Positions 1-64,000 of a DNA stretch of 64,000 nucleotides are shown piece by piece. The stretch lies in NCBI GenBank assembly GCA_001913845.2, contig MKGP02000053.1, forward strand, positions 1 to 64,000, in the 5' to 3' direction. Each line of letters starts with the position of its first letter. The stretch's first letter is position 1. Under the pieces are notes generated by a model. That model was not told where the DNA came from, made no database searches, and was given only the letters and a program-made list of their open reading frames with translations. Position numbers and translations under genes: made by a program. Source of the DNA: Limnothrix sp. CACIAM 69d (GTDB taxonomy: Bacteria; Cyanobacteriota; Cyanobacteriia; CACIAM-69d).

Positions 1-47
1 ATGAGGGCAATTGAGGTTTTGCGTAAGTCTGGCAGTGATTTTCACCC

Positions 48-103
48 GCAAGCATTAATCGGCAAGCGTTAATCGGCAAGCATTAACTGGCAAGCATTAA
101 TCG
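48..103. repeat. Four tandem copies of a 14-bp repeat upstream of rppA
   Basis: Four consecutive 14-bp units close to GCAAGCATTAATCG lie end to end, followed by a partial unit, and stop about ten bases before the start codon of the response regulator. The copies differ at only one or two positions. They may be an expanded simple repeat or a repeated protein-binding site. A period of 14 bp is not a full helical turn, so cooperative binding on one DNA face is not obvious. Confidence 0.85.
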
Positions 104-112
104 GCAACAACC

Positions 113-883
113 ATGGAACGCATCACCCCCATGCCCCCAACCAGCGATCCGAAGGCGGAAATTGCCACAATTTTGCTGGTGGACGATGAGCAAGCGTTGG
201 CCGATCCGCTCAGTCGGCTTTTGACCCGCGAGGGCTACAGCGTTGATGTGGCCAGTGATGGGCAAGCGGGCTATCAACTGGCCAGCCAAAACACCTACGA
301 TTTGCTGATTTTGGATTGGATGTTGCCAGAAATCAGCGGGGTGGAAATTTGCCAGCGCCTGCGCCAAATGGGTCAGGGTGTGCCGGTGTTGTTTTTGACG
401 GCGAAGGACACGATCGACGATCGGGTAGCAGGGTTGGATGCCGGAGCCGATGATTATCTGGTGAAACCCTTTGAGTTGCGGGAGTTGCTGGCGCGGGTGC
501 GGGCCCTGTTGCGACGGCCCCGAACCACCCCGGACGAGGCCCCAGAAACCCCCACGGGAACCGATCGCCCCGGTCGATTGCAGTGGCAGGATCTCGGCCT
601 CGATTGCGATAACCAGTTGGCCTATCGGGGCGATCGGCTGATTGAACTCTCTGACAAGGAAACCTGTCTATTGGAATACCTAATGCGCCATCCGGGGCAA
701 GTGCTGACCCATGACCAGATCTATAACCACTTGTGGCCCACGGGCGATCGCCCCAGCAGCAATGCCTTGGCCGCTCAAATTCGCCTGCTGCGACGCAAGA
801 TCGAAGCCGTGGGCGAACCCCCAGTGATTCACAGTGTCTATGGCAAGGGCTATCGGTTCGGTCTCACGACCGGCGACCCCTAA
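113..883 (+). CDS. rppA: RppA-type OmpR-family response regulator
   Basis: DNA-binding response regulator of a two-component system. An N-terminal receiver (about residues 19-133) has the acidic pair DDE near residue 24, the phospho-acceptor Asp in LLILDWMLP and the conserved Lys in DDYLVKPFE. A winged-helix OmpR/PhoB output domain follows (about residues 160-252, ending GKGYRF). The receiver closely resembles cyanobacterial RppA, known from Synechocystis for redox- and metal-responsive control of photosynthesis genes. No RppB-like kinase lies downstream; it could sit before the window. The start at ATG 113 gives about 18 residues before the receiver; ATG 131 would give a shorter leader and is also possible. 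The tandem repeat directly upstream may matter for control. Confidence 0.8.
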   Translation: MERITPMPPTSDPKAEIATILLVDDEQALADPLSRLLTREGYSVDVASDGQAGYQLASQNTYDLLILDWMLPEISGVEICQRLRQMGQGVPVLFLTAKDTIDDRVAGLDAGADDYLVKPFELRELLARVRALLRRPRTTPDEAPETPTGTDRPGRLQWQDLGLDCDNQLAYRGDRLIELSDKETCLLEYLMRHPGQVLTHDQIYNHLWPTGDRPSSNALAAQIRLLRRKIEAVGEPPVIHSVYGKGYRFGLTTGDP

Positions 884-919
884 ACCCTAACCAGCCCATT
901 TTGCGACCAAGCCGCCAAG

Positions 920-948
920 CCCGGGACAAAGGCCCCCCTCGTCCCGGG
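920..948 (+). other. GC-rich hairpin after rppA
   Basis: CCCGGGAC and GTCCCGGG form a perfect 8-bp stem around a loop of about 13 nt, 37 bases after the rppA stop. No T-run follows, so it is not a classical intrinsic terminator, but its position suits 3'-end protection or transcript ending. The rest of the 280-bp gap to the next gene shows nothing recognisable. Confidence 0.45.
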
Positions 949-1163
949 GATTGGTGCTCTGATTGAACAATTGAGCGGCTCAACTCGGAAACGTTGGTCG
1001 TGAAGCGATTGACGCTCCGAGGCCATGGCTCGCGCACTAACTCAATCGGTCAGTGGGTTGGAAGCTCATCAATTATGAAGACGTGATGAAGACGTAGTTC
1101 AAAAAAATCGAAAATCGGTGCAGAAGCGTTTACTGAAAGGCTGATCTTCTTGATGGATCAACC

Positions 1164-1616
1164 TCACAGATAAAAACGCTCTTCATCGTCATCGACAGCT
1201 TCAAAGTTTCGCAGCAAGACTCGATCGAAGACAGCATCAAGGGCCGCATCGTCAAAGTCCGTTGATCGCTGCTCTTGCAACGGATTGGATAGGGGGTAGA
1301 GCTGTAGTTGTCTACGGTCTTGAACTAAATAGAAATAGGGTTCCAAATCCGTTGTTTGGCCAATTTCTAAATAATCAAAGCTACAAACATTCAGGTAGAG
1401 CGTTCGGTTCGCAACCAACGTTGCCTGATGCTCATCGGCAAAGACATCAAGGACGAGACCTTCTCCGGTGCTCGTGGTTGTGCCGTCCTGGATATGCGTG
1501 TAGCGCACCCGATTCAGCCCAGCGAGCAGTTTTTGCATATCCTGCTTGTTGGCAATGATGCCACGATCGACAATGCAGGGAGCCGGTAATTGCGTTGTAG
1601 ATGGACGTTTGTTCAT
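1164..1616 (-). CDS. Hypothetical protein, 150 aa
   Basis: No family recognised. The protein is soluble, with no signal peptide or membrane segment. It is rich in acidic residues towards its end (about residues 118-147, AVDDDEERF), with an N-terminal part resembling an alpha/beta fold (VDRGIIANKQDMQKLLAGLNRV). The ATG at 1616 opens a continuous frame with codon use like the neighbours. It is transcribed convergently to rppA. A short stand-alone cyanobacterial protein of unknown role is the most that can be said. Confidence 0.6.
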   Translation of the reverse strand: MNKRPSTTQLPAPCIVDRGIIANKQDMQKLLAGLNRVRYTHIQDGTTTSTGEGLVLDVFADEHQATLVANRTLYLNVCSFDYLEIGQTTDLEPYFYLVQDRRQLQLYPLSNPLQEQRSTDFDDAALDAVFDRVLLRNFEAVDDDEERFYL

Positions 1617-2173
1617 GACAACCCAAGCTGAGGCGCACGCCTAAAGATATCTTGCTCGATCTTATCGGAAGGTCTTCACTTGTGCGCTGAGAAAATTACT
1701 GAAGTTGTTGGCTTGAGATTAACTCAGATCGAGAGCGATCGCCAACTGGCAAAAAATCAGGATGATTGAACCGATCGATGGGCCGATCTCAGCGTTGCTC
1801 TCCCGCGAGAAGCAGCAGCAAAATTGATGCCCAAGAATGATGCCCTCCCACAAAATATGTGACCTGTGTTGATCGAAAGCCCATCGAAAGCGATTGGAAC
1901 CGATCGAACCCAATCTCAAACCAAATCGGAATGATGATTCATCCATTTCGACAGTTTCAATCAAAATGGAACCGTAGTTCTACGGAGAGAGAAAGGGGCA
2001 AAAACGCTCAGTAATTTCCAGGGTAACAACTATCAACGGGCCCTTACCACTCACCGAGCGCGTAACCTGATGGACGAGCCGGGGAAATGGCCCATCCCCC
2101 AGCCTGACTGTCGATGGCTCAAAGCTGGCTCCCAGAGCCGCAGCGGAGTTGAATTGAATGGAGATTGCTCCCT
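1617..2173. other. Intergenic region without recognisable gene
   Basis: About 557 bp between divergently transcribed genes. No convincing coding frame was found on either strand. Near cobS there are small hairpins (GGCTC-CCA-GAGCC at 2127-2139 and a GGGG/CCCC stem near 2081-2100), but no B12-box or other riboswitch signature. Promoters for both flanking genes must lie here; no strong -10/-35 pair stands out. Confidence 0.5.
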
Positions 2174-3070
2174 ATGACGGAACCCCGACGATCGGCTAAA
2201 TCAACAGCTAATTCTTCGCCGAACCCCGCGCCCAAGTCTTCCTCGAAACCCTCACCGCCCCGATCGGCTCGATCGCCCCGTGACCCCTGGTGGCAGCCCT
2301 GGCGATCGGCAGGGCTGCACTTGCTGGCGGGGTTGGCGTTTTATACGGTGCTGCCTGTTCCCTGGCAAGGATCCTTGGACTTTCGGGGCATTGCTCGCCT
2401 TGCGCCGTTGATTGGGGCGTTCTTGGGGCTGTTGGTGGGTTTGGGGGATGGGGTGTTGGGCTGGGTTGGGGTGCCAATTCTGACGCGCAGTGCGATCGCG
2501 GTGTTGGGTTGGCTGGCTTTGACGGGGGGGTTGCACCTCGATGGGGCGATCGATACGGCCGACGGGCTGGCGGTGCAAGATCCCCAACGTCGCTTGACCG
2601 TGATGGCCGACAGCACCACCGGAGCCTTTGGGGCCATGGCTGCGGCCGCAATTCTGTTGTTAAAAACGGTGGCCCTGGCGGATTTGGCGCAGGCTCGCTG
2701 GCTGGTGATTGCGGCGGTGGCGGCCTGGGCCCGCTGGGGGCAGGTGGTGGCCATTTTGTCTTATCCCTACCTACGACCCAGGGGAAAGGGGCGAATGCAC
2801 AAGGATGCGATTCGATCGCCCTGGAATTTGTTGCCTGGTTGGGCGCTGGCCCTCAGCTTCAGTGCGCTTTATGGGGTGTTGTTTCCGGGCAGTTGGCTGC
2901 CAGCGGTGGGACTGGCCTTGGGAGGCGGGGCGATCGCCCTGTTGACGGGTGCTTGGTTTAATCGGCAATTGGGCGGCCAAACGGGCGACACCTACGGGGC
3001 GATCGTGGAATGGACTGAAGCGCTGTTGCTGTGCTTGATGGCCACACTGCAACAGCCCCCCAATGGCTGA
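2174..3070 (+). CDS. cobS: Adenosylcobinamide-GDP ribazoletransferase
   Basis: Joins adenosylcobinamide-GDP to alpha-ribazole (or its phosphate) near the end of cobalamin biosynthesis, in the cytoplasmic membrane. The protein is hydrophobic with several membrane segments. It carries the CobS signature LDGAIDTADGLA followed by a conserved region with MADSTTGAFG, in which the aspartates bind Mg2+ and nucleotide. The N-terminal 38 residues are rich in Ser, Pro, Arg and Lys and are probably an unstructured lead. ATG 2174 is preferred over the in-frame TTG at 2165 because a GGAG lies about ten bases upstream of it. No other cobalamin gene is in the window. Confidence 0.92.
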   Translation: MTEPRRSAKSTANSSPNPAPKSSSKPSPPRSARSPRDPWWQPWRSAGLHLLAGLAFYTVLPVPWQGSLDFRGIARLAPLIGAFLGLLVGLGDGVLGWVGVPILTRSAIAVLGWLALTGGLHLDGAIDTADGLAVQDPQRRLTVMADSTTGAFGAMAAAAILLLKTVALADLAQARWLVIAAVAAWARWGQVVAILSYPYLRPRGKGRMHKDAIRSPWNLLPGWALALSFSALYGVLFPGSWLPAVGLALGGGAIALLTGAWFNRQLGGQTGDTYGAIVEWTEALLLCLMATLQQPPNG

Positions 3071-3075
3071 TCGGG

Positions 3076-3462
3076 TTAAGGTTTGCGGGTTTCGGTGCGA
3101 TAGGGCAAGATCTGCGTCCCGATCGCCAAACTTTCAGCCTCGTAGCTGGGGAGCTTGTCGCCCAAGGGAGCAGGAACCAACTCCTGAAGGCTCAGCTCGG
3201 TGCGGTACAGACTGAAGAGCCAAAAATTCTGGCGATCGGTATTTTGCAAAACCACCTGGCGAATGGCGGGCCGCAGTTGACCCACAGTTCCCTGGCAAGC
3301 CACCTGCAAAAAGCTGGGAGCGTCCTGGCAAGTGCTCTCCTGCACCTCTCGACTGATGTAGTCCGCAGCAAAATCCGCATAGCGATCGGGGTTGGGATTG
3401 GTGACGGCCAGACCCGCCCCGATCGCCACAATCACACCGCTAACCACCACAATCGCTTTCAC
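3076..3462 (-). CDS. DUF4359 single-pass membrane protein
   Basis: Small protein with one N-terminal membrane helix (residues 2-20, rich in Val, Ile, Gly and Ala), then a mostly hydrophilic domain beginning NPNPDRYADFAADY. This is the pattern of the DUF4359 family, common in cyanobacteria and of unknown function. Two cysteines (in STCQD and VACQG) could form a disulfide if the domain faces out. The GTG start at 3462 is chosen because AAGGTGG stands six bases upstream and the helix then begins at residue 2; an ATG at 3531 would add 23 polar residues. Convergent with cobS, 5 bp apart. Confidence 0.8.
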   Translation of the reverse strand: MKAIVVVSGVIVAIGAGLAVTNPNPDRYADFAADYISREVQESTCQDAPSFLQVACQGTVGQLRPAIRQVVLQNTDRQNFWLFSLYRTELSLQELVPAPLGDKLPSYEAESLAIGTQILPYRTETRKP

Positions 3463-3656
3463 ATCCGCCACCTTAAAGAACAATTCAACGGCCACCGATC
3501 CTGAATTCCGGTTTTGAACTCGATCCGTCAATCTGGATGATCTGGGCCCGTGGCTTCCATCCTATCGAGCGGCCGTTGCCGGTGCGATCGCCCCCACCAA
3601 AATCAGGCTCCCAAGAAATTTGTCTATAGCGGGTATGCTTTTCAGCGCAAAGTTGT

Positions 3657-3662
3657 TATAAT
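3657..3662 (+). promoter_or_regulatory. -10 element of the tRNA-His promoter
   Basis: A perfect TATAAT preceded by TG two bases upstream (extended -10, TGT-TATAAT), ending 13 bases before the mature tRNA-His. No good -35 hexamer is evident at 16-18 bp spacing, which fits an extended -10 promoter. The inferred start point is about 3669. Confidence 0.6.
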
Positions 3663-3675
3663 GACCCACTACAGT

Positions 3676-3749
3676 GGCGAGCGTAGCCAAGGGGTTAAGG
3701 CAGCGGATTGTGGTTCCGCCATTCGTGGGTTCAAGTCCCATCGTTCGCC
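3676..3749 (+). tRNA. trnH: tRNA-His (GTG)
   Basis: The cloverleaf folds with acceptor stem GCGAGCG/CGTTCGC, a D-arm beginning GCC, an anticodon loop with GTG read in GGATTGTGGTTCC, and a T-arm with GTTCAAGTC. The extra 5' nucleotide G-1 (3676) opposes C73 (3749), the identity hallmark of tRNA-His. CCA is not encoded. An intrinsic terminator lies about 80 bp downstream. Confidence 0.97.
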
Positions 3750-3831
3750 CTCTTCAAAACTCAATATCCAATGTCCCCAATTTTCAAATTCCCGGGAAGC
3801 CGAATTCTGAGAGTCTGGAAACATTGAAAAC

Positions 3832-3863
3832 AAAGGGGTACATTCCATTTTGTACCCCTTTTT
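3832..3863 (+). terminator. Rho-independent terminator of tRNA-His
   Basis: AAAGGGGTAC and GTACCCCTTT form a 10-bp stem around a loop of about ten bases, and the 3' arm runs into TTTTT. It ends the tRNA-His transcript and may also serve the convergent amidase gene. Confidence 0.85.
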
Positions 3864-3924
3864 GATCGCCTTTGAATCGGCTGGGCTTGTTTCCCCAAGC
3901 TGGTCTCCCCAAGATTGAGGTTGG

Positions 3925-4983
3925 CTACTGGGTTGGGTTATTGGGCTTGAAGTCAGAATCTAGGAACAAGCGCGGCGTGAGATCCAGCAGGGGCAGCGGT
4001 TCCGGCGTGGGTTTGGGCGGTTCGCTGGCGGTTCCGGTCAGCTCGCTTGCCAGTCGGGTTGCTTCCGCAATCGCCGTTTGGGGCCCGATCGGGGAAATGG
4101 GCATGTTGGAATCCTGTTTCCAGGTGGTTTCCATGTCAAAGGTTAAGCGCTGCCCCGCGATCGTCCGCTGTTGCAGTTGGGTTGCCAGTTGCCTCACGCC
4201 GCCTGCTTGTTCGATCGCGCTGGCCAGTCGGGGCGAAATTTCAGCCGCACTGTTCAGCAAAATCAAGAAATTGGGCGCAACCTGGGCATTCGGCATCAAA
4301 AACAGATAGGTTGGCTCGCTCAGGGCCCGGCTGCGCCCGCCTTCCGAAAAGTTTTGGATCCCATGGCCAACGATTCGCGCCACATCCAAATCGGGATAAA
4401 CATTCAGCAGGGCCCCAATTAAGCGCCCACCGGCCACAATTTGCTCACGGCTGGGGCGTTCGCTGTCTGGGTCGTAGTGAAACTCAATCCCGATCGATCG
4501 CATATTGATCCAATTCACCGGGCGGTTGGTTTGGGGATCGGGATAGGCTGCTTGTTTCAGGATGTGAAAGGCTGTTTTGCTGGGTGGCACAGTCATTAAA
4601 ATGTCGCCGCGCATCCCCACAATAAAATGGGCGCTGACTTCGGCCGGGTCGTTTTGCCACGATCGCGCCACTTGGGCGATCGAGAGCCGTCGCCCACTCA
4701 GGGCTGTGTGATGAATCACGATCGTATCCACCGGGCGATCGGTCGGGCGATCTTCATAATCCCGCCGCGACAGGGATCCCGTGGCTAAATAATTAGAAAT
4801 TGCAAACCCGGGCAACCCAATTTGCTGAGTTGGATCAGCGGTCTTGGCGTATTTCAGGGCCGCTTCGGCCCGGCCATCGGGCGGCAAAACTCCATCGGAA
4901 GTAGATGCACCCACCGCAATCAAGAGTGCCGCCGCTAACACCAGCAAACAGTAACGCAGTACCTTGCGCGGATTCGACAGCAT
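3925..4983 (-). CDS. N-acetylmuramoyl-L-alanine amidase, PGRP/Amidase_2 type
   Basis: Zn-dependent hydrolase expected to cut the bond between MurNAc and L-Ala in peptidoglycan. An N-terminal hydrophobic segment (about residues 10-25, LLVLAAALLIAVGA) exports or anchors it. The amidase core runs about residues 80-245 with IVIHHTA (metal-binding His), SAHFIVGMRGDI and a later VGHGIQNFSEGG segment carrying the distal His. The last 100 residues are helical, then Pro-rich. ATG 4983 puts the hydrophobic segment at the N-terminus; ATG 5061 would add 26 polar residues. It stands alone, convergent with tRNA-His, with a transposon-like repeat upstream. Confidence 0.85.
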   Translation of the reverse strand: MLSNPRKVLRYCLLVLAAALLIAVGASTSDGVLPPDGRAEAALKYAKTADPTQQIGLPGFAISNYLATGSLSRRDYEDRPTDRPVDTIVIHHTALSGRRLSIAQVARSWQNDPAEVSAHFIVGMRGDILMTVPPSKTAFHILKQAAYPDPQTNRPVNWINMRSIGIEFHYDPDSERPSREQIVAGGRLIGALLNVYPDLDVARIVGHGIQNFSEGGRSRALSEPTYLFLMPNAQVAPNFLILLNSAAEISPRLASAIEQAGGVRQLATQLQQRTIAGQRLTFDMETTWKQDSNMPISPIGPQTAIAEATRLASELTGTASEPPKPTPEPLPLLDLTPRLFLDSDFKPNNPTQ

Positions 4984-5175
4984 AATCACGGGATCTCTAG
5001 CGATCGCTGATGTGGAAACAAAATTGGGGTTGGTGGCGGAGCGATCGAGCAAGCTGCCCAAAATCAGCCAAAAGCGTCAAGTTTCAAGCAGCAGCCTGGA
5101 AGTTTGGCGCAATCTTAGCATCTTGCTTTTGCGAGGGACTGTGGCCAGGCGATCGAAACTGATATTGAAAGCTAA

Positions 5176-5440
5176 GAGGATATCCGGGCAGTCAAAATTG
5201 CTACCCTGCGGGCATCATCGATCGACACAAACAAGGGGCTTTAGGGCCTGTCGTCATTTCTTAGGGTCAGGCGAAAACAGTTGATTATCCTTACCCCAAT
5301 CGTCGTAACAAGGGGCTTAAGCCCACGATCTGTCCACGGCGGAATCAAGGTTTCAGGCGATTTGACGACACCCCCTAAGCTCCTTGCCCCATGACTCTTG
5401 ATCCTTGGCCCTGGCCAAAAGATACTTTTCAGATCTTTTC
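5176..5440. mobile_element. MITE-like element, 265 bp, composite version
   Basis: Degenerate member of the repeat family best seen at 8065-8195. The left end GAGGATAT and the right end CTTTTCAGATCTTTTC are worn copies of the 16-bp terminal inverted repeat. TAA flanks both sides (5173-5175 and 5441-5443), which fits a target-site duplication. Inside are two copies of the AAGGGGCTTAAG core plus modules that reappear in inverted order in the element at 13769-14044. No transposase is encoded. It occupies most of the 760-bp gap between the amidase and hli; 5441-5746 shows nothing else recognisable. Confidence 0.7.
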
Positions 5441-5746
5441 TAAATACCCGCAGCAGGTAATACCAAAAACTCATACTGAGAATATCAAGGCTCCAGAAAT
5501 GCCCAAGACCTTGTAAAGAAATTCAAGATCGGCAATTTAGGGCTGAAATGGCAAAAACCGCAGCGGCTTGTGAAAACCGTGCGGTTTTTGATGGCTGAAT
5601 CCAACCCAATCAAAGGCTTGCGGATGTTTGCCGTTGCCTATCGATGATGATCGCCCAAGTGGCTAGACCATGACATCGATAGCGCGTCGGCGGTTTTGAA
5701 CCAATAATCTTGCCGAGGGAACCAGGCTGAGACTCGATCGAGCCAA

Positions 5747-5890
5747 TTACAGCAGGCCCAGTTGCGACAGGATGCCTTGGCCGGTGATGAATTCCGTAGC
5801 GATACCGATCACGAAGCCCAGCATTGCCAGACGACCGTTCCAGGTTTCGGCGAAGGCAGTGAAGCCGTATTTAGCCTTTTGCTCAGTCAT
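5747..5890 (-). CDS. hli: High-light-inducible protein (Hli/Scp), 47 aa
   Basis: Single-helix CAB-like protein that binds chlorophyll and carotenoid and protects photosystem II and chlorophyll biosynthesis under light stress, in the thylakoid membrane. The one membrane helix contains the family signature ETWNGRLAMLGF, whose Glu, Asn and Arg are the pigment ligands and helix lock. Start ATG 5890 gives MTEQKAKYGFTAF and has GGAGG-like sequence (GGAGGTC) upstream; the frame is open further upstream but the extra residues do not match the family. Stand-alone gene; the particular paralogue cannot be named. Confidence 0.93.
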   Translation of the reverse strand: MTEQKAKYGFTAFAETWNGRLAMLGFVIGIATEFITGQGILSQLGLL

Positions 5891-6197
5891 GGTTGAAGAC
5901 CTCCAAAAAGGGGTTTCGAGCGAATAGATAGAAGTCGAGTTGGGCGAGCGTCCTGGTGTCAAGTTGCTCTATAGAAAATTTAACGCAATTCTTTGTTTAC
6001 TGCAACGTTTCGTTACGAATCCATGAGTAAAAACTCTTACTGCTTCCCCTGCTGCCCCGCTGGCCTGCCGTAATTTCCCCCCAAATCGCTCTGGACTCAT
6101 GGAGCCTCAATGTTTGCTCAATCCTTTGTGGGACAATGGTTCGCGGGAATTCATTTCCAAAGATTTGCCCGAAAAGTAGCCCCTTGGGGGCTGGGTT

Positions 6198-7037
6198 TTG
6201 CTGCTGTTGAGTTGGGTGGGGATTGTGGCTGTGGATGGGGAAATTTCGGCAAAGTCGTTGACCTTGGAAGAGGCGATCGCCAATTTGCGCAGTGAAGATG
6301 CCAGCTTGCGCTACTACGCGGCTTGGTGGGTGGGGCGGTTTCGGGTTTCGCAGCCGGACGTGATTGAGGCGCTGATTGAAGCCTTGGATTACGAGGGCGA
6401 TCGCACCGAAGCGGGAGGCTTGCCGCTTCAACGCAACGCGGCGCGGGCTTTGGGGAAATTAGCCGATCGCTCGGCGGTTCCGGCCCTGATTCGATCGCTC
6501 ACTTCGCCCGATTATTACGTGCGGGAGGCGGCAGCCCAATCCCTCGGGCAGTTAGCGGACGATCGCGCTGTTCCCGGTTTGGTTGCTCTGTTGGAGGGAG
6601 GCGTGGCGGTGGCGGTGGTTGCGCCGGGCCAGCCCCACTTGGTGCAGCCCTACGATGCGGTTTTGGAAGCCTTGGGGAATTTGCAGGCTCAGGGGGCGAT
6701 CGACCTGATTCGCCCCTTCACGGAACATTCCGTGCCCAAGGTGCAATACGCGGCCGTGCGGGCCCTGTATCAGCTCACGGGGGATGACCAATGGGGCGAG
6801 CGACTGGTGGCCGCCCTGCGGGGGCCCGACTTACAGTTGCGGCGGGCCCTGATGGGGGATGTGGGGGCGATCGGCTATTTGGCGGGGGCGGCGGCGATCG
6901 CCCAAACGGAGGCGGAAAATAGCTTGAAACTGATTGCGCTCAAAGGGTTGGTAGAACATCCCAACGCCACCCCCGACGGCCAAACCCTGACGGATGAGGG
7001 CCGCCGTATTTTGGTTTTGATGGATGGCTTGTTGTAG
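6198..7037 (+). CDS. cpcE: Phycocyanin alpha-84 phycocyanobilin lyase, CpcE subunit
   Basis: CpcE acts with CpcF to attach phycocyanobilin to Cys84 of the phycocyanin alpha chain. The sequence consists of HEAT-like helical repeats (about residues 25-265). It contains family-typical strings such as SLRYYAAWWVGRFRV, NAARALGKL, YYVREAAAQSLGQL and GQPHLVQPYDAVLEALG. About 20 residues precede the conserved part. ATG 6198 is the only ATG, but the hydrophobic first residues look unnatural, and the GTGs at 6225 or 6231 (after GGGTGGGG) are plausible starts. No cpcF, cpcA or cpcB lies in the window. Confidence 0.88.
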   Translation: MLLLSWVGIVAVDGEISAKSLTLEEAIANLRSEDASLRYYAAWWVGRFRVSQPDVIEALIEALDYEGDRTEAGGLPLQRNAARALGKLADRSAVPALIRSLTSPDYYVREAAAQSLGQLADDRAVPGLVALLEGGVAVAVVAPGQPHLVQPYDAVLEALGNLQAQGAIDLIRPFTEHSVPKVQYAAVRALYQLTGDDQWGERLVAALRGPDLQLRRALMGDVGAIGYLAGAAAIAQTEAENSLKLIALKGLVEHPNATPDGQTLTDEGRRILVLMDGLL

Positions 7038-7110
7038 GGCAGGTCAACAGTACTAAATGGGTCGATCGCACCCCAATTCCGATGAGTGGGCGGTTGAATG
7101 GGTGCTTGCA

Positions 7111-8025
7111 TTACCGGAGGTGGGCCGATCGGGCGAAAGTCTGTCGGCTGGCCGGTTGGGGATAATTCAGTTGCGACAGGGGGCGGGTTGGTGGTTGGTG
7201 GGTTTGGGAATTTGGCCCTAGCAAGGTTCGGTAATTTTGCAAGAACACCAGTGAGGCGATCGCCAGCAGAAAATAACCAAACCAGCGTTGTAATCGATCG
7301 GCGGGCACCAACTTGGATAAATAGGCTCCGGGCAACGTGCCCAGGGCCGCCGCCCCCGTGAACGAAACGGTCAGGGGCCAATCGATCGCCACATGGCCCG
7401 CATAGCCCGCCAGACCCGCGATCGAGTTAGCCGCAATAATCACTAGGGACGTGCCGATCGCCTGTTTCATCGGGACATTGCCCAACAGCACCAACGCTGG
7501 CACGATCGCGAAACCGCCCCCCACACCCACCAGCCCGGTCAGCATTCCCACGCCGATACCCTCCGTCAGCAGCCACAGCCAGCAATAGCGACAAACGGGC
7601 TGGGGATAGGCTGCCAGGGCCGAATCTGGCGATCGATCTGCTGGGGCCGGTTGGTTGCTGCGACGAATTGTGGCGATCGCCGCCAACAGCATCATTCCCA
7701 CAAACAACATCATTTGAATGGGGGGCGTAACCCAAGGTTGGGTGGCCAACTTAGCGCCCCCAAAGGCCCCGATCGCCGTGGACAGCCCAAAAATTGCCGC
7801 CACCCGCCAGCGCACCCGCCCCGCCCGCCAGTGGGGAATGACTCCCAACAGGCTCACGGTTCCCACAATGGCCAACGTCATGGCGATCGCGGGTTTCACC
7901 GGCACGCCCATCACCGAGGTCAAAATTGGCAGGGCCAACACCGATCCGCCCCCGCCCAACAGCCCGAGGGCAATGCCAATCACCACGGCCAATCCATGGC
8001 CGATCGCCCAGATCAAACTATCCAT
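7111..8025 (-). CDS. TauE/SafE-family sulfite/organosulfur exporter
   Basis: Polytopic membrane protein of the TauE/SafE family (COG0730), proposed to export sulfite, sulfoacetate or similar anions. About eight hydrophobic segments form two halves with the family's Gly-rich signatures, [20 protein letters not shown] near the N-terminus and [20 protein letters not shown] in the second half. ATG 8025 ([11 protein letters not shown]) is chosen; the frame stays open upstream to 8100, but that part runs into a repeat element. It lies downstream of the persulfide dioxygenase and rhodanese genes on the same strand, so export of sulfite formed from persulfide oxidation is the likely job. Confidence 0.88.
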
Positions 8026-8064
8026 AAACCCATCCACAGAACCATTTATAGAACTGACCCTTAA

Positions 8065-8195
8065 GAGGATGTCTGAAAAGCCAAAATCGATACTCTGCAC
8101 GCCTCATCGATCGACGAAGACAAGATGCTCAAGCCCCTTGCCCTCACGACTATTGGCGCATTGCCCGTGCCAAAAGACACTTTTCAGACATCCTC
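8065..8195 (-). mobile_element. MITE-like element, 131 bp, best-preserved copy
   Basis: Perfect 16-bp terminal inverted repeats, GAGGATGTCTGAAAAG at 8065-8080 and its reverse complement at 8180-8195. They are flanked by TAA on each side (8062-8064 and 8196-8198), which fits a 3-bp target duplication. The interior holds a partly decayed core palindrome (ACAAGATGCTCAAGCCCCTTG) and no coding frame. Read on the minus strand it aligns along most of its length with the copy at 16951-17084. The ends and a 3-bp TNA-type duplication resemble the IS5 superfamily (IS1031-like), an inference from memory. It sits between the rhodanese and TauE genes. Confidence 0.85.
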
Positions 8196-8389
8196 TAAGA
8201 AGTGATCCTTAATTGGCTGATTGCGATCTCAATCAATCGGGATTGATCGACCATGGGAATCGTTTCAGGTCACTAAAAACCCGTCCAATTGCTTTGGCGG
8301 CCGGAATTTTTCCTGTTCACCTGCAATGGTCAGAGCTTTCTGAAGCCTGTTTCTGAAGTCTGTTGTTGTGCAGTTTCGCTGCTTGTTCC

Positions 8390-9031
8390 CTAGGACGCAC
8401 GCTGGTTATAGGGCAACTTCGCCAGCAGCATGGCCAAAGCGCAGGTGTTGGTGATGCCCGCAAACATCAGCCCAGCCCCCACAAACCCGCTCAACAGCAA
8501 GAACCAAGGGGAAACCAACGCACCCAGAACCGTGCCCGTGAACACCAAAGAGCCGGCCACGATTTGCACCTGTCGCATCAAACTGATCGGGGCCCGGCGA
8601 TCGACCAAAACGTCCAAACCCGCTGCCTTCCAAGCCTGAAGACCGCCGATCAGGTCGATCGCTGGCGTGCGGCCCGCTTGCACTAATTGATGGGCCACCT
8701 CCGCCGATCGATTTCCCGTTTGGCAACAGAGCACCACCCAGCGATCGGGCTGAGAAACCGGCACTGTTTGCAAATCCAACTTGCTCATCGGCATCGACAG
8801 CGCCCCGGGAATGCGTTCCCCGGCGAATTCCCCCGGCTCGCGCACATCCACCACAATCGCCCGATTGGTGGCCAACCAAGCCTGAAGCTCAGTGACGGAA
8901 ACCCGTTGGCGCACTGGCCCCACAGGCATCGGCTCAGTTGTCTGGACAAAATCATCGACCGTCATCGGTTGAGGTTGGGTTGCGGGCGGTTCAGTGGACG
9001 GGGAATTGACTTCAGGTTGAACAGGGGCCAT
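8390..9031 (-). CDS. Rhodanese-domain protein with C-terminal membrane hairpin (DUF2892)
   Basis: A rhodanese domain (about residues 45-140) with catalytic Cys in the active-site loop CCQTGNRS handles persulfide sulfur. A two-helix membrane domain follows (about residues 160-200, VAGSLVFTGTVLGALV and FLLLSGFVGAGLMFAGI), a DUF2892-like arrangement as in E. coli YgaP. The first 40 residues are Pro/Thr-rich and probably disordered. It is 78 bp downstream of the persulfide-dioxygenase-like gene on the same strand, so the two probably share a transcript: sulfane sulfur transfer beside oxidation. It is read towards the TauE gene across the intervening repeat. Confidence 0.9.
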   Translation of the reverse strand: MAPVQPEVNSPSTEPPATQPQPMTVDDFVQTTEPMPVGPVRQRVSVTELQAWLATNRAIVVDVREPGEFAGERIPGALSMPMSKLDLQTVPVSQPDRWVVLCCQTGNRSAEVAHQLVQAGRTPAIDLIGGLQAWKAAGLDVLVDRRAPISLMRQVQIVAGSLVFTGTVLGALVSPWFLLLSGFVGAGLMFAGITNTCALAMLLAKLPYNQRAS

Positions 9032-9109
9032 TGATCTAAATCCTGGGAAGATTTTGGAAACAGGGAGAAAAAGGAGGGAAACTCAGGGACTCCAGGGCGA
9101 ACAGCGCGT

Positions 9110-9805
9110 TCAGGCCGTTACCAGTTGCCCACATTGTTGGTTGGCGGGCACGGCTTCCGCCATCTTTTGGGGATTCGGCAGCCCCAAATTTTGCATCAGG
9201 GTCACGAAGGTTGCGCGATCGTGCCCCACAAACCGAGGATTGCAGCGTTTTTCTTCCCCGATCGTGGAAACCGAAAAGCCGCGATAGTCATGGCCCGGGT
9301 AAACCAAGGTTTCATCGGGCAGCGCAAACAGCACTTCTGTCACCACCTGATAGAGCTGTTCGGCATTGCCGCTTTGGAAGTCCGTGCGACCACAACCGCG
9401 AATGAGCAGGGAATCTCCCGTCAGCAAATGGGTTTGATTCACCAGATAGGCTAAGTGGCTGTCCGTGTGGCCCAGAGTGGCGATCGCTTGAATGGACACT
9501 GAGCCAACCCAAAACACTTCGCCATCGTCCAACTCGCGATCGGCGCAGGCGACCTTGGCCCCCATGGGGACAATTCCTTGGCAATTGGTCAAATCGCGTA
9601 GCCGACCGGCACCGGTCACATGATCCGCGTGGACATGGGTTTCTAGGCAAGCCACCAGGGTCAAGCCCAGTTCCTGAATCAGTTTGTAGTCTCGATCGAC
9701 CTGTTCCAAAACCGAGTCCACCAAGACCGCTTGGCGACTGTCCCGATCAGCGATCAGGTAACTGTAGGTGCTCGTTTCCCGATCGAACAATTGCCGAAAC
9801 AACAT
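9110..9805 (-). CDS. Persulfide dioxygenase-like MBL-fold protein (ETHE1/Blh type)
   Basis: Metallo-beta-lactamase-fold protein. The metal-binding motif THVHADHVTG near residue 60, then GHTDSH, LLTGDSLLIRGCGRTDFQ and YPGHDYRGF match glyoxalase-II-like persulfide dioxygenases, which use non-haem Fe(II) to oxidise glutathione persulfide to sulfite. Residues DYRG and the short C-terminus favour this over glyoxalase II (hydroxyacylglutathione hydrolase). Start ATG 9805 (MLFRQLFDRET) has AGGA eight bases upstream; the frame is open to 9883 but the added residues do not fit. First gene of the sulfur operon, divergent from an ArsR regulator, with a palindromic operator candidate about 120 bp upstream. 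Confidence 0.9.
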   Translation of the reverse strand: MLFRQLFDRETSTYSYLIADRDSRQAVLVDSVLEQVDRDYKLIQELGLTLVACLETHVHADHVTGAGRLRDLTNCQGIVPMGAKVACADRELDDGEVFWVGSVSIQAIATLGHTDSHLAYLVNQTHLLTGDSLLIRGCGRTDFQSGNAEQLYQVVTEVLFALPDETLVYPGHDYRGFSVSTIGEEKRCNPRFVGHDRATFVTLMQNLGLPNPQKMAEAVPANQQCGQLVTA

Positions 9806-9926
9806 AGGGCAGTTCCTAAGAGTGAAGGGTGTTGGGCAAATTAGGAGGCAAATTGAAGGAGCAAGCGGCGGAAGATAACCCAAGATGACCCAAGAGCGGT
9901 TCTGGGGTTTTCATGCTTGCTGGATT

Positions 9927-9948
9927 AATATAACTATATACTCATATT
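9927..9948. promoter_or_regulatory. AT-rich palindrome, candidate ArsR operator
   Basis: A 22-bp imperfect inverted repeat centred on TATATA: left arm AATATAAC, right arm ACTCATATT, with 18 of 22 positions symmetric. It stands between the persulfide-dioxygenase-like gene (minus strand) and the ArsR-family gene (plus strand), where a repressor would control one or both. ArsR regulators of the BigR/SqrR group are known to bind AT-rich palindromes of this size. The symmetry is seen; the binding is inferred. Confidence 0.5.
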
Positions 9949-10261
9949 TTAAATTTACCACCCGATCGCCCCCATTTTTGCACCGGCTCCGTTAGCCTGG
10001 GGGGCCAGTCGTCACCCAGCTTCACTGGAATCGGGTTACCACCAGAATGCTCGATCGCCTTGATTTTGCCCAATACTTTCCTTCAGGGACAATTGAGCCA
10101 TCCAATGGGGTAGAGTTGCCTTCGCAAGGGGATCAGAATCCTTAACATCCTGTGGAGATCTCTCCTTCCCTGTCCACTGCTGCCCTCGGTCAAGCCCTGA
10201 TTCTGCATCCATGGCACCCCTCCGCAACTCTCCTTTTCCCTTCGCTTGGACATCGAGTTCT

Positions 10262-10606
10262 ATGGCTAATACCCTTGACCATGAGTTAGACGCACTGGCA
10301 TTCGTCGCGGACTATCTCAAGGTTTTGTCGGAACGCAATCGATTGCGAGTGCTGTGCTGTTTGCGGGAGGGGCCCCGAAATGTGGCGGAAATTGTGGAAG
10401 CAACGGGCCTGACCCAGGCTAATACCTCCAAGCATCTAAAAGTTTTGTCTCAGGCGGGCATGGTGGCTCGACAATCCCAAGGCACCAGCGCCTATTACCG
10501 AATTGTGGATCCGCTGATTTTTGATCTTTGTGAATTAATTTGGCGACGACTGAGCGATCGCTTGGAACAGCAACAACAGGTGATCGCCAGTTTTCGGGTG
10601 CAGTAA
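10262..10606 (+). CDS. ArsR-family transcriptional regulator
   Basis: Small winged-helix repressor (114 aa from ATG 10262; 131 aa from the alternative ATG 10211). The helix-turn-helix region reads VAEIVEATGLTQANTSKHLKVLSQAGMV, followed by a wing with SQGTSAYYRI. There is no CxCxxC metal site. Cysteines occur at residues 32-33 (VLCCLREG) and 90 (FDLCELIW). Persulfide sensors of the BigR/SqrR/YgaV group use one Cys in the equivalent first position and one in the last helix. Here the second Cys is about two helical turns earlier, so thiol sensing is possible but unproven. Its place opposite the persulfide operon suggests it controls that operon. Confidence 0.88.
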   Translation: MANTLDHELDALAFVADYLKVLSERNRLRVLCCLREGPRNVAEIVEATGLTQANTSKHLKVLSQAGMVARQSQGTSAYYRIVDPLIFDLCELIWRRLSDRLEQQQQVIASFRVQ

Positions 10607-10758
10607 TCGGCCGATCGAATTGCTATACCAACTCGCCATTAGCTCGCCATTAGCTCACCATGGATTCTTCATGAAAGTGGGTTGCAATCACCGGGGATTG
10701 TGCAATTTTTGCTACCGTTCAGACAGTCCCTCGAAATCGCGCCCCTCGAAATTTCGCC

Positions 10759-11451
10759 ATGGTAGCTCGCCCTCGCATCACCCACGTTATCTACGATCTC
10801 GACGGTTTGTTGCTGGATACGGAATCAATTAATGAAGCGGTGAACCGGGCGATCGCCGATCGCTACGGTTGCGCTTACGATCCAGCGGTGCGGGGACGCA
10901 TCGCCGGGCGCGATGCCCACACGTCATCGGCGATTTTGGTGGAATGGTTGGGGTTGCCCATCAGTCCCGAGGAAATGTTGCAACAGCGGCGATCGCTGGT
11001 GGCCCAGTGGCAACCGGTGGCTAAGCCGATGCCGGGCGCGGTGGAGTTGACCCATCACCTGCACCGATCGGGCGTTCCCCAGGCGATCGCCACCAGTTCC
11101 AGCCGTGGCCCCTTTGGTTGGAAGGCTGCACCCCACCGCGATTGGTTTCGCCTGTTTCACTGTACGGTGCTGAGTGATGATCCGGGGGTGCGCCAGGCCA
11201 AGCCCGCGCCGGATCTGTTTCGGGAAGCGGCTCGACGATTGGGGGCCGACCCGCGCCACTGTCTGGTGTTTGAGGATGCGCCAGCGGGCATTGAGGCGGC
11301 CCGGGCGGCGGGGATGTCGGTGATTGCGATTCCGGATCCGGCCTTGGAGCGATCGAGTGTGGCCCAGGCCGATGCCATTTTGCCCTCTTTGCAGGCCTTT
11401 GAGCCGGCCGATTGGGGATTGCCCGCTCGGGTTCCAGCGGCGGTTTGCTAA
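10759..11451 (+). CDS. HAD-superfamily phosphatase, subfamily IA
   Basis: Phosphohydrolase with motif I DLDGLLLDTE (nucleophile Asp and general acid Asp), motif II Thr/Ser in AIATSSSRG, motif III Lys in QAKPAPDLF and motif IV FEDAPAGIEAA. The cap domain between motifs I and II is helical. The pattern LDTESINEAVN and the Lys-Pro-Ala-Pro string resemble HDHD1/GS1-type phosphatases (pseudouridine-5'-phosphatase-like) and beta-phosphoglucomutase relatives; the substrate cannot be assigned. Single gene, 230 aa, ATG 10759. Confidence 0.87.
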   Translation: MVARPRITHVIYDLDGLLLDTESINEAVNRAIADRYGCAYDPAVRGRIAGRDAHTSSAILVEWLGLPISPEEMLQQRRSLVAQWQPVAKPMPGAVELTHHLHRSGVPQAIATSSSRGPFGWKAAPHRDWFRLFHCTVLSDDPGVRQAKPAPDLFREAARRLGADPRHCLVFEDAPAGIEAARAAGMSVIAIPDPALERSSVAQADAILPSLQAFEPADWGLPARVPAAVC

Positions 11452-11484
11452 AGGGATGGGGCGATCGATGGGGCGCGTTCCGGC

Positions 11485-12057
11485 TTAACGGTTGGCTTCA
11501 TCACCGTTTGCTTCAGGACTGAGCAGGTAGGTAGGGAGCCGATCGATGCTGGTTTGGTTCTTTGCTTGCCAATAGGCTTGCAAACCGTCGGGGCCTTTGC
11601 GCTCCGCCCATTCCACCAACTGGGTGCGATCGCCCTGATAGTCAAACAACGGAACCCCAAACCCACAGGAGGTTTGCACCGACTCCACCGACAGCAACAT
11701 GATTTGGCGCGTACCGGGCAGGGCCTCGAATCGATCGAGCCAGGATTGCCAGTCGGGATCCCGTGGCCGAATCACGCGCCCCTGGCCATACAGCCGCAAA
11801 ATTAACGGCGCACCCACAAAGCTGCAAAACATGAGGGTTAACCGGCCGTTTTCCGTCACATGGGCTGCGGTTTCGTTGCCGCTGCCAGTCACGTCCAAAT
11901 AACCCACCAAATTGGGTTCAAAACAGCGAAAAGTGTCCATCCCCTTGGGCGACACATTCACCCGGCCCTCTTGGGGAGCGGATGCTGTGAAAAACAGCTT
12001 CTGTTGTCCAATAAAAGCGGCCAGTTCCGGTGTGATTTGCTCGTAAAATTTTGCCAT
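11485..12057 (-). CDS. Pyridoxamine 5'-phosphate oxidase-family flavoprotein
   Basis: Split-barrel FMN-binding fold. The N-terminal half (MAKFYEQITPELAAFIGQQK, then VNVSPKGMDTFRCF, TGSGNETAAHV and LMFCSFVGAPLILRLYG) is typical of the stand-alone PPOX-family proteins of about 190 aa found in many bacteria, whose substrates are unknown. It is not PdxH: the length and C-terminus differ. ATG 12057 starts directly at the conserved region. Between it and the cryptochrome gene is a short run of AATTCTCTAGA-like repeats (12080-12115). Confidence 0.82.
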   Translation of the reverse strand: MAKFYEQITPELAAFIGQQKLFFTASAPQEGRVNVSPKGMDTFRCFEPNLVGYLDVTGSGNETAAHVTENGRLTLMFCSFVGAPLILRLYGQGRVIRPRDPDWQSWLDRFEALPGTRQIMLLSVESVQTSCGFGVPLFDYQGDRTQLVEWAERKGPDGLQAYWQAKNQTSIDRLPTYLLSPEANGDEANR

Positions 12058-12199
12058 TTTGTTATCTCTAAAATGCTCGAAAATTCTCTAGAGTTCTCTG
12101 AAATTCTCTAGAATTAAAGTGTTTGGAACTTTCAGTTTGGGATCAATCATTCAGCGCCTTCTCCCATCCCTCAATTTTAAGTGATCTCCAGGTGATTCC

Positions 12200-13768
12200 A
12201 TGGCTGCTGCTTCTCCATCTGCTAGCTGCGCGATCGTTTGGTTTCGTACTGATTTGCGTCTCCATGATCATGAACCGCTCTTGGCGGCTGCCGAAAATCA
12301 TCAAACATTGATTCCGGTCTATTGTTTTGATCCGCGACAGTTTGCGGAAACTGCCTTTGGTTTTCCCAAAACGGGCCCCTTCCGCGCTCAATTTTTGCTG
12401 GAATCCGTTGCTGATTTGCGAGCTGCCTTGAGAGCAAAGGGCAGTGATTTAATCGTGCGATCGGGGCTGCCAGAAGTGGTGTTACCGGCCCTGGCAGCGG
12501 AATATGGAGCACAGGCTATTTATTATCACGAAGAGGTGGGAACCGAAGAACAAGCGGTTGAATTGGCCCTCGAAGCGGCTCTGAGGACTCCACAAGCATC
12601 TAGACCAATCCAGGGAAACATTCAAAGCAAGGTTTATTGGGGCCACACGCTCTATCATCCGGATAATTTGCCCTTTGAGATTGGTCAAATTCCAGAGCTA
12701 TTTACGGAATTTCGGAAAACCGTTGAAGCGCGATCGACCATTGATCCCCCCTTGCCCCCGCCCGATCGCCTGCCACCTGTGCCGCCGGATCTGAACCCCG
12801 GTGAATTGCCCCGTTTGGCCGATTGGGGGTTGGTGGAACCGGAACCCAGCCCCTTGGCGCTGATCTCGTTTACGGGTGGCGAACAGGCCGGTTTCCAGCG
12901 GCTTCAGGAATACATTTGGGATGGCGATCATTTGCGGGTTTATAAGCAAACGCGCAACGGTATGTTGCAGCCCAATGATGCATCAAAATTCTCGCCTTGG
13001 TTGGCGCTGGGCTGTCTTTCGCCTCGGAAAATTTGGGCTGAAGTGCAAGCCTATGAACAGAAAGTGATTCGCAACGAATCCACCTATTGGCTCATTTTTG
13101 AACTGTTGTGGCGCGACTATTTTCGCTGGATTGTGGCGAAACATCGCCATCGAGTTTTTCGGATAACGGGTTTGCAAGGAATTGCAATTCCTTGGCGACG
13201 GGATGCGGCGGCCTTTGCCGCTTGGTGTGATGGGCAAACGGGCTATCCCTTGGTGGATGCCAACATGCGAGAACTCCGCGCCACAGGGTTTATGTCGAAT
13301 CGGGGTCGTCAAAATGTGGCCAGCTTTTTAACCAAGAATTTGGGAATTGATTGGCGAATGGGAGCCGAGTGGTTTGAATCTTGGTTGATTGATTATGATG
13401 TGTGCAGCAATTGGGGGAATTGGAACTACACGGCTGGGGTGGGAAATGATGCAAGAGGGTTTCGCTTTTTCAATATTTTGAAGCAAGCCAAGGATTACGA
13501 TCCGCAAGGGGAATACGTGAAACATTGGCTCCCGGAATTGCGGCAATTGCCCGCTGGAAAAGTGCATCATCCCTGGACTTTGTTGCCCGTGGAACAGGAA
13601 CGATTCGGTGTAAAAATTGGCCGTGATTATCCAGGGGCGATCGTGGATTTGTTTGAGTCGGCGGCGGAGAATGAAGCCCTTTATAACCGCGCGATCGGGA
13701 AGGGCGCTGCGGGTCGCTCAAAGCCGGCCCATCGGGGTTCCCGGCGCGATCGCCCCCGACGACCTTAG
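12200..13768 (+). CDS. cry: Cryptochrome DASH
   Basis: Flavoprotein of the photolyase/cryptochrome family, DASH group; it binds FAD and an antenna folate and acts on single-stranded DNA lesions or as a light sensor. The N-terminal photolyase alpha/beta domain begins IVWFRTDLRLHDHEPL. The C-terminal FAD domain contains NGMLQPNDASKFSPWLALGCLSPR, FELLWRDYFRW, MRELRATGFMSNRGRQNVASFL, and WFESWLIDYDVCSNWGNWNYTAGVGNDAR, a DASH hallmark. Length of 522 aa is usual. The last 30 residues are basic (GSRRDRPRRP). The stop codon TAG at 13766-13768 touches the first base of a transposon-like repeat. Confidence 0.95.
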   Translation: MAAASPSASCAIVWFRTDLRLHDHEPLLAAAENHQTLIPVYCFDPRQFAETAFGFPKTGPFRAQFLLESVADLRAALRAKGSDLIVRSGLPEVVLPALAAEYGAQAIYYHEEVGTEEQAVELALEAALRTPQASRPIQGNIQSKVYWGHTLYHPDNLPFEIGQIPELFTEFRKTVEARSTIDPPLPPPDRLPPVPPDLNPGELPRLADWGLVEPEPSPLALISFTGGEQAGFQRLQEYIWDGDHLRVYKQTRNGMLQPNDASKFSPWLALGCLSPRKIWAEVQAYEQKVIRNESTYWLIFELLWRDYFRWIVAKHRHRVFRITGLQGIAIPWRRDAAAFAAWCDGQTGYPLVDANMRELRATGFMSNRGRQNVASFLTKNLGIDWRMGAEWFESWLIDYDVCSNWGNWNYTAGVGNDARGFRFFNILKQAKDYDPQGEYVKHWLPELRQLPAGKVHHPWTLLPVEQERFGVKIGRDYPGAIVDLFESAAENEALYNRAIGKGAAGRSKPAHRGSRRDRPRRP

Positions 13769-14044
13769 GAAGCTGTTTCAAAAGCCAAAATTGCTACCTT
13801 GTAGGTCTCATCGATCGGGGCAAACAAGGGGTTTAGGACTTGTCGCCAAATCGTCTGCAACCCTAATTCCACCGTTAGCGGATCGTGGGGAGCAAGGGGC
13901 TTGAGCATCTTGTTATGACGACTAGGGTACGGAAGATCGACCGTTTCAGCCTCACCTCGAAAAAAGACGACAGGCCCTTAATCCCTGTGCTCCGCGATTT
14001 ATGGATCCTTGACCCATGCCCAAAGACACTTTTCAGACATTTTC
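13769..14044. mobile_element. MITE-like element, 276 bp, composite version abutting cry
   Basis: The left end GAAGCTGTTTCAAAAG and right end CTTTTCAGACATTTTC are worn forms of the family's 16-bp terminal repeat. Flanking trinucleotides are TAG (which is the cry stop codon) and TGA, so a duplication is not clear. The first 70 bp parallel the element at 5176-5440, but the central modules (GACGACTAGGG to GACGACAGGCCC) are in the opposite orientation, as if part had flipped. A core variant GCAAGGGGCTTGAGCATCTTG lies at about 13889-13909. No coding frame. Confidence 0.65.
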
Positions 14045-14170
14045 TGAGGCATCAAGGGGTTTCATTGATGTTTTGGGGCGGTAACGTTGGGCCAGGAACT
14101 TTGGATAGATACGGCGACGAGAGTAATTCTGGGCGAGTAATTCTGGGCAAGATTTGGAGGTAAGAGGGTG

Positions 14171-15928
14171 ATGGAGCGATCGATGACAACGGCAGCAACC
14201 CAGCAAGATTGGGTCAATCTTTCCGGTGGCGGACTGCGACGGCGGTTGGGGCGATCGCTGGTGGCCTTGGGGGCCAGTCTGCTGGCCGGTGGTTTCACGC
14301 CCGCTTTGGCCCAGGCCGCCGAGCGGATTGAACTGACCTTTGGGGCCTTGGGCCTGTCGATCGAAATGAAGTCCCTAGAAGACTTTGTGGCGACCGGTGA
14401 AATTTCCGATGAGCTGGAGTTCTATACCCGGTTTCTGACTCCCGATCAATTGGCTCAGGTGCGATCGGCCCTGACCGATCGCCTGGATATCAACCTGTTG
14501 GCCGTGTCGCAATTTTTCAATGCGCCCCAAGGGGAAACCATCCTGCGACGCTTGGCCCAAGTGATCCGCACCGGGCGCAATTTACAAAGCGTGCCGGCCC
14601 TGCGTGCTGCGATCGTCCGTTCCGCCGCCGACCCGGAAGGACTAACCCCCCTGAATTTGTTGCGCTACTATCCCACTCCCAGTATGCGGGTGGACTTGGC
14701 CCAAGCCCTGAGCCTGTGGCGGCAAATTGAGGAAACCACCATTCACCAAGACCAGGCCACCGCCGCCGTGGAAACGGCCTTTGCGGCCCAAGCTGGCTCT
14801 CCCATTACGCCGCCCCCCTTTGAGTTGCGACAACCGGGCCCCTATGCGACCGCCAAAACCAACCGTGTAATTCAGCCGCGCGATCGTCGTCCCTTTGCGG
14901 CCGATCTTTACTGGCCCTTGGCTGCGACGGGCGATCGCCCCGTGGTGGTCATTTCCCACGGTCTCGGATCCGATCGACGCACCTACGGTTACCTGGGCGA
15001 ACACTTGGCCTCCCACGGTTTCATTGCCGTCCTGCTGGAGCATCCCGGCAGCGACAGCCGCTACATCCAAGCCCTGATTAACGGCGAGGCCAGCGAAGCC
15101 GCCGACCCCAGGGAGTTCATTTCGCGGCCGGCCGATGTGCGCGACATTCTCAACGAACTGGCAACCAATCCCCAAGCCCCTGGAGGATTCACCGGGGTCA
15201 TTGACCTCGATCGCACGGCCGTAGTGGGGCAGTCCTTTGGTGGATACACCGCCCTGGCCAGTGCCGGGGCCCCGCTGAATTTCAAGCGGTTGAAAACCGA
15301 CTGTGCCTCCGACGACTTGTTTTGGAATACGTCGCTGCTGTTGCAATGTCGGGCTTTGGTGGTGCGCCCCACGCCTGACACGGACTATCTATCCCTGCAA
15401 GATGCCAGGGTGAAGGCCGTGGTGGCCATTAGCCCAATTACTTCCAGCCTGTTTGGGCGCGAAGGGATTGCCCAACTGCAAGTGCCCACGGCGATTTTGT
15501 CGGCCAGTAATGACCCGATCGCCCTGCCCTTGTCGGAACAGTTGCGCCCCTTTGCTCAAATGTCGATCGCGGATAAATATCTGTTGGTGCTGCGAGGTGG
15601 CACGCATTTTTCAACGCTGGGGGCCACGGGCGATGAAACCGTGCAGCTTCCGGCTAGCTTGGTGGGGCCCCGGCCGGACTTGGCTCGCGACTACACGAAA
15701 GCCTTCATCACAGCTTTTTTGAAGCGATATTTGGGGAACGATCACACCATGGCTAACCATCTCACCCCCCAATGGGCCAATTCCGTTTCTCAGCCAGAGT
15801 TGCCGCTGTACTTGCTGAGTCAACTCTCGATCGAGCAGTTGCCGCGCCCCGTGGCCCACAAGCCAACCAAAAATTCCCGATGGATTGCCAATCGCCACCG
15901 GCCCGATCAACCCATCCAGGCCCGCTGA
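14171..15928 (+). CDS. Exported alpha/beta hydrolase with N-terminal DUF1400
   Basis: A signal-peptide-like start (basic RRRLGR, then SLVALGASLLAGGFTPALAQA) is followed by a DUF1400 domain (about residues 45-170). An alpha/beta hydrolase domain follows with HGLGSDRRTY, the nucleophile elbow GQSFGGYTA (Ser), and a late catalytic His in GTHFST. This architecture is typical of cyanobacterial predicted dienelactone-hydrolase or lipase-like proteins; the substrate is unknown. GGAGG at 14156-14160 supports a start near 14168-14183 (GTG 14168, ATG 14171 and ATG 14183 are all in frame). Single gene. Confidence 0.87.
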   Translation: MERSMTTAATQQDWVNLSGGGLRRRLGRSLVALGASLLAGGFTPALAQAAERIELTFGALGLSIEMKSLEDFVATGEISDELEFYTRFLTPDQLAQVRSALTDRLDINLLAVSQFFNAPQGETILRRLAQVIRTGRNLQSVPALRAAIVRSAADPEGLTPLNLLRYYPTPSMRVDLAQALSLWRQIEETTIHQDQATAAVETAFAAQAGSPITPPPFELRQPGPYATAKTNRVIQPRDRRPFAADLYWPLAATGDRPVVVISHGLGSDRRTYGYLGEHLASHGFIAVLLEHPGSDSRYIQALINGEASEAADPREFISRPADVRDILNELATNPQAPGGFTGVIDLDRTAVVGQSFGGYTALASAGAPLNFKRLKTDCASDDLFWNTSLLLQCRALVVRPTPDTDYLSLQDARVKAVVAISPITSSLFGREGIAQLQVPTAILSASNDPIALPLSEQLRPFAQMSIADKYLLVLRGGTHFSTLGATGDETVQLPASLVGPRPDLARDYTKAFITAFLKRYLGNDHTMANHLTPQWANSVSQPELPLYLLSQLSIEQLPRPVAHKPTKNSRWIANRHRPDQPIQAR

Positions 15929-16016
15929 AGAAATGGGGCCATGGCGAGTGAATTGGGGCGATCGTCAGGGAATTGGGACGAGCGAGCGCTCAATCCTCTA
16001 GTTCAATCCTCTGGGC

Positions 16017-16157
16017 CTAATCTTCGTGATCTTCAAAGGGATCCGACAAATTCTCAGACGGCGGGCCAAAAGCCACATAAATCGAGTACCCCGTGATGGC
16101 AACCAGAATTGTGCCGAGGGCAATTCCCAATGTTAAAGCAGAGTTGTCTTCCAGCAT
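16017..16157 (-). CDS. psbN: Photosystem II assembly protein PsbN, 46 aa
   Basis: Small single-helix thylakoid protein needed for photosystem II repair and assembly; it is not a stable PSII subunit. Translation gives [11 protein letters not shown], then a membrane helix and the diagnostic tail [17 protein letters not shown]...DPFEDHED. It is divergent from psbH, the usual cyanobacterial and chloroplast neighbour on the opposite strand. ATG 16157 follows from the family length (43-46 aa). Confidence 0.95.
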
Positions 16158-16489
16158 GGTTTAAGGGTCTCGATGGCCGGGCCGCTGGCCCATTTCTCGC
16201 AAATTGTAACAATTAGTTAAGTAAAATCGCAAACTTCTCAGGGAGTCCGCCCGATCGCCCACTGCCCGCTAGCCCTAGTTCCCGGGCCGCCGCTAGCCCG
16301 TCCCCACGGAACTCCCCAAACAGCAGGCACAGCCGTTTGATAGAATACCCAATCAAATAGCATTGGCGGCGTGCTGCATTCGTGCGGCAATTGCTGCACT
16401 ATTTAATAAAAAGCAACATCAACGGCAACGCCCAGTTGCTTCAACGGCTGCAAGACTCCATTGTTGCGAAACACTACGGTAGGGATAAG
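16158..16489. promoter_or_regulatory. psbN-psbH divergent intergenic region
   Basis: 332 bp that must carry both promoters. A TAGAAT at 16341-16346 reads as a psbH -10 candidate; no strong -35 was seen. The 5' leader of psbH would be about 140 nt. No structured RNA was recognised. Confidence 0.4.
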
Positions 16490-16693
16490 ATGGCTCAACG
16501 GACTCGCCTGGGCGACATTTTGCGCCCGTTAAATGCGGAATACGGTAAGGTGGCTCCCGGCTGGGGGACGACCCCGCTGATGGCTGTTTTCATGGGGTTG
16601 TTTTTTGTGTTCCTGCTGATCATCTTGCAGGTGTACAACACCTCGATCTTGATTGAAGGCGTTAATGTCGATTGGAAGTCGCTGGGTCAATAG
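16490..16693 (+). CDS. psbH: Photosystem II protein PsbH, 67 aa
   Basis: Intrinsic PSII subunit, one membrane helix, near CP47; needed for stable PSII and QA/QB function. The sequence [29 protein letters not shown] and the helix [21 protein letters not shown] are diagnostic. ATG 16490 gives the usual length; the frame is open 36 codons further upstream, but that part is not PsbH. The N-terminal phosphorylated extension of plant PsbH is absent, as expected for cyanobacteria. Confidence 0.97.
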
Positions 16694-16950
16694 ATTTCGG
16701 TGAATGGCTTGGGGTGATGAGTCTGCATCAACAGATTTCAGATTTCCACCCCAGGAATGGCCCGCCCGATCGACTGGTTTGAGGAACTAACGGCTAGAGA
16801 ATTGCTGAGTTCTGAGCGTTGGATTCTACAAATCTTTGAGAGTTAAGTCATCAACTGGTCGATCGCCCAGTCCCACAGTCCCGGTGTATCCGGGCTTTTT
16901 TATGGGCAACATTCGCCATCCCATCGGCCCTGATCTGGGCTTGCTCTTGG

Positions 16951-17084
16951 AAGGATGTCTGAGAAGTCACTTGGGATGCTGGCAAAGCGCGGGTAGTCGT
17001 GGGGGCAAGGGGCTTAAGCCCCTTGTCTTTGTTGCTCGACGAGACGACTGACAGGGTAGTCGTTTTGGCTTTTCAGACATCCCC
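16951..17084 (+). mobile_element. MITE-like element, 134 bp
   Basis: The left terminal repeat AAGGATGTCTGAGAAG and right terminal CTTTTCAGACATCCCC are the family ends with three changes. The inner palindrome GCAAGGGGCTTAAGCCCC at 17005-17022 is intact and continues CTTGT. Flanking triplets TGG and TGA do not give a clean duplication. It is collinear with the copy at 8065-8195 read on the minus strand. It lies between psbH and tatA; the rest of that 616-bp gap has no recognisable gene. Confidence 0.78.
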
Positions 17085-17309
17085 TGAGTCAGACTGACCC
17101 TGAGCCTGCGCGACGGGGCCTTGGGATGGAATAATCTGAACGTGCAAATTACTGTTCGATTATTTTCGATTATTGGTGTTGACTCGTTGCTAGCCAGTTA
17201 CGGATTGTCGGTTGTTTGATCATTTCCGTTCGAGCATTTCTGTTTCAGCGTTGCTGTTTGATCGTTTTCTTGCGATCGCCCCGGTCATTTCCATTGCAAG
17301 GATCGCCCC

Positions 17310-17642
17310 ATGAACATTTTTGGCATTGGCCCAGCAGAGTTGTTTTTGATTGGCGTTGTCGCTTTGTTGGTCTTTGGCCCGAAAAAGTTGCCGGAAATTG
17401 GCCGCAGCCTGGGCAAGACTTTGAAATCTTTCCAGGAAGCCTCGCGGGAATTTGAATCGGAACTGAAGCGCGAAATGGATCGGGCCGAAGCCCCTGCTTC
17501 CACCAGCATGACTGCTACGATCGAGCCGCCTGCACAACCTGCCCTGGCCAGTTCGGAGCCGGCCACCCCTGTCACCCCCGCCGAAGCGGAACCGGCCCCA
17601 GCCGCCAAAACCAATGCGGTGGATTCGGTCGATCCGGTTTAG
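17310..17642 (+). CDS. tatA: Twin-arginine translocase TatA/B/E-family subunit
   Basis: Component of the Tat pore, which exports folded proteins into the thylakoid lumen or periplasm. An N-terminal membrane helix (IGPAELFLIGVVALLVFGPKKLPEIG) carries the family's FGPKKLPE hinge, followed by an amphipathic helix (RSLGKTLKSFQEASREFE) and an acidic Pro/Ala-rich tail. The short length fits cyanobacterial TatA or the single TatA/B protein. It stands 82 bp before pth on the same strand, a linkage common in cyanobacteria. ATG 17310. Confidence 0.9.
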   Translation: MNIFGIGPAELFLIGVVALLVFGPKKLPEIGRSLGKTLKSFQEASREFESELKREMDRAEAPASTSMTATIEPPAQPALASSEPATPVTPAEAEPAPAAKTNAVDSVDPV

Positions 17643-17724
17643 GTGCTTCCGGTTGGAGTGTTTTCGGTTGGAGTTCTGTTGATTCACCCTTGAAGTCGTC
17701 TGCGCTTAAGTCGATTCCAAAGCC

Positions 17725-18426
17725 ATGCCCAAAGGTCAATCTGCATCGTCATCAGAACCCCTAATTCCGAAGCTGATTGTGGGGCTGGGCAACCCAGAAC
17801 CCAAGTACGATCGCACCCGCCACAACATTGGCTTTGAAGTCATTGATGAGCTGGCGAAGGTGTGGGGCATTTCCCTGAGCGAAAATCGCCGGTTCAATGC
17901 CCTCGCCGGAGAGGGGCGATCGCCCTTTGGCAAGATTTATTTGCTGAAACCCCTGACCTATATGAATCGATCGGGCCAGGCCATCCGTGCCGCGATCGAT
18001 TGGTATAAGCTGCCACCGGAATCAGTCCTCACGATCTACGACGATATGGATCTGCCTTTGGGGCGGTTGCGGCTGCGGGAAACCGGCTCGGCCGGCGGTC
18101 ACAATGGCATGAAATCCACGATCGCCCATCTGGGAACTCAGGATTTTCCGCGTTTGCGGTTGGGCATTGGGCGGCCCCGGGTGGTCAGCGGCGAAACGGT
18201 GTCCCATGTGTTGGGCAAGTTTGCGCCCGAGGAACAACCCACGGTGCAAGCCCTGTTGCGGTTGAGTGTGGAGACGATCGAGCGATCGCTCCGAGATGGC
18301 GTGGCCAAAGCCGCCAGCTTGTATAACAATCGCGATGTGGCTCCCCCCAAACCTAAACCGGCCCCCGCGCCCGCAACACCGGAAACGCCCGATCGGGCCC
18401 CGCAGGATCCGCAACCGGTTTCCTAG
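17725..18426 (+). CDS. pth: Peptidyl-tRNA hydrolase
   Basis: Releases tRNA from drop-off peptidyl-tRNA. Family motifs are in order: LIVGLGNPEPKYDRTRHNIGFEVID with the catalytic His, KPLTYMNRSGQA, YDDMDLPLGRLRLRETGSAGGHNGMKS and RLRLGIGRP. An N-terminal extension of about 17 residues and a Pro-rich C-terminal tail of about 30 residues (PPKPKPAPAPATPETP) lie outside the usual 190-residue enzyme. ATG 17725. Confidence 0.95.
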   Translation: MPKGQSASSSEPLIPKLIVGLGNPEPKYDRTRHNIGFEVIDELAKVWGISLSENRRFNALAGEGRSPFGKIYLLKPLTYMNRSGQAIRAAIDWYKLPPESVLTIYDDMDLPLGRLRLRETGSAGGHNGMKSTIAHLGTQDFPRLRLGIGRPRVVSGETVSHVLGKFAPEEQPTVQALLRLSVETIERSLRDGVAKAASLYNNRDVAPPKPKPAPAPATPETPDRAPQDPQPVS

Positions 18427-18532
18427 CCGAGTTTCCAGGGGTCTAGCCTGATCCGGTTAATCCGGTTGATCCGGTTGACCCTGCCCGCCTGTCCACGGTT
18501 CATCTACCAATTCCGCACTGTCGGCCTGCGCC

Positions 18533-18802
18533 GTGAGTCGTCGAGAAAATCCGTTGCCCCAAACGATCGCCCTTGTGCGCATTACCCGCCAGTCCTGGAA
18601 TGAGGGCAAACTAGAAGGCGAAGTCAGCGCCGGGGAATTCACCTGGGAATTTGTTTGGCACTTTCGCCAAGGAGGGTTGCGGGTTCAGCCGTCCATGGGG
18701 CGGGCCCTGATTCGGGAGCCGCTGGCTCGATTTCTGGAAACCCATGACTACCAACTAGAAGCGGGCGGCGATTATTCCTTCCCCATCCGGGCCCGGCTCT
18801 AG
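18533..18802 (+). CDS. Small conserved cyanobacterial protein, DUF3146-like
   Basis: 89 residues, soluble, with no signal. The sequence VRITRQSWNEGKLEGEVSAG, then FVWHFRQGGLRV and LARFLETHDYQLEAGGDYSF looks like the DUF3146 family of cyanobacterial beta-rich proteins, recalled from memory and without known role. ATG 18533 has no clear Shine-Dalgarno. It lies between pth and sbcD on the same strand (106 and 84 bp away), possibly one transcript. Confidence 0.7.
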   Translation: MSRRENPLPQTIALVRITRQSWNEGKLEGEVSAGEFTWEFVWHFRQGGLRVQPSMGRALIREPLARFLETHDYQLEAGGDYSFPIRARL

Positions 18803-18886
18803 GCATTGCCTTGGGATTTTCTGACTTTTCTGAAGTTTGCCCGCAGAATTCCTTCCCGCGATTGTTCAACAACGGAGCAACGAACC

Positions 18887-20344
18887 ATGGTCAAAATTCT
18901 GCACCTGTCGGACATTCACATGGGCAGCGGGTTCAGCCATGGGCGCATTGATCCGCAAACAGGTTTAAACACGCGGCTGCTGGACTTTACGGCGGCCCTG
19001 GAACGTTGCATCGATCGGGCAATTGCGGAACCGGTGGATCTGGTGTTGTTTGGGGGCGATGCCTTTCCCGATGCTACGCCGCTGCCCATGGTGCAAGAAG
19101 CCTTTGCACAACAGTTTCGGCGGCTGGCCGATGCGCAAATTCCGACGGTGTTGTTGGTGGGAAACCATGACCAACATGCCCAAGGCCGCGGAGGGGCCAG
19201 CCTTTGCATTTACCGCACACTGGGGGTTCCGGGCTTTGTGGTGGGAGACACGTTGGCGCTGCATCGACTGGAAACCAGCCAGGGGCCAGTGCAGGTGCTG
19301 ACTTTGCCTTGGTTAACCCGATCGACCCTGCTTACCAAGCGGCAAACGGAGGGCCTGTCGTTGGCGGAAGTGGGGGCGCTGCTGCTCGATCGACTCCAGG
19401 CGGCCCTGGAAGGGGAAATTCGGAAGCTCGATCCCGACCAACCCACCATTTTGTTGGCCCACCTGATGAGCGATCGGGCGCAATTGGGAGCCGAGCGGAT
19501 GTTGGGTGTGGGCAAAGGCTTCTCGATTCCCCTCAGCACCATCACGCGCCCCGAGTTTGACTATGTGGCCTTGGGCCATGTCCACAAACACCAAAACCTG
19601 AACCCCAATAATCAGCCCCCGGTGGTCTATCCCGGCAGCATTGAGCGGGTGGACTTCAGCGAGGAAAACGAAGAGAAGGGCTATGTATTGCTGACGATCG
19701 AGCCAGGAGAACGGGGCCAGCGCCAAACCCAATGGGAATTTTGCCCCCTGCCAGCCCGACCGTTTCGGACATTGCGGGTGGATTTGGCGGACTGTGACGA
19801 TCCGTTGGCGGAACTGCTCGGGGCGATCGACCCGGCGGCCATTGAAGGGGCCGTTGTGCGGTTGGTCTATCGTGTGCGGGCAGAACAGCTTCACCAAATT
19901 GAGCTGGCGGCCGTGCGCGATCGACTAGCCGCCGCCCACACCTACAGTCTGCAAGCGGAGTTGATGAGCCAACTGGCCCGCCCTCGCCTGCCCAACTTGG
20001 ATGCCACCACCCTGGATCCGCTGTTGGCCCTAGAGGCCTATTTGGGAGAGCGATCGGACTTAAAAAACCTGGCCGACGACATGATCGAGGCCGCCCGAGA
20101 CCTTTTGGGCTATGCCAGTCCGGCCATTGTGGTGAATCTGCCGGAGCCAACCACAACCCAGACTGCCAATCCAGATTGCCCAGATCCAGAGTCCAGCCCA
20201 GGCCAAAACCCAGCAGCGACATCCACCGCCGAGCTGGCCACCGATACTGAAAACGGCGAACCGACCTCACCCAGCGCCAATGGCCCCGATCGAGCTGTTC
20301 AGTCTCCAACCATTGACCGATCAGGTCAACTCAGACTGCTTTAG
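18887..20344 (+). CDS. sbcD: SbcD-type exonuclease, metallophosphoesterase family
   Basis: Mn-dependent nuclease subunit (Mre11/SbcD family) that processes DNA ends and hairpins, normally with the SbcC ATPase. Phosphoesterase motifs are in order: HLSDIHMGSG, FGGDAFPDATP, VGNHDQH, LLAHLMSD and ALGHVHKHQ. A C-terminal capping domain follows. The last 70 residues are low-complexity, rich in Pro, Thr, Asn and Glu. ATG 18887 places the first motif at residue 5; the frame opens 27 codons earlier without family similarity. No sbcC lies nearby. Its last four bases overlap the end of the convergent HNH gene. Confidence 0.85.
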   Translation: MVKILHLSDIHMGSGFSHGRIDPQTGLNTRLLDFTAALERCIDRAIAEPVDLVLFGGDAFPDATPLPMVQEAFAQQFRRLADAQIPTVLLVGNHDQHAQGRGGASLCIYRTLGVPGFVVGDTLALHRLETSQGPVQVLTLPWLTRSTLLTKRQTEGLSLAEVGALLLDRLQAALEGEIRKLDPDQPTILLAHLMSDRAQLGAERMLGVGKGFSIPLSTITRPEFDYVALGHVHKHQNLNPNNQPPVVYPGSIERVDFSEENEEKGYVLLTIEPGERGQRQTQWEFCPLPARPFRTLRVDLADCDDPLAELLGAIDPAAIEGAVVRLVYRVRAEQLHQIELAAVRDRLAAAHTYSLQAELMSQLARPRLPNLDATTLDPLLALEAYLGERSDLKNLADDMIEAARDLLGYASPAIVVNLPEPTTTQTANPDCPDPESSPGQNPAATSTAELATDTENGEPTSPSANGPDRAVQSPTIDRSGQLRLL

Positions 20345-20838
20345 AGGCCAATCACGTATTTGCGCCATTCCTGGTGTACGCCGCTCTTCACATGCTTCGT
20401 CACTTCAAAGTAGAGACTGCTGTGGGGACGGCGGGGCGGCTGGCGCAAAGGCATGTTGGCTTCCTTGGGGGTGCGATTGCCCTTGCGGATGTTGCAGCGC
20501 ACACAGGCCGTGACCATATTTTCCCAATGCTCACCGCCCCCGCGCGATCGGGGAACAACGTGATCCAGCGTCAAATCATCGCCCGTGTAGCCACAGTATT
20601 GACAGGAGTGGCTATCTCGGTGCAATATGTTTTTCCGCGTTAAGGGAATCTCTTTGTAGGGAACCTTGATGTAGTGGCGCAAACGAATCACGGTGGGCAA
20701 CGGAATGTTGCGGTAAACCACTCGGCCATTATGCTCGACTTGCTCCGCCTTGCCTTTTAGCAATAAAACGACTGCCCGCCGCCAACTGGTAATATTGAGC
20801 GGCTCATAAGAAGCGTTGAGCACAAGTACTTTGCCCAT
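20341..20838 (-). CDS. HNH endonuclease
   Basis: McrA-like HNH nuclease domain with two CxxC zinc knuckles (CQYCGYTGDD and CVRCNIRKG) around the catalytic LDHVVPRSRGG and ENMV. The N-terminal part MGKVLVLNASYEPLNITSWRRAVVLLLKGKAE is typical of a family found in nearly all cyanobacteria and many bacteria; its biological role is unsettled (repair or DNA processing). ATG 20838 (MGKVLVLN) fits the family; an ATG five codons earlier is possible. It is not linked to a restriction system here. Confidence 0.9.
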   Translation of the reverse strand: MGKVLVLNASYEPLNITSWRRAVVLLLKGKAEQVEHNGRVVYRNIPLPTVIRLRHYIKVPYKEIPLTRKNILHRDSHSCQYCGYTGDDLTLDHVVPRSRGGGEHWENMVTACVRCNIRKGNRTPKEANMPLRQPPRRPHSSLYFEVTKHVKSGVHQEWRKYVIGL

Positions 20839-20938
20839 CGGACAAAACCGCAATTAATTGCAAATTATTAAGAATTGCAAACAAAGCTTGCGAAGCGTCG
20901 GAGCCAATTGGGACTGATAGTAGCACAACTGACTCGGG

Positions 20939-21640
20939 GTGTGGTTTGCTGATCCCATGGATTACCCATCGTTCTGTGGCGGCGGATTCCGGACAAAAAC
21001 CGCCGATCGCTCAGTGGCGGCGATCGATAATCCTGGTTTGCGGGCCGCAGTTGAGCGATCGCCCTGGGGATGGGGCTTGCTCACGGGATTTCTGAGTTTG
21101 AGCTTCAGTTTGCTCCTAAGTTTGCTGTTGGGTGGTTGCGGGATGCTGCCCTGGGACGGGCCGCCAACGGCCGTGGTGCAACGGGCGGTGGCGTTGCAGT
21201 TGCTGCAAACCCAGACCGACCTATGGCGAGAGTTGGGCGATTCTCCGTTGGCCGCCGGTCGCCACCTGGATCCACAGATGTTGCCCGATCGCCCGGTGAT
21301 CACCCTCGATGACTTGGCGGCAGAACCAGGATTCCGCATCGATCGACTGCGCATTCAAACCCAACAGGCCTTGACCATCAACGACAAACCCGGCTGGCAA
21401 CTGAGCGGTACTTACGATTGGAGCCAAGCTGGGAGCCAAGATTCGCGCCATGCTCAGGAAAACCAGGGCGATCGATCTCCCGCCTCCCGGCAACCGCAAC
21501 CCAAGGCCCAACAGCACCGATCGCAGCCCTTTTCGGTTTACCTGCAACGCCAAGCTCGGGGCCAAACTTGGCGACTGGCGCGGCCTGACCTGACCCAATC
21601 CACACCCGATCGGGTGGCTTGGCTCACCTACCGTCTCTAA
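20939..21640 (+). CDS. Predicted lipoprotein of unknown function
   Basis: A hydrophobic stretch (about residues 46-66, LLTGFLSLSFSLLLSLLLGG) ends in the lipobox LLGGC, so signal peptidase II processing and lipid anchoring are predicted. That puts 67 residues before the Cys, long for a signal peptide; a start further in would shorten it, but no good ATG is present. The mature part includes a Gln/Arg/Ser-rich low-complexity stretch (about residues 165-200). No family recognised. ATG 20939 (MWFADP) or ATG 20957 are the candidates. Confidence 0.6.
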   Translation: MWFADPMDYPSFCGGGFRTKTADRSVAAIDNPGLRAAVERSPWGWGLLTGFLSLSFSLLLSLLLGGCGMLPWDGPPTAVVQRAVALQLLQTQTDLWRELGDSPLAAGRHLDPQMLPDRPVITLDDLAAEPGFRIDRLRIQTQQALTINDKPGWQLSGTYDWSQAGSQDSRHAQENQGDRSPASRQPQPKAQQHRSQPFSVYLQRQARGQTWRLARPDLTQSTPDRVAWLTYRL

Positions 21641-21809
21641 GGGCCGTCTCTAGGGATTCTGGGCGAATTCAAGATCAGTTCAGGATCAATCCCAAAGCAA
21701 TTCCGCGTTACGACAACAGGCCATCGGGGATCGCGAAAGGGTTGCCCGTTGGCAAAGGCCCGGCCCGGCCCGAAAATAGACAAGCCGATCGCCATAGAAC
21801 GCGCCTCCC

Positions 21810-22568
21810 GTGAACGAAATCCGCACCGTTTCAGAAACCAAACGCACCTTCTATTCGCTCCACCAACGGCCGATCAACGCGATCTACCGACGAGTGGTTG
21901 AGGAATTGATGGTGGAAATGCACCTGCTATCCGTCAGCGTCGATTTCCGCTTCGAGTCCATCTATGCCCTCGGGGTGGTGACGGCGTTCGATCGCTTCAT
22001 GGCAGGCTACCAGCCCGATCGGGACTTGGGTTCCATCTTCAACGCGCTCTGTCAGTCCGTGGGCGGCAACGTAGACGACTATCGCCACCGGGCCGATCGC
22101 CTGTTGGAAGCGGCAAAAGTTGCCAGTGCCGACGACCTGGCCGCCGCGCTCAACCGGGCCGAGGGCAGTGGCGGGGCCTTGCGCGAAGCCGCCGACGTGC
22201 TCGCCAATGGTCAACCTTTCAAATACAGCCGCCTGTTTGGGATTGGGCTATATACCCTGCTGGAGTCCACCACCTCTGACCTGGCTGGCAATGCCGAGCA
22301 GATCAAAGCGTGGATCGATCGCCTAGGGACAACCCTCAACCTCCCGATCGAGAAGCTGCAAAAGGATCTGGAACTCTATCGCGGCAACCTGGAGAAAATC
22401 GCCCAGGCTCGGATCACCTACGAAGACATGCTGGAGGCCGAACGCCGCAAGCGCGAACAACGGGCCCTGGAAAAAGCCGCCGCCGCCGAAGCCAAAGCCG
22501 CCAGCGAAACCGCCAGCGAAACCGCCAGCGAGTCGAATGCTGCCCCTTCGTCTGCCGACCCCAGCTAA
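21810..22568 (+). CDS. thf1: Photosystem II biogenesis protein Psb29/Thf1
   Basis: Thylakoid-associated helical protein needed for PSII biogenesis and FtsH stability in high light. The family sequence TVSETKRTFYSLHQRPINAIYRRVVEELMVEMHLL begins at residue 5. FRFESIYALGVVTAFDRFM and FKYSRLFGIGLYTLLE follow. The last 45 residues are a charged Ala/Glu/Lys helix with an imperfect SETA repeat. The start is GTG 21810, the only candidate giving the family N-terminus; no strong ribosome site is evident. The 170 bp before it holds no gene. Confidence 0.95.
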   Translation: MNEIRTVSETKRTFYSLHQRPINAIYRRVVEELMVEMHLLSVSVDFRFESIYALGVVTAFDRFMAGYQPDRDLGSIFNALCQSVGGNVDDYRHRADRLLEAAKVASADDLAAALNRAEGSGGALREAADVLANGQPFKYSRLFGIGLYTLLESTTSDLAGNAEQIKAWIDRLGTTLNLPIEKLQKDLELYRGNLEKIAQARITYEDMLEAERRKREQRALEKAAAAEAKAASETASETASESNAAPSSADPS

Positions 22569-22765
22569 GTTCCTCGAACTTTCTGAACTCCCCGAGCTTC
22601 CCACCAACTTTAATGAAGGGGCCTAGACCACGCATGGTTTCTGGGCCCCTTCCGGGTTTTCAAGGGCCAGCCTGATCGCATTGGTTGCGAGTGACGGCTG
22701 GCAATCCAGGCGATCGGTTCAGATCGGTAAGATAAGCGATAGGTATTTTAGGCCCCGACTCCCCA

Positions 22766-25700
22766 ATGACCCCGGACGATCGCGATCGCGTTGCGGCATT
22801 CCTCAAAAAATGGCAAGGCTCGGAAGGCAACGAACGGGCAAATTATCAATCATTCTTTGGGGATTGGTGTCGCGCCTTGGGAGTCGAAGAACCACCGCCC
22901 AAGGGAACCGTTCCCGGCGATCCCTATTGCTTCGACAAGGACATTAAGTTCTACAGCGACAAGGCCGAATCCACGCGGTTTGCGGATTTTTATAAGGCCG
23001 GTTGTTTCCTGATTGAAGCCAAGCAGGGCAGCGATTCTTCGGCCAAAGGCCATGGAAAACGGGGCACGAAGATCTATCGCGACAACCTGCAAAAGGCCTT
23101 TAACCAAGCGAAGTCCTACGCCTACAACCGAATGCTGGGATCGTTGCCGCCGTTTTTGATGGTGTGCGACATCGGCTCCCATTTCGAGATTTGGCAAGGG
23201 TTCAGCGGCGAATATGGTGGCTACGGGGCGCGGGAAACGGTCAACCTGGCGGACTTGGCCCAGCCGGAGGTGTTCGATCGCTTCGTCAAAATTTTCACCG
23301 ATCCGCAGGCGCTGAACCCCGAAAAGCTACGGGCACGAGTGACGCGGGAAGTGGCGGCGGAGTTGGCCAAGCTGTCGCGCTGGCTGGAGGAGCAGGGCCA
23401 CGATCCCCAGGTGACGGCGAGTTTCTTGATGCGCTGCATTTTCACGATGTTTGCGGAGGATGTGGCGCTACTGAAGGGGGAGGTGTTCACGAAGGCCCTG
23501 CGCGATCGCTGGATTACCAACCCGGCGACCTTTAAGCCAGACATCGAGCAGCTTTGGCAAACGATGAATACGGGCGGCCGCTTTGGCTTTGAGCAGATTT
23601 TGCAGTTCAACGGCAGTTTTTTTGAGAATGCGACGGCGATCGCCCTGCCCAAGGAACAACTGGAAATCCTGTACGCGGCGGCGGCGAAGGATTGGAGCCA
23701 GGTGGAGCCAGCGATTTTTGGCACGTTGTTGGAACGGGCGCTGGACAAGGCGGAGCGCAGCCGGTTGGGGGCGCACTACACGCCGCGATCGTATGTGGAG
23801 CGGTTGGTGCGGCCGGTGGTGATGGAGCCGTTGCGATCGCAGTGGGAGGCGATCGAGCTGGAGGTGAAGCGGCTGTTGGATGGCAGTGCGGGGGCGGTGG
23901 CGAAGGCGGCGGCGGAAATTCAGGGGTTTTTGGAGCAGTTGCGATCGATTCGGATTCTCGATCCGGCCTGTGGGACGGGGAATTTTTTGTATGTGTCGTT
24001 GGATTTGCTGAAGGGTTTGGAGCAGGAGGTTTTGACGCGGCTGGTGGATGTGGCGGGGAATATCCAGCTAGAGACCCAACAGGTGAACCCGTCGCAATTT
24101 TTAGGGATTGAAATTAATCCTCGGGCGGCGGCGATCGCGGAGTTGGTGATTTGGATTGGTTATTTGCAGTGGCATTTCAAACGGTTTGGCAATGCGGAGC
24201 CGCCGGAGCCGGTGTTGCAGGCGTTTGGGAATATTGAAAATCGCGATGCGGTGTTGGCCTATGACGGGATGGAGCCGGATGTGGACCCGAAAACGGGGCA
24301 GGTGCGGACTCGTTGGGGTGGCAAGACGATGGTTCATCCGGTGACGGGAAAGGAGGTTCCTGATCCGACTGATCAAAAGGTGATTTATCGCTATTTAAAT
24401 CCGCGTCCTGCGGAATGGCCGGCGGCTGATTACATCGTCTCTAATCCGCCATTTATTGGTAATACGTGGATTCGGGAAGAATTGGGTGATGGCTATGCAG
24501 AAGCGATTCGCAGAGTTTATACAGACGTACCCGATACGGTTGATTTTGTGATGTATTGGTGGCACAAGTCAGCGCTGGAAGTTCGCAATGGAAGACCAAA
24601 AGCCTTTGGATTAATTACAACCAACAGTATTAGCCAGGTCTTTCAAAGAAAAGTTATTGATTTTCACCTAAAGCAAACAAATCCGATTGAGTTGATCTTT
24701 GCAATTCCTGATCATCCTTGGGTAGATAAAGGAGCAGATGTTCGAATCGCAATGACAGCAGGTGTAGACTCAAGATGTGATCGATTACAAATGCCATATA
24801 TCCTAAAGATTATTTCTGAAGGATTTAGCGATGAGCAAGAAGAATTTAAAGTTGATCTGAGCTTTTCAAAAGAAGAGGCATTTAAGATTTTTAGCAATCT
24901 ACAGGGATTATTAGATACCGGTAAAGTAGCGAGCTTAAGAAGCAATGAAAAATTATCTGGGCCAGGAGTTAAATTACATGGATCTGGTTTTTTGATTGAC
25001 AAGAAAGCGTTTCAAAAATGGGGTTATAAATACCCAATCATTAAAGAATATCTAAATGGTCGAGACTTGGTTGGCAAATCTAGGAATTTATTTGCAATAG
25101 ATTTTTTTGGCTTGTCTGAGCTAGAAGCATCTCAATATTCTGAACCTTTTCAGCAAATACTAGACAAAGTTAAACCAGAACGAGATTTAAATAGACGAGA
25201 AGTTAGAAAAAATAATTGGTGGCTGTTTGGTGAGAATGTTCAAAAAACTCGAAAATCCATTGAATCACTGGCTCGTTATATAGCAACGGTAGAAACGGCA
25301 AAACATCGGGTTTTTGTATTCTTGAGAGGTGAAATTTTACCTGACAATATGTTGATTGCGATCGCCTTAGAAGATGCTTACTTCTTAGGTGTTCTTTCCA
25401 GCAAAATTCATGTTGCTTGGGCATTGGCAGCCGGTGGAACGCTTGAAGATCGACCGCGCTACAACAAAACTGTTTGCTTTGATCCGTTTCCATTTCCTGA
25501 TCCAGACGATCGCCTAAAACAAGAAATTCGCGAACTGGGCGATCGGCTCGATGCCCATCGCACAACCGTGCAGGCCAACCACCCCGACATCACCATCACC
25601 GGGATGTATAACCTGCTCGAAAAACTCCGCGCCGGTCAACCCTTCACCGACAAAGACCGCGAACTCAACGATCGCGCCCTCGTCTCCACCCTCAAACAAA

Positions 25701-26257
25701 TTCACGACGACCTCGATCGCGCCGTCTTCCGCGCCTACGGTTGGGACGACCTCATCCCCCTACTGACCACCCACCAGACAAGGGGCTTAAGCCCCTTGCC
25801 CCCCATCGACGATCGCCCCTTGCCCCCCGACGAGGAACCCACCAACAGCCTCGATGAACAAATCTTGGAACGGCTGGTGAAACTCAACGCCGAACGCGCC
25901 GCCGAAGAGCGCAACGGCCACATCCGCTGGCTGCGGCCCGACTACCAAGCCCCCGCCACCCAAGCCACCCAAACCGCGATCGCCAACCTAATCGACAGCC
26001 CCGAGCCGATCGTCCCCGCCGCCGAGCCACAGCCCTGGCCCACGCAACCGAAAGCCCAACTCGCTGCGATCCGCGACCTCCTCCGCAGCAACCCCGGCAA
26101 CTGGTCGATCGACCAAATCGCCGCCCAATTCAAGGGCAAAGTCACCGACAAACGCAGACAAATTATTCGCGAAAACCTCGATCGGCTCGAATGGTTCGGC
26201 CTCGCAATTCAGCACGCAGAAACCTGGCACTACGCCGCCCCCAACCCGATCGCCTAG
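22766..26257 (+). CDS. Single-chain restriction-modification enzyme, MmeI-like type IIL/IIG
   Basis: Large protein fusing nuclease, DNA adenine methyltransferase and target recognition. The N-terminal region has the MmeI-type nuclease motif D-x9-E-x-K in DFYKAGCFLIEAKQ (about residues 73-86). A helical spacer follows. The methyltransferase has motif I DPACGTGNFLYV (about residues 398-410) and motif IV NPPF (about residue 565), expected to form N6-methyladenine. The target-recognition part (about residues 570-905) is AT-rich and nearly free of HIP1 sites, unlike the flanks. The C-terminal 250 residues are helical and contain a short repeat-derived insertion, HQTRGLSPLPP. Length of 1163 aa suits the family. 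ATG 22766. The target site cannot be predicted. Confidence 0.88.
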   Translation: MTPDDRDRVAAFLKKWQGSEGNERANYQSFFGDWCRALGVEEPPPKGTVPGDPYCFDKDIKFYSDKAESTRFADFYKAGCFLIEAKQGSDSSAKGHGKRGTKIYRDNLQKAFNQAKSYAYNRMLGSLPPFLMVCDIGSHFEIWQGFSGEYGGYGARETVNLADLAQPEVFDRFVKIFTDPQALNPEKLRARVTREVAAELAKLSRWLEEQGHDPQVTASFLMRCIFTMFAEDVALLKGEVFTKALRDRWITNPATFKPDIEQLWQTMNTGGRFGFEQILQFNGSFFENATAIALPKEQLEILYAAAAKDWSQVEPAIFGTLLERALDKAERSRLGAHYTPRSYVERLVRPVVMEPLRSQWEAIELEVKRLLDGSAGAVAKAAAEIQGFLEQLRSIRILDPACGTGNFLYVSLDLLKGLEQEVLTRLVDVAGNIQLETQQVNPSQFLGIEINPRAAAIAELVIWIGYLQWHFKRFGNAEPPEPVLQAFGNIENRDAVLAYDGMEPDVDPKTGQVRTRWGGKTMVHPVTGKEVPDPTDQKVIYRYLNPRPAEWPAADYIVSNPPFIGNTWIREELGDGYAEAIRRVYTDVPDTVDFVMYWWHKSALEVRNGRPKAFGLITTNSISQVFQRKVIDFHLKQTNPIELIFAIPDHPWVDKGADVRIAMTAGVDSRCDRLQMPYILKIISEGFSDEQEEFKVDLSFSKEEAFKIFSNLQGLLDTGKVASLRSNEKLSGPGVKLHGSGFLIDKKAFQKWGYKYPIIKEYLNGRDLVGKSRNLFAIDFFGLSELEASQYSEPFQQILDKVKPERDLNRREVRKNNWWLFGENVQKTRKSIESLARYIATVETAKHRVFVFLRGEILPDNMLIAIALEDAYFLGVLSSKIHVAWALAAGGTLEDRPRYNKTVCFDPFPFPDPDDRLKQEIRELGDRLDAHRTTVQANHPDITITGMYNLLEKLRAGQPFTDKDRELNDRALVSTLKQIHDDLDRAVFRAYGWDDLIPLLTTHQTRGLSPLPPIDDRPLPPDEEPTNSLDEQILERLVKLNAERAAEERNGHIRWLRPDYQAPATQATQTAIANLIDSPEPIVPAAEPQPWPTQPKAQLAAIRDLLRSNPGNWSIDQIAAQFKGKVTDKRRQIIRENLDRLEWFGLAIQHAETWHYAAPNPIA
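25778..25798 (+). repeat. Repeat core palindrome inserted in frame in the restriction-modification gene
   Basis: AAGGGGCTTAAGCCCCTT, the internal palindrome shared by the MITE-like elements, occurs intact here with the same flanking ACA and GCCCCCC as at 27986 and 56063. It is read without a stop as TRGLSPLPP within an acidic, Pro-rich linker. The terminal inverted repeats are absent, so only the core is present. Confidence 0.85.
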
Positions 26258-26269
26258 GACAACAGCCCC

Positions 26270-26923
26270 ATGACTCCTAACCCAACCCTTGCTGAAAAAC
26301 TCACCCTGCGATCGCTCCGGGAACAGTTCGGCCTGACCTACACCGAAGAAGCCACCTTTTTTCCCGAGTGGCGAGGGGCGATCGACACCCTCCAGCCCGC
26401 CGATCGCAATCTTTGTCAGCGGCTGCGGCAACGCTACCGCTACTACCTCGAAAACGATTTGCTGATCGAAGAGGGCATCAAAGTGATGTTGGTTGCGCCC
26501 TTGCTCGAAGCGGCCGGTTTGTTTGATGCACCGTTTCAAAGTCGGTTTGAGGAACCCGTTGCATTGGAGCTTGCCAATGCTGATGAAGGGGCGATCGTCT
26601 ATCGAGGCCGGATGGATACTTTAGTGGTGCAAGATCGCCTTTGGATTTTGGTGATTGAGTCCAAACGAATGAGCTTTAGCTTAGAAAATGGCCTCGCTCA
26701 AATCTTGGGGTATATGTTGGCTAATCCCATGCCCGATCGCCCGGTATTTGGATTACTAACCAATGGTGGCCATCATCGATTCTTGAAGCTACAGTGCTGC
26801 CAAGACCAATGGATCTATGCTGAGTCCGATGAATTTTGGGTGACGCGATCGGGTGATCTCGATCGGGCATTAGCCATCCTCAAAACCTTGACCACTAACC
26901 TTGAGTCGGTTCGTCAGCCGTAA
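26270..26923 (+). CDS. PD-(D/E)xK-type nuclease-like protein, restriction subunit R N-terminal family
   Basis: 217-residue protein related to the N-terminal nuclease domain of type I restriction R subunits, without any helicase part. The likely catalytic motif is RGRMDTLVVQDRLWILVIESKR (Asp, then E-S-K). The surrounding IEEGIKVMLVAPLLEAAGLF and LAQILGYMLANP are typical of stand-alone cyanobacterial proteins annotated as restriction endonuclease subunit R. It starts 12 bp after the large restriction-modification gene and must be cotranscribed with it; whether it takes part in restriction is unknown. HIP1-like sites are normal here, unlike the recognition region upstream. Confidence 0.8.
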   Translation: MTPNPTLAEKLTLRSLREQFGLTYTEEATFFPEWRGAIDTLQPADRNLCQRLRQRYRYYLENDLLIEEGIKVMLVAPLLEAAGLFDAPFQSRFEEPVALELANADEGAIVYRGRMDTLVVQDRLWILVIESKRMSFSLENGLAQILGYMLANPMPDRPVFGLLTNGGHHRFLKLQCCQDQWIYAESDEFWVTRSGDLDRALAILKTLTTNLESVRQP

Positions 26924-27027
26924 TTTTGTGGTTTCGTGAACCCGGCAACTGCCCAAGTTGGCACATGCGCACCAAACCCCTAGCCGCGATGCCGATATTC
27001 TGAGGGCGATGTTGCTATGTCTTGTCC

Positions 27028-27906
27028 ATGACCGTGAGTAGCCCCGACGCGATCGCCGCCCTCGAAGCCGCCAAAGCCAAAGTCATCGCGGAGTTTGGTG
27101 ACTGGACTAACCACAATATGCGCCTAGCGGACGGCTGCTACACGATCGCCCCGACCCCCACTCCCTCCGAACCCAAGCTGCGCCGCATGACCCAAATCGT
27201 CATGGACTGGTGTGGCGGCTCCGTGGAAGGGTTGCGGATTCTGGACTTGGCCTGTTTGGAGGGGATGTACGGCCTGGAGTTGGCGATGCAGGGCGCGCAG
27301 GTGGTGGGCATCGAAGGGCGCGAAGCCAACTTAGCCAAAGCCCGCTTCGTGAAAGAAAGCCTGGGCCTAACCAACATCGACTTTTACTGCGACGACGTGC
27401 GCAACCTATCCGTGGAGCGCTACGGCCACTTCGATGTGGTGCTCTGTTTGGGGATTTATTACCACCTGGACGCGCCGGACGTGTTCCGGTTCATGGAGCA
27501 AATCGGCTCCGTTTGCACCAAGCTGGCGATCGTCGATACCCACGTCAGCCGCACTGCCGAAGAGAAGCACGACTACGCCGGGTTGACCCTGGCCGGCTCT
27601 CGCTATGTGGAGCACGCGCCGGAAGCTTCCACGGACGATCGCCTGAAAATTCTCTGGGCTTCTTTGGACAACGACTACAGCTTTTGGTTAACGCGCCCGT
27701 CGCTGTTTAACCTGATGCAACACTGCGGCTTCACGTCGATCTATGAGTGTCATTCGCCGCTGGTTGAGAAATTTGAGCAATTGCGGCGATCGGGCACGGG
27801 CGATCGGGCCACCTTTGTGGCCTTCAAGGGCAACCCCGTGGCCCTCAAGGCTTCCGACCTCAGCAACGACAGCCGCCCCCTGCCCTGGCCGGAAATCCCC
27901 CGCTAG
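27028..27906 (+). CDS. Class I SAM-dependent methyltransferase
   Basis: Rossmann-fold methyltransferase with motif I ILDLACLEGMYGLELA, acidic motif II VVGIEGRE, DDVRNLS for the adenine pocket, and VVLCLGIYYHLDAPD. The overall look (GDWTNHNMRL near the start, HLDAPDVFRFM) resembles CmoB/DUF1698-type or small-molecule methyltransferases; the substrate is unknown. Start ATG 27028 (MTVSSPDA) is favoured over the in-frame TTG at 27022. Same strand as, and 104 bp after, the PD-(D/E)xK gene, but nothing links it to restriction. A repeat core lies 80 bp downstream. Confidence 0.82.
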   Translation: MTVSSPDAIAALEAAKAKVIAEFGDWTNHNMRLADGCYTIAPTPTPSEPKLRRMTQIVMDWCGGSVEGLRILDLACLEGMYGLELAMQGAQVVGIEGREANLAKARFVKESLGLTNIDFYCDDVRNLSVERYGHFDVVLCLGIYYHLDAPDVFRFMEQIGSVCTKLAIVDTHVSRTAEEKHDYAGLTLAGSRYVEHAPEASTDDRLKILWASLDNDYSFWLTRPSLFNLMQHCGFTSIYECHSPLVEKFEQLRRSGTGDRATFVAFKGNPVALKASDLSNDSRPLPWPEIPR

Positions 27907-27985
27907 CGCAACGGCCCGGCCGCTTGGTATAAGCACTTTGTTCATCGGGACTGACAGACCGCGATCATTAACAGCCATGTAGTAG

Positions 27986-28006
27986 ACAAGGGGCTTAAGC
28001 CCCTTG
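27986..28006 (+). repeat. Isolated repeat core palindrome before fabD
   Basis: Intact AAGGGGCTTAAGCCCCTT with flanks ACA and GCCCCC, 65 bp upstream of fabD, without the terminal inverted repeats. As RNA it would form a 9-bp self-complementary hairpin. Confidence 0.85.
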
Positions 28007-28070
28007 CCCCCAGGACTTGGATGATGGTTGCGCAAGTCCTGACCTATCCCCACGCGACAACATAAACACA

Positions 28071-28949
28071 ATGGCGAAAACCCTTTGGATGTTTCCGGGC
28101 CAAGGCTCCCAAGCCGTTGGCATGACTGCCGACCTGCTCGACTCGGCCGCTGCTCAGGCCAAACTGGCGATCGCGGATGAAATTTTGGGTTGGTCGGTGG
28201 CGGAGGTCTGCAACGGTGACGAGGAGCAACTGTCCCAAACCCAATTCACCCAGCCTTGCTTGTACACGATCGAGGCGATCTTGGTTGACGCGCTGAAAGC
28301 CGCCGGTCAATCGCCTGATTTGGTGGCGGGTCATAGCCTGGGGGAATACGTGGCTCTCTACGCGGCCGGGGCCTTCAGCTTTGAAGCGGGCCTGAAGTTG
28401 GTGAAGCGGCGGGCGGAACTGATGCAAGCGGCTTCCGGCGGCAAAATGGCGGCCATGATTGGGTTCAACCGTGCGGCCCTGACCGAGGCGATCGCTGCCA
28501 CCGAAGGCGTGGTGTTGGCCAACGATAATAGCGATGCCCAAGTGGTGATTTCCGGAACGCCCGACGCGGTTGATACGATCCTGGCCAATGTGAAAGCTAA
28601 GCGGGCCGTGCCGTTGGCCGTGTCCGGTGCGTTCCACTCGCCCTACATGTCGGAAGCCTCGGCGGAATTTAACGAGATCCTGGCGGCTACGGAGTTTGCG
28701 GACACCGCGATCGGGGTGCTCTCCAACACTGACCCCACCCCGGAAACCAGCGGTGCGGCTTTGAAAGAACGGCTCTCGAAGCAGATGACCGGTTCGGTGC
28801 GCTGGCGGGAAACGATGGTGATGTTGAACCAGGTGGCCTGCACGGAGGCGATCGAGGTGGGGCCGGGCAAGGTGCTGACGGGATTGCTAAAACGCGCCTG
28901 CCCGAACACCGCCCTGGTCAACATTGCTGCCCTCGCCGACATCGCTTAA
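28071..28949 (+). CDS. fabD: Malonyl-CoA:ACP transacylase
   Basis: Loads malonyl groups onto acyl carrier protein for fatty-acid synthesis. It shows the N-terminal FPGQGSQAVGM oxyanion strand, the catalytic GHSLGEY (Ser), SGAFHSPYM (His) and the late VGPGKVL. Length of 292 aa is typical. ATG 28071 starts directly at MAKTLWMFPGQG; the open frame 18 codons upstream is not conserved. The usual fabH neighbour is absent. Confidence 0.96.
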   Translation: MAKTLWMFPGQGSQAVGMTADLLDSAAAQAKLAIADEILGWSVAEVCNGDEEQLSQTQFTQPCLYTIEAILVDALKAAGQSPDLVAGHSLGEYVALYAAGAFSFEAGLKLVKRRAELMQAASGGKMAAMIGFNRAALTEAIAATEGVVLANDNSDAQVVISGTPDAVDTILANVKAKRAVPLAVSGAFHSPYMSEASAEFNEILAATEFADTAIGVLSNTDPTPETSGAALKERLSKQMTGSVRWRETMVMLNQVACTEAIEVGPGKVLTGLLKRACPNTALVNIAALADIA

Positions 28950-29093
28950 ATCTGCTTGCTGGTGACGTGATGGAGTGATCGCTAGTTATCCGTAACAATC
29001 ACTGGTAACTGGCGATCGATTCCATCAAAATGGGTATTAATTAAGTGAAAAAGTTCATCATCAACGCTTTATTTAAAAGAAATTCTACAACTG

Positions 29094-29375
29094 ATGAAAG
29101 TCATTCATCTAACTCATGGTGTTCAGTTTCTTCTGAATCTCTTTGCCCAAGCTCAAGAGGATGTTCTGCTTTTGAAGCTGCCCGATGGTCGCGAATTTGT
29201 GTTGACCTCCGTTGAGCGATTGCAAGATTCGGCCGAGGATTTGACCACGGAGGTTCAGCAAATGACTCAAAACCCAGAACTGATGGCCCTGTTGCAAGAG
29301 CGCAAGACGGATCGATCGCGCTTGAGTTTGGCGGATGCTTACGATCGCCTGGGCCTAGAACAGCCCGAGTCATAA
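29094..29375 (+). CDS. Small protein of unknown function, antitoxin-like
   Basis: 93 residues starting MKVIHLTHGVQFLLNLFAQAQEDVLLLKLPDGREFVLTSVE. The beta-rich N-terminal part and helical C-terminal part (MALLQERKTDRSRLSLADAYDRLGL) resemble a group of short cyanobacterial proteins often labelled antitoxin-like; no toxin is recognised beside it. It is followed 10 bp later by another small gene on the same strand. Confidence 0.65.
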   Translation: MKVIHLTHGVQFLLNLFAQAQEDVLLLKLPDGREFVLTSVERLQDSAEDLTTEVQQMTQNPELMALLQERKTDRSRLSLADAYDRLGLEQPES

Positions 29376-29385
29376 ACTGAGATTC

Positions 29386-29733
29386 ATGAATGATTTTCTA
29401 AGGCGACGAGAGCGGTATATGCATGATAGTTTGGCGGTGCGTTTAGGCGGCATTGCGGCGAATTTGGCGCGGGTCAAATCCTTTGGTAAAAACCCTGATC
29501 ATGGGCAGCTTATTTCTAGTTTGTTGCGGGAAAGCGGCTGGTTTATTGAATGGGCAGCCCCCGAGACCGATTTACCGGTGGCGATCGAGCTGGTGGCAAT
29601 TCAGCGGCAGATTGTTCAATGGTTAGCCGATTGGCCGGCACTGTGGCCAAACGCCGATCGCCGTCAGGTCGTTTTGGAGCGATCGAGCCTGTGGAGCCAA
29701 TGGATTTTGGAGCGATCGGGCCTGTTGGACTAG
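29386..29733 (+). CDS. Conserved small helical protein of unknown function
   Basis: 115 residues; MNDFLRRRERYMHDSLAVRLGGIAANLARVKSFGKNP followed by LLRESGWFIEWAAPET. All-helical, Arg- and Trp-rich, with no signal or membrane segment. It resembles a widely found cyanobacterial hypothetical protein, but no function is recalled. ATG 29386 or the internal ATG in RYMHDSL could be the start. It forms a pair with the preceding gene and ends about 180 bp before adhE. Confidence 0.65.
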   Translation: MNDFLRRRERYMHDSLAVRLGGIAANLARVKSFGKNPDHGQLISSLLRESGWFIEWAAPETDLPVAIELVAIQRQIVQWLADWPALWPNADRRQVVLERSSLWSQWILERSGLLD

Positions 29734-29913
29734 GGGCGTGGTCACCGAGCTGAACGGTGATTTTGAGCGATCGGCGGCCGGGTGTTTCGTGAGACTTCGT
29801 AAAGGTTCGTTGCAATTCGGGTGAGCAAAACCTAAAAACTTGTCAACAAATCTAACCAAAATAAGGGGATCAACCTAGCGTAAAAACAGAACGCCATTCC
29901 TGCGAGGTGCGTT

Positions 29914-32547
29914 ATGACCGTTACCAACGATCGCGAACTCGAAGCCCTAATTGCGCGGGTCAAAGCTGCACAGCGCACCTATGCCACCTTCAGCCAAGAG
30001 CAGGTGGATTTGATCTTCAAAAAAGCAGCCTTGGCGGCCAACGCAGCCCGCATCCCCCTGGCCAAGCTGGCGGTAACCGAAACGAGAATGGGAACGATCG
30101 AGGACAAAGTGATCAAAAATCACTTCGCCTCGGAATTCATCTACAACAAATACAAAGCCGATAAAACCTGCGGGGTGATCGAAGAGGACAAGGCCTTTGG
30201 GATTCAGCGAATTGCCGAACCCGTGGGGATTTTGGCGGGAATTGTGCCCACCACGAACCCCACTTCGACGGCAATTTTTAAGGCCTTGATTGCCCTGAAA
30301 ACCCGCAACGGGATTATCTTTTCGCCCCACCCCCGGGCCAAGGACTGCACGATCGAGGCGGCGCGGGTGATTTTGCAAGCGGCCGTGGAAGCCGGGGCCC
30401 CGCCGGACATCATCGGTTGGATTGATCAGCCCACCGTGCCCCTGTCGCAGCAGTTGATGCAGCACCCGGATGTGAACCTGATTTTGGCGACAGGCGGGCC
30501 GGGCATGGTGCGGGCGGCCTACTCGTCCGGTCATCCCTCCTTGGGCGTGGGCGCGGGGAATACGCCGGCCCTGATTGACGAAACGGCGCACCTGAAAATG
30601 GCCGTGTCGTCGATTATTCTCAGCAAAACCTTTGACAACGGCATGATTTGCGCCAGCGAGCAATCGGTGGTGGTGGTGGATGCGGTTTATGAGCAGGTGA
30701 AGCAGGAATTTCGCGATCGGGGGGCCTATTTCCTGAACCCCGAAGAGAAAGTCCGGATGGGCGCGCAAATCCTGATTGATGGGCGCTTGAACCCGAACAT
30801 CGTCGGTCAATCGGTGGAGCAGATCGCGGCGATGGCGGATATTCAACTGCCGCCGGGGACGCGCCTGATCGTCGGGGAGGCCAGCGTGGTGGGGCCCGAG
30901 GAGCCGTTCTCCTACGAGAAGCTGTCGCCGGTGCTGGCCATGTATCGGGCGGCGGACTTTGCCCAGGCGGTGGAGCTGAGTGAATCTCTGGTGATGTTTG
31001 CCGGGCGGGGCCACACGGCGGTGCTCTACACGTCGCCGGACAACCGCGATCGGATCAAACGGTTTGAGGATCAAGTGCAAACGGCGCGGGTGTTGATCAA
31101 CACGCCGTCGTCCCAAGGGGCGATTGGGGATATCTATAATTTCCGGCTGGATCCGTCCCTCACCCTGGGTTGCGGTACCTGGGGCGGCAACTCCATTAGC
31201 GAGAACGTGGAACCGCGCCACCTGCTGAACATCAAAACCGTGGCGGAACGGCGGGAAAATATGCTCTGGTTCCGAATTCCGCCGAAAATCTACTTCAAAT
31301 ACGGCTCGCTGCCGGTGGCGCTGCGGGAGCTGTCCGGGCGCGATCGGGCGTTCATCATCACCGACAAACCCCTTTACAACTTGGGAATTACGGCGGGTTT
31401 GGAAAGCGTCCTGGATGACATTGGCCTGAAATACGACACCTTTTACGACGTGGAGCCGGATCCTTGCCTGGGAACGGTGAACCGGATTTTGGAACAGATG
31501 CGATCGTTCAATCCGGACACGATCATCGCGATCGGGGGTGGCTCACCGATGGACGCGGCCAAGATTGCCTGGTTGCTGTACGAGCACCCCGAAATTGAGT
31601 TCGAGGGGCTGTCGATGCGGTTCATGGACATCCGCAAGCGGGTGTATGAGCTGCCGCCCTTGGGCCAAAAGGCAATCCTAGTGGCGATTCCCACCACGTC
31701 GGGCACGGGGTCGGAGGTTACGCCCTTTGCGGTGGTGACGGATGAGCGCACGGGGATCAAGTATCCCTTGGCGGACTATGCCCTCACGCCGACCATGGCC
31801 ATTTGCGATCCGCAATTGGTGCTGGATATGCCCAAGTCCCTGACGGCTTTTGGGGGCGTTGATGCCCTGACCCATGCCCTGGAGTCCTATGTGTCCGTGT
31901 TGGCTTCGGAGTTCACGAACGGCGAGGCCCTGGAAGCGATTCGACTGATTTTCAAATATCTGCCCTCGGCCTACGAGCATGGGGCGGCGGATCCGAAGGC
32001 GCGGGAAAAGATGCACTACGCGGCGACGATGGCGGGGATGGCCTTTGCCAATGGTTTTTTGGGCATTTGCCACTCGATCGCCCACCAAATTGGCGGCGCA
32101 TTCCACATTCCCCACGGCCTGGCCAATGCGCTGTTGATTTCCCATGTGATTCGCTACAACGCGACGGATGCGCCCTTTAAGCAGGCGGCGTTCCCGCAAT
32201 ACAAGTATCCGAATGCGAAGTGGCGCTATGCCCGGATTGCGGACTATTTGAATTTGGGGGGCACGACGGAGGACGAGAAGATTGATCGACTGATTGGGGC
32301 GATCGAGGCGCTGAAGCAGCAGGTGGGGATTCCCCGATCGATTCGGGAAGCCACCTCGATCAGTGAAGCGGAGTTTTTGGCGAAGTTGGATGATGTGGCC
32401 GATCGGGCCTTTGACGATCAATGCACGGTGTCGAATCCCCGTTACCCGATGATCAGCGAGCTAAAAGCGCTGTTGTTGCGGGCCTATCACGGAGATTCGC
32501 CGCTGCTGTCGGCCCCGGAAGCGCCGGAACCGGTGACGACTCCCTAG
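29914..32547 (+). CDS. adhE: Bifunctional acetaldehyde-CoA/alcohol dehydrogenase AdhE
   Basis: Converts acetyl-CoA via acetaldehyde to ethanol with two NADH, the main sink in dark anoxic fermentation. The N-terminal aldehyde dehydrogenase half (about 1-440) has the catalytic Cys in NGMICASEQS. The C-terminal iron alcohol dehydrogenase half (about 450-870) has the nucleotide motif IAIGGGSPMDAAK, TTSGTGSE and metal ligands in DALTHALESY and CHSIAHQIGGAFHIPHG. Length of 877 aa is normal and no break is seen. GAGGTG lies six bases before ATG 29914. The last four bases overlap the convergent kinase gene. Confidence 0.97.
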   Translation: MTVTNDRELEALIARVKAAQRTYATFSQEQVDLIFKKAALAANAARIPLAKLAVTETRMGTIEDKVIKNHFASEFIYNKYKADKTCGVIEEDKAFGIQRIAEPVGILAGIVPTTNPTSTAIFKALIALKTRNGIIFSPHPRAKDCTIEAARVILQAAVEAGAPPDIIGWIDQPTVPLSQQLMQHPDVNLILATGGPGMVRAAYSSGHPSLGVGAGNTPALIDETAHLKMAVSSIILSKTFDNGMICASEQSVVVVDAVYEQVKQEFRDRGAYFLNPEEKVRMGAQILIDGRLNPNIVGQSVEQIAAMADIQLPPGTRLIVGEASVVGPEEPFSYEKLSPVLAMYRAADFAQAVELSESLVMFAGRGHTAVLYTSPDNRDRIKRFEDQVQTARVLINTPSSQGAIGDIYNFRLDPSLTLGCGTWGGNSISENVEPRHLLNIKTVAERRENMLWFRIPPKIYFKYGSLPVALRELSGRDRAFIITDKPLYNLGITAGLESVLDDIGLKYDTFYDVEPDPCLGTVNRILEQMRSFNPDTIIAIGGGSPMDAAKIAWLLYEHPEIEFEGLSMRFMDIRKRVYELPPLGQKAILVAIPTTSGTGSEVTPFAVVTDERTGIKYPLADYALTPTMAICDPQLVLDMPKSLTAFGGVDALTHALESYVSVLASEFTNGEALEAIRLIFKYLPSAYEHGAADPKAREKMHYAATMAGMAFANGFLGICHSIAHQIGGAFHIPHGLANALLISHVIRYNATDAPFKQAAFPQYKYPNAKWRYARIADYLNLGGTTEDEKIDRLIGAIEALKQQVGIPRSIREATSISEAEFLAKLDDVADRAFDDQCTVSNPRYPMISELKALLLRAYHGDSPLLSAPEAPEPVTTP

Positions 32548-34586
32548 GGCCTGGTTAAGCCGTCGCTCGCGAGTGGTTCGATCGGGGCTTGATCGTCCCG
32601 ATCGGCCGCTTCAGTCGGTTTGGCGTGATCCAGACTTCGGTTGGCACGGGTTTTGTGATCAACCTTGGAATCAACGCTTTGATCGGTCTGCTGATCAGTT
32701 TGCTGTTCCTCCGCTGCGGCTAGATGGGCTGTTTGCGGTTGGGCTGGATCGGCGATCGCAAGTCGAACCGGTAACTTCAGCGTAAACGTCGTTCCCCAAT
32801 TGCCCGATTCGCAATCGATCGTGCCGCCGTGCTTTTCCACAATCACTTGCTGGGCGATCGCCAGACCCATGCCCGAGCCTTTGCCCACGGGCTTGGTGGT
32901 GTAAAACAACTCAAAAATCCGCGATTGTTCACTGATGGGAATGCCCAAGCCGCTGTCGGTGATCGCCAGGCTGACCGAATCCGGGTCAAGGGTGCGGGTG
33001 GTGAGCTTCAGGGTCAGGGGCCGATCGGGCTGTTGGCGAAAAGCCTCATCCATCGCATCGATCGCGTTGGTCAGAATGTGCATGAGCACCTGATTGAGCT
33101 GACCCGCATAGCACTCGATCGGGGGCACAGGCCCATAGTCCAACTGCACCACAATGGCAGGGCGGCGAGCTTGGGCACAAAGGCGCGACCCCAAAATGGT
33201 GAGCACGCTGTCCAGGCTTTGGGGCAGGTCGATCGCCTTCACCTCCGCCTCATCCAAACGGGCAAACAACCGCAACGACAGGACGATCGCCCGGATGCGT
33301 TCCGCGCCCGATCTCATGGAAGCCATCAGTTGCGGCAGATCTTCCCGCACAAACTCCAAATCCAACTGTTCCACGAGCGATCGAATCTCTGGGCTGTTGG
33401 GGCCATGGCCCGCCTCATACAGCGTCAGCAACTCCAGCAGATGGCTCACCCCCTCCGTGACATGGATCAGGTTGCCGTAGATAAAACTGGTGGGGTTATT
33501 GATTTCATGGGCCACCCCCGCCACCACCTGCCCCAGCAGCGACATTTTTTCCGTTTGGATCAGTTGCGCTTGGGTGCGGCGCAAATCCATCAGAGTTCTG
33601 TAGAGGGTGCGGGCTTGGGAACTGGCCAAATCCGCCGCGTCCGCCAACTCCTGGTTGCGCTCGGCCACCCGCTCAATCAGTGTGTCAAGGGCTTGGGCCA
33701 AGGATCCCACTTCGTCTTGGCTGGTGATGCCCACCCGTTGGCTGAAGTCGCCGGTTTCCGCCACCCCTTGGGCTACCGTGGCCGCCCGCACCAGGGGATT
33801 GACGATCGCCCGCGTGACCCGCATCGCAATCACCCCCGCCACCGCCGCCGACAACAACAGGCTCAGGATCACAATGCCCTTTTCCAGGCCTTGGGCCTCT
33901 TCGAGCAACACTTCCGCCTGTTCCGCTTGCCCATGGGCCATGATCACCAGCCGGGCCAGGTTGCGATCGGCCCCGGCCAGCGCTTTCCACTCCAGGGCCT
34001 CCGCGACCTCTTTGGCTTCCTTCTGGGCGGCCGATGGGTTGGCCTCGTCCGCCTGCTGCATCAGCATTTGCTGGTTGGCATATTCCTGAAGATCCGCCAC
34101 GCTTTGATTGGCCAAGTGCAACAGGCGATCGGGGCGATCGGCCAGCCATTGGGGATTTTGCTTGAGATAGGCGGTTAGCTCGTTGGCTAAGTTGCGGGCT
34201 TCCTGGATCGCCCCGATCGCGTCCTGCTGGAACAGTTGCCGTTGTGCGGCGGGAATTTCATCATCCCCCGCTTCATCAATGGCGAGGCGAGCCGCCTGCA
34301 AGTTGCTGCGTAAGTCACTCAGGAGCTGAACTTGCGTGGTTGCGTCGTGCAGTTGGGCCACCCCGCGTCCTTGGAAATGATCCGCCAGGGCGATGCCCGC
34401 CAAGGAGCCAACGGCCCCCGTGGCGATCGCCAAAATATAGCCCAACGTAATCTTTTGGCTGAAGTGCCAATTGCTGATGCGTTGTTGCCAATGGCTGAGC
34501 CAGCGCGATCGCCCCTTGATCTTTACTTTCATCGTGGAGTGGGACATCGCTGCCGTCGAGTGAGGAGAGGGCAGTGGAAAATTCAT
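32544..34586 (-). CDS. Membrane sensor histidine kinase
   Basis: Two membrane helices (about residues 46-66 and 237-257) bound a helical sensory region of about 170 residues. A HAMP linker, a coiled coil, a HisKA domain with the phospho-acceptor in GVAHEINNPTSF and a HATPase with ITDSGLGIP and GKGSGMGLAIAQQ follow. The last 60 residues are Gln/Asp/Lys-rich and low-complexity. The type resembles the ZraS-like HEINN kinases. Its response regulator is not adjacent; the partner is unknown. ATG 34586 is used, with ATGs at codons 14 and 19 as alternatives. Confidence 0.87.
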   Translation of the reverse strand: MNFPLPSPHSTAAMSHSTMKVKIKGRSRWLSHWQQRISNWHFSQKITLGYILAIATGAVGSLAGIALADHFQGRGVAQLHDATTQVQLLSDLRSNLQAARLAIDEAGDDEIPAAQRQLFQQDAIGAIQEARNLANELTAYLKQNPQWLADRPDRLLHLANQSVADLQEYANQQMLMQQADEANPSAAQKEAKEVAEALEWKALAGADRNLARLVIMAHGQAEQAEVLLEEAQGLEKGIVILSLLLSAAVAGVIAMRVTRAIVNPLVRAATVAQGVAETGDFSQRVGITSQDEVGSLAQALDTLIERVAERNQELADAADLASSQARTLYRTLMDLRRTQAQLIQTEKMSLLGQVVAGVAHEINNPTSFIYGNLIHVTEGVSHLLELLTLYEAGHGPNSPEIRSLVEQLDLEFVREDLPQLMASMRSGAERIRAIVLSLRLFARLDEAEVKAIDLPQSLDSVLTILGSRLCAQARRPAIVVQLDYGPVPPIECYAGQLNQVLMHILTNAIDAMDEAFRQQPDRPLTLKLTTRTLDPDSVSLAITDSGLGIPISEQSRIFELFYTTKPVGKGSGMGLAIAQQVIVEKHGGTIDCESGNWGTTFTLKLPVRLAIADPAQPQTAHLAAAEEQQTDQQTDQSVDSKVDHKTRANRSLDHAKPTEAADRDDQAPIEPLASDGLTRP

Positions 34587-35210
34587 TGATTGCGAATTTT
34601 AGGGCAGCTCAAACCGCAACAGCCCCAAGCTGTGGGCTGACTATGTTTGGTTGTAACCTCAATGGATTGATGCAAACCCTGAAAGATGGATAAATTTAAC
34701 GATTCATGAGGGATGAAACGTGAATTCACTATCTTTTTTGTGTAATTTTAGAAGGCTAAGGCCGCCGTCAAAGTCGATCCCAATCTATCAGGTGCTTCCT
34801 TGAAATGGCATTAAGAAATGCAATCAAGAATCAACAAGATCATCCGTAGGTTGATTGCCTAATCGAGTTCGATCGACGACTAGATCGGTATACAAACATC
34901 CGTATTTCAATGCGCTAGAAGTCGCAAAAATTACCAAATCTTGCCCCCAGAAACCGCAGCTCTGATGACGTTGAGTTGACCCTGGCCACCGCAACTGAAA
35001 TGTTTCGGCCCGATCGCCCAGTTTCTTGACCGCTTCCCGGGGTTCATGCCGTTGGCTGGAGTCTGTGGCCGCTGAGCCAAAACGCCTCCCCCAATGCTTC
35101 GGTTGGGGTTCGGTGGCCCCACCCCCCCGCGTCTCGGTCAGCAGGCAGTAGGATAAAAATGATTTTGTAATCGATGCAACACAACCTTGAAGCTTTCAGG
35201 CCGCCCAACC
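34587..35210. other. Long intergenic region between kinase and cysE
   Basis: About 620 bp, more AT-rich in its first half. No convincing gene, RNA or repeat was recognised on either strand. It must hold the promoters of both divergent genes. Confidence 0.5.
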
Positions 35211-36062
35211 GTGCTAAACGCTCTCATTGCTGACTTTCGCATCATCTTCGATCGGGACCCCGCCGCCCGCAATTGGCTAGAGGTGCTTTTTTGCTATCCG
35301 GGGTTGCAAGCGCTGATGCTCCATCGGCTGGCCCATTGGCTGCAACAGCACCAATTACCCTTTGTGCCTCGGCTGATTTCCCACATTGGACGACTGTTGA
35401 CCGGGATTGAAATTCACCCGGGCGCAACGATCGGGCAAGGCGTGTTTATCGATCACGGCATGGGCGTTGTGATTGGTGAAACGGCGATTGTGGGCGACTA
35501 TTGCTTGATTTACCAGGGCGTGACCCTGGGGGGCACGGGCAAGGAAAGCGGCAAGCGCCACCCCACCTTGGGTGACAACGTGGTGGTGGGAGCTGGGGCC
35601 AAGGTGCTCGGCAATCTGAATATTGGCGAAAATGTGCGCATTGGCGCTGGTTCCGTGGTTTTGCGGGATGTGCCTGCCGATTGCACGGTGGTGGGCGTGC
35701 CTGGTCGTGTGGTCTATCGATCGGGCGTGCGGGTGGATCCACTGGAGCATGGCAAGCTGCCGGACTCGGAAGCCCAGGCGATTCGGGCCCTGCTCGATCG
35801 CATCGAAACCCTGGAGCGGCGGATTGAGGAAATGGAAGCGGAACGGGCCCAAGTGCCGGTGGCCGTGGGTGTGCCGGAGCGCCCCTGCGAAGACTTGACC
35901 CTCTGCGATTGGGAGCGGATTGCCAAGGTGGCCGCGGAGGTGACGGCGGCCCAGCGCCAACTGAGCCAACTCAATCTTGTGAATGGTGATGACCCGGCGG
36001 GAAAGCGCTGCCGGTTGAGCGATCGGGCCTTGGAAGAGTTCTTTGATGGGGCCGGAATTTAG
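35211..36062 (+). CDS. cysE: Serine O-acetyltransferase
   Basis: Acetylates serine with acetyl-CoA, the entry to cysteine synthesis. Left-handed beta-helix hexapeptide repeats run from about residue 65 to 165, with [31 protein letters not shown] and [32 protein letters not shown]. Catalytic His and Asp lie in IDHG. The N-terminal helical part begins [18 protein letters not shown]. About 100 extra C-terminal residues contain a charged coiled coil ([15 protein letters not shown]). GTG 35211 is chosen over the TTG at 35187, as it gives the family N-terminus. Confidence 0.95.
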
Positions 36063-36194
36063 GGCTAATCATCAGCCTGAATCATTGGGCTAGATCACCA
36101 GGAATCTTGCTGTTGTTGGGTTTCGTACCTCAACCCAACCTACTAGCACGATAGGCTTAATACATTGGGTCAAAGTTGCGGAGCCAGTCGTGGT

Positions 36195-36216
36195 AACAAG
36201 GGGCTTGAGCATCTTG
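36195..36216 (+). repeat. Degenerate repeat core after cysE
   Basis: ACAAGGGGCTTGAGCATCTT matches the variant core of the element at 13769-14044 (GCAAGGGGCTTGAGCATCTT) and is preceded by GTCGTGGTA, as in other copies. The rest of the 296-bp gap (36063-36358) shows only scattered family fragments. Confidence 0.65.
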
Positions 36217-36358
36217 CTGCCTAACGATCGGGTGACGGTAACAGCCATGTCATTTAACCCAGCGAATTAAGGCAGCCACGCTACTACAAGGCTGGGCTAG
36301 TTACTGGGCCGGATGCCGTCCGGCTGGTGGTTTTGCGCCTTGCTGATTTGCACCTTGC

Positions 36359-39300
36359 TTAGGGGGTTTGGCTCGGCGGCGGGGTCAACAGGGGAAGTTC
36401 GATCGTGAAGCAACTGCCCACCCCCACTTCGCTGACCACATCCACACAGCCCTGGTGCAGTTCCACAATTTGCTTCACCAGCGCCAAACCCAATCCCGTG
36501 CCGTCATATTGGCGATTCAGGGCCCCGTCCACTTGGATGAAGGGCTGAAAGAGCTTGGGTAAATTTTCGGCGGCAATGCCAATCCCTGTGTCGGCTATGG
36601 CAATGCGCACGAAGGTTGTGGGTTGGTTGGCGGGCGCGGTGGGGGCTGGGGGCTGCTTCACCAGGCCCTGGAGATTCATTCTGGACAAAGAGCGCGATCG
36701 CACGAATTCCGAGGCGGTGGTTAACGATTCACTGGTCACGGCGATCGAAAGGGTAATTTTGCCCCCTTCCGGCGTGAACTTCACCGCATTGCTCAGCAAA
36801 TTAATCAACACCTGGCGCAGTCGTCGTTCATCGACCCAGAGATTTGGCAAATTTTCCGGGCTGTTGAGGTTCAGTTCAATGCGTTTTTTCGTGGCCTGCT
36901 GTTGAATGAACACCAGGCTCGATCGACACATGGGCACCAAGTCGGTAATGGACCAATCCAACTCCATTTGACCAGACTCAATCTTGGCCATGTCCAAAAT
37001 GTCGTTAATCAGTTCCAGCAGGTGCGTGCCGCTCTGGTCGATCGTCCTGAGCGCATAGTCCTGTTGGGGCGTAATCGGCCCAAAAATTTCCTCTTGCAAA
37101 CTTTCAGTCATTCCCAAAATGGCATTGAGGGGCGTTCGCAATTCGTGGCTCATATTAGCCATGAACTCATCTTTTAAGCGCGTTGCTCGCAACAGTTGCT
37201 GATTGGTTCGCTGCAACTGTAATTCTGCCGCTTGGCGATCGGTAATGTCTTGATAAATGCCCAAAACCCCAATCACCGTTCCCGACGAATCCCGGAGGGG
37301 AACCTTGTTAGTTTCAATCTGGATCATGGAGCCGTCCAGTTGCTTTTGGGACTCAATGAGATGTAGTTTGGCCATGCCAGACTCAATCACTTCCCGATCG
37401 TCCGCCCGATACAGCTCGGCTTCGCTAACTCCCCAGGGTAAGTCATAATCAGTCTTACCCACGATCGCCTCCGGTGAAGATAAACCCGCCGAAACTGCGA
37501 AATTTTGGTTGCAACCCAAATACACTGAATTGCAATCTTTCCAAAACACAAAGAGCGGAAATGTATTCAAAACCGTTTGCAAAAATTGCTGCGATTCCTG
37601 AAGTGCTTTGCGGGTTTGTTTGCCCTCAGTCACATTCCGGAACATGCTGCGAATGGCGATCGGTTTCCCCTCTTGGAAATCGCAATTGGCATTTCCTTCC
37701 AATAAAATTTCCTGGCCGTCTTTACTGAGGAAGCGAGTTTCAATGTCTAAAGAAGCTTCTCCGGCGCAAAGGCGATCTAAGTATTGGCGGTAGTCCTCTA
37801 AGTCCGCAGGATGGACAACCTGAAAGATCGATAGATCGTTTAAATCTTGATCGCCATAGCCCAAGGTTTCTTTCCAAACCCGGTTGACCAACAAAATTTT
37901 CCCTTGGGGATCAATTCGTTGAATTAAATCCGTTGCATTGTCAAACAAATCCCTCAGTTGCGCTTCTTGATCCTGTAGTTCCAAGGTGCGCTGTAACACC
38001 CTCGCTTCCAAGTCTTGGTTCAGTTGCTCCAAGGCATCGTTGGCCTGTTTGCGCTGAAGCTCAGCCCCTGCCCGGGAGGCCAACACTCGCAAAAGGGCCA
38101 TGGCTTGGTGGCGTTTTTCTTCAAAAAAGGGTTGTTGGTCTAGGATGCAAAGACTGCCGATCGCCCGCCCTTGATCATCCTGTAAGGCAACGCCCAGCAG
38201 CCCATTCACTGCCCCAGGAAAGAGAGAACGGGAAATGGAAAAACAGGACTGTCCGTCGGTTTCACAATAGAGTTCACCATGCTCCAAAACGTAGGAACAG
38301 GGTGTGTTTTCCAATTCCAAATTGAAATCATTGCCCAGTTGACCATCAACCCAAACACCGAGGGTTTGTAAGTGATCGTCCCGTAATTCCGTGGCCACCA
38401 CGTAATCCACATTCAGGGCTTCCGCAATATGCCGCACCAAGTTGGGGAAAAACTGTGCTCCAGTCACCGTGGCCGTGCCTTCAATCACTTGATGCAACGC
38501 TTTTTCGGCCTGTTCGCGGGCCATTTCTGCCAAATGTTGATCGGTAACATCCTGCACCGTGCCTTGGGAATAAAGGGGCTTGCCATCCTCGCCATAGGTT
38601 GTTTCACATTGCTCATGGACATATTTAATCCGCCCATCTGCCAACAGCAATCGATGGGTGACAGAATAGGGTTCATGATTGACTAAGTGGCGCTCATAGG
38701 CTCGATCGACTATTTCCCGATCGTCCGGATGAACACTGGCCATAAAGGCTTCATAGGATGCACCAAATTGCTGTGCATCCACCTCAAAAATCTCAAAAAC
38801 TTGGTCTGACCAATAGAGTGTGTTGCTCTGTAAATCGATTTGCCAATTGCCGAGTTTGGCAATCCGTTGGGACTCTTGCAGGCGATCGCTCAGTTGGCGC
38901 AGGTTCTGTTCCGCAGCCTTGCGATCGCTAATATCCGTGACGAATCCCTCTAAAAACAGCAATTTTCCTTCATCGGAATAAACACCGCTGCCCCGCTCCC
39001 AAACCCACTTTTCTTGGGCAAATTTGGTGAGAATGCGATATTCGCACTCATAGGGTTCCTGTGTTTGGATGGCGGTTTGGACAATTTCCCAAACGCGATC
39101 GGCATCTTCGGGGTGAATTTCTTGACCGCAACTGGTGGTGCGATCGACTAAATATTCACGAACTTCATAGCCCGTAATGGCCGTTACCCCGTCGCTAACA
39201 AAAAGCGCGGAGTATTCAGGATTATTCGCCACTCGATAAACATAGCCGGGCAAGTTGGCCACCAGGGTCGAAAGACTTTTTTCCTGTTCTGCTAAGGCCA

Positions 39301-40939
39301 GTTCCACCTGTTTACGAGCCGTAATATCAACCCCTACGCCCAAGACTCCATATTCACCCTTGGCGGGCAGAAAAATCGGCGACTTGTGCCATTGCAGCCA
39401 TTGAATGTCTGGATTTTTTCCAGATGGATCATCAACTGGGTCGTTGCAGGAAGCCACTCCAGAGGAACCAACAGCCCCCGATAAAGTGATTTCCAAGGCA
39501 GTTCCTAAGGCGTTGGTTGCTAAGTCAGTTTCTGGGGAAGCATTGAGGAAGGCATTGTCCTGCTCCACTGAGGCGATCGGGTCTGGCTGAGCAATTTTGC
39601 GATGAATCACCATTTCTTCAGGTAAGAAGAGTTCCTGGCGATTTTCAATAACGAAGCGATTTTCGCTCAAAAACCGAGCATTGGCTTCCGATGGCCCTAG
39701 TAGTTCTTCGTCAGTTTTATTCAGCAGTTCATCAACGGTGGTTCCGTAATAGTCCGCCATGGCTTGATTGGCGAGCACATACCGACCCTCCCAATCTTTC
39801 ACGAAAATTAAATTGGGATTGTTGTCAATAACGGATCGTAAAAAGACCTGTTGACGATTAATAAAATCGCGACTGAGACGGAGAGAAATTTTAGATTTAA
39901 TTCGTTCTTGGTTTTCGCGATGTAACTCCCCGATCGCCTCCTGAAGCTGATTGGTTCGAGATTGAATGATGCTATTTAAGCTGCTTTGAACATTGTGAAT
40001 GGAAGACTGTACTTCCTTCAGGAAATGCACATTTTTCAGCACGCCCACCCGAATGGCTTGGCAACCATCATCGATGAACGTTTCCGAGAGCAACATACTG
40101 AGGGCCGGCCGATCGGGCTGTTGGATGGCTAATTCCACATCCCGGCGGTGGGAGGGTTGCTGAAGATCAGCGGCGATCGGGGCCTGTTGTTGCACCCAAC
40201 GGGTCAAAGCGGGCTGACCAAGGGTTGTGATGGGTTGCCCTTGCAGGTTTTGCTGTTCGATCGCACAAATTGCTTTTAGCGCATCATTCGTAAACAGTAA
40301 TTGCCCACGGGCATCGGCCACATACACACCATCGGGCAAACTTTGAACCGTATGATTCAACCACCGTAATTGGCGTTGTTGCTGATAGGTTTGCCAGCTT
40401 TTTTGCAAGGTGATGGGCAATAGCTTGAGATAGGCTCCGGCGGCATCTTTCACCACATAATCGGCTGCGCCCTGTTGCACCAGCGCCAGGGCCACATCTG
40501 CGGCATCCGCTGGAACCATCACCAGCCAGAGAACCGCCTGGGCTTCCATGAGCTGCAAGAGTTCCCGAAAGCTGGGTGCGGCTGGGTCGAGGAGGTCGGG
40601 TTGATCCTGCGCGATCGGGGTTGTGGGGCGATCGCTGGGCTGGTGGCTGCGATCGGCAAAGTCTTCAGGCTTGTTGACGGGATGGCTTGCAGCCCCTGCC
40701 GCCGGTTCCAAGACCGCCTCGATCGGGGGAATCGCACAGCCATTGAGCAGCACCATCTCCACCGGTTGCCGCCGCAAATGGGCGATCGCCGCCTGCATGG
40801 AAGCCACCACATGCCCTTCTCCCAGCCAGGGCCAGCGCTGAAAACAGCGAGCAAATTTTAACTGATCCGTTTCATCAGGTTCCAAGACCAATAATTGGCC
40901 CAAAAAGGGTGATGCATTAGCCGCAGCAACGTTGGTCAT
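36359..40939 (-). CDS. Giant soluble multi-PAS/GAF sensor histidine kinase
   Basis: 1526 residues without membrane segments. In order: a receiver-like domain (about 12-180) in which the phospho-acceptor position reads MVLLNG, with Asn instead of Asp; a PAS (about 195-300); a coiled coil; PAS domains near 375, 565, 690, 1000 and 1130; and a GAF (about 830-975, between the fourth and fifth PAS). HisKA follows with the phospho-His in ANMSHELRTPLNAILGM, and HATPase with IADTGIGI and DGTGLGLALVKQ. The output partner is not encoded nearby. Signals for PAS/GAF domains cannot be assigned; the GAF lacks an evident bilin Cys motif. ATG 40939. Confidence 0.9.
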   Translation of the reverse strand: MTNVAAANASPFLGQLLVLEPDETDQLKFARCFQRWPWLGEGHVVASMQAAIAHLRRQPVEMVLLNGCAIPPIEAVLEPAAGAASHPVNKPEDFADRSHQPSDRPTTPIAQDQPDLLDPAAPSFRELLQLMEAQAVLWLVMVPADAADVALALVQQGAADYVVKDAAGAYLKLLPITLQKSWQTYQQQRQLRWLNHTVQSLPDGVYVADARGQLLFTNDALKAICAIEQQNLQGQPITTLGQPALTRWVQQQAPIAADLQQPSHRRDVELAIQQPDRPALSMLLSETFIDDGCQAIRVGVLKNVHFLKEVQSSIHNVQSSLNSIIQSRTNQLQEAIGELHRENQERIKSKISLRLSRDFINRQQVFLRSVIDNNPNLIFVKDWEGRYVLANQAMADYYGTTVDELLNKTDEELLGPSEANARFLSENRFVIENRQELFLPEEMVIHRKIAQPDPIASVEQDNAFLNASPETDLATNALGTALEITLSGAVGSSGVASCNDPVDDPSGKNPDIQWLQWHKSPIFLPAKGEYGVLGVGVDITARKQVELALAEQEKSLSTLVANLPGYVYRVANNPEYSALFVSDGVTAITGYEVREYLVDRTTSCGQEIHPEDADRVWEIVQTAIQTQEPYECEYRILTKFAQEKWVWERGSGVYSDEGKLLFLEGFVTDISDRKAAEQNLRQLSDRLQESQRIAKLGNWQIDLQSNTLYWSDQVFEIFEVDAQQFGASYEAFMASVHPDDREIVDRAYERHLVNHEPYSVTHRLLLADGRIKYVHEQCETTYGEDGKPLYSQGTVQDVTDQHLAEMAREQAEKALHQVIEGTATVTGAQFFPNLVRHIAEALNVDYVVATELRDDHLQTLGVWVDGQLGNDFNLELENTPCSYVLEHGELYCETDGQSCFSISRSLFPGAVNGLLGVALQDDQGRAIGSLCILDQQPFFEEKRHQAMALLRVLASRAGAELQRKQANDALEQLNQDLEARVLQRTLELQDQEAQLRDLFDNATDLIQRIDPQGKILLVNRVWKETLGYGDQDLNDLSIFQVVHPADLEDYRQYLDRLCAGEASLDIETRFLSKDGQEILLEGNANCDFQEGKPIAIRSMFRNVTEGKQTRKALQESQQFLQTVLNTFPLFVFWKDCNSVYLGCNQNFAVSAGLSSPEAIVGKTDYDLPWGVSEAELYRADDREVIESGMAKLHLIESQKQLDGSMIQIETNKVPLRDSSGTVIGVLGIYQDITDRQAAELQLQRTNQQLLRATRLKDEFMANMSHELRTPLNAILGMTESLQEEIFGPITPQQDYALRTIDQSGTHLLELINDILDMAKIESGQMELDWSITDLVPMCRSSLVFIQQQATKKRIELNLNSPENLPNLWVDERRLRQVLINLLSNAVKFTPEGGKITLSIAVTSESLTTASEFVRSRSLSRMNLQGLVKQPPAPTAPANQPTTFVRIAIADTGIGIAAENLPKLFQPFIQVDGALNRQYDGTGLGLALVKQIVELHQGCVDVVSEVGVGSCFTIELPLLTPPPSQTP

Positions 40940-41662
40940 TGGATGTAAAGAACGCGGGGATCCATTCCCTTAAACACTGAATCACCATCGGCCGAGCGTT
41001 GATCCAGAATCCAGAACGCCAATTTGCAAGATACCTAAAAGGGTTTGAACATCAGGTTTGGATAATGACTGAGAACCATAGCTTGATCATCACAAAATGA
41101 TCAAAATTTGCTCCATGAGCGTTTGGCTGATCCTTCAGTATTGACTGATTTGGCTAGCTGGGCGGTCTGTTGATTGAGGATGCTGAATTTTTCAATCAAC
41201 AGAATTTTCTCACGTCTTGGACAAATTAGATCTATGTTTTTGATCTATGCTTTAGATCTAATCTAAGTCTGGTTTAAATCTGCTTAGGTTCAACCCAAAC
41301 TCCTGTCCAAATCTTGATCTCAGCCCTGACCTTAATGCTTGAAGCCTTTTAGAAACCTTTCTTTGTGAACCGCGATTGTTCTGGAAATTCTGCTCCATTT
41401 TTAAAAACTAACCGTGATGATTGAGCAATCCTTGGAAATTCTTGAGCTGGTAGGGTTGATAATTCTATTTAAGCATTCCCTGCGATTCTCCTAAAGTATT
41501 CCAAAGGGCGAAAGGGATCCAATTCAATCAAGAAGGATTTGGGTATAAACTATCACCAGAGTATGAATTGAATCATTGACTACTGATCATCATTAATACC
41601 TAATTCCATCATTGGTTGCTGACAATGTTGCTGGCCGTTGAAGCTGGCCGCCGAGGTTGACC
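40940..41662. other. AT-rich intergenic region
   Basis: About 720 bp upstream of the giant kinase and downstream of the glycosyltransferase. It is visibly poorer in GC and HIP1 sites than its surroundings. It contains runs related to AGATCTAA near 41227-41268. No coding frame of reasonable length or known RNA was found. Confidence 0.5.
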
Positions 41663-42931
41663 TTATCGCCCTTCTAGGGAAAAAGAGGTGAAAGCTGGCT
41701 GTTGTGGGGAGCTTTGTAAAACAGCTTCGTAATGCTGAGCGGCTTGATCCCAGCTAAAGTCGCGCTCCACGTAGGCTCGGGCCGCTTGGGAGAGTTGGGC
41801 CCGCAACTCCGTAGATTCCCACAACCGACCGATGGCGGTAATGTATTCAGCGGGTTGGTTGGCCCGTAAGGCTAAGGGTGGTTGGTCGATTGTCAGGCCC
41901 TCTAGTCCCCGATCGCTCCCCACCACGGGTACGCCGGCCGCCATGGCCTCAAGGGTTTTGTTTTTGATGCCCAGCCCGGTGCGCAGGGGCACGACGCAAA
42001 CGGAGGCCCGATGCAGCTCGGCGGCCATGGAATCCACAGGGCCGGTGACCACTACGCCGGGTCGATCGCCCAGGGCCAACACCTCAGCGCTGGGCCGGGC
42101 CCCCACAATCCGAAAGGTGGCGGCGGGATAGGTCGATCGCAGCGGTGGCAGAACGGCATTCACAAAAAACTTCACCGCATCGATGTTGTGGGTGGCATCC
42201 ATTGCGCCCACAAACACCAATTCATAACCCCCGGGATCTCGATCGCGCAGCGGAAACAGGGCCAAGTCCACCCCGTTGGGAATGACGAAACCGGGCACCT
42301 GGGGCGCAAATTGGGCCATGTAGTCCCGATCGTCGGGCGTGGTGGTGACGATCGCGCTGAATTTGTTGGCGTAGCGGCGCTCGTAGCGGGCGAGCAAGGG
42401 CAAATACAGCCAATCGCGTGCGGGGTGAGGAGATGCACCCAAATCCAGATGCCCCTTGGCCCAACCGTAAACGGAGCTGTGAACATCCACAATCGATCGC
42501 AGGTTGGGGTAGCGTTGCTGCCAATCGGGCCGCACATAGATTTCATTCACACTGTGCTCGCAGGTGACCACATCAAAGCGATCGGCCGCAATTTGTTGAT
42601 CAATCCAAGCCTGCATCGGCCGCGAAAAGCGATGCAACACATTGGGCGGTGTGCCCCTCAGCCAAGATTGCCCAAACCGCTTCACCTTGCGGGCCAACTG
42701 GCGCGGACTGCGGCTGGCGGCTGGATCCGGCGGCAGTGGAAACACCATCACTTCCTGAACGGTCGCCCGGAGCGCGGCCAGATGGTCATCGGTGACACTA
42801 GGATGGCGCTGGGTGGCAATGGTGACCGCATGGCGCTGGGCCAAGCGGGCCAGCAGGTTGTAAGTGCGAATTTCCGTGCCGCCTTTGCTGGGCGGATAAG
42901 GAAAGGTAGAAGAAATAGCTAAAATTCTCAT
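41663..42931 (-). CDS. Glycosyltransferase, GT4-like (group 1)
   Basis: GT-B-fold sugar transferase. The N-terminal domain begins MRILAISSTFPYPPSKGGTEIRTYNLL; the C-terminal nucleotide-sugar domain has LVFVGAMDATHNIDAVKFF, VVPLRTGLGIKNKTLEAMAAGVPVVGSDRGLEGL and ends with a helical cap. Acceptor and donor are unknown. ATG 42931 fits the family; an open frame to 42994 overlaps galE. It is head-to-head with galE, with only 34 bp between the start codons, suggesting joint roles in exopolysaccharide or lipopolysaccharide sugar metabolism. Confidence 0.88.
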   Translation of the reverse strand: MRILAISSTFPYPPSKGGTEIRTYNLLARLAQRHAVTIATQRHPSVTDDHLAALRATVQEVMVFPLPPDPAASRSPRQLARKVKRFGQSWLRGTPPNVLHRFSRPMQAWIDQQIAADRFDVVTCEHSVNEIYVRPDWQQRYPNLRSIVDVHSSVYGWAKGHLDLGASPHPARDWLYLPLLARYERRYANKFSAIVTTTPDDRDYMAQFAPQVPGFVIPNGVDLALFPLRDRDPGGYELVFVGAMDATHNIDAVKFFVNAVLPPLRSTYPAATFRIVGARPSAEVLALGDRPGVVVTGPVDSMAAELHRASVCVVPLRTGLGIKNKTLEAMAAGVPVVGSDRGLEGLTIDQPPLALRANQPAEYITAIGRLWESTELRAQLSQAARAYVERDFSWDQAAQHYEAVLQSSPQQPAFTSFSLEGR

Positions 42932-42965
42932 GGCGATCGCCCCGTAATTCCCGTCGCTGCCCCCC

Positions 42966-43976
42966 ATGACCGACGCTTGCTCAAAACCCACCATTCTTGT
43001 GACCGGCGGCGCTGGCTACATCGGCTCCCATACCGTTCTAGCGCTTCAACAGGCTGGCTATCCGGTGGTTGTGCTGGATAATTTGGGCTACGGCCACCGC
43101 GAGATTGTGGAATCGGTGCTGAAGGCTGAGTTGATTGTGGGCGATATTGGCGATCGGGCCTTGCTCGATCGACTCTTTGCCCAGCGCCAGATCGGAGCCG
43201 TGCTGCACTTCGCCGCCTACATTGCCGTGGGCGAGTCCGTCGCCGATCCCGCCAAATACTATCGCAACAACGTGGTGGGAACCTTGACCCTGTTGGAAGC
43301 CATGGTGGCGGCCCAAGTGCCCCATTTCGTGTTTTCCTCCACGGCAGCTACCTATGGTGTGCCCCAAACCCCGAAAATTGCCGAAGATCATCCCCAACTG
43401 CCGATTAATCCCTACGGGGAGTCTAAATTAACCGTCGAGCGCATGTTGCGGGATTTTGATCTGGCCTATGGATTGCGATCGGTAATCTTCCGCTACTTCA
43501 ACGCCGCCGGAGCCGATCCCTCCGGCAACCTGGGCGAAGATCACCAGCCGGAAACCCATCTGATTCCCCTGATTTTGCTGGCGGCCCTGGGCCAGCGGGA
43601 CAACATCGCCATTTTCGGCACAGATTACCCCACCCCCGACGGCACTTGCATTCGGGATTATGTCCATGTGAACGACTTGGCCCACGCCCATGTGTTGGGG
43701 TTGGAATATTTGCTGAACGGCGGCGAATCCACGGCATTTAATTTGGGCAATGGCAACGGATTTTCCGTGAAGGAAACGATCGCCGCTGCTCGCCAGGTGA
43801 CTCAACGCCCGATCGTTGTGGTGGAGCGCGATCGCCGGGCCGGTGATCCGCCCGTGTTGGTCAGCAGCAGCGATCGGGCCCAAGCTGTTTTGGGCTGGCA
43901 ACCGGAATACCCAGATTTAGAGGCGATCGTGTCCCATGCTTGGCACTGGCATCAACGCCGCCACGGCGCTGAATAA
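42966..43976 (+). CDS. galE: UDP-glucose 4-epimerase
   Basis: Interconverts UDP-glucose and UDP-galactose with bound NAD. The N-terminal VTGGAGYIGSHTVLAL binds NAD; catalytic Ser/Thr and YxxxK lie in FSSTAATYG and NPYGESK; RYFNAAGADP and DGTCIRDYVHVNDLA are GalE-specific. Length of 336 aa is normal. ATG 42966 has little space for its promoter, since the divergent glycosyltransferase starts 34 bp away; each promoter must overlap the other gene's 5' end. Confidence 0.96.
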   Translation: MTDACSKPTILVTGGAGYIGSHTVLALQQAGYPVVVLDNLGYGHREIVESVLKAELIVGDIGDRALLDRLFAQRQIGAVLHFAAYIAVGESVADPAKYYRNNVVGTLTLLEAMVAAQVPHFVFSSTAATYGVPQTPKIAEDHPQLPINPYGESKLTVERMLRDFDLAYGLRSVIFRYFNAAGADPSGNLGEDHQPETHLIPLILLAALGQRDNIAIFGTDYPTPDGTCIRDYVHVNDLAHAHVLGLEYLLNGGESTAFNLGNGNGFSVKETIAAARQVTQRPIVVVERDRRAGDPPVLVSSSDRAQAVLGWQPEYPDLEAIVSHAWHWHQRRHGAE

Positions 43977-43982
43977 AGAGTC

Positions 43983-44435
43983 TCACTGGGGTAAAAAATT
44001 TTCGTTTAATACCTCAAAAAGCTGGTAGGGACAAGCTTCTGGAAACTGCTTGATCGGTAATTCTGTTTCATCGCTGGCTTGCCGACGTGCTCTGGGATAG
44101 GCCCAATCTAGAGCCTCAGGTAGGAAATTTTTGAGGCTAGGGGAATCGTCCAATAGGGACTGCATTCGGGTTCGATGTTCCGTGATGCTTCCTGCCCAGC
44201 TTCCCGATCGCATCTCAGGCTGAAATTGCCACTTCAAAAGATGCATAAGAATCACCACCAAATTATGTTTAATGGCACGTTTATCGCTGCGGGCCATTGA
44301 CTCTAATTCATCTAATAAATTATCCCAATCCACATTGCCGTAGTCGCAGCGGCGCAGTTGTTCGATCGTTGCATCTAACCAAAGGGCGTAGTCGCACTCA
44401 TACAACGTTGCCAAATTGTCCCGGGCCACTGTCAT
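43983..44435 (-). CDS. DUF29-family protein
   Basis: 150-residue helical protein with the family pattern LYECDYALWLDATIEQLRRCDYGNVDWDNLLDELESMARSDKRAIKHNLVVILMHLLKWQFQPE. DUF29 proteins are very numerous in cyanobacteria; their function is unknown. ATG 44435. Convergent with galE, 6 bp apart. Confidence 0.93.
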   Translation of the reverse strand: MTVARDNLATLYECDYALWLDATIEQLRRCDYGNVDWDNLLDELESMARSDKRAIKHNLVVILMHLLKWQFQPEMRSGSWAGSITEHRTRMQSLLDDSPSLKNFLPEALDWAYPRARRQASDETELPIKQFPEACPYQLFEVLNENFLPQ

Positions 44436-44463
44436 CGCTGTACCTCACGGAAACAAGCAAACT

Positions 44464-44531
44464 GAGAGGGCAAAAACGTTCACCCTCTCAATTTAGCAGT
44501 TCGCCTAAGAAAATGTCTTGACTTTCTTAGG
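44464..44531 (-). terminator. Two adjacent hairpins below egtBD
   Basis: CCTAAGAAA/TTTCTTAGG (44504-44531) and GAGAGGG/CCCTCTC (44464-44489) are perfect 9- and 7-bp stems between the egtD stop and the DUF29 start. Read on the minus strand, the second is followed by AGTTTGCTTGTTT, a weak U-rich tail. They probably mark the end of the egt transcript. Confidence 0.45.
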
Positions 44532-44572
44532 GACCAAATCAAGTCTCGATGGACGATTGATGGTTTTTACTG

Positions 44573-44613
44573 TCAATCAGACTATCAATCAAAATCAATC
44601 AAACTATCAATCA
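44573..44613. repeat. Direct repeat of about 18 bp, two copies
   Basis: CAATCAGACTATCAATCA and CAATCAAACTATCAATCA are 23 bp apart in phase, in an AT-rich stretch of TCAATCA units between egtD and the hairpins. No function is evident. Confidence 0.7.
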
Positions 44614-44652
44614 CATGAGCTTGATTGACGTTTGCAGAAAGTGGAACAGAAT

Positions 44653-45720
44653 CTACGAAGTAGTAGCTTGACACAACAGCAGTCCAAACCATTGCTGCGG
44701 ATCGCTCCAGGTTTTGACGGTGGTGAGGCCGCGCTCTGCGAGTTGTTGGGGCAAGCGATCGAGCCGGAATTTGCGAGAAATTTCCGTCAAAATCGACTCG
44801 CCTGCTTGGAAGTTCACGGCAAAATCCAGGCGATCGAACTGCACTCGGCAATCGCGGTGGCAATGGAGATACATCTCAATTTGCGAGTCTGCGGTGTTAT
44901 AAACTGCTTCATGACTGAAAGCATCTAGATCAAAATTTCCCCCAAAACGCCGGTTCAAATGGGCCAGCATGTTCAAGTTGAAGGCGGCCGTCACTCCCTG
45001 AGCATCGTTATAGGCTGCCTTGAGGATTTCCAGGTCTTTTTCGAGGTCAACTCCTAACAGGAAATAGTCACCGGGCTTGAGCGATTGGGCCACGCGATCG
45101 GCAAAGCTGTTGAAGTCTGCGGGGGAGAAATTTCCCATCGAACTGCCCAGGAAAAACAACAGACGTGATCGCTCATTGCTGTGGGCTAAATAGTCCAAGG
45201 CTTGGTCATAGGTTCCCAGCAGTCCCTGGATCCAAAACTCGGGATATTGCGATTGCAGTTGCACCACGCTGCTATGCAAAATGCCACCACTAATATCCAC
45301 CGGGAGATAGTGGCAAGTGTCGGGGCGATCGGCCCAGAGCGATCGATAGGCATCCAACAGTAAGCGAGTTTTGGTGGAACTGCCGCTGCCCAATTCAATC
45401 AGTTCGTGGCTGTCAGTGATCGCAGCAATTTCGGTGGCATAGGTTTCCAAAATCCAAGCTTCTGTACGGGTTGGATAATATTCTGGAAGCTGGCAAATAT
45501 CCTCAAAAAGTTGCGATCCCCGATCGTCATAGAAATACTTGGGAGACAACTGCTTAGGGGTTTTGCTCAAGCCTTGGATTACCTCTGCACCTTCTGGGGT
45601 GGCGGGTGCGTGGCTGTGATCCAAAACAATGATCGCCCCCGATCGAATATCCGCATCAACCACTTCAGCGGCGTTTACAGGGCGCGATTGAACAGACGAA
45701 GACCGGCTTTCTAGTGGCAT
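44653..45720 (-). CDS. egtD: L-histidine N-alpha-methyltransferase
   Basis: Trimethylates histidine to hercynine with three SAM, the first step of ergothioneine synthesis. Family features: LSPKYFYDDRGSQLFEDICQLPEYYPTRTE near residue 60, the SAM loop ELGSGSSTKTRLLL, LFFLGSSMGNFSP, and DLEKDLEILKAAYNDAQGVTAAFNLN. The first 35 residues are variable. The start codon lies inside the last ten bases of egtB, so the two are translationally coupled. ATG 45720. Confidence 0.95.
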   Translation of the reverse strand: MPLESRSSSVQSRPVNAAEVVDADIRSGAIIVLDHSHAPATPEGAEVIQGLSKTPKQLSPKYFYDDRGSQLFEDICQLPEYYPTRTEAWILETYATEIAAITDSHELIELGSGSSTKTRLLLDAYRSLWADRPDTCHYLPVDISGGILHSSVVQLQSQYPEFWIQGLLGTYDQALDYLAHSNERSRLLFFLGSSMGNFSPADFNSFADRVAQSLKPGDYFLLGVDLEKDLEILKAAYNDAQGVTAAFNLNMLAHLNRRFGGNFDLDAFSHEAVYNTADSQIEMYLHCHRDCRVQFDRLDFAVNFQAGESILTEISRKFRLDRLPQQLAERGLTTVKTWSDPQQWFGLLLCQATTS

Positions 45721-47219
45721 AAATCACTTGTTCCTTGGGCAATCCGAAAGCCCACATGTTGATAAAAATGAGGTCGAAACCAATTGCGATAGGATGGCAG
45801 GGCCATGGAGCCATTGGTGGCCCAAGAACCACCCAGCATCATCCGGTGATCTTCATCAAAAAAAGGCGCTGACTGATCCTCATAAAGGGGATGAGGTTCA
45901 AAGCCGGGTAATGGATTAAAGGCATCAGCAATCCATTCCCAAACATTGCCGCGTAAATCCGCAAGCCCTTGGGCGATCGCCCCGTCTGAATTGACCGCTC
46001 GGGGTGAGATCCATTGCCAATGCAAATTGGGAATCAATTCAGCAATGGGGCCTGAGTTTTGCCCGAAATCCTGCCCGAAAGCTTGCCCAAAATCTTGGTC
46101 TAGATCTTGAATTAAAAGGCGATTGAAATGGTAATCTGTTGGCTGATTCCAAGGCTGAAAATCATGACTTTGAGTAGGGCTTTGTGCCTCTGTGGTTGAC
46201 CATTGCAATGCACGATTCCATTCCGCCTCGCTGAGCAATCGCACGCCTTCACCCTTCCAACGACAGAAGGCGATCGCCTCGTGATAATTCACTTCTGCGG
46301 GCCAGGCGAGGGGTAAATCACATTCAAAAAAGGTTGATCGATACTGGTAGTAATCTCCTTGTGGAATCCAAAACTTGGGATGGGAAACCTGGTAAGTTTC
46401 GCGCCATTGCCAACCCTCGGCCGACCAGTAGGCTGCGTTTTGGTAGCCACCGGCTGCCACGAACTCTTGATACTCTTGGTTGGTGATGAGGAACTGACTA
46501 GCCCAAAAGCTGGGCACTTCCGCTTCTCGGTGGCCGTATTCACTATCCCAACCATAGGTGTGATCGGCTGGGGATTTTCCGAGGATGACTGTGCCGCCAG
46601 GAATCAGGCGCATGAAATTTTGCGGCGCGGGCAAATCCGTTGGGGCGATCGACCAGTCGGCCGGACATCGCAGGCGATCGAGTGGTAATTGGCGCAATAG
46701 CATCGAAGAGGTTTCAATGTGAATCCGCTGATGTTCGATCGCCATCAACAGGGCCCAAAGGGGATGTTGGGGGTGAATGGGCAATTCAAAATCGGCAGTC
46801 TGAATCACTTGCTCGATCGTGGCCTTGGCCCGATCGCGATAGTCCCAAACAGCCGCCACTTCTGGCCATTGAATTTCGCCAATGACGGCATCCAATTCAG
46901 CAGCAGTGTTAGGATCAACTCCGATTTCAAACAACTGCTCATAGTCCGGGTTCAGCCGTTGCGACCACAGGCCAACTCGCACTAACTTATTGACATAAAA
47001 AACCGCTGAATGTCCTAGATAGAAAATCAGCGGGTTGCGTAGGGGATCTGGTCGTAAATAAAAGGTGGCTGGCTCTGCCAAACTGCTTAGCAGCTTATCT
47101 TCTAAAGCCCAGGCATCCTGAAAATAATGCAGCAGTTCCTGCGAGCAACAACGGTCTAACCGTGGCACAGTTGGGGCTGAATTCATCCGAAGGTCAGCCG
47201 GATTGGTTGCAACAGTCAT
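45711..47219 (-). CDS. egtB: EgtB-type iron sulfoxide synthase, OvoA-like lineage
   Basis: Oxygen- and Fe(II)-dependent enzyme that joins hercynine to a thiol (cysteine or gamma-Glu-Cys) as sulfoxide. An N-terminal DinB-like bundle has metal ligands His70 (FYLGHSAVFYVNKL) and HQRIHIE (H163, H167). A C-terminal FGE-sulfatase-like domain begins IPGGTVILGKSP and ends SYRNWFRPHFYQHVGFRIA. FYLRPDPLRNPLIFYLGHSAVF and the following NPDYEQLFEIGVD resemble OvoA of ovothiol synthesis more than actinobacterial EgtB, yet egtD is adjacent and no OvoA methyltransferase domain is fused. An odd QDFGQ repeat lies near residues 374-391. First gene of the egtBD unit. Confidence 0.9.
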   Translation of the reverse strand: MTVATNPADLRMNSAPTVPRLDRCCSQELLHYFQDAWALEDKLLSSLAEPATFYLRPDPLRNPLIFYLGHSAVFYVNKLVRVGLWSQRLNPDYEQLFEIGVDPNTAAELDAVIGEIQWPEVAAVWDYRDRAKATIEQVIQTADFELPIHPQHPLWALLMAIEHQRIHIETSSMLLRQLPLDRLRCPADWSIAPTDLPAPQNFMRLIPGGTVILGKSPADHTYGWDSEYGHREAEVPSFWASQFLITNQEYQEFVAAGGYQNAAYWSAEGWQWRETYQVSHPKFWIPQGDYYQYRSTFFECDLPLAWPAEVNYHEAIAFCRWKGEGVRLLSEAEWNRALQWSTTEAQSPTQSHDFQPWNQPTDYHFNRLLIQDLDQDFGQAFGQDFGQNSGPIAELIPNLHWQWISPRAVNSDGAIAQGLADLRGNVWEWIADAFNPLPGFEPHPLYEDQSAPFFDEDHRMMLGGSWATNGSMALPSYRNWFRPHFYQHVGFRIAQGTSDLCH

Positions 47220-47500
47220 ATGGCTAGATCACCACGACGATTTCAAATGATCTGATCTCCAATGGTTTTAGCATTGGGCAATGGCCCGAGCCATCCCTTG
47301 AAAATCAAGACTGAATTTTCCCCATTGCGGTCAAAACCGATCCAGAAGGATCGGTTGAGGTCGCTTGCTTTGCAGCGGGTGTTGCCTAATTAGGATTTCA
47401 ATAAGGCAAGGGCAAAGACTTGGGGAATTGTGTTCCCATCCTCAGTCTGATTTTGGATCCTGAAGGGGAACTTCAGCAATTCTTCAGCGTTATGGGATCC

Positions 47501-47550
47501 ATTTCTTCACAAAGTGTGATTGAACATTTCTTCACAGAGTGTGATTGAAA
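47501..47550. repeat. 25-bp tandem duplication upstream of egtB
   Basis: Two adjacent copies starting ATTTCTTCACAAAGTGTGAT differ at two positions. They lie in the 460-bp gap between egtB and the mrp operon end. Each unit contains the near-palindrome TTCACAAAGTGTGA. The rest of the gap has no recognised feature. Confidence 0.8.
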
Positions 47551-47682
47551 TTCCCTTGAAGAATCGCTGTCAGCAATTCGTTTTACAGATCATGTCTAAG
47601 CACCCCTTCCCAAGGTCGATCGGGGCGGCCAGCAGCATCACAGAAAACGATCAGTCAGATCACTCAACTGTAAAAGCCAAAC

Positions 47683-48348
47683 CTAAAACAGTCCACGGTA
47701 GCGTATAAAAACCAACAACGCTGCCCAAGACCCCAAGGCCACTTTCACGGCCACCAGGAAGTTTAAAACGGGCAATAAACCGCCGCTGGCGAGGGTTCCT
47801 AACTCGCCGTGGGGCAATTCATACCCAATTAAAGTGACGACAGCCAAGGCGATGAAAACGAGGACGGAAATTTTTTCCCAGGTGGCAGCTCGCCAGCGTT
47901 GATAAAGATTTTGCATCCAGTCCGGCGAAGCGGTAATGGTCACTAATCCGATCGCAGTGCCCCCCGCCACGCCTGCCGCAAAACCACCGCCAGGGCTGAG
48001 GTGACCGCGAATTCCTAGCTCGATCGCGACCAGGGCGGCGATCGTGGCTCCTAACCGCGCCAGCACGATCGAGGGTTGATCCACCAAGCGTTGAATTGAG
48101 CAGGATGGATTTTCATTGGCCAATAAAAATTGTGATCCCATGATTGCAATCGTGAAGACCACGACTTCAAAAATGGTGTCGTATAACCGATTGCGAAAAA
48201 TGATCCCCGAAACCGCATTCGGAACCCCGCTATCGGTCACCACTGCCTGCACAATTTCAGCCCCAATCACATCGGGTGCATAGTTGGGAAACAGCACCAT
48301 TTTGCAATAGAACGCTAAGCCTGCCAGTACATAAATCCACTTAATCAT
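47683..48348 (-). CDS. mrpB: Na+/H+ antiporter subunit MrpB (MnhB)
   Basis: Membrane subunit of the Mrp cation/proton antiporter. An N-terminal part has two or three helices; the MnhB domain contains the diagnostic RGHLSPGGGFAAGVAGGTAIGL followed by further helices. 221 aa. Last gene of the operon; its ATG overlaps the end of the preceding subunit by four bases. Confidence 0.9.
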   Translation of the reverse strand: MIKWIYVLAGLAFYCKMVLFPNYAPDVIGAEIVQAVVTDSGVPNAVSGIIFRNRLYDTIFEVVVFTIAIMGSQFLLANENPSCSIQRLVDQPSIVLARLGATIAALVAIELGIRGHLSPGGGFAAGVAGGTAIGLVTITASPDWMQNLYQRWRAATWEKISVLVFIALAVVTLIGYELPHGELGTLASGGLLPVLNFLVAVKVALGSWAALLVFIRYRGLF

Positions 48349-49076
48349 GAGGATTTGCGCTCCTGAGTGAGGGTGACGTTGGCTGACGAATCAGTTGATA
48401 AATTGGTTAATAAGTTGGCTGACTGATGTGCTGACTGATAAGTGATGGCGGCCAAGTCTGACAGGGGCTTTTCCCGCATAATTTCGTAGAGCCGTTGAAC
48501 GCGGGTGATGAGTTGTGGCTTTCCGGAATGGGGCTGAGGCGATGTTGAGTCCTCAGGAGAACTTGAAAGACTGAATTTTGGCGCATAAATAGCATGAACT
48601 TCCCGATCGCCCAAGGCCCGCTGGAGTGCTGTAAGGCTGGGATAGGGAACTAATTCAATGCGGAGGTAAAAGGGCTTGAATGTATTTGCTAAACATTCCA
48701 CCACTGTAGAATCTAATTCCGCGTTGGCAGACTCTTGGGTTAAGTCAGGTGCGCGGGTTTCTGGGTCTAAATGCAGTAGATGAGGCGGAGTAACGATGGT
48801 TGGATCTTCTAGATATCCCAACTGCAAAACCAAGGACGATCGCACGGCAATTGCATACAGTGTAATTGCCAGCAATGTGCCCATGAGTGCCTCCGTTAAA
48901 GACACATCAGCAGCACCCAAAACCGCATAAACAGCCGCCGCCAAAGCGCCCAAAATGCCACGAATCACCAGCGCATGGTAAGGATTCGATTGAAAAATCA
49001 CCATCGCTGCCGAGAGTGGCAACAACGCAGTGATCACATAAATTGGCAGATCATTAGCCCAGTTCAACTCATTCAT
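48345..49076 (-). CDS. DUF4040 / MbhD-like subunit, equivalent to the MrpA C-terminal part
   Basis: Four N-terminal membrane helices (about residues 10-100) include YAVLGAADVSLTEALMGTLLAITLYAIAVRSS, the DUF4040/MbhD pattern that corresponds to the C-terminal region of full MrpA. A soluble tail of about 130 residues with Ser-rich low complexity follows. ATG 49076 overlaps mrpG by four bases; the frame opens 32 codons earlier inside mrpG. The large antiporter-like N-terminal domain of classical MrpA is not present. Confidence 0.85.
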   Translation of the reverse strand: MNELNWANDLPIYVITALLPLSAAMVIFQSNPYHALVIRGILGALAAAVYAVLGAADVSLTEALMGTLLAITLYAIAVRSSLVLQLGYLEDPTIVTPPHLLHLDPETRAPDLTQESANAELDSTVVECLANTFKPFYLRIELVPYPSLTALQRALGDREVHAIYAPKFSLSSSPEDSTSPQPHSGKPQLITRVQRLYEIMREKPLSDLAAITYQSAHQSANLLTNLSTDSSANVTLTQERKSS

Positions 49077-49369
49077 GGTTGGTCTCCGCTGGTGGAGCAG
49101 TAGGCCAAAACATAGCCCAACATGGTGTTCCAAACGGCCAAGCAAATCATGGCCAAAATGAGCAATGGCCACTCATTGGGAATCTTTAATAACAATCCAA
49201 ACACGATCGCCAAAGATCCCAAGGTGTCCGACACCGATAAGCCGTGTAATTTAAAAAGCACCGATCGGCGGGTGAGTAATTGTGTTGTGCCCCAAAACCA
49301 GAACACCATCCCGCCCACTAAACAAAAATTGCTGATACCATCAACCAAAGGCAGTTCTGTCCAGGTCAC
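49073..49369 (-). CDS. mrpG: Na+/H+ antiporter subunit MrpG (MnhG)
   Basis: 98 residues, three membrane helices, with the family pattern FWFWGTTQLLTRRSVLFKLHGLSVSDTLGSLAIVFGLLL. Two bases separate it from mrpF and four bases overlap the next gene. Confidence 0.9.
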   Translation of the reverse strand: MTWTELPLVDGISNFCLVGGMVFWFWGTTQLLTRRSVLFKLHGLSVSDTLGSLAIVFGLLLKIPNEWPLLILAMICLAVWNTMLGYVLAYCSTSGDQP

Positions 49370-49371
49370 GA

Positions 49372-49626
49372 TTAGGCTTCTCCCATTCGTTTCAAAACGT
49401 TAGCCAGCAGCATTAATCCAGCATTGCCCACGCTCAACACAATCACCGCTACGACCCCGATCGACCAATCATCTCGCTGCACTGAAACCAGCAAAATGGC
49501 GATTGAAACTTTGCTGGACACACTCGATAGGGCCAACATCTTTTGCCAGATGTCTTCTTCTGTGCAGGCTTTATAAATTGGGATTAACAAAGCCAAAATG
49601 GCAGTAATCAAAATGGCATTGGTCAT
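49372..49626 (-). CDS. mrpF: Na+/H+ antiporter subunit MrpF (MnhF)
   Basis: 84 residues with three membrane helices. The short polar loop after helix 1 reads YKACTEEDIWQKMLALSSVSSKVSI, a variant of the MrpF loop, which usually has GP and D residues. Position between mrpE and mrpG supports the call. ATG 49626. Confidence 0.82.
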   Translation of the reverse strand: MTNAILITAILALLIPIYKACTEEDIWQKMLALSSVSSKVSIAILLVSVQRDDWSIGVVAVIVLSVGNAGLMLLANVLKRMGEA

Positions 49627-49683
49627 GGTGAATTGAGCAACCTGAATTACGAAGTTGAGCAGTCACGGCGAAGCAATCAAGAC

Positions 49684-50070
49684 CTAGGGATCAATTTTAT
49701 GAACGGCATAGCCGGTTTCTTTGTCGTATCGGCAAACAATGGTTTTGGGGGTGAAGGTAATGAGAAAGATGTCCAAAAAAATCAGTTGGGTTGATCGCCG
49801 CTGAGGAACCTGTTCCCAAACAATGCTTTCTCGACGATGGGGCCGAAACATGATTTCGATCGCCTCGATGTAGGCGATGGGAATGGCAGTTGCGATCTTC
49901 CAGAAAACCGAGAGCCAATCTTTGAGACGATCGGGCGCAAAGGATTGACGTGGCAAAAGCACAGCAACCACAATCCCGATCGCGAGGTTGATCCCGCTGC
50001 CATCGGCTGTTAGCAGCAACCAAATCAGAAGGCGAAATAAAATAATTGCGAGCCGGCCGATCTTTACCAT
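49684..50070 (-). CDS. mrpE: Na+/H+ antiporter subunit MrpE (MnhE)
   Basis: Two N-terminal membrane helices (LAIILFRLLIWLLLTAD and INLAIGIVVAVLL) with a cytoplasmic tail including LIFLDIFLITFTPKTIVCRYDKETGYAVHKIDP, the MrpE pattern. ATG 50070 (MVKIGRLA) overlaps the end of mrpD by seven bases; a start five codons earlier is possible. Confidence 0.87.
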   Translation of the reverse strand: MVKIGRLAIILFRLLIWLLLTADGSGINLAIGIVVAVLLPRQSFAPDRLKDWLSVFWKIATAIPIAYIEAIEIMFRPHRRESIVWEQVPQRRSTQLIFLDIFLITFTPKTIVCRYDKETGYAVHKIDP

Positions 50071-51692
50071 GACAATGCCATCCAAAACAGCACAACAGAC
50101 GTTAAACTCATGGCCCCCACCAGGTGATCAAATTCTTCGGCCACCTGAGGTAATTTCACAGTGCTTTGGCGAATCACAACCCAATAGATCAGCCAGCCTG
50201 CGGCAATGGTGAAACCAGCTTTGCTAGCACTATCCACCGTGTAAGCGGCCCCATAGAAACCATTGGCGAGTACCAAGCTGCCGAGCAGCAAACTCACTGC
50301 AATCCAAAGCCCAGAGTTGGGAGTGGTGGCGGCTGCTTTGGGTTCCAAATTGGCAGCACTCGTGCCAGAAAAATCTAGGTTTTGGGTAGCCAAACTTGAT
50401 GGAGCTAATGCTGAGCCAGCCATGGCGGCTATTTCGGGTTGCGGCAGAGCATGGGATGTGATTTGACCTGCTTCTTGGTTACTGCTGATCGCCTTGCCAA
50501 AGGATGGGAATCCATTGGGCTTGAGGAAGATGAATTTCGCAAAGGAAATAGCTGTCCCGATCGCGGCCGCATTCATCAGCATGGTTTGCCAAGGTTGCAG
50601 TTCTTTCAGGGTTAAGGCCTTGGCCGCAAAACCAGCTAAAAGGGGCAACCCAGAAATCGACAAACTAGCCAGCAGCAACCCAACCCAAAGGGCGCGATTG
50701 ATTGTTTGGCCTTTTAGAATCTTGAAGTTGCGGCTGGGCAAAGAACCCGCCAATAAAAACAAACAGGACTTCACCAAACCATGGGTGAGGGCATAAAATC
50801 CACCAACCAGGGGCGCAGCTAAAACAAACCCCAACTGTGAAATGGTGTGAAAAGCCAACATTCGTTTGGTGTCCTTTTCAAACATGGCGTAACTAACCCC
50901 TAAAAGGGCTGTTGCAACCCCAAAGATCCGGACAATTAAATCCAAATCATCAGACACCAAGGCACAGCGCAACAAAGGCAAAATGCTGGCTTTAATGGCA
51001 ATTCCCGAAAGCAGGGCTGAAACGGAAGTTTCTGATTCTGAGTGGGTGAGCGGTAGCCACAAACCGGAGATAAAAACCCCACCTTTCACCAACAGTCCTA
51101 AAAAGATAAGGGCGATCGCCTCTGGTGGAGCCTTGGCAAGACCTGTTAGGGCAAAGGAATGTTGATGTTGATAAACGGAAACTGCCCCCACCAGGTAAAA
51201 CAACATGGCAGCATTGCTAATGAAGAGATAGCGCAGGGCGACCCAAATGGAGCGATCGCTGCGGGGATAGGCAATTAGCAAAAAAGCCGCAATGCCGCTA
51301 ACCTCCAGGGCAATATAAATGCTGAGTAAATCAGCACAAACAAAGGCCGCATTTAAGCTGCCATGGAGCATTAACAATTGGCTGTAGAAAAATGCCTTCT
51401 TGGGACTTTGCCAGGAATAGCACAAGACTGCGAGGGTGACGATCGCATTGGTCAAAATGAAAAAAGCTGCCAAGGAATCGGCAACCAAAGTCACCCCAAA
51501 GCGATCCAAGAGGGTTAGCGGTAAGGGATCACTGGCGGTTAACAGTAGCCCGGCATAAATGGCTGAGGTGACGGCAGCCAGCAGGGACAAGACTCGATCG
51601 AGCTTGGGCAGCAGGGCAATCACAAACCCCAGCATCAGGGAAAAAACAACCCAGCCAACGGTTAAAGGTTCCAAGATAGAAGATGCGAGCAT
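50064..51692 (-). CDS. mrpD: Na+/H+ antiporter subunit MrpD, NdhD/NuoM-like
   Basis: Antiporter-like subunit of about 14 membrane helices, homologous to complex I NuoM/NuoN. Conserved pieces include the helix with SIYIALEVSGIAAFLLIA, the broken-helix Lys region LLVKGGVFISGLWLPLTHSESETSVSALLSGIAIK, and FEKDTKRMLAFHTISQLGFVLAAP. A Ser/Ala-rich loop near residues 385-440 is not conserved. ATG 51692 is preferred; 51725 and 51722 are alternatives. Related cyanobacterial operons carry two such subunits side by side; only one is present here. Confidence 0.9.
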   Translation of the reverse strand: MLASSILEPLTVGWVVFSLMLGFVIALLPKLDRVLSLLAAVTSAIYAGLLLTASDPLPLTLLDRFGVTLVADSLAAFFILTNAIVTLAVLCYSWQSPKKAFFYSQLLMLHGSLNAAFVCADLLSIYIALEVSGIAAFLLIAYPRSDRSIWVALRYLFISNAAMLFYLVGAVSVYQHQHSFALTGLAKAPPEAIALIFLGLLVKGGVFISGLWLPLTHSESETSVSALLSGIAIKASILPLLRCALVSDDLDLIVRIFGVATALLGVSYAMFEKDTKRMLAFHTISQLGFVLAAPLVGGFYALTHGLVKSCLFLLAGSLPSRNFKILKGQTINRALWVGLLLASLSISGLPLLAGFAAKALTLKELQPWQTMLMNAAAIGTAISFAKFIFLKPNGFPSFGKAISSNQEAGQITSHALPQPEIAAMAGSALAPSSLATQNLDFSGTSAANLEPKAAATTPNSGLWIAVSLLLGSLVLANGFYGAAYTVDSASKAGFTIAAGWLIYWVVIRQSTVKLPQVAEEFDHLVGAMSLTSVVLFWMALSW

Positions 51693-52097
51693 GGTGGCTT
51701 CTGGGGGTAGTGAATGAGCCATCAATGGGCGATTAGCGACTCAATCTAAGGGAGCAATTAGCTCAGTATGCGATCGCGTAATCTGAACCATTGTTAAGTC
51801 ATTTGGGATGCTGAGAATTGACGGAGTTTGGGCAGGTAACTCCGCTCAACTCAGCAAGTATTTGTGGGGTGATAGATGGTCAGTGGGACAGTTGACCAAG
51901 GGGTGAACTCGGACTTAACTCAAAGTTAATTTGAACTTAAACCTGAACCCATGGGCGATTGAACAAAGAGCCATGGAACCGGGATCAATTCAAATGAGTC
52001 CATTAGGACTAATTTCAACAGAATTAACTGAAAATTAGTTGCCAGTTGACCTGGGCATATCCCTCATGGATGACCAATTTAAAAACCGGTGAACGGC
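51693..52097. other. Intergenic gap inside the mrp operon
   Basis: About 405 bp between mrpC and mrpD with no open frame of note, AT-richer than the genes, and without a repeat element. It sits where a second mrpD might have stood, but no remnant of one is recognisable. Confidence 0.5.
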
Positions 52098-52436
52098 CTA
52101 TCGTTGATTGTTTTTTTCAATTTCAGCCGTTTCCAAGGTTGGGTTATCCCGTGCCAATTTCATCACCCCCACCAACATCAGCGCCTGGATGGAAAAGCCA
52201 ATCACAATCGCCGTCAGAATCACCGCTTGGGGCACTGGATCCGCATAGGGCACATCACGGGGAGGTGATTGCAAAATGGGTGTAAATAGACCCGATCGCG
52301 CCGCCATGAGCACATAGTAAGCAATGACCCCTGTGCTCATTACATCCATTGAGACAATTTTCATGACCAGGTTTTTCTTTAAAACCATCCCGAAAAATCC
52401 TAATAAAATAGTGGCAAAAATAAATCCTTCTAACAT
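52098..52436 (-). CDS. mrpC: Na+/H+ antiporter subunit MrpC (MnhC), NuoK-like
   Basis: 112 residues with three membrane helices: FIFATILLGFFGMVLKKNLVMKIVSMDVMSTGVIAYYVLMA and PVPQAVILTAIVIGFSIQALMLVGVM. The DPVPQAVILTAIVI string is the MrpC/NuoK hallmark. First gene of the mrp unit. ATG 52436. Confidence 0.93.
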   Translation of the reverse strand: MLEGFIFATILLGFFGMVLKKNLVMKIVSMDVMSTGVIAYYVLMAARSGLFTPILQSPPRDVPYADPVPQAVILTAIVIGFSIQALMLVGVMKLARDNPTLETAEIEKNNQR

Positions 52437-52976
52437 GGCTCATTACTCTATGGTGAAGGTCATTTGAATCAGCAATTCTGAAGGCAAGCCAATGCAATGA
52501 AAAATGGACTGGAACAGATTAATTAGAGCAAGTTGCACAGATTGCTGAAACAAAACAATCCGATCATATTTTGACGGAATGCCTGGGCAAAGAATTTGAA
52601 GATGTCCAGGATGATGAGAAACGGCTTGGGCCTACTTAGCCCATCCAAATTAAATAGGGTGTTTCTGTAACCAGATGATCTGATTACTCTTTTTTAGTAC
52701 TGACTTAACGACTATACTATGGAGCGCTTGAAGATTGATCGTCTTGGTCAATTAGAGACTGACATAAAAACTTAATTGTTTGATTGAATTTTCCTATTGA
52801 AATCTGGATCAACAGGTGCTGTTTGGAAAGGGGCAGGGACAAGAAGTACGCAACCGCAATTAATAGGGCGATCGAGTGGCTGATGGCAGCCTGCTCGATC
52901 GCCCCGGCGGCACTGAGTGCCCAGCGATATGAAGCTCGATGAAGCTTGATTGGGTTCGACGGGATGCGATCGCCCC
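52437..52976. other. Upstream region of mrpC
   Basis: 540 bp, AT-rich, no coding frame and no repeat element recognised. It must contain the mrp promoter (minus strand) and the 3' end of natB. No clear hexamer pair on the minus strand was found by eye. Confidence 0.45.
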
Positions 52977-54332
52977 CTACTGCAACTTCACCTTGCCCTT
53001 AATCGAAATCTTGCCGTCACTCTCCACATTCCAAACGTCGTAGTTCCCCACCACGTCGCCGTTCTCGTCAATGTCCACGTTGCCGCTTGTGCCCTGGTAG
53101 TTAACCTTCTTGCCCGCCTTCAGCAACTCCAGCCCCTTGCAGACATCGGTAACCACTTCCCCATCGCCGCTAGACACTTCCCGAATCTTGCTTTGGATCC
53201 CTGTGCCTGTGTTTTCGCCGGCCGCCTGGGCTGCCAAGGCCATCAACATCACCGCATCCCAGGTTTGGGGCACAAAAGCAGCGGGGGCTTTGTTCAGCTT
53301 CCGTTGCACCAACTCTGTCAGGGCTGTGAGGCTTTCACCGTCGGCTCCGGGCACTGTCCCGATCGCCCCGGCCACAATCGGTTTCCCATCGGATCCCATC
53401 CCCACCTGTTTGGCCAGGTCATCGGTCTTCATGCCGTCCGTCAGCATGATTTGCACCCCCTTGCTCAGGCCCTGCTCATAGGCCGCCTTCAGCAACAGGG
53501 CCCCACTTTCCACATAGAGAATCGCCGCCACCGCGTCGGGTTTTTGGCTAAAGGCCGCGTTCACTTCCGATTCAAAGGTGGCCGCCTTGGGGTCGTAGCG
53601 GGTGGGCTTGGCTTCGTTCACCACCGTGCCGCCCAGTTTTTTGAACGCCGCGATGAATTTTTGCTCAAATCCCACGCCGTAATCGTTATTAATCACGATC
53701 GTGGCAACTCGCTTGTGGCCGCGCTCAAAGGCCAGCTTGGCCAGCGCTTCGGCCTGGTAGGTATCCGGCGGGGCCGTCCGGGCCCAAAATCCTTGAAATT
53801 CACCCTTTTTCGCCCGTTCCGTGAATACGGGGCTGGTGCTGCCGGGTGAGATCATCATCACCTTGTTGCGCACGGCCACATCCACCGCAGCGCCGGAAAC
53901 ACTGCTGGCAAAGGAGCCAACCACCCCGGCCACCTTGTCCACTTCCACCAGCTTGGTCATCCCTTCCACGCCCACGGTTGGATCCGTTTGGTCGTCGGCC
54001 AGCACCAGGCTTACGGGTTTGCCGTTCACGCCCCCGCAGGCGTTAATGGTTTCCACGGCCAGGGGCAAAACTTCGGACATGGGCTGCCCGATCGACTGTA
54101 AATCGCCTGTGGTGGGCAACAGGGCCCCCAACTTCAGCCCATCAGCAGGCGCGGCGGCTTCCGGACTGCCTCCGGCGGGGGATGCGTTGGGCTGTCCCGC
54201 ACAGGCTCCGAGCAAGCTGGTCAAGGCCGCCACGGCCATCAGGGTTGGCCAGGCGCGACGCGGCTGTCTGGCTCGCGAGGTCAATTGTGGTTTCATGGGG
54301 TCGTGATGCTCGGGCATCGCAGTCATGGTCAT
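52977..54332 (-). CDS. natB: ABC-transporter branched/neutral amino-acid-binding lipoprotein, NatB-like
   Basis: Periplasmic-binding protein of the Leu/Ile/Val family (Peripla_BP_6). A signal peptide ends in the lipobox LLGACAG (Cys44), then an Ala/Pro/Ser-rich linker and the binding domain starting LKLGALLPTTGDLQSIGQPM, with VAGVVGSFASS and VMMISPGSTSPVF. It resembles NatB of the cyanobacterial N-I neutral amino-acid system. GAGGAG lies five bases before ATG 54332. Permease and ATPase genes are not adjacent, as is common for this scattered system. Confidence 0.82.
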   Translation of the reverse strand: MTMTAMPEHHDPMKPQLTSRARQPRRAWPTLMAVAALTSLLGACAGQPNASPAGGSPEAAAPADGLKLGALLPTTGDLQSIGQPMSEVLPLAVETINACGGVNGKPVSLVLADDQTDPTVGVEGMTKLVEVDKVAGVVGSFASSVSGAAVDVAVRNKVMMISPGSTSPVFTERAKKGEFQGFWARTAPPDTYQAEALAKLAFERGHKRVATIVINNDYGVGFEQKFIAAFKKLGGTVVNEAKPTRYDPKAATFESEVNAAFSQKPDAVAAILYVESGALLLKAAYEQGLSKGVQIMLTDGMKTDDLAKQVGMGSDGKPIVAGAIGTVPGADGESLTALTELVQRKLNKAPAAFVPQTWDAVMLMALAAQAAGENTGTGIQSKIREVSSGDGEVVTDVCKGLELLKAGKKVNYQGTSGNVDIDENGDVVGNYDVWNVESDGKISIKGKVKLQ

Positions 54333-54641
54333 TCACTCCTCAAGAATTGGAAAACCCAATGCGGCCTAGTCTTAGCCCGTTCTGGCTCGATCGAGCAAAT
54401 CGATCGCCCAGGAGCCTCGGCCCTGAGTTTGCTCCTGGGTTGATCAAACTGGTTGATCGGATTGGTTGATCAAATCAGGGGCCGGTCTGAAGCCCGGGTG
54501 GATCTAATCTCTCAATCTAATATTCAAATTCAATCTCTGAAACTGATCTCTAGAATTCGTCTCTAGGCCTAATTTCTAGAATTTATCTCTGAAATCCATG
54601 AGTCTTCAATCCGCTCATGAATTGCATAATCGCTCGCGAGG

Positions 54642-54781
54642 AATATCTGAAAAGTATCTTTGGAGACTGGCAAAGCACCCATAGTCGTGGATGCAAGGCA
54701 TTTCAGCTCTTTAGCTGTGTCGATCGACCACGGATCAATTTTGGCTGCTCAGATTTGGCTGCTCAGATTTGGCTGCTCAGA
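54642..54781 (+). repeat. Half-copy of the MITE family joined to a 14-bp triplicate
   Basis: GAGGAATATCTGAAAAG at 54642 starts a stretch that follows the element at 16951 for about 90 bp (TGGCAAAGC, TAGTCGTGG, a worn core), but no right-hand terminal repeat is found. It ends in three perfect tandem copies of TTTGGCTGCTCAGA (54740-54781). The remainder of the 620-bp gap between natB and tRNA-Ser has no gene. Confidence 0.65.
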
Positions 54782-54952
54782 GATCCGCTCAAGTTGATGG
54801 ATTTTTGAGAATATTTTTAAAAATATCTGTGACTGATGACTATCTCGATCACGGTTTCATAACCATGAGTGGCTATTTACCATTTGATCGATCGACATGA
54901 TCGATCATGGTTCGGCCTTGAAGTCAGACCCTATTTCAAAGTCTGTTCGGAA

Positions 54953-55042
54953 CGGAGAGAGAGGGATTCGAACCCTCGGAGAGTCTAAACGACCCTCAAC
55001 AGATTAGCAATCTGCCGCTTTCGACCACTCAGCCATCTCTCC
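54953..55042 (-). tRNA. trnS: tRNA-Ser (GCT)
   Basis: On the minus strand the acceptor GGAGAGA pairs with TCTCTCC; a D-arm with TGGCTGAGTGGTCGAAAGC, an anticodon loop with GCT in AGATTGCTAATCT, a long variable arm typical of serine tRNAs, and a T-arm with GGTTCGAATCC follow. Discriminator base is G. CCA is not encoded. Length 90 nt. Confidence 0.97.
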
Positions 55043-55263
55043 AGAAGGCGCTGTGTTGACAACGCGAGCTACATAGTAGCAGAGTTTTTTTGATTCTGTG
55101 AAGGGTTTTGGGAACAGTTTCAATTTTTTTGTTTTCAGGGAGCCATGACCAGCCGCGATCGGGCGATCGTGGTGCGGCAGTTTTGGGGCGCGGTGTTCTC
55201 AGCAGTGGCCTCAAAGGATTGCTTGTGGGGGCGATCGGGCGATTCGGCCCCTCGGTGGTTTGT

Positions 55264-55299
55264 GTAAAAGTTAAGGAATATGTAAAAGTTAAGGAATAT
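55264..55299. repeat. Perfect 18-bp tandem duplication
   Basis: GTAAAAGTTAAGGAATAT occurs twice with no change, between tRNA-Ser and the NYN gene. The surrounding 440 bp contain no recognised gene. The perfect identity suggests a recent slippage event. Confidence 0.85.
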
Positions 55300-55485
55300 T
55301 ATGAAGTGCTAGGCTCAAATTAGGCAGCCCACGGCGCGATCGCTCCCGCCGGGTCGGGGTCTCAAGCATCAGCCAACCCTAACCCTCAGCCAGCCCCTTC
55401 GTTAGACCAAGCTGCCATACGCTAGCGTCTAAATCCCTAAACACTTCTCAAAACATCTGAATCAACCAGCTAGGCTTCCTTCTCT

Positions 55486-56004
55486 ATGACAATTAATACC
55501 GCCCGTCTATCCATTTTTGTGGATGGCAACAATATGTTTTATGCCCAGCAAAAAAATGGCTGGTTTTTCGATCCTCGGCGGGTTCTTGAATATTTCACCG
55601 AACCAGCTAATGTGCAATTGATTAATGCCTTTTGGTATACGGGGCTGAAGGATCCTCAGGATCAACGGGGATTTCGGGATGCATTGATTAATCTGGGCTA
55701 CACGGTTCGCACCAAGCTGCTGAAGGAATATTACGACGACAAATCCGAGCGCTATTCCCAGAAGGCGAACCTGGACATTGAAATCGTGATTGATATGTTC
55801 AACACCGTGGATCAATATGATGCGGTGGTGTTGTTCAGTGGTGATGGGGACTTTGAGCGGGCGATCGAGCTGTTGCGCTCCAAAAACACCCATATCACCG
55901 TGGTTTCCACCGAAGGGATGATCGCCCGGGAACTGCGCAATGCGACCGATCGCTACATTGACCTCAACGACATCCGCCGCAAAATCGAAAAGTCGGATTA
56001 CTAG
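55486..56004 (+). CDS. NYN-domain protein, LabA family
   Basis: PIN-like nuclease-fold protein. The acidic pocket is formed by FVDGNNMFYAQ, the central NLDIEIVIDMFN and VVLFSGDGDFERAIELL. It is related to cyanobacterial LabA, which affects circadian output, and to LabA-like proteins of unknown RNA-processing role. 172 aa, ATG 55486. A run of family repeat fragments follows it. Which LabA paralogue this is cannot be said. Confidence 0.88.
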   Translation: MTINTARLSIFVDGNNMFYAQQKNGWFFDPRRVLEYFTEPANVQLINAFWYTGLKDPQDQRGFRDALINLGYTVRTKLLKEYYDDKSERYSQKANLDIEIVIDMFNTVDQYDAVVLFSGDGDFERAIELLRSKNTHITVVSTEGMIARELRNATDRYIDLNDIRRKIEKSDY

Positions 56005-56062
56005 ATGATTGACGGTCAGCCAGCGATCGCAATTCATGGATCAATCGCGCCAACTGCTCTAG

Positions 56063-56160
56063 ACAAGGGGCTTAAGCCCCTTGTCCCCCACGATCCGCTA
56101 ACGGCAAATCTAGAGTTGCGGGCGATTTGACGACACCCCCTGATCCCCTTGCCCCCTGAG
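56063..56160 (+). repeat. Repeat core palindrome with flanking modules
   Basis: The intact core AAGGGGCTTAAGCCCCTT (with ACA and GTCCCCC flanks) is followed by the modules CACGATCCGCTAACGG and GGCGATTTGACGACACCCCC and then CCCCTTGCCCC, the same modules found in the elements at 5176 and 13769. Terminal inverted repeats are missing. Confidence 0.75.
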
Positions 56161-56255
56161 TTTGGGCTGTGAGGTGGCATCAGGGTTAAATGGTTAATTA
56201 TCCCGATCGCCCCTTGCGCGATCGGCAACCAAAATCGTTAGAATAAACCCCATGG

Positions 56256-56280
56256 GCGCAACCTAAATTTAGCGTTGCGC
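56256..56280 (+). promoter_or_regulatory. Hairpin in the leuA leader, candidate attenuator
   Basis: GCGCAAC and GTTGCGC form a perfect 7-bp stem around an 11-base loop, followed at once by TTTTGC. A likely -10 (TAGAAT, 56239-56244) lies just upstream, with a weak TTGCGC as -35 about 19 bp before it. The hairpin would therefore be at the very 5' end of the leuA transcript, as a terminator or 5' stabilising structure. If instead transcription comes from upstream, it could end that transcript. Confidence 0.45.
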
Positions 56281-56303
56281 TTTTGCATTTTTGGTTGTCC
56301 CCT

Positions 56304-56348
56304 ATGAACAGTTGTCCGCATTGGTCGCGGCCGATTCCTCGGAGGTAA
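56304..56348 (+). CDS. Possible 14-codon leader peptide of leuA
   Basis: An ATG-started frame encodes [14 protein letters not shown] and stops at 56346-56348, four bases before the leuA ATG; its last codons form the GGAGG ribosome site of leuA. It contains no leucine codon, so it is not a classical leucine attenuator. It may be chance; no ribosome site precedes it clearly. Confidence 0.2.
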
Positions 56349-56352
56349 TTTC

Positions 56353-57984
56353 ATGACCGCTCAGTCTGCTGGCCCGGTAATTAATCCCGATCGCGTTTTG
56401 ATTTTTGACACCACCCTGCGCGATGGCGAACAGTCGCCCGGCGCATCGCTGAACGTCGAAGAAAAGCTAACGATCGCCCGCCAGCTAGCTCGACTGCAAG
56501 TGGACATCATTGAAGCCGGTTTTCCCTTCTCCAGCCCCGGCGATTTTGATGCCGTCCAGCGGATTGCCGCCGAAGTGGGAACCCCCAACGGCCCGACTAT
56601 TTGCGGCTTGGCCCGCGCCCGCAAGGAAGACATCCAAACGGCGGCCGCAGCTCTGAAGGAAGCGTCGAAGTGGCGAATTCACACCTTCATTGCCACGTCC
56701 GACATCCACATGAAGTACAAGCTCAAAAAAGAGCGGCCGGAAGTGGTGGCGATCACCGAAGAAATGGTGGCCTACGCCAAGAGCTTCACCAACGATGTGG
56801 AATTTTCGCCGGAGGATGCGGGTCGCAGCGATCCGGAATTCCTTTATGAGGTGCTGGAACGGGCGATCGCCGCTGGAGCCACCACGGTGAATATCCCCGA
56901 CACGGTGGGCTACACCACACCCGATGAATTCGGCGCACTGATTCGCGGCATTAAGGAAAACGTGCCGAACATCGATCAGGCGGTGATTTCTGTCCATGGC
57001 CACAACGACTTGGGCTTGGCGGTGGCTAACTTCCTGGCGGCGGTGCAAAACGGCGCGCGCCAACTGGAATGCACCCTGAACGGCATTGGCGAACGGGCGG
57101 GCAATGCGTCCTTGGAAGAATTGGTGATGGCGCTGCATGTGCGGCGATCGTTCTATAACCCGTTCTTTGGGCGTGCGGCGGAATCGGAAGAACCCTTGAC
57201 CGGCGTGAACCTGAAAGAGATCTACCGCACCTCGCGGATGGTCTCGCAACTGACGGGGATGATCGTCCAACCGAACAAGGCGATCGTTGGGGCCAACGCC
57301 TTCTCGCACCAGTCGGGCATCCACCAGGACGGGATGCTGAAGAACAAGCTGACCTACGAAATCATCGATGCCCAAACGATCGGGCGCACGGAAAACCAAA
57401 TCGTCCTGGGCAAGCTGTCGGGCCGCAACGCCTTTGCCACGCGCCTGAAGGAGTTGGGCTTTGAGTTGACCGAAACGGAATTGAACAAGGCCTTCGTGCG
57501 GTTCAAGGACGTGGCGGATAAGAAAAAGGAAGTGAGCGATCGGGATTTGGAGGCGATCGTCAACGACGAAATCCGCCAAGTGCCGGAACTCTACCGCCTG
57601 GAGCATGTGCAGGTGTCCTGCGGTGACAAGTCCTGCCCCACAGCCACGGTGACGGTGCGGATGCCCGATGGGAGCGATCGCACCGATGCGGCCACCGGCA
57701 CGGGCCCCGTGGATGCGGTCTACCGCGCCATCAGCCGGATCGCCCAAATCGACAACGACTTGATCGAGTTCTCCGTCCAATCCGTCACCGAAGGGATCGA
57801 CGCGATGGGCGAAGTCACGATCCGGATTCGCCATGCCGACACGGTGTTTTCGGGCCACTCGGCCAACACTGATATCGTGGTGGCTTCTGCCCAAGCCTAT
57901 GTCAGTGCCCTCAACCGGTTGGCCGCAGCCCTGCAAACGGAAGGGAAGCGCAACCCCCAAACGGAAACGGTTTCGATCGGGTAA
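56353..57984 (+). CDS. leuA: 2-isopropylmalate synthase
   Basis: First committed step of leucine synthesis, condensing acetyl-CoA with 2-ketoisovalerate. The HMGL-like barrel (about 12-290) has [16 protein letters not shown] (catalytic Arg/Asp), [39 protein letters not shown] (metal His). [14 protein letters not shown] and [10 protein letters not shown] mark the linker. The C-terminal LeuA allosteric domain (about 385-530) senses leucine. 543 aa is normal. GGAGG lies seven bases before ATG 56353. Confidence 0.97.
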
Positions 57985-58261
57985 ATTTTGCCCCATGAGT
58001 CCCTAATTTCCTAAATGGGGGCGATCTTGGGGCGATCGATTGGGGGGCGGGTTCAGCGCCTGACCCCCGATCAAACCAAAAGAAAAACGAGGATACCGCT
58101 AGGGTTCCCTCGTGTTGCCGCAAATTTAGTGAAGTCTATCGGATCCCGATCGCCCCGATTGATGCGCTAGGGCGATCGCCCGACTTTCTCCAAAGACTGA
58201 AAAAACTGAAAAACTGGGAAGCTGCCAACGGGGATTCTGAGGAATCAACCGCAGCCTTGCT

Positions 58262-58537
58262 TCAACCGCCCGCGACGGCCGGCACGATGCTCACCTCATC
58301 GCCGTCGGCCAGGCTGGTGGCTTGGCCATCCAGGAAGCGGATGTCTTCGCTGTTGACGTAGACATTCAGGAAGCGGCGAAGTTTGCCTTCATCGTCGCAA
58401 ATACGCGCCTTGATGCCGGGGCAGCTCACTTCCAGGGAATCGATCATCGCGTCGATCGTGTCGCCGCTGCATTCGATTTCGGCCCGATCCTCGGTAAATT
58501 TTTGCAGCGGGGTAGGAATCAAAACTTTAATGGCCAT
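58262..58537 (-). CDS. MoaD/ThiS-family ubiquitin-like sulfur-carrier protein
   Basis: 91-residue beta-grasp protein starting [14 protein letters not shown] and ending IVPAVAGG; the C-terminal Gly-Gly is the site that becomes adenylated and thiocarboxylated in MoaD, ThiS and CysO. The middle reads [44 protein letters not shown]. It lies downstream of thrC on the same strand, 266 bp away, without moaE or thiG nearby, so a role in molybdopterin or thiazole is not supported by context. A CysO-like link to amino-acid sulfur chemistry is the alternative. Confidence 0.88.
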
Positions 58538-58755
58538 GGTCGTGCAGATTCAGAAACTCAGAACAACGCAAAAAGGACAAGCGATCAAAGGAGCAATCGC
58601 ATCAACAATCAAATGGTGATTGCGAATTAGGATTGCGAACCATCAAAGGTAAACCCACGAACAGCAGGTATGAACCGCCCGGGATTAGCCCCAGCAGTAG
58701 CCAAGGCTCCCCGGGGGTAAGGGCCATGGGCGCGTGCCCAACTCCTGCGCAGTGG

Positions 58756-58787
58756 GGGTGATTCACGGTTGGGGTTGTGAATCACCC
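58756..58787 (-). other. Strong hairpin between thrC and the MoaD/ThiS gene
   Basis: GGGTGATTCAC and GTGAATCACCC are perfect 11-bp inverted repeats with a ten-base loop, beginning 16 bases after the thrC stop. There is no T-run on the minus strand, so it looks like a 3'-end stabiliser, processing site or protein-binding palindrome rather than an intrinsic terminator. Confidence 0.7.
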
Positions 58788-58803
58788 GGTTGTTGGGAAA
58801 TCC

Positions 58804-60156
58804 CTAGACCAAAACCTGTTGCCACTCCAGGCGATCGAGCGTGCGGGCCCGATCCCAAGCGCGCTCAAAGCTATCCAGCTTCGGATCAATTTCCAACGGT
58901 TGACCCGCGTGGCTTTGAACTGCCTCTTGGGTTTTCAGACCGTTGCCGGTGATGTAAACCACCGTGGTTTCGTCGGGGTTAATCTTGCCCGCTTCCACCA
59001 ATTTCTTCAAGACGGCGATCGTCGTACCGCCGGCGGTTTCCGTGAAGATGCCTTCGGTTTCCGCCAGCAGCTTGATGCCTTCCACGATTTCTTCGTCGGT
59101 GGCGGTTTCAATGTGGCCGCCGGTTTTGCGGGCTTGCTCCACCGCATAGATCCCATCGGCGGGGTTCCCGATCGCGATCGACTTGGCGATCGTGTTGGGC
59201 TTCACGGGGGCAATAAAGTCCCGCTCTTCCTTGAAGGCCGTGGCGATCGGGTTGCAACCCTCCGCCTGGGCCCCGCTACACTTCACGGGCTTCGATTCCA
59301 CCAAGCCCGTGGCGATCAGCTCCTGGAAGCCCTTATGGATTTTCGTGAACAGGGAGCCAGAAGCCAAGGGAGCCACAATGTGATCCGGCAGTTGCCAGCC
59401 CAACTGTTCCGCCACCTCAAAGCCCAAGGTCTTGGAACCTTCGGAGTAGTAAGGACGCAGGTTGATGTTCACGAAGCCCCAGCCGTAGCTGTTGGCCACT
59501 TCCGAGCAAAGGCGGTTCACTTGGTCATAGTTACCGCGCACCGCCATCACGGTGGGGTTATAGATCAAGGTGCCCAACACCTTGCCCGATTCCAGGTCAG
59601 CGGGAATGAACACGCAGCATTCCAAACCGGCGTGGGCCGCGATCGCCGCCGTGGAGTTAGCCAAGTTGCCGGTGCTGGCGCAGGAAACCGTGGTGAAGCC
59701 CAGCTCGCGAGCACGGGTCAGGGCCACGGACACCACCCGATCCTTGAAGCTCAAGGTGGGCATGTTCACCGCGTCGTTCTTGATATAGAGGCTCTTGAGA
59801 CCCAAACGACGAGCCAGGCGGTTAGCCTTCAGGAGGGGAGTCATGCCCGTGCCCACGTCGATCGGGTCGCTGCCGACGGGCAGAAAATCTTTGTAGCGCC
59901 AGATGGAGTTCGGGCCGGCCGCGATCTTTTCGCGCGATACGTTGCGAGCGATCGCCTCGTAGTCATACTTCACTTCCAGCGGGCCAAAGCACAACTCGCA
60001 TACATGCATGGCGGTGGCTTCGTATTCAGCACCACATTCTTTGCACTTCAGGTGCGTAAAGTGGCCGCTGTGGCTATGGTGGCCATCGGCTGGGTGGGCG
60101 TGTTGGTGATCGGGCGATTCGGTGGCGGTGCGGCGGGTGTCGAGAACTCCAGTCAT
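58804..60156 (-). CDS. thrC: Threonine synthase with His-rich, zinc-ribbon-like N-terminus
   Basis: PLP enzyme turning O-phosphohomoserine into threonine. The PLP Lys is in TLSFKDRVV; CASTGNLANSTAAIAAHAGL binds phosphate; SGSLFTKIHKGF and TAGGTTIAVLKKL follow. The N-terminal 60 residues are unusual: a His-rich stretch (DHQHAHPADGHHSHSGHFTH) and two CxxC pairs (CKECG and CELCFG) that could bind zinc. ATG 60156 gives MTGVLDTRR; the frame is open 61 codons upstream but that part is unlike the family. The MoaD/ThiS gene lies downstream on the same strand. Confidence 0.93.
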   Translation of the reverse strand: MTGVLDTRRTATESPDHQHAHPADGHHSHSGHFTHLKCKECGAEYEATAMHVCELCFGPLEVKYDYEAIARNVSREKIAAGPNSIWRYKDFLPVGSDPIDVGTGMTPLLKANRLARRLGLKSLYIKNDAVNMPTLSFKDRVVSVALTRARELGFTTVSCASTGNLANSTAAIAAHAGLECCVFIPADLESGKVLGTLIYNPTVMAVRGNYDQVNRLCSEVANSYGWGFVNINLRPYYSEGSKTLGFEVAEQLGWQLPDHIVAPLASGSLFTKIHKGFQELIATGLVESKPVKCSGAQAEGCNPIATAFKEERDFIAPVKPNTIAKSIAIGNPADGIYAVEQARKTGGHIETATDEEIVEGIKLLAETEGIFTETAGGTTIAVLKKLVEAGKINPDETTVVYITGNGLKTQEAVQSHAGQPLEIDPKLDSFERAWDRARTLDRLEWQQVLV

Positions 60157-60397
60157 GGGGCGGTTTCGCTCCTGTTTTGCGGCAACGGGATTAGGGAGTA
60201 TCCCATCGAATGCAGAAAGCGTATCACGGGTTACAAGGGGGGTGCAAACAATCCCGATTAAAAAAGTCGGAATTTGTTTTACACCGGTTTCAACGCCCAA
60301 AACCCGGATCTGTAAAGGGATATGTCGATCGCCCGCCATCGGTTAAGCTATCGATCGCACCTTGCTACAAAATTTTTATTTTTCTTAAGAAACTGTG

Positions 60398-62473
60398 ATG
60401 GTCATCGGGCGGCGGGGGCATGGGTGGCAACGGTGGATGACGGTGACAGGCTGTGCCATGGCGATAACCCTTTTGGGGGATGGTTTTGCCACGGGGTTTC
60501 CCATGGGCGTGGTTGCCGGAAACCGCCCCCCTTCCCCATCGGTCGCCCTTGCCCTTACGTCACCCCTTTTGCCCATCGGTCAATTTGAAGCGGCCCCTTG
60601 CCCATCGCTGCTGCGCACCGAGGCCTTGGCTCGGTTGGGCGATCGGTTGCGCTGTGGCTTTGTGACCGTGCCGGAGCGCCACGCCAACCCCACGGGGCCC
60701 ACGATTCGCCTGGCCGTGGCCCAAATTCGCAGTGATCGCCCCCAGGCCCAACCGGATCCCCTGGTGATGGCCCAAGGGGGGCCCGGTGGTTCCACCCTGA
60801 TGCTGTTGGAACCTTGGTGGGAAGCCATCGCCGCCACGCCGGGTCTGGGCGATCGGGACTTGGTGCTGATTGAGCAACGGGGCACGCAATTTTCCCAACC
60901 CTATTTGTTTTGCCAAGAAATCTACGAGGTCGATCGACAGATTGCGCCCCAACTGCCCCAGCTCAGTGAGGAAACCATTAACCAAAAAACCCTGGCGGCC
61001 TATGGGGCCTGTCGCGATCGCCTTTTGGGCCAGGGGGTGGATCTGGGAGCCTATAACAGTTGGGAAAATGCTGATGATATCCCACTGGTGATGTCCGCCC
61101 TGGGCTATGACCGCTTCAATTTCTATGGGGTGTCCTACGGGACAATGCTGGGCCAACACCTGATGAAGCGCCATCCCGATCGACTGCGGAGCGTGATCTT
61201 AGATGCGGTGGTTCCCCTGAACACCAACTACATCACCGAATCCTTGCACAGTCACGATCGGGCCCTGCGGCAACTGTTTGAACAATGTCGGCGATCGCCC
61301 GTTTGCCAGCGGGAATATCCCCGTCTGCAAGAAACCTTCCAAGCCGTGGTGGCCCAACTGGAGCGCCAGCCCATCACCACTGAAGGCTTTGACGCGATCG
61401 CCTATGTGGATGCGCAACTGCAAGCGGGGCGATCGGGCCGAGTCCTGGCCGCCAATGGTGAGCAATTTTGGCGCACCGTGGCGATCGACGGCGACGGGCT
61501 GGTTAACCTGGTCATTTCAGCGCTCTACGACAGCAGCTTAATTCCGCAACTCCCGGAATGGCTGCGCGAAATGCGATCGGGCGACTGGTCTTCCCTCACG
61601 GAGCTAGCGTCCGATTGGTTCAGCCCCCTGGCCGACGGAATGCAACAATCGGTGCTTTGTGCCGAAGAAGCCGGATTCACCACCCCCATAACCACCGACT
61701 TGGGCAGCATTCTGCCGGAATTGCGCTCCCTCAGCACCGATCCGCAAGAATTTCTAGACAGTTGCCGCCTCTGGCCTGTCCCCACCTTGGGCCCCGAAGC
61801 CAATCGCCCCGTGAGCACCAACATTCCCACCCTGTTGCTGTCGGGCAACTTAGATCCGGTCACGCCGCCACCCTTTGGCAATCAGGTGGCAGCCCGCTTG
61901 GCCCGCGCCTATCACTACACCTTTCCCGGGTTGGGCCATGGGGCCTTTGCCAGCAGTGATTGCGCCAACCGCCTGGTTCGCGATTTTTTGCGCAATCCAA
62001 ACCAAGCTCCCGATGGGCGCTGTGCGGCTCAGGTGCAATTTATGCCCCAAGTGCCGATGATTCCCGCCCTGCACGCGATCGCGGTGTGGGGCACGCGAGT
62101 TCGCTCGCTCGTTCCCTTGGGTTGGCAGCGAGATCCGATCCTGACCAACCTGTGGCGATCGCCCGAAACAGAACCGAATGAAGGTCGCATCAGCTTCATG
62201 TGGGTGGTGGGCGAAACCGGCCCCCAAGCCTTGCGACGGTTGGGGCTGACCGTGCCCTTGACAGCCCAAGGATCCCAACAAGCGGGCGGGCGCACTTGGC
62301 AGCTTTACACCAGTCCCCAAAGCCCGGTGCAGGTGGCCGCCACCACCGACGGCCAGGATACGTATCTCATCGCAGTGGAAAGCTTGCGCCAGCGATCGCG
62401 CCAAGCCATTTTGCAAGGGGCGATCGCCGGGTTTCAACTGGCCCCCGCTATTGCGGTGCCGCCCAAGCCATAA
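60398..62473 (+). CDS. Exported alpha/beta hydrolase with TAP-like C-terminal domain
   Basis: A signal-like N-terminus (VTGCAMAITLLGDGFATGF) is followed by an alpha/beta hydrolase. QGGPGGSTLMLL is the oxyanion region, LIEQRGTQFSQP the typical acidic loop, and GVSYGTMLGQHL the nucleophile elbow; a catalytic Asp lies in LSGNLDPVTPP and the His in GLGHGAFAS. This is the prolyl-aminopeptidase/tripeptidyl-aminopeptidase group (S33, TAP C-terminal). About 150 extra residues end the protein. Substrate unknown. ATG 60398 or the internal ATG 60434 (MTVTGC) could be the start. Confidence 0.85.
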   Translation: MVIGRRGHGWQRWMTVTGCAMAITLLGDGFATGFPMGVVAGNRPPSPSVALALTSPLLPIGQFEAAPCPSLLRTEALARLGDRLRCGFVTVPERHANPTGPTIRLAVAQIRSDRPQAQPDPLVMAQGGPGGSTLMLLEPWWEAIAATPGLGDRDLVLIEQRGTQFSQPYLFCQEIYEVDRQIAPQLPQLSEETINQKTLAAYGACRDRLLGQGVDLGAYNSWENADDIPLVMSALGYDRFNFYGVSYGTMLGQHLMKRHPDRLRSVILDAVVPLNTNYITESLHSHDRALRQLFEQCRRSPVCQREYPRLQETFQAVVAQLERQPITTEGFDAIAYVDAQLQAGRSGRVLAANGEQFWRTVAIDGDGLVNLVISALYDSSLIPQLPEWLREMRSGDWSSLTELASDWFSPLADGMQQSVLCAEEAGFTTPITTDLGSILPELRSLSTDPQEFLDSCRLWPVPTLGPEANRPVSTNIPTLLLSGNLDPVTPPPFGNQVAARLARAYHYTFPGLGHGAFASSDCANRLVRDFLRNPNQAPDGRCAAQVQFMPQVPMIPALHAIAVWGTRVRSLVPLGWQRDPILTNLWRSPETEPNEGRISFMWVVGETGPQALRRLGLTVPLTAQGSQQAGGRTWQLYTSPQSPVQVAATTDGQDTYLIAVESLRQRSRQAILQGAIAGFQLAPAIAVPPKP

Positions 62474-62571
62474 CCCCGGACTAATGAGTACCGATTAATT
62501 AGGCTTTAGCCCATAGGTGCTAGCTCAGAGGTACTAACTACAGGGATGCTAACTACAGGGGCGCTAACTCA

Positions 62572-63414
62572 TCAGCTCATGGGCGTGGGTGTCGGGACAA
62601 CGATCGCCGGGGCCGGCCGGCCCCGCCGCGCCACCTCCACAAACTGGCTAACCCGGTTCGGGTCGATCGGCGAATCCCGCCGGCCTCGCCGCTTCAGGGA
62701 GCTGGCCACAATCACCCCATCTGCCACTTCCAGCAGTTGCGCCACATTGTCATAATTAGCCCCGCTGCCCACAAAGATCGGCGTATCCCCCGCAGCGGCC
62801 TTGGCTAACTCCAAGTCTTCGATATTGGGCGGGCTGCCGGTGGCCCATCCCGACAAAATGGCCCCATCGGCCAAACCGCGCTCGATCGTGTCTTGCACCG
62901 CCACCGTTAAGTTGGGTGACCCGATCGGGCGAGCATGTTTCACCAACACATCCGCCAAAATCTTGACATCACTGCCCAGTTCCCGCCGGTAACGCAGGAG
63001 CTGGTGGGCCTGGCCTTCAATCAATCCCTGATCGGTGGCCATCACCCCCGACAGCACATTGACCCGAATAAAGTGCGCCCCGGTGCAAGATGCGATCGCA
63101 ATGGCCGAATGGGCATCATTGCGCAACACATTCACCCCGATCGGTAAAGTCACCAAATTTTGTAAATGGTGAACCACCAGCGTCATGGCACTCACCACCG
63201 CCGGATCAACCGCATCTTTCGGAAAAGGGGCATCAAAAAAATTTTCCACCAAAATCGCATTCACCCCACCGGCAGCCAGCGCCACTGCTTCCTGCTCAGC
63301 GCGCTCAATAACTGCCTTAAGGCTCAGTCCCCACCGTGCAGAACTCGGCAGCGGCAACAAGTGGACGACTCCAATGATTGGCTTAGGATGTTTAAAGACT
63401 CGATCTAGATCCAC
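62572..63414 (-). CDS. btpA: Photosystem I biogenesis protein BtpA
   Basis: TIM-barrel-like protein required for stable accumulation of PSI reaction-centre proteins, at the thylakoid surface. It begins VDLDRVFKHPKPIIGVVHLLPLP. ILVENFFDAPF, RVNVLSGVMATDQGLIEG and VKILADVLVKHARP follow, with GSGANYDNVAQLLEVADGVIVASSLKR near the end. GTG 63414 gives the family N-terminus; an ATG at 63522 would add 36 residues that overlap simple repeats. A Pro/Thr-rich tail closes the protein. Confidence 0.9.
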   Translation of the reverse strand: MDLDRVFKHPKPIIGVVHLLPLPSSARWGLSLKAVIERAEQEAVALAAGGVNAILVENFFDAPFPKDAVDPAVVSAMTLVVHHLQNLVTLPIGVNVLRNDAHSAIAIASCTGAHFIRVNVLSGVMATDQGLIEGQAHQLLRYRRELGSDVKILADVLVKHARPIGSPNLTVAVQDTIERGLADGAILSGWATGSPPNIEDLELAKAAAGDTPIFVGSGANYDNVAQLLEVADGVIVASSLKRRGRRDSPIDPNRVSQFVEVARRGRPAPAIVVPTPTPMS

Positions 63415-63504
63415 GCAAAGACCTGAAAACTCGGCGAAACACAGCGGCGTTGCTAGCACCCCCCATTCTATCGAGCTTAGGGATCCCAGTCGGGTCAAAT
63501 TTTG

Positions 63505-63540
63505 GGGCAAGTTCTCGGGCAAGTTCTCGGGCGAGTTTTC
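63505..63540. repeat. Three 12-bp tandem repeats upstream of btpA
   Basis: Units of GGGCAAGTTCTC, two identical and a third with two changes, followed by another partial GGGC. They lie about 90-125 bp upstream of the btpA start. The remaining sequence to about 63880 is AT-rich and shows no recognised gene. Confidence 0.8.
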
Positions 63541-63885
63541 GGGCGCAGGGTTCGCTGTCGATCTTCGTCAATTTCTGAGCTGGGTCTGGGGTGGTGTTTG
63601 GGTTGCCTCCCTATCCGCTATTTGCAGAGTGATTTTGACCCCATCCACCCCTGTAGATTAATGCCCATAAACTCATGCTCAGAAAATCCTGAATTCCAAG
63701 ACTCCTGGGCCAGAGCAGGGCAAAACCTGCCTAAGAGGCACAAGTATCTTGAAAACGCAATATTTCACCGTGCGAGATGCGAGAGCTTATCCCACTCTCC
63801 CCTGATAGCTACGAACTCATTTCTAGAAAATATTCATATAAGAAATACATTTTCGAGGCTAAGATGAAGGCCGAAGATTGTTTAG

Positions 63886-64000
63886 TACAGAGAGATTGGT
63901 GAATTGATTCCTCAAGACTTTTTGAGACAAATTGCGAAGGAGCATAGTGTCTCGAATACCGAGCTGGATGTGCTGGCCGCAGCCATCAATGGTGAGCCGA
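63886..64000 (+). CDS. Possible gene start running off the window edge
   Basis: An open frame after a stop at 63883-63885 reads YREIGELIPQDFLRQIAKEH, continues SVSNTELDVLAAAINGEP, and is still open at the last base. No ATG is present; TTG 63904 is the likeliest start, with an AGAGAGA upstream. The helical, charged sequence looks coding but is too short to assign. Base use here is like ordinary genes, unlike the AT-rich stretch before it. Confidence 0.35.

Follow-up and report, generated by a model that had tools for sequence, protein, structure and literature searches.

Insertion sequences of the IS1031 subgroup of the IS5 family, such as ISLrh, prefer TNA as a target and generate direct repeats of exclusively 3 bp (PMC12016507). 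Short, multi-copy, non-coding elements with inverted ends include Nezha (cited in PMC3733652) and the MITEs of Anabaena sp. 90, for which, as in the present case, no matching IS was reported in the same genome (PMC3542288). In the window analyzed here, which is a stretch of 64,000 nucleotides from Limnothrix sp. CACIAM 69d, an element that we named MITE-A occupies positions 8065-8195 and resembles Nezha and the Anabaena MITEs in length, copy number, inverted ends and lack of coding capacity, a likeness of description. With the IS1031 subgroup, MITE-A shares the TNA target, the exclusive 3-bp duplication and a type of end that is 16-17 bp long and starts with GA; unlike that subgroup, it carries no transposase and measures only 131 bp. 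Its parts are as follows:

8062..8064, no strand: target-site duplication TAA, left (one TAA in the congener)
8065..8195, forward strand: MITE-A, young copy of 131 bp, at a site that is empty in the congener
8065..8080, forward strand: left terminal inverted repeat GAGGATGTCTGAAAAG, conserved across copies
8121..8140, forward strand: palindromic core in its variant form, CAAGATGCTCAAGCCCCTTG
8180..8195, reverse strand: right terminal inverted repeat, the perfect complement of the left one
8196..8198, no strand: target-site duplication TAA, right (one TAA in the congener)

A sequence-only reading of the window had described this element as 131 bp long, with perfect 16-bp inverted ends and TAA on each side, and all of these statements were exact. 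It had also denied the element any coding capacity, which agrees with our result that the ORFs across it are extensions of the neighboring gene or run antisense to it. Because MITE-A contains no gene, its transposase must work in trans. Perfect 16-bp inverted pairs spaced by 30-300 bp numbered 2 in the window, whereas 20 random windows from a second-order Markov model contained none. No Rfam family covers MITE-A, the sole match being to the psbN UTR, and comparison of MITE-A with plasmids and phages gave no match.

A search for further copies, which the same reading had proposed, showed that MITE-A is multi-copy. BLAST against the genome itself (4.57 Mb in 100 contigs) matched MITE-A at no fewer than 41 places, with E-values down to 2.7e-63; genomic copy counts are lower bounds, since BLAST scoring covered 40 of 327 candidates. 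With no more than one mismatch allowed, GATGTCTGAAAAG from the inner part of the ends was counted 179 times in the genome, compared with 2 occurrences of the reversed control (both 13-mers). A chance repeat was rejected on these end counts together with the absence of inverted pairs from the random windows. When loci were fetched around the ends, the lengths of the short copies clustered at 130-131 bp. Among 63 aligned short copies, 13 were >94% identical to the window copy, itself included, with a mean pairwise identity of 97%, which suggests a recent burst of MITE-A; other copies have diverged to about 80%. The family is present in all three species of the genus that were examined, and its ends were found in the sister genus too. 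The other copies in the window, two of them interrupted by a second family, MITE-B, are the following:

5176..5440, forward strand: MITE-A interrupted by MITE-B, with TAA on both sides; absent from the congener
5244..5375, forward strand: MITE-B in the central palindrome of MITE-A
13769..14044, forward strand: MITE-A interrupted by MITE-B, which is missing from the MITE-A copy that the congener has here
13836..13977, reverse strand: MITE-B in MITE-A, opposite to the copy at 5244, with boundaries read from the sequence
16951..17084, reverse strand: MITE-A, older copy, with a perfect core at 17006-17025 and a TGA duplication whose left copy has decayed to TGG
about 54638..54788, reverse strand: MITE-A, decayed, nearly complete, with 124 of 131 positions alignable

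The relative at 16951-17084, previously called collinear, is real; it lies in the opposite orientation and is 77% complementary to the young copy. What had been taken for a half-copy at 54642 is instead a decayed copy of nearly full length, alignable over 124 of the 131 positions. At the right end of this copy (54730-54781), TTTGGCTGCTCAGA is repeated three times in tandem.

The flanks of the copies defined the target. Identical 3-bp flanks were found in 50 of 66 short copies, and all 50 were TNA (TAA in 21, TTA in 14, TCA in 9 and TGA in 6), whereas the next three bases outward, used as a control, were identical in only 2 of the 66. Earlier, TAA flanks had been noted; this applies to the copy at 8065, but the general target is TNA and not TAA alone. 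The expectation of 3-bp TNA duplications of the IS5/IS1031 kind was borne out, with all four TNA forms seen among the copies. The base before the duplication was C in 39 of the 50 cases and the base after it was G in 40, indicating that the target of MITE-A is CTNAG. Since MITE-A starts with G, its junctions read CT-TNA-G and the CTNAG target is re-formed. A tandem pair of MITE-A copies with one TAA in common (contig C42) and a copy abutted by the resident IS5 element (C49) fit such re-creation of the target at the junctions. On C85, a MITE-A copy lies inside the resident IS5.

Comparison of insertion sites with a related strain, another check that had been suggested, was run on a congener (G001) whose sequence is collinear with that of the window and for the most part 88-98% identical to it. 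The congener lacks MITE-A at 8065, where CCCTTAAGAAGTGA contains a single TAA, and at 16951, where there is a single TGA. The composite element at 5176 is also absent. In a 400-kb stretch of the congener, base-precise empty sites correspond to the copies on C93 (TTA), at C69:26301 (TTA), on C47 (TGA) and on C68 (TAA), and the composite copy at C69:44722 is likewise absent with base precision (TAA). Overall, the site at 8065 and about ten others were empty, several of them base-precisely, and about seven others were filled; sites filled in both species include the pairs L033/L126, L068/L130, L103/L128 and L121/L146 and the site at 13769. The combination of empty and shared sites indicates that transposition took place both before and after the species split.

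The two composite elements had been listed as longer versions of MITE-A. They do contain MITE-A, but they are not simply longer, MITE-B having been inserted at their center. MITE-B is 142 bp long, has the ends GGGCCTGTCGTCA and duplicates TA within CTTAAG or CTAG. The opposite orientations of MITE-B at 5244 and 13836 point to independent insertions. At 13769, and likewise at the site orthologous to C85:37.7 kb, the congener carries MITE-A without MITE-B; the latter site shows the palindrome uninterrupted. About one third of the MITE-B copies examined sit in such a MITE-A palindrome. Across loci L215-L261, MITE-B was seen to insert recurrently into the CTTAAG center of MITE-A in either orientation.

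MITE-A thus combines short length, lack of coding sequence, inverted ends, dispersed copies, target duplication and empty sites, as MITEs do, and in all 50 copies with identical flanks it shows the 3-bp TNA duplication of an IS1031-subgroup derivative. The copies, the TNA duplications and the empty sites in the congener together identify a mobile MITE of the IS5-family, IS1031 type. On this sequence evidence, MITE-A is another bacterial MITE family, one that is very well supported and for which the target and empty-site evidence is unusually clear. The copies with their duplications and target, as well as the empty and the filled sites, are shown by the sequences; the identity of the transposase and any present-day activity are what we infer. 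It is very probable that MITE-A is a non-autonomous MITE on which a DDE transposase of the IS1031 type of the IS5 family acts, binding the 16-bp ends and inserting the element at CTNAG with duplication of TNA. Each insertion would re-form CTNAG at the junctions and so give rise to tandem copies and to neighboring IS insertions.

Which IS supplied this transposase was addressed by comparing ends. The proposal that MITE-A is mobilized in trans by an IS of the same genome stood insofar as the element is non-autonomous and multi-copy, but no such IS was found in the assembly. In the 100 contigs, no transposase with MITE-A ends was detected, and the same-ended IS that a Type I MITE has in its own genome was not seen; this absence is weak evidence, since the assembly is fragmentary and several contigs end in IS sequences. 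The sister genus has PF01609 transposases that lie between ends of the sequence GTGGATGTCTGAAAAG, which is identical to the MITE-A ends at 15 of 16 bases, and one copy of 897 bp has TAA on both sides. The proteins fit the NCBIfam model IS5_3 as well as Pfam DDE_Tnp_1/DUF4096 (PF01609/PF13340), and the transposase is split over two frames, as in the IS1031 subgroup. All copies seen were decayed or frameshifted, with broken reading frames, and this IS has only its ends in common with MITE-A, no subterminal sequence being shared. An IS with these ends, known now only as sister-genus relics, would be the best candidate partner; an IS of this type probably mobilized MITE-A, and it may have been lost from the Limnothrix genome or be unassembled there.

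Two other accounts of MITE-A were weighed against this one. The IS5-family fragments found in the assembly belong to one element with the ends GAGCTGATTTATAAAGC, and this resident IS5 might move MITE-A by cross-recognition: it is present in the genome and the genus, uses TNA targets, has insertions adjoining MITE-A, and its ends, like those of MITE-A, start with GAG and finish with AAAG. However, the two kinds of ends agree at only about 10 of 17 positions, against 15 of 16 for the sister-genus IS, and we consider cross-recognition unlikely. Far less probable still is that the copies are a functional but immobile repeat, such as a terminator or a processing hairpin, spread by recombination. 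The MITE-A strand does fold into a strong hairpin (z of -6.4 for the window copy and about -6 to -7.5 overall), but scans for terminators and promoters near the copy at 8065 found nothing, including no terminator-like T run, and the TNA duplications, which are exact, speak against such a repeat, as do the base-precise empty sites; the empty sites refute an immobile origin. Among other transposase classes, IS630/Tc1-mariner, which duplicates TA, was rejected because the duplication of MITE-A is 3 bp and TNA, and the DDE_3 transposases of the genome were rejected as partners because no such ends bound them.

Judging from translations, the copy at 8065 appears to lie shortly before the start of a gene for a TauE-like transporter, with a rhodanese-domain gene upstream of it on the same strand, and an influence on the expression of these neighbors is possible. 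The surrounding interval, 7111-10606, has the appearance in translation of a sulfide or sulfite detoxification cluster, with the TauE-like transporter, the rhodanese domain, a metallo-beta-lactamase domain and an ArsR-type regulator.

Elhai and colleagues are said to have described small dispersed repeats as hairpin-forming sequences of 21-27 nt that occur inside other repeats and alone. PMC3116915 and PMC4390886 cite such cyanobacterial repeats (Elhai et al. 2008). By description, the palindromic core of MITE-A resembles them in being a dispersed palindrome within the 20-30-nt range that is found alone as well as inside other repeats. As short dispersed palindromes, REP/REPIN elements (PMC3116915, PMC3733652) are also similar, but the core lacks their terminal GTAG/CGTC tag. 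The 20-mer CAAGGGGCTTAAGCCCCTTG forms the center of MITE-A, MITE-B and a third family, MITE-D, and so is shared by at least three families of MITEs whose ends are unrelated and which differ also in their duplications: TNA for MITE-A, TA for MITE-B and CTAG for MITE-D. The fixed three-base variant of the core seen at 8121 is found in each of the three families and, within MITE-A, on either arm. Further core-bearing features of the window are:

25779..25798, no strand: solo core, in frame within the gene for a putative DNA methyltransferase of 1163 aa
27987..28006, no strand: solo core between genes
36144..36286, forward strand: MITE-D, the third family, whose ends differ but whose core, at 36197-36216, is the same
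56064..56083, no strand: core bordering half a MITE-B (right half only)

The ends of MITE-D are about TAGTAGCGTGGCAGGC, and a relative (L299:338-483) is inserted in the congener only, at the site corresponding to about 18800 of the window, with a CTAG duplication. The congener's orthologue of the methyltransferase gene has no core, and the surrounding linker differs too. In a biased sample of 181 distinct core sites, both sides carried MITE-A ends in 81, MITE-B ends in 41 and MITE-D ends in 4, and one site was an A/B chimera; a recognizable end was present on one side in 35 and on neither in 19. The core pattern has about 270 strand-wise matches in the genome itself (265/271 strand hits); among 386 genomes from the phylum, 17 contain it, the control giving 0 throughout. 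Members of other families gave 73, 54 and 18 matches (control 0), and five distant cyanobacteria (G122, G135, G058, G347 and G242; loci L279-L298) carry repeats of this 20-bp palindrome in different surroundings. The extended core had no match in viral contigs. In the papers on repeats that were searched, the core sequence is not printed, and a shorter 12-mer matched only an unrelated cancer paper.

How one palindrome came to occupy several families may be explained by its exchange between MITEs, through recombination and conversion, or by movement of the core on its own. The core could be a relic of a single ancestral MITE that had its ends exchanged, with solo cores as the remains of decayed elements, and we give this account a chance only a little short of even: half-elements and the A/B chimera exist, so exchange at the core does occur. 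Against it stand solo cores that unique sequence flanks on either side, one of them in frame in a gene, and the repetition of the same 20-mer in unrelated contexts in distant cyanobacteria. Alternatively, and more tentatively, the core (about AGACAAGGGGCTTAAGCCCCTTGYCCCC) might be an independent mobile or copied micro-element that entered, or was exchanged among, MITEs of different transposases, serving as a preferred site of mutual insertion and a recombination hinge. If the core is independent, the MITEs would be vehicles that carry the palindrome across cyanobacteria. The shared core, a single 20-bp palindrome in two variants that joins at least three types of MITE ends and is scattered over cyanobacterial families, is the more interesting lead of this analysis, and it makes the spread of the smallest dispersed repeats of cyanobacteria testable by comparison of solo-core sites between close relatives.

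In addition, ends like AGACCTCTTGCA mark another repeat, which appears to be one more MITE or IS family (at the L090 orthologue, G001:C1:20653-21044, and in L269 and L274). Repeats with such ends were also joined to half copies of MITE-B.
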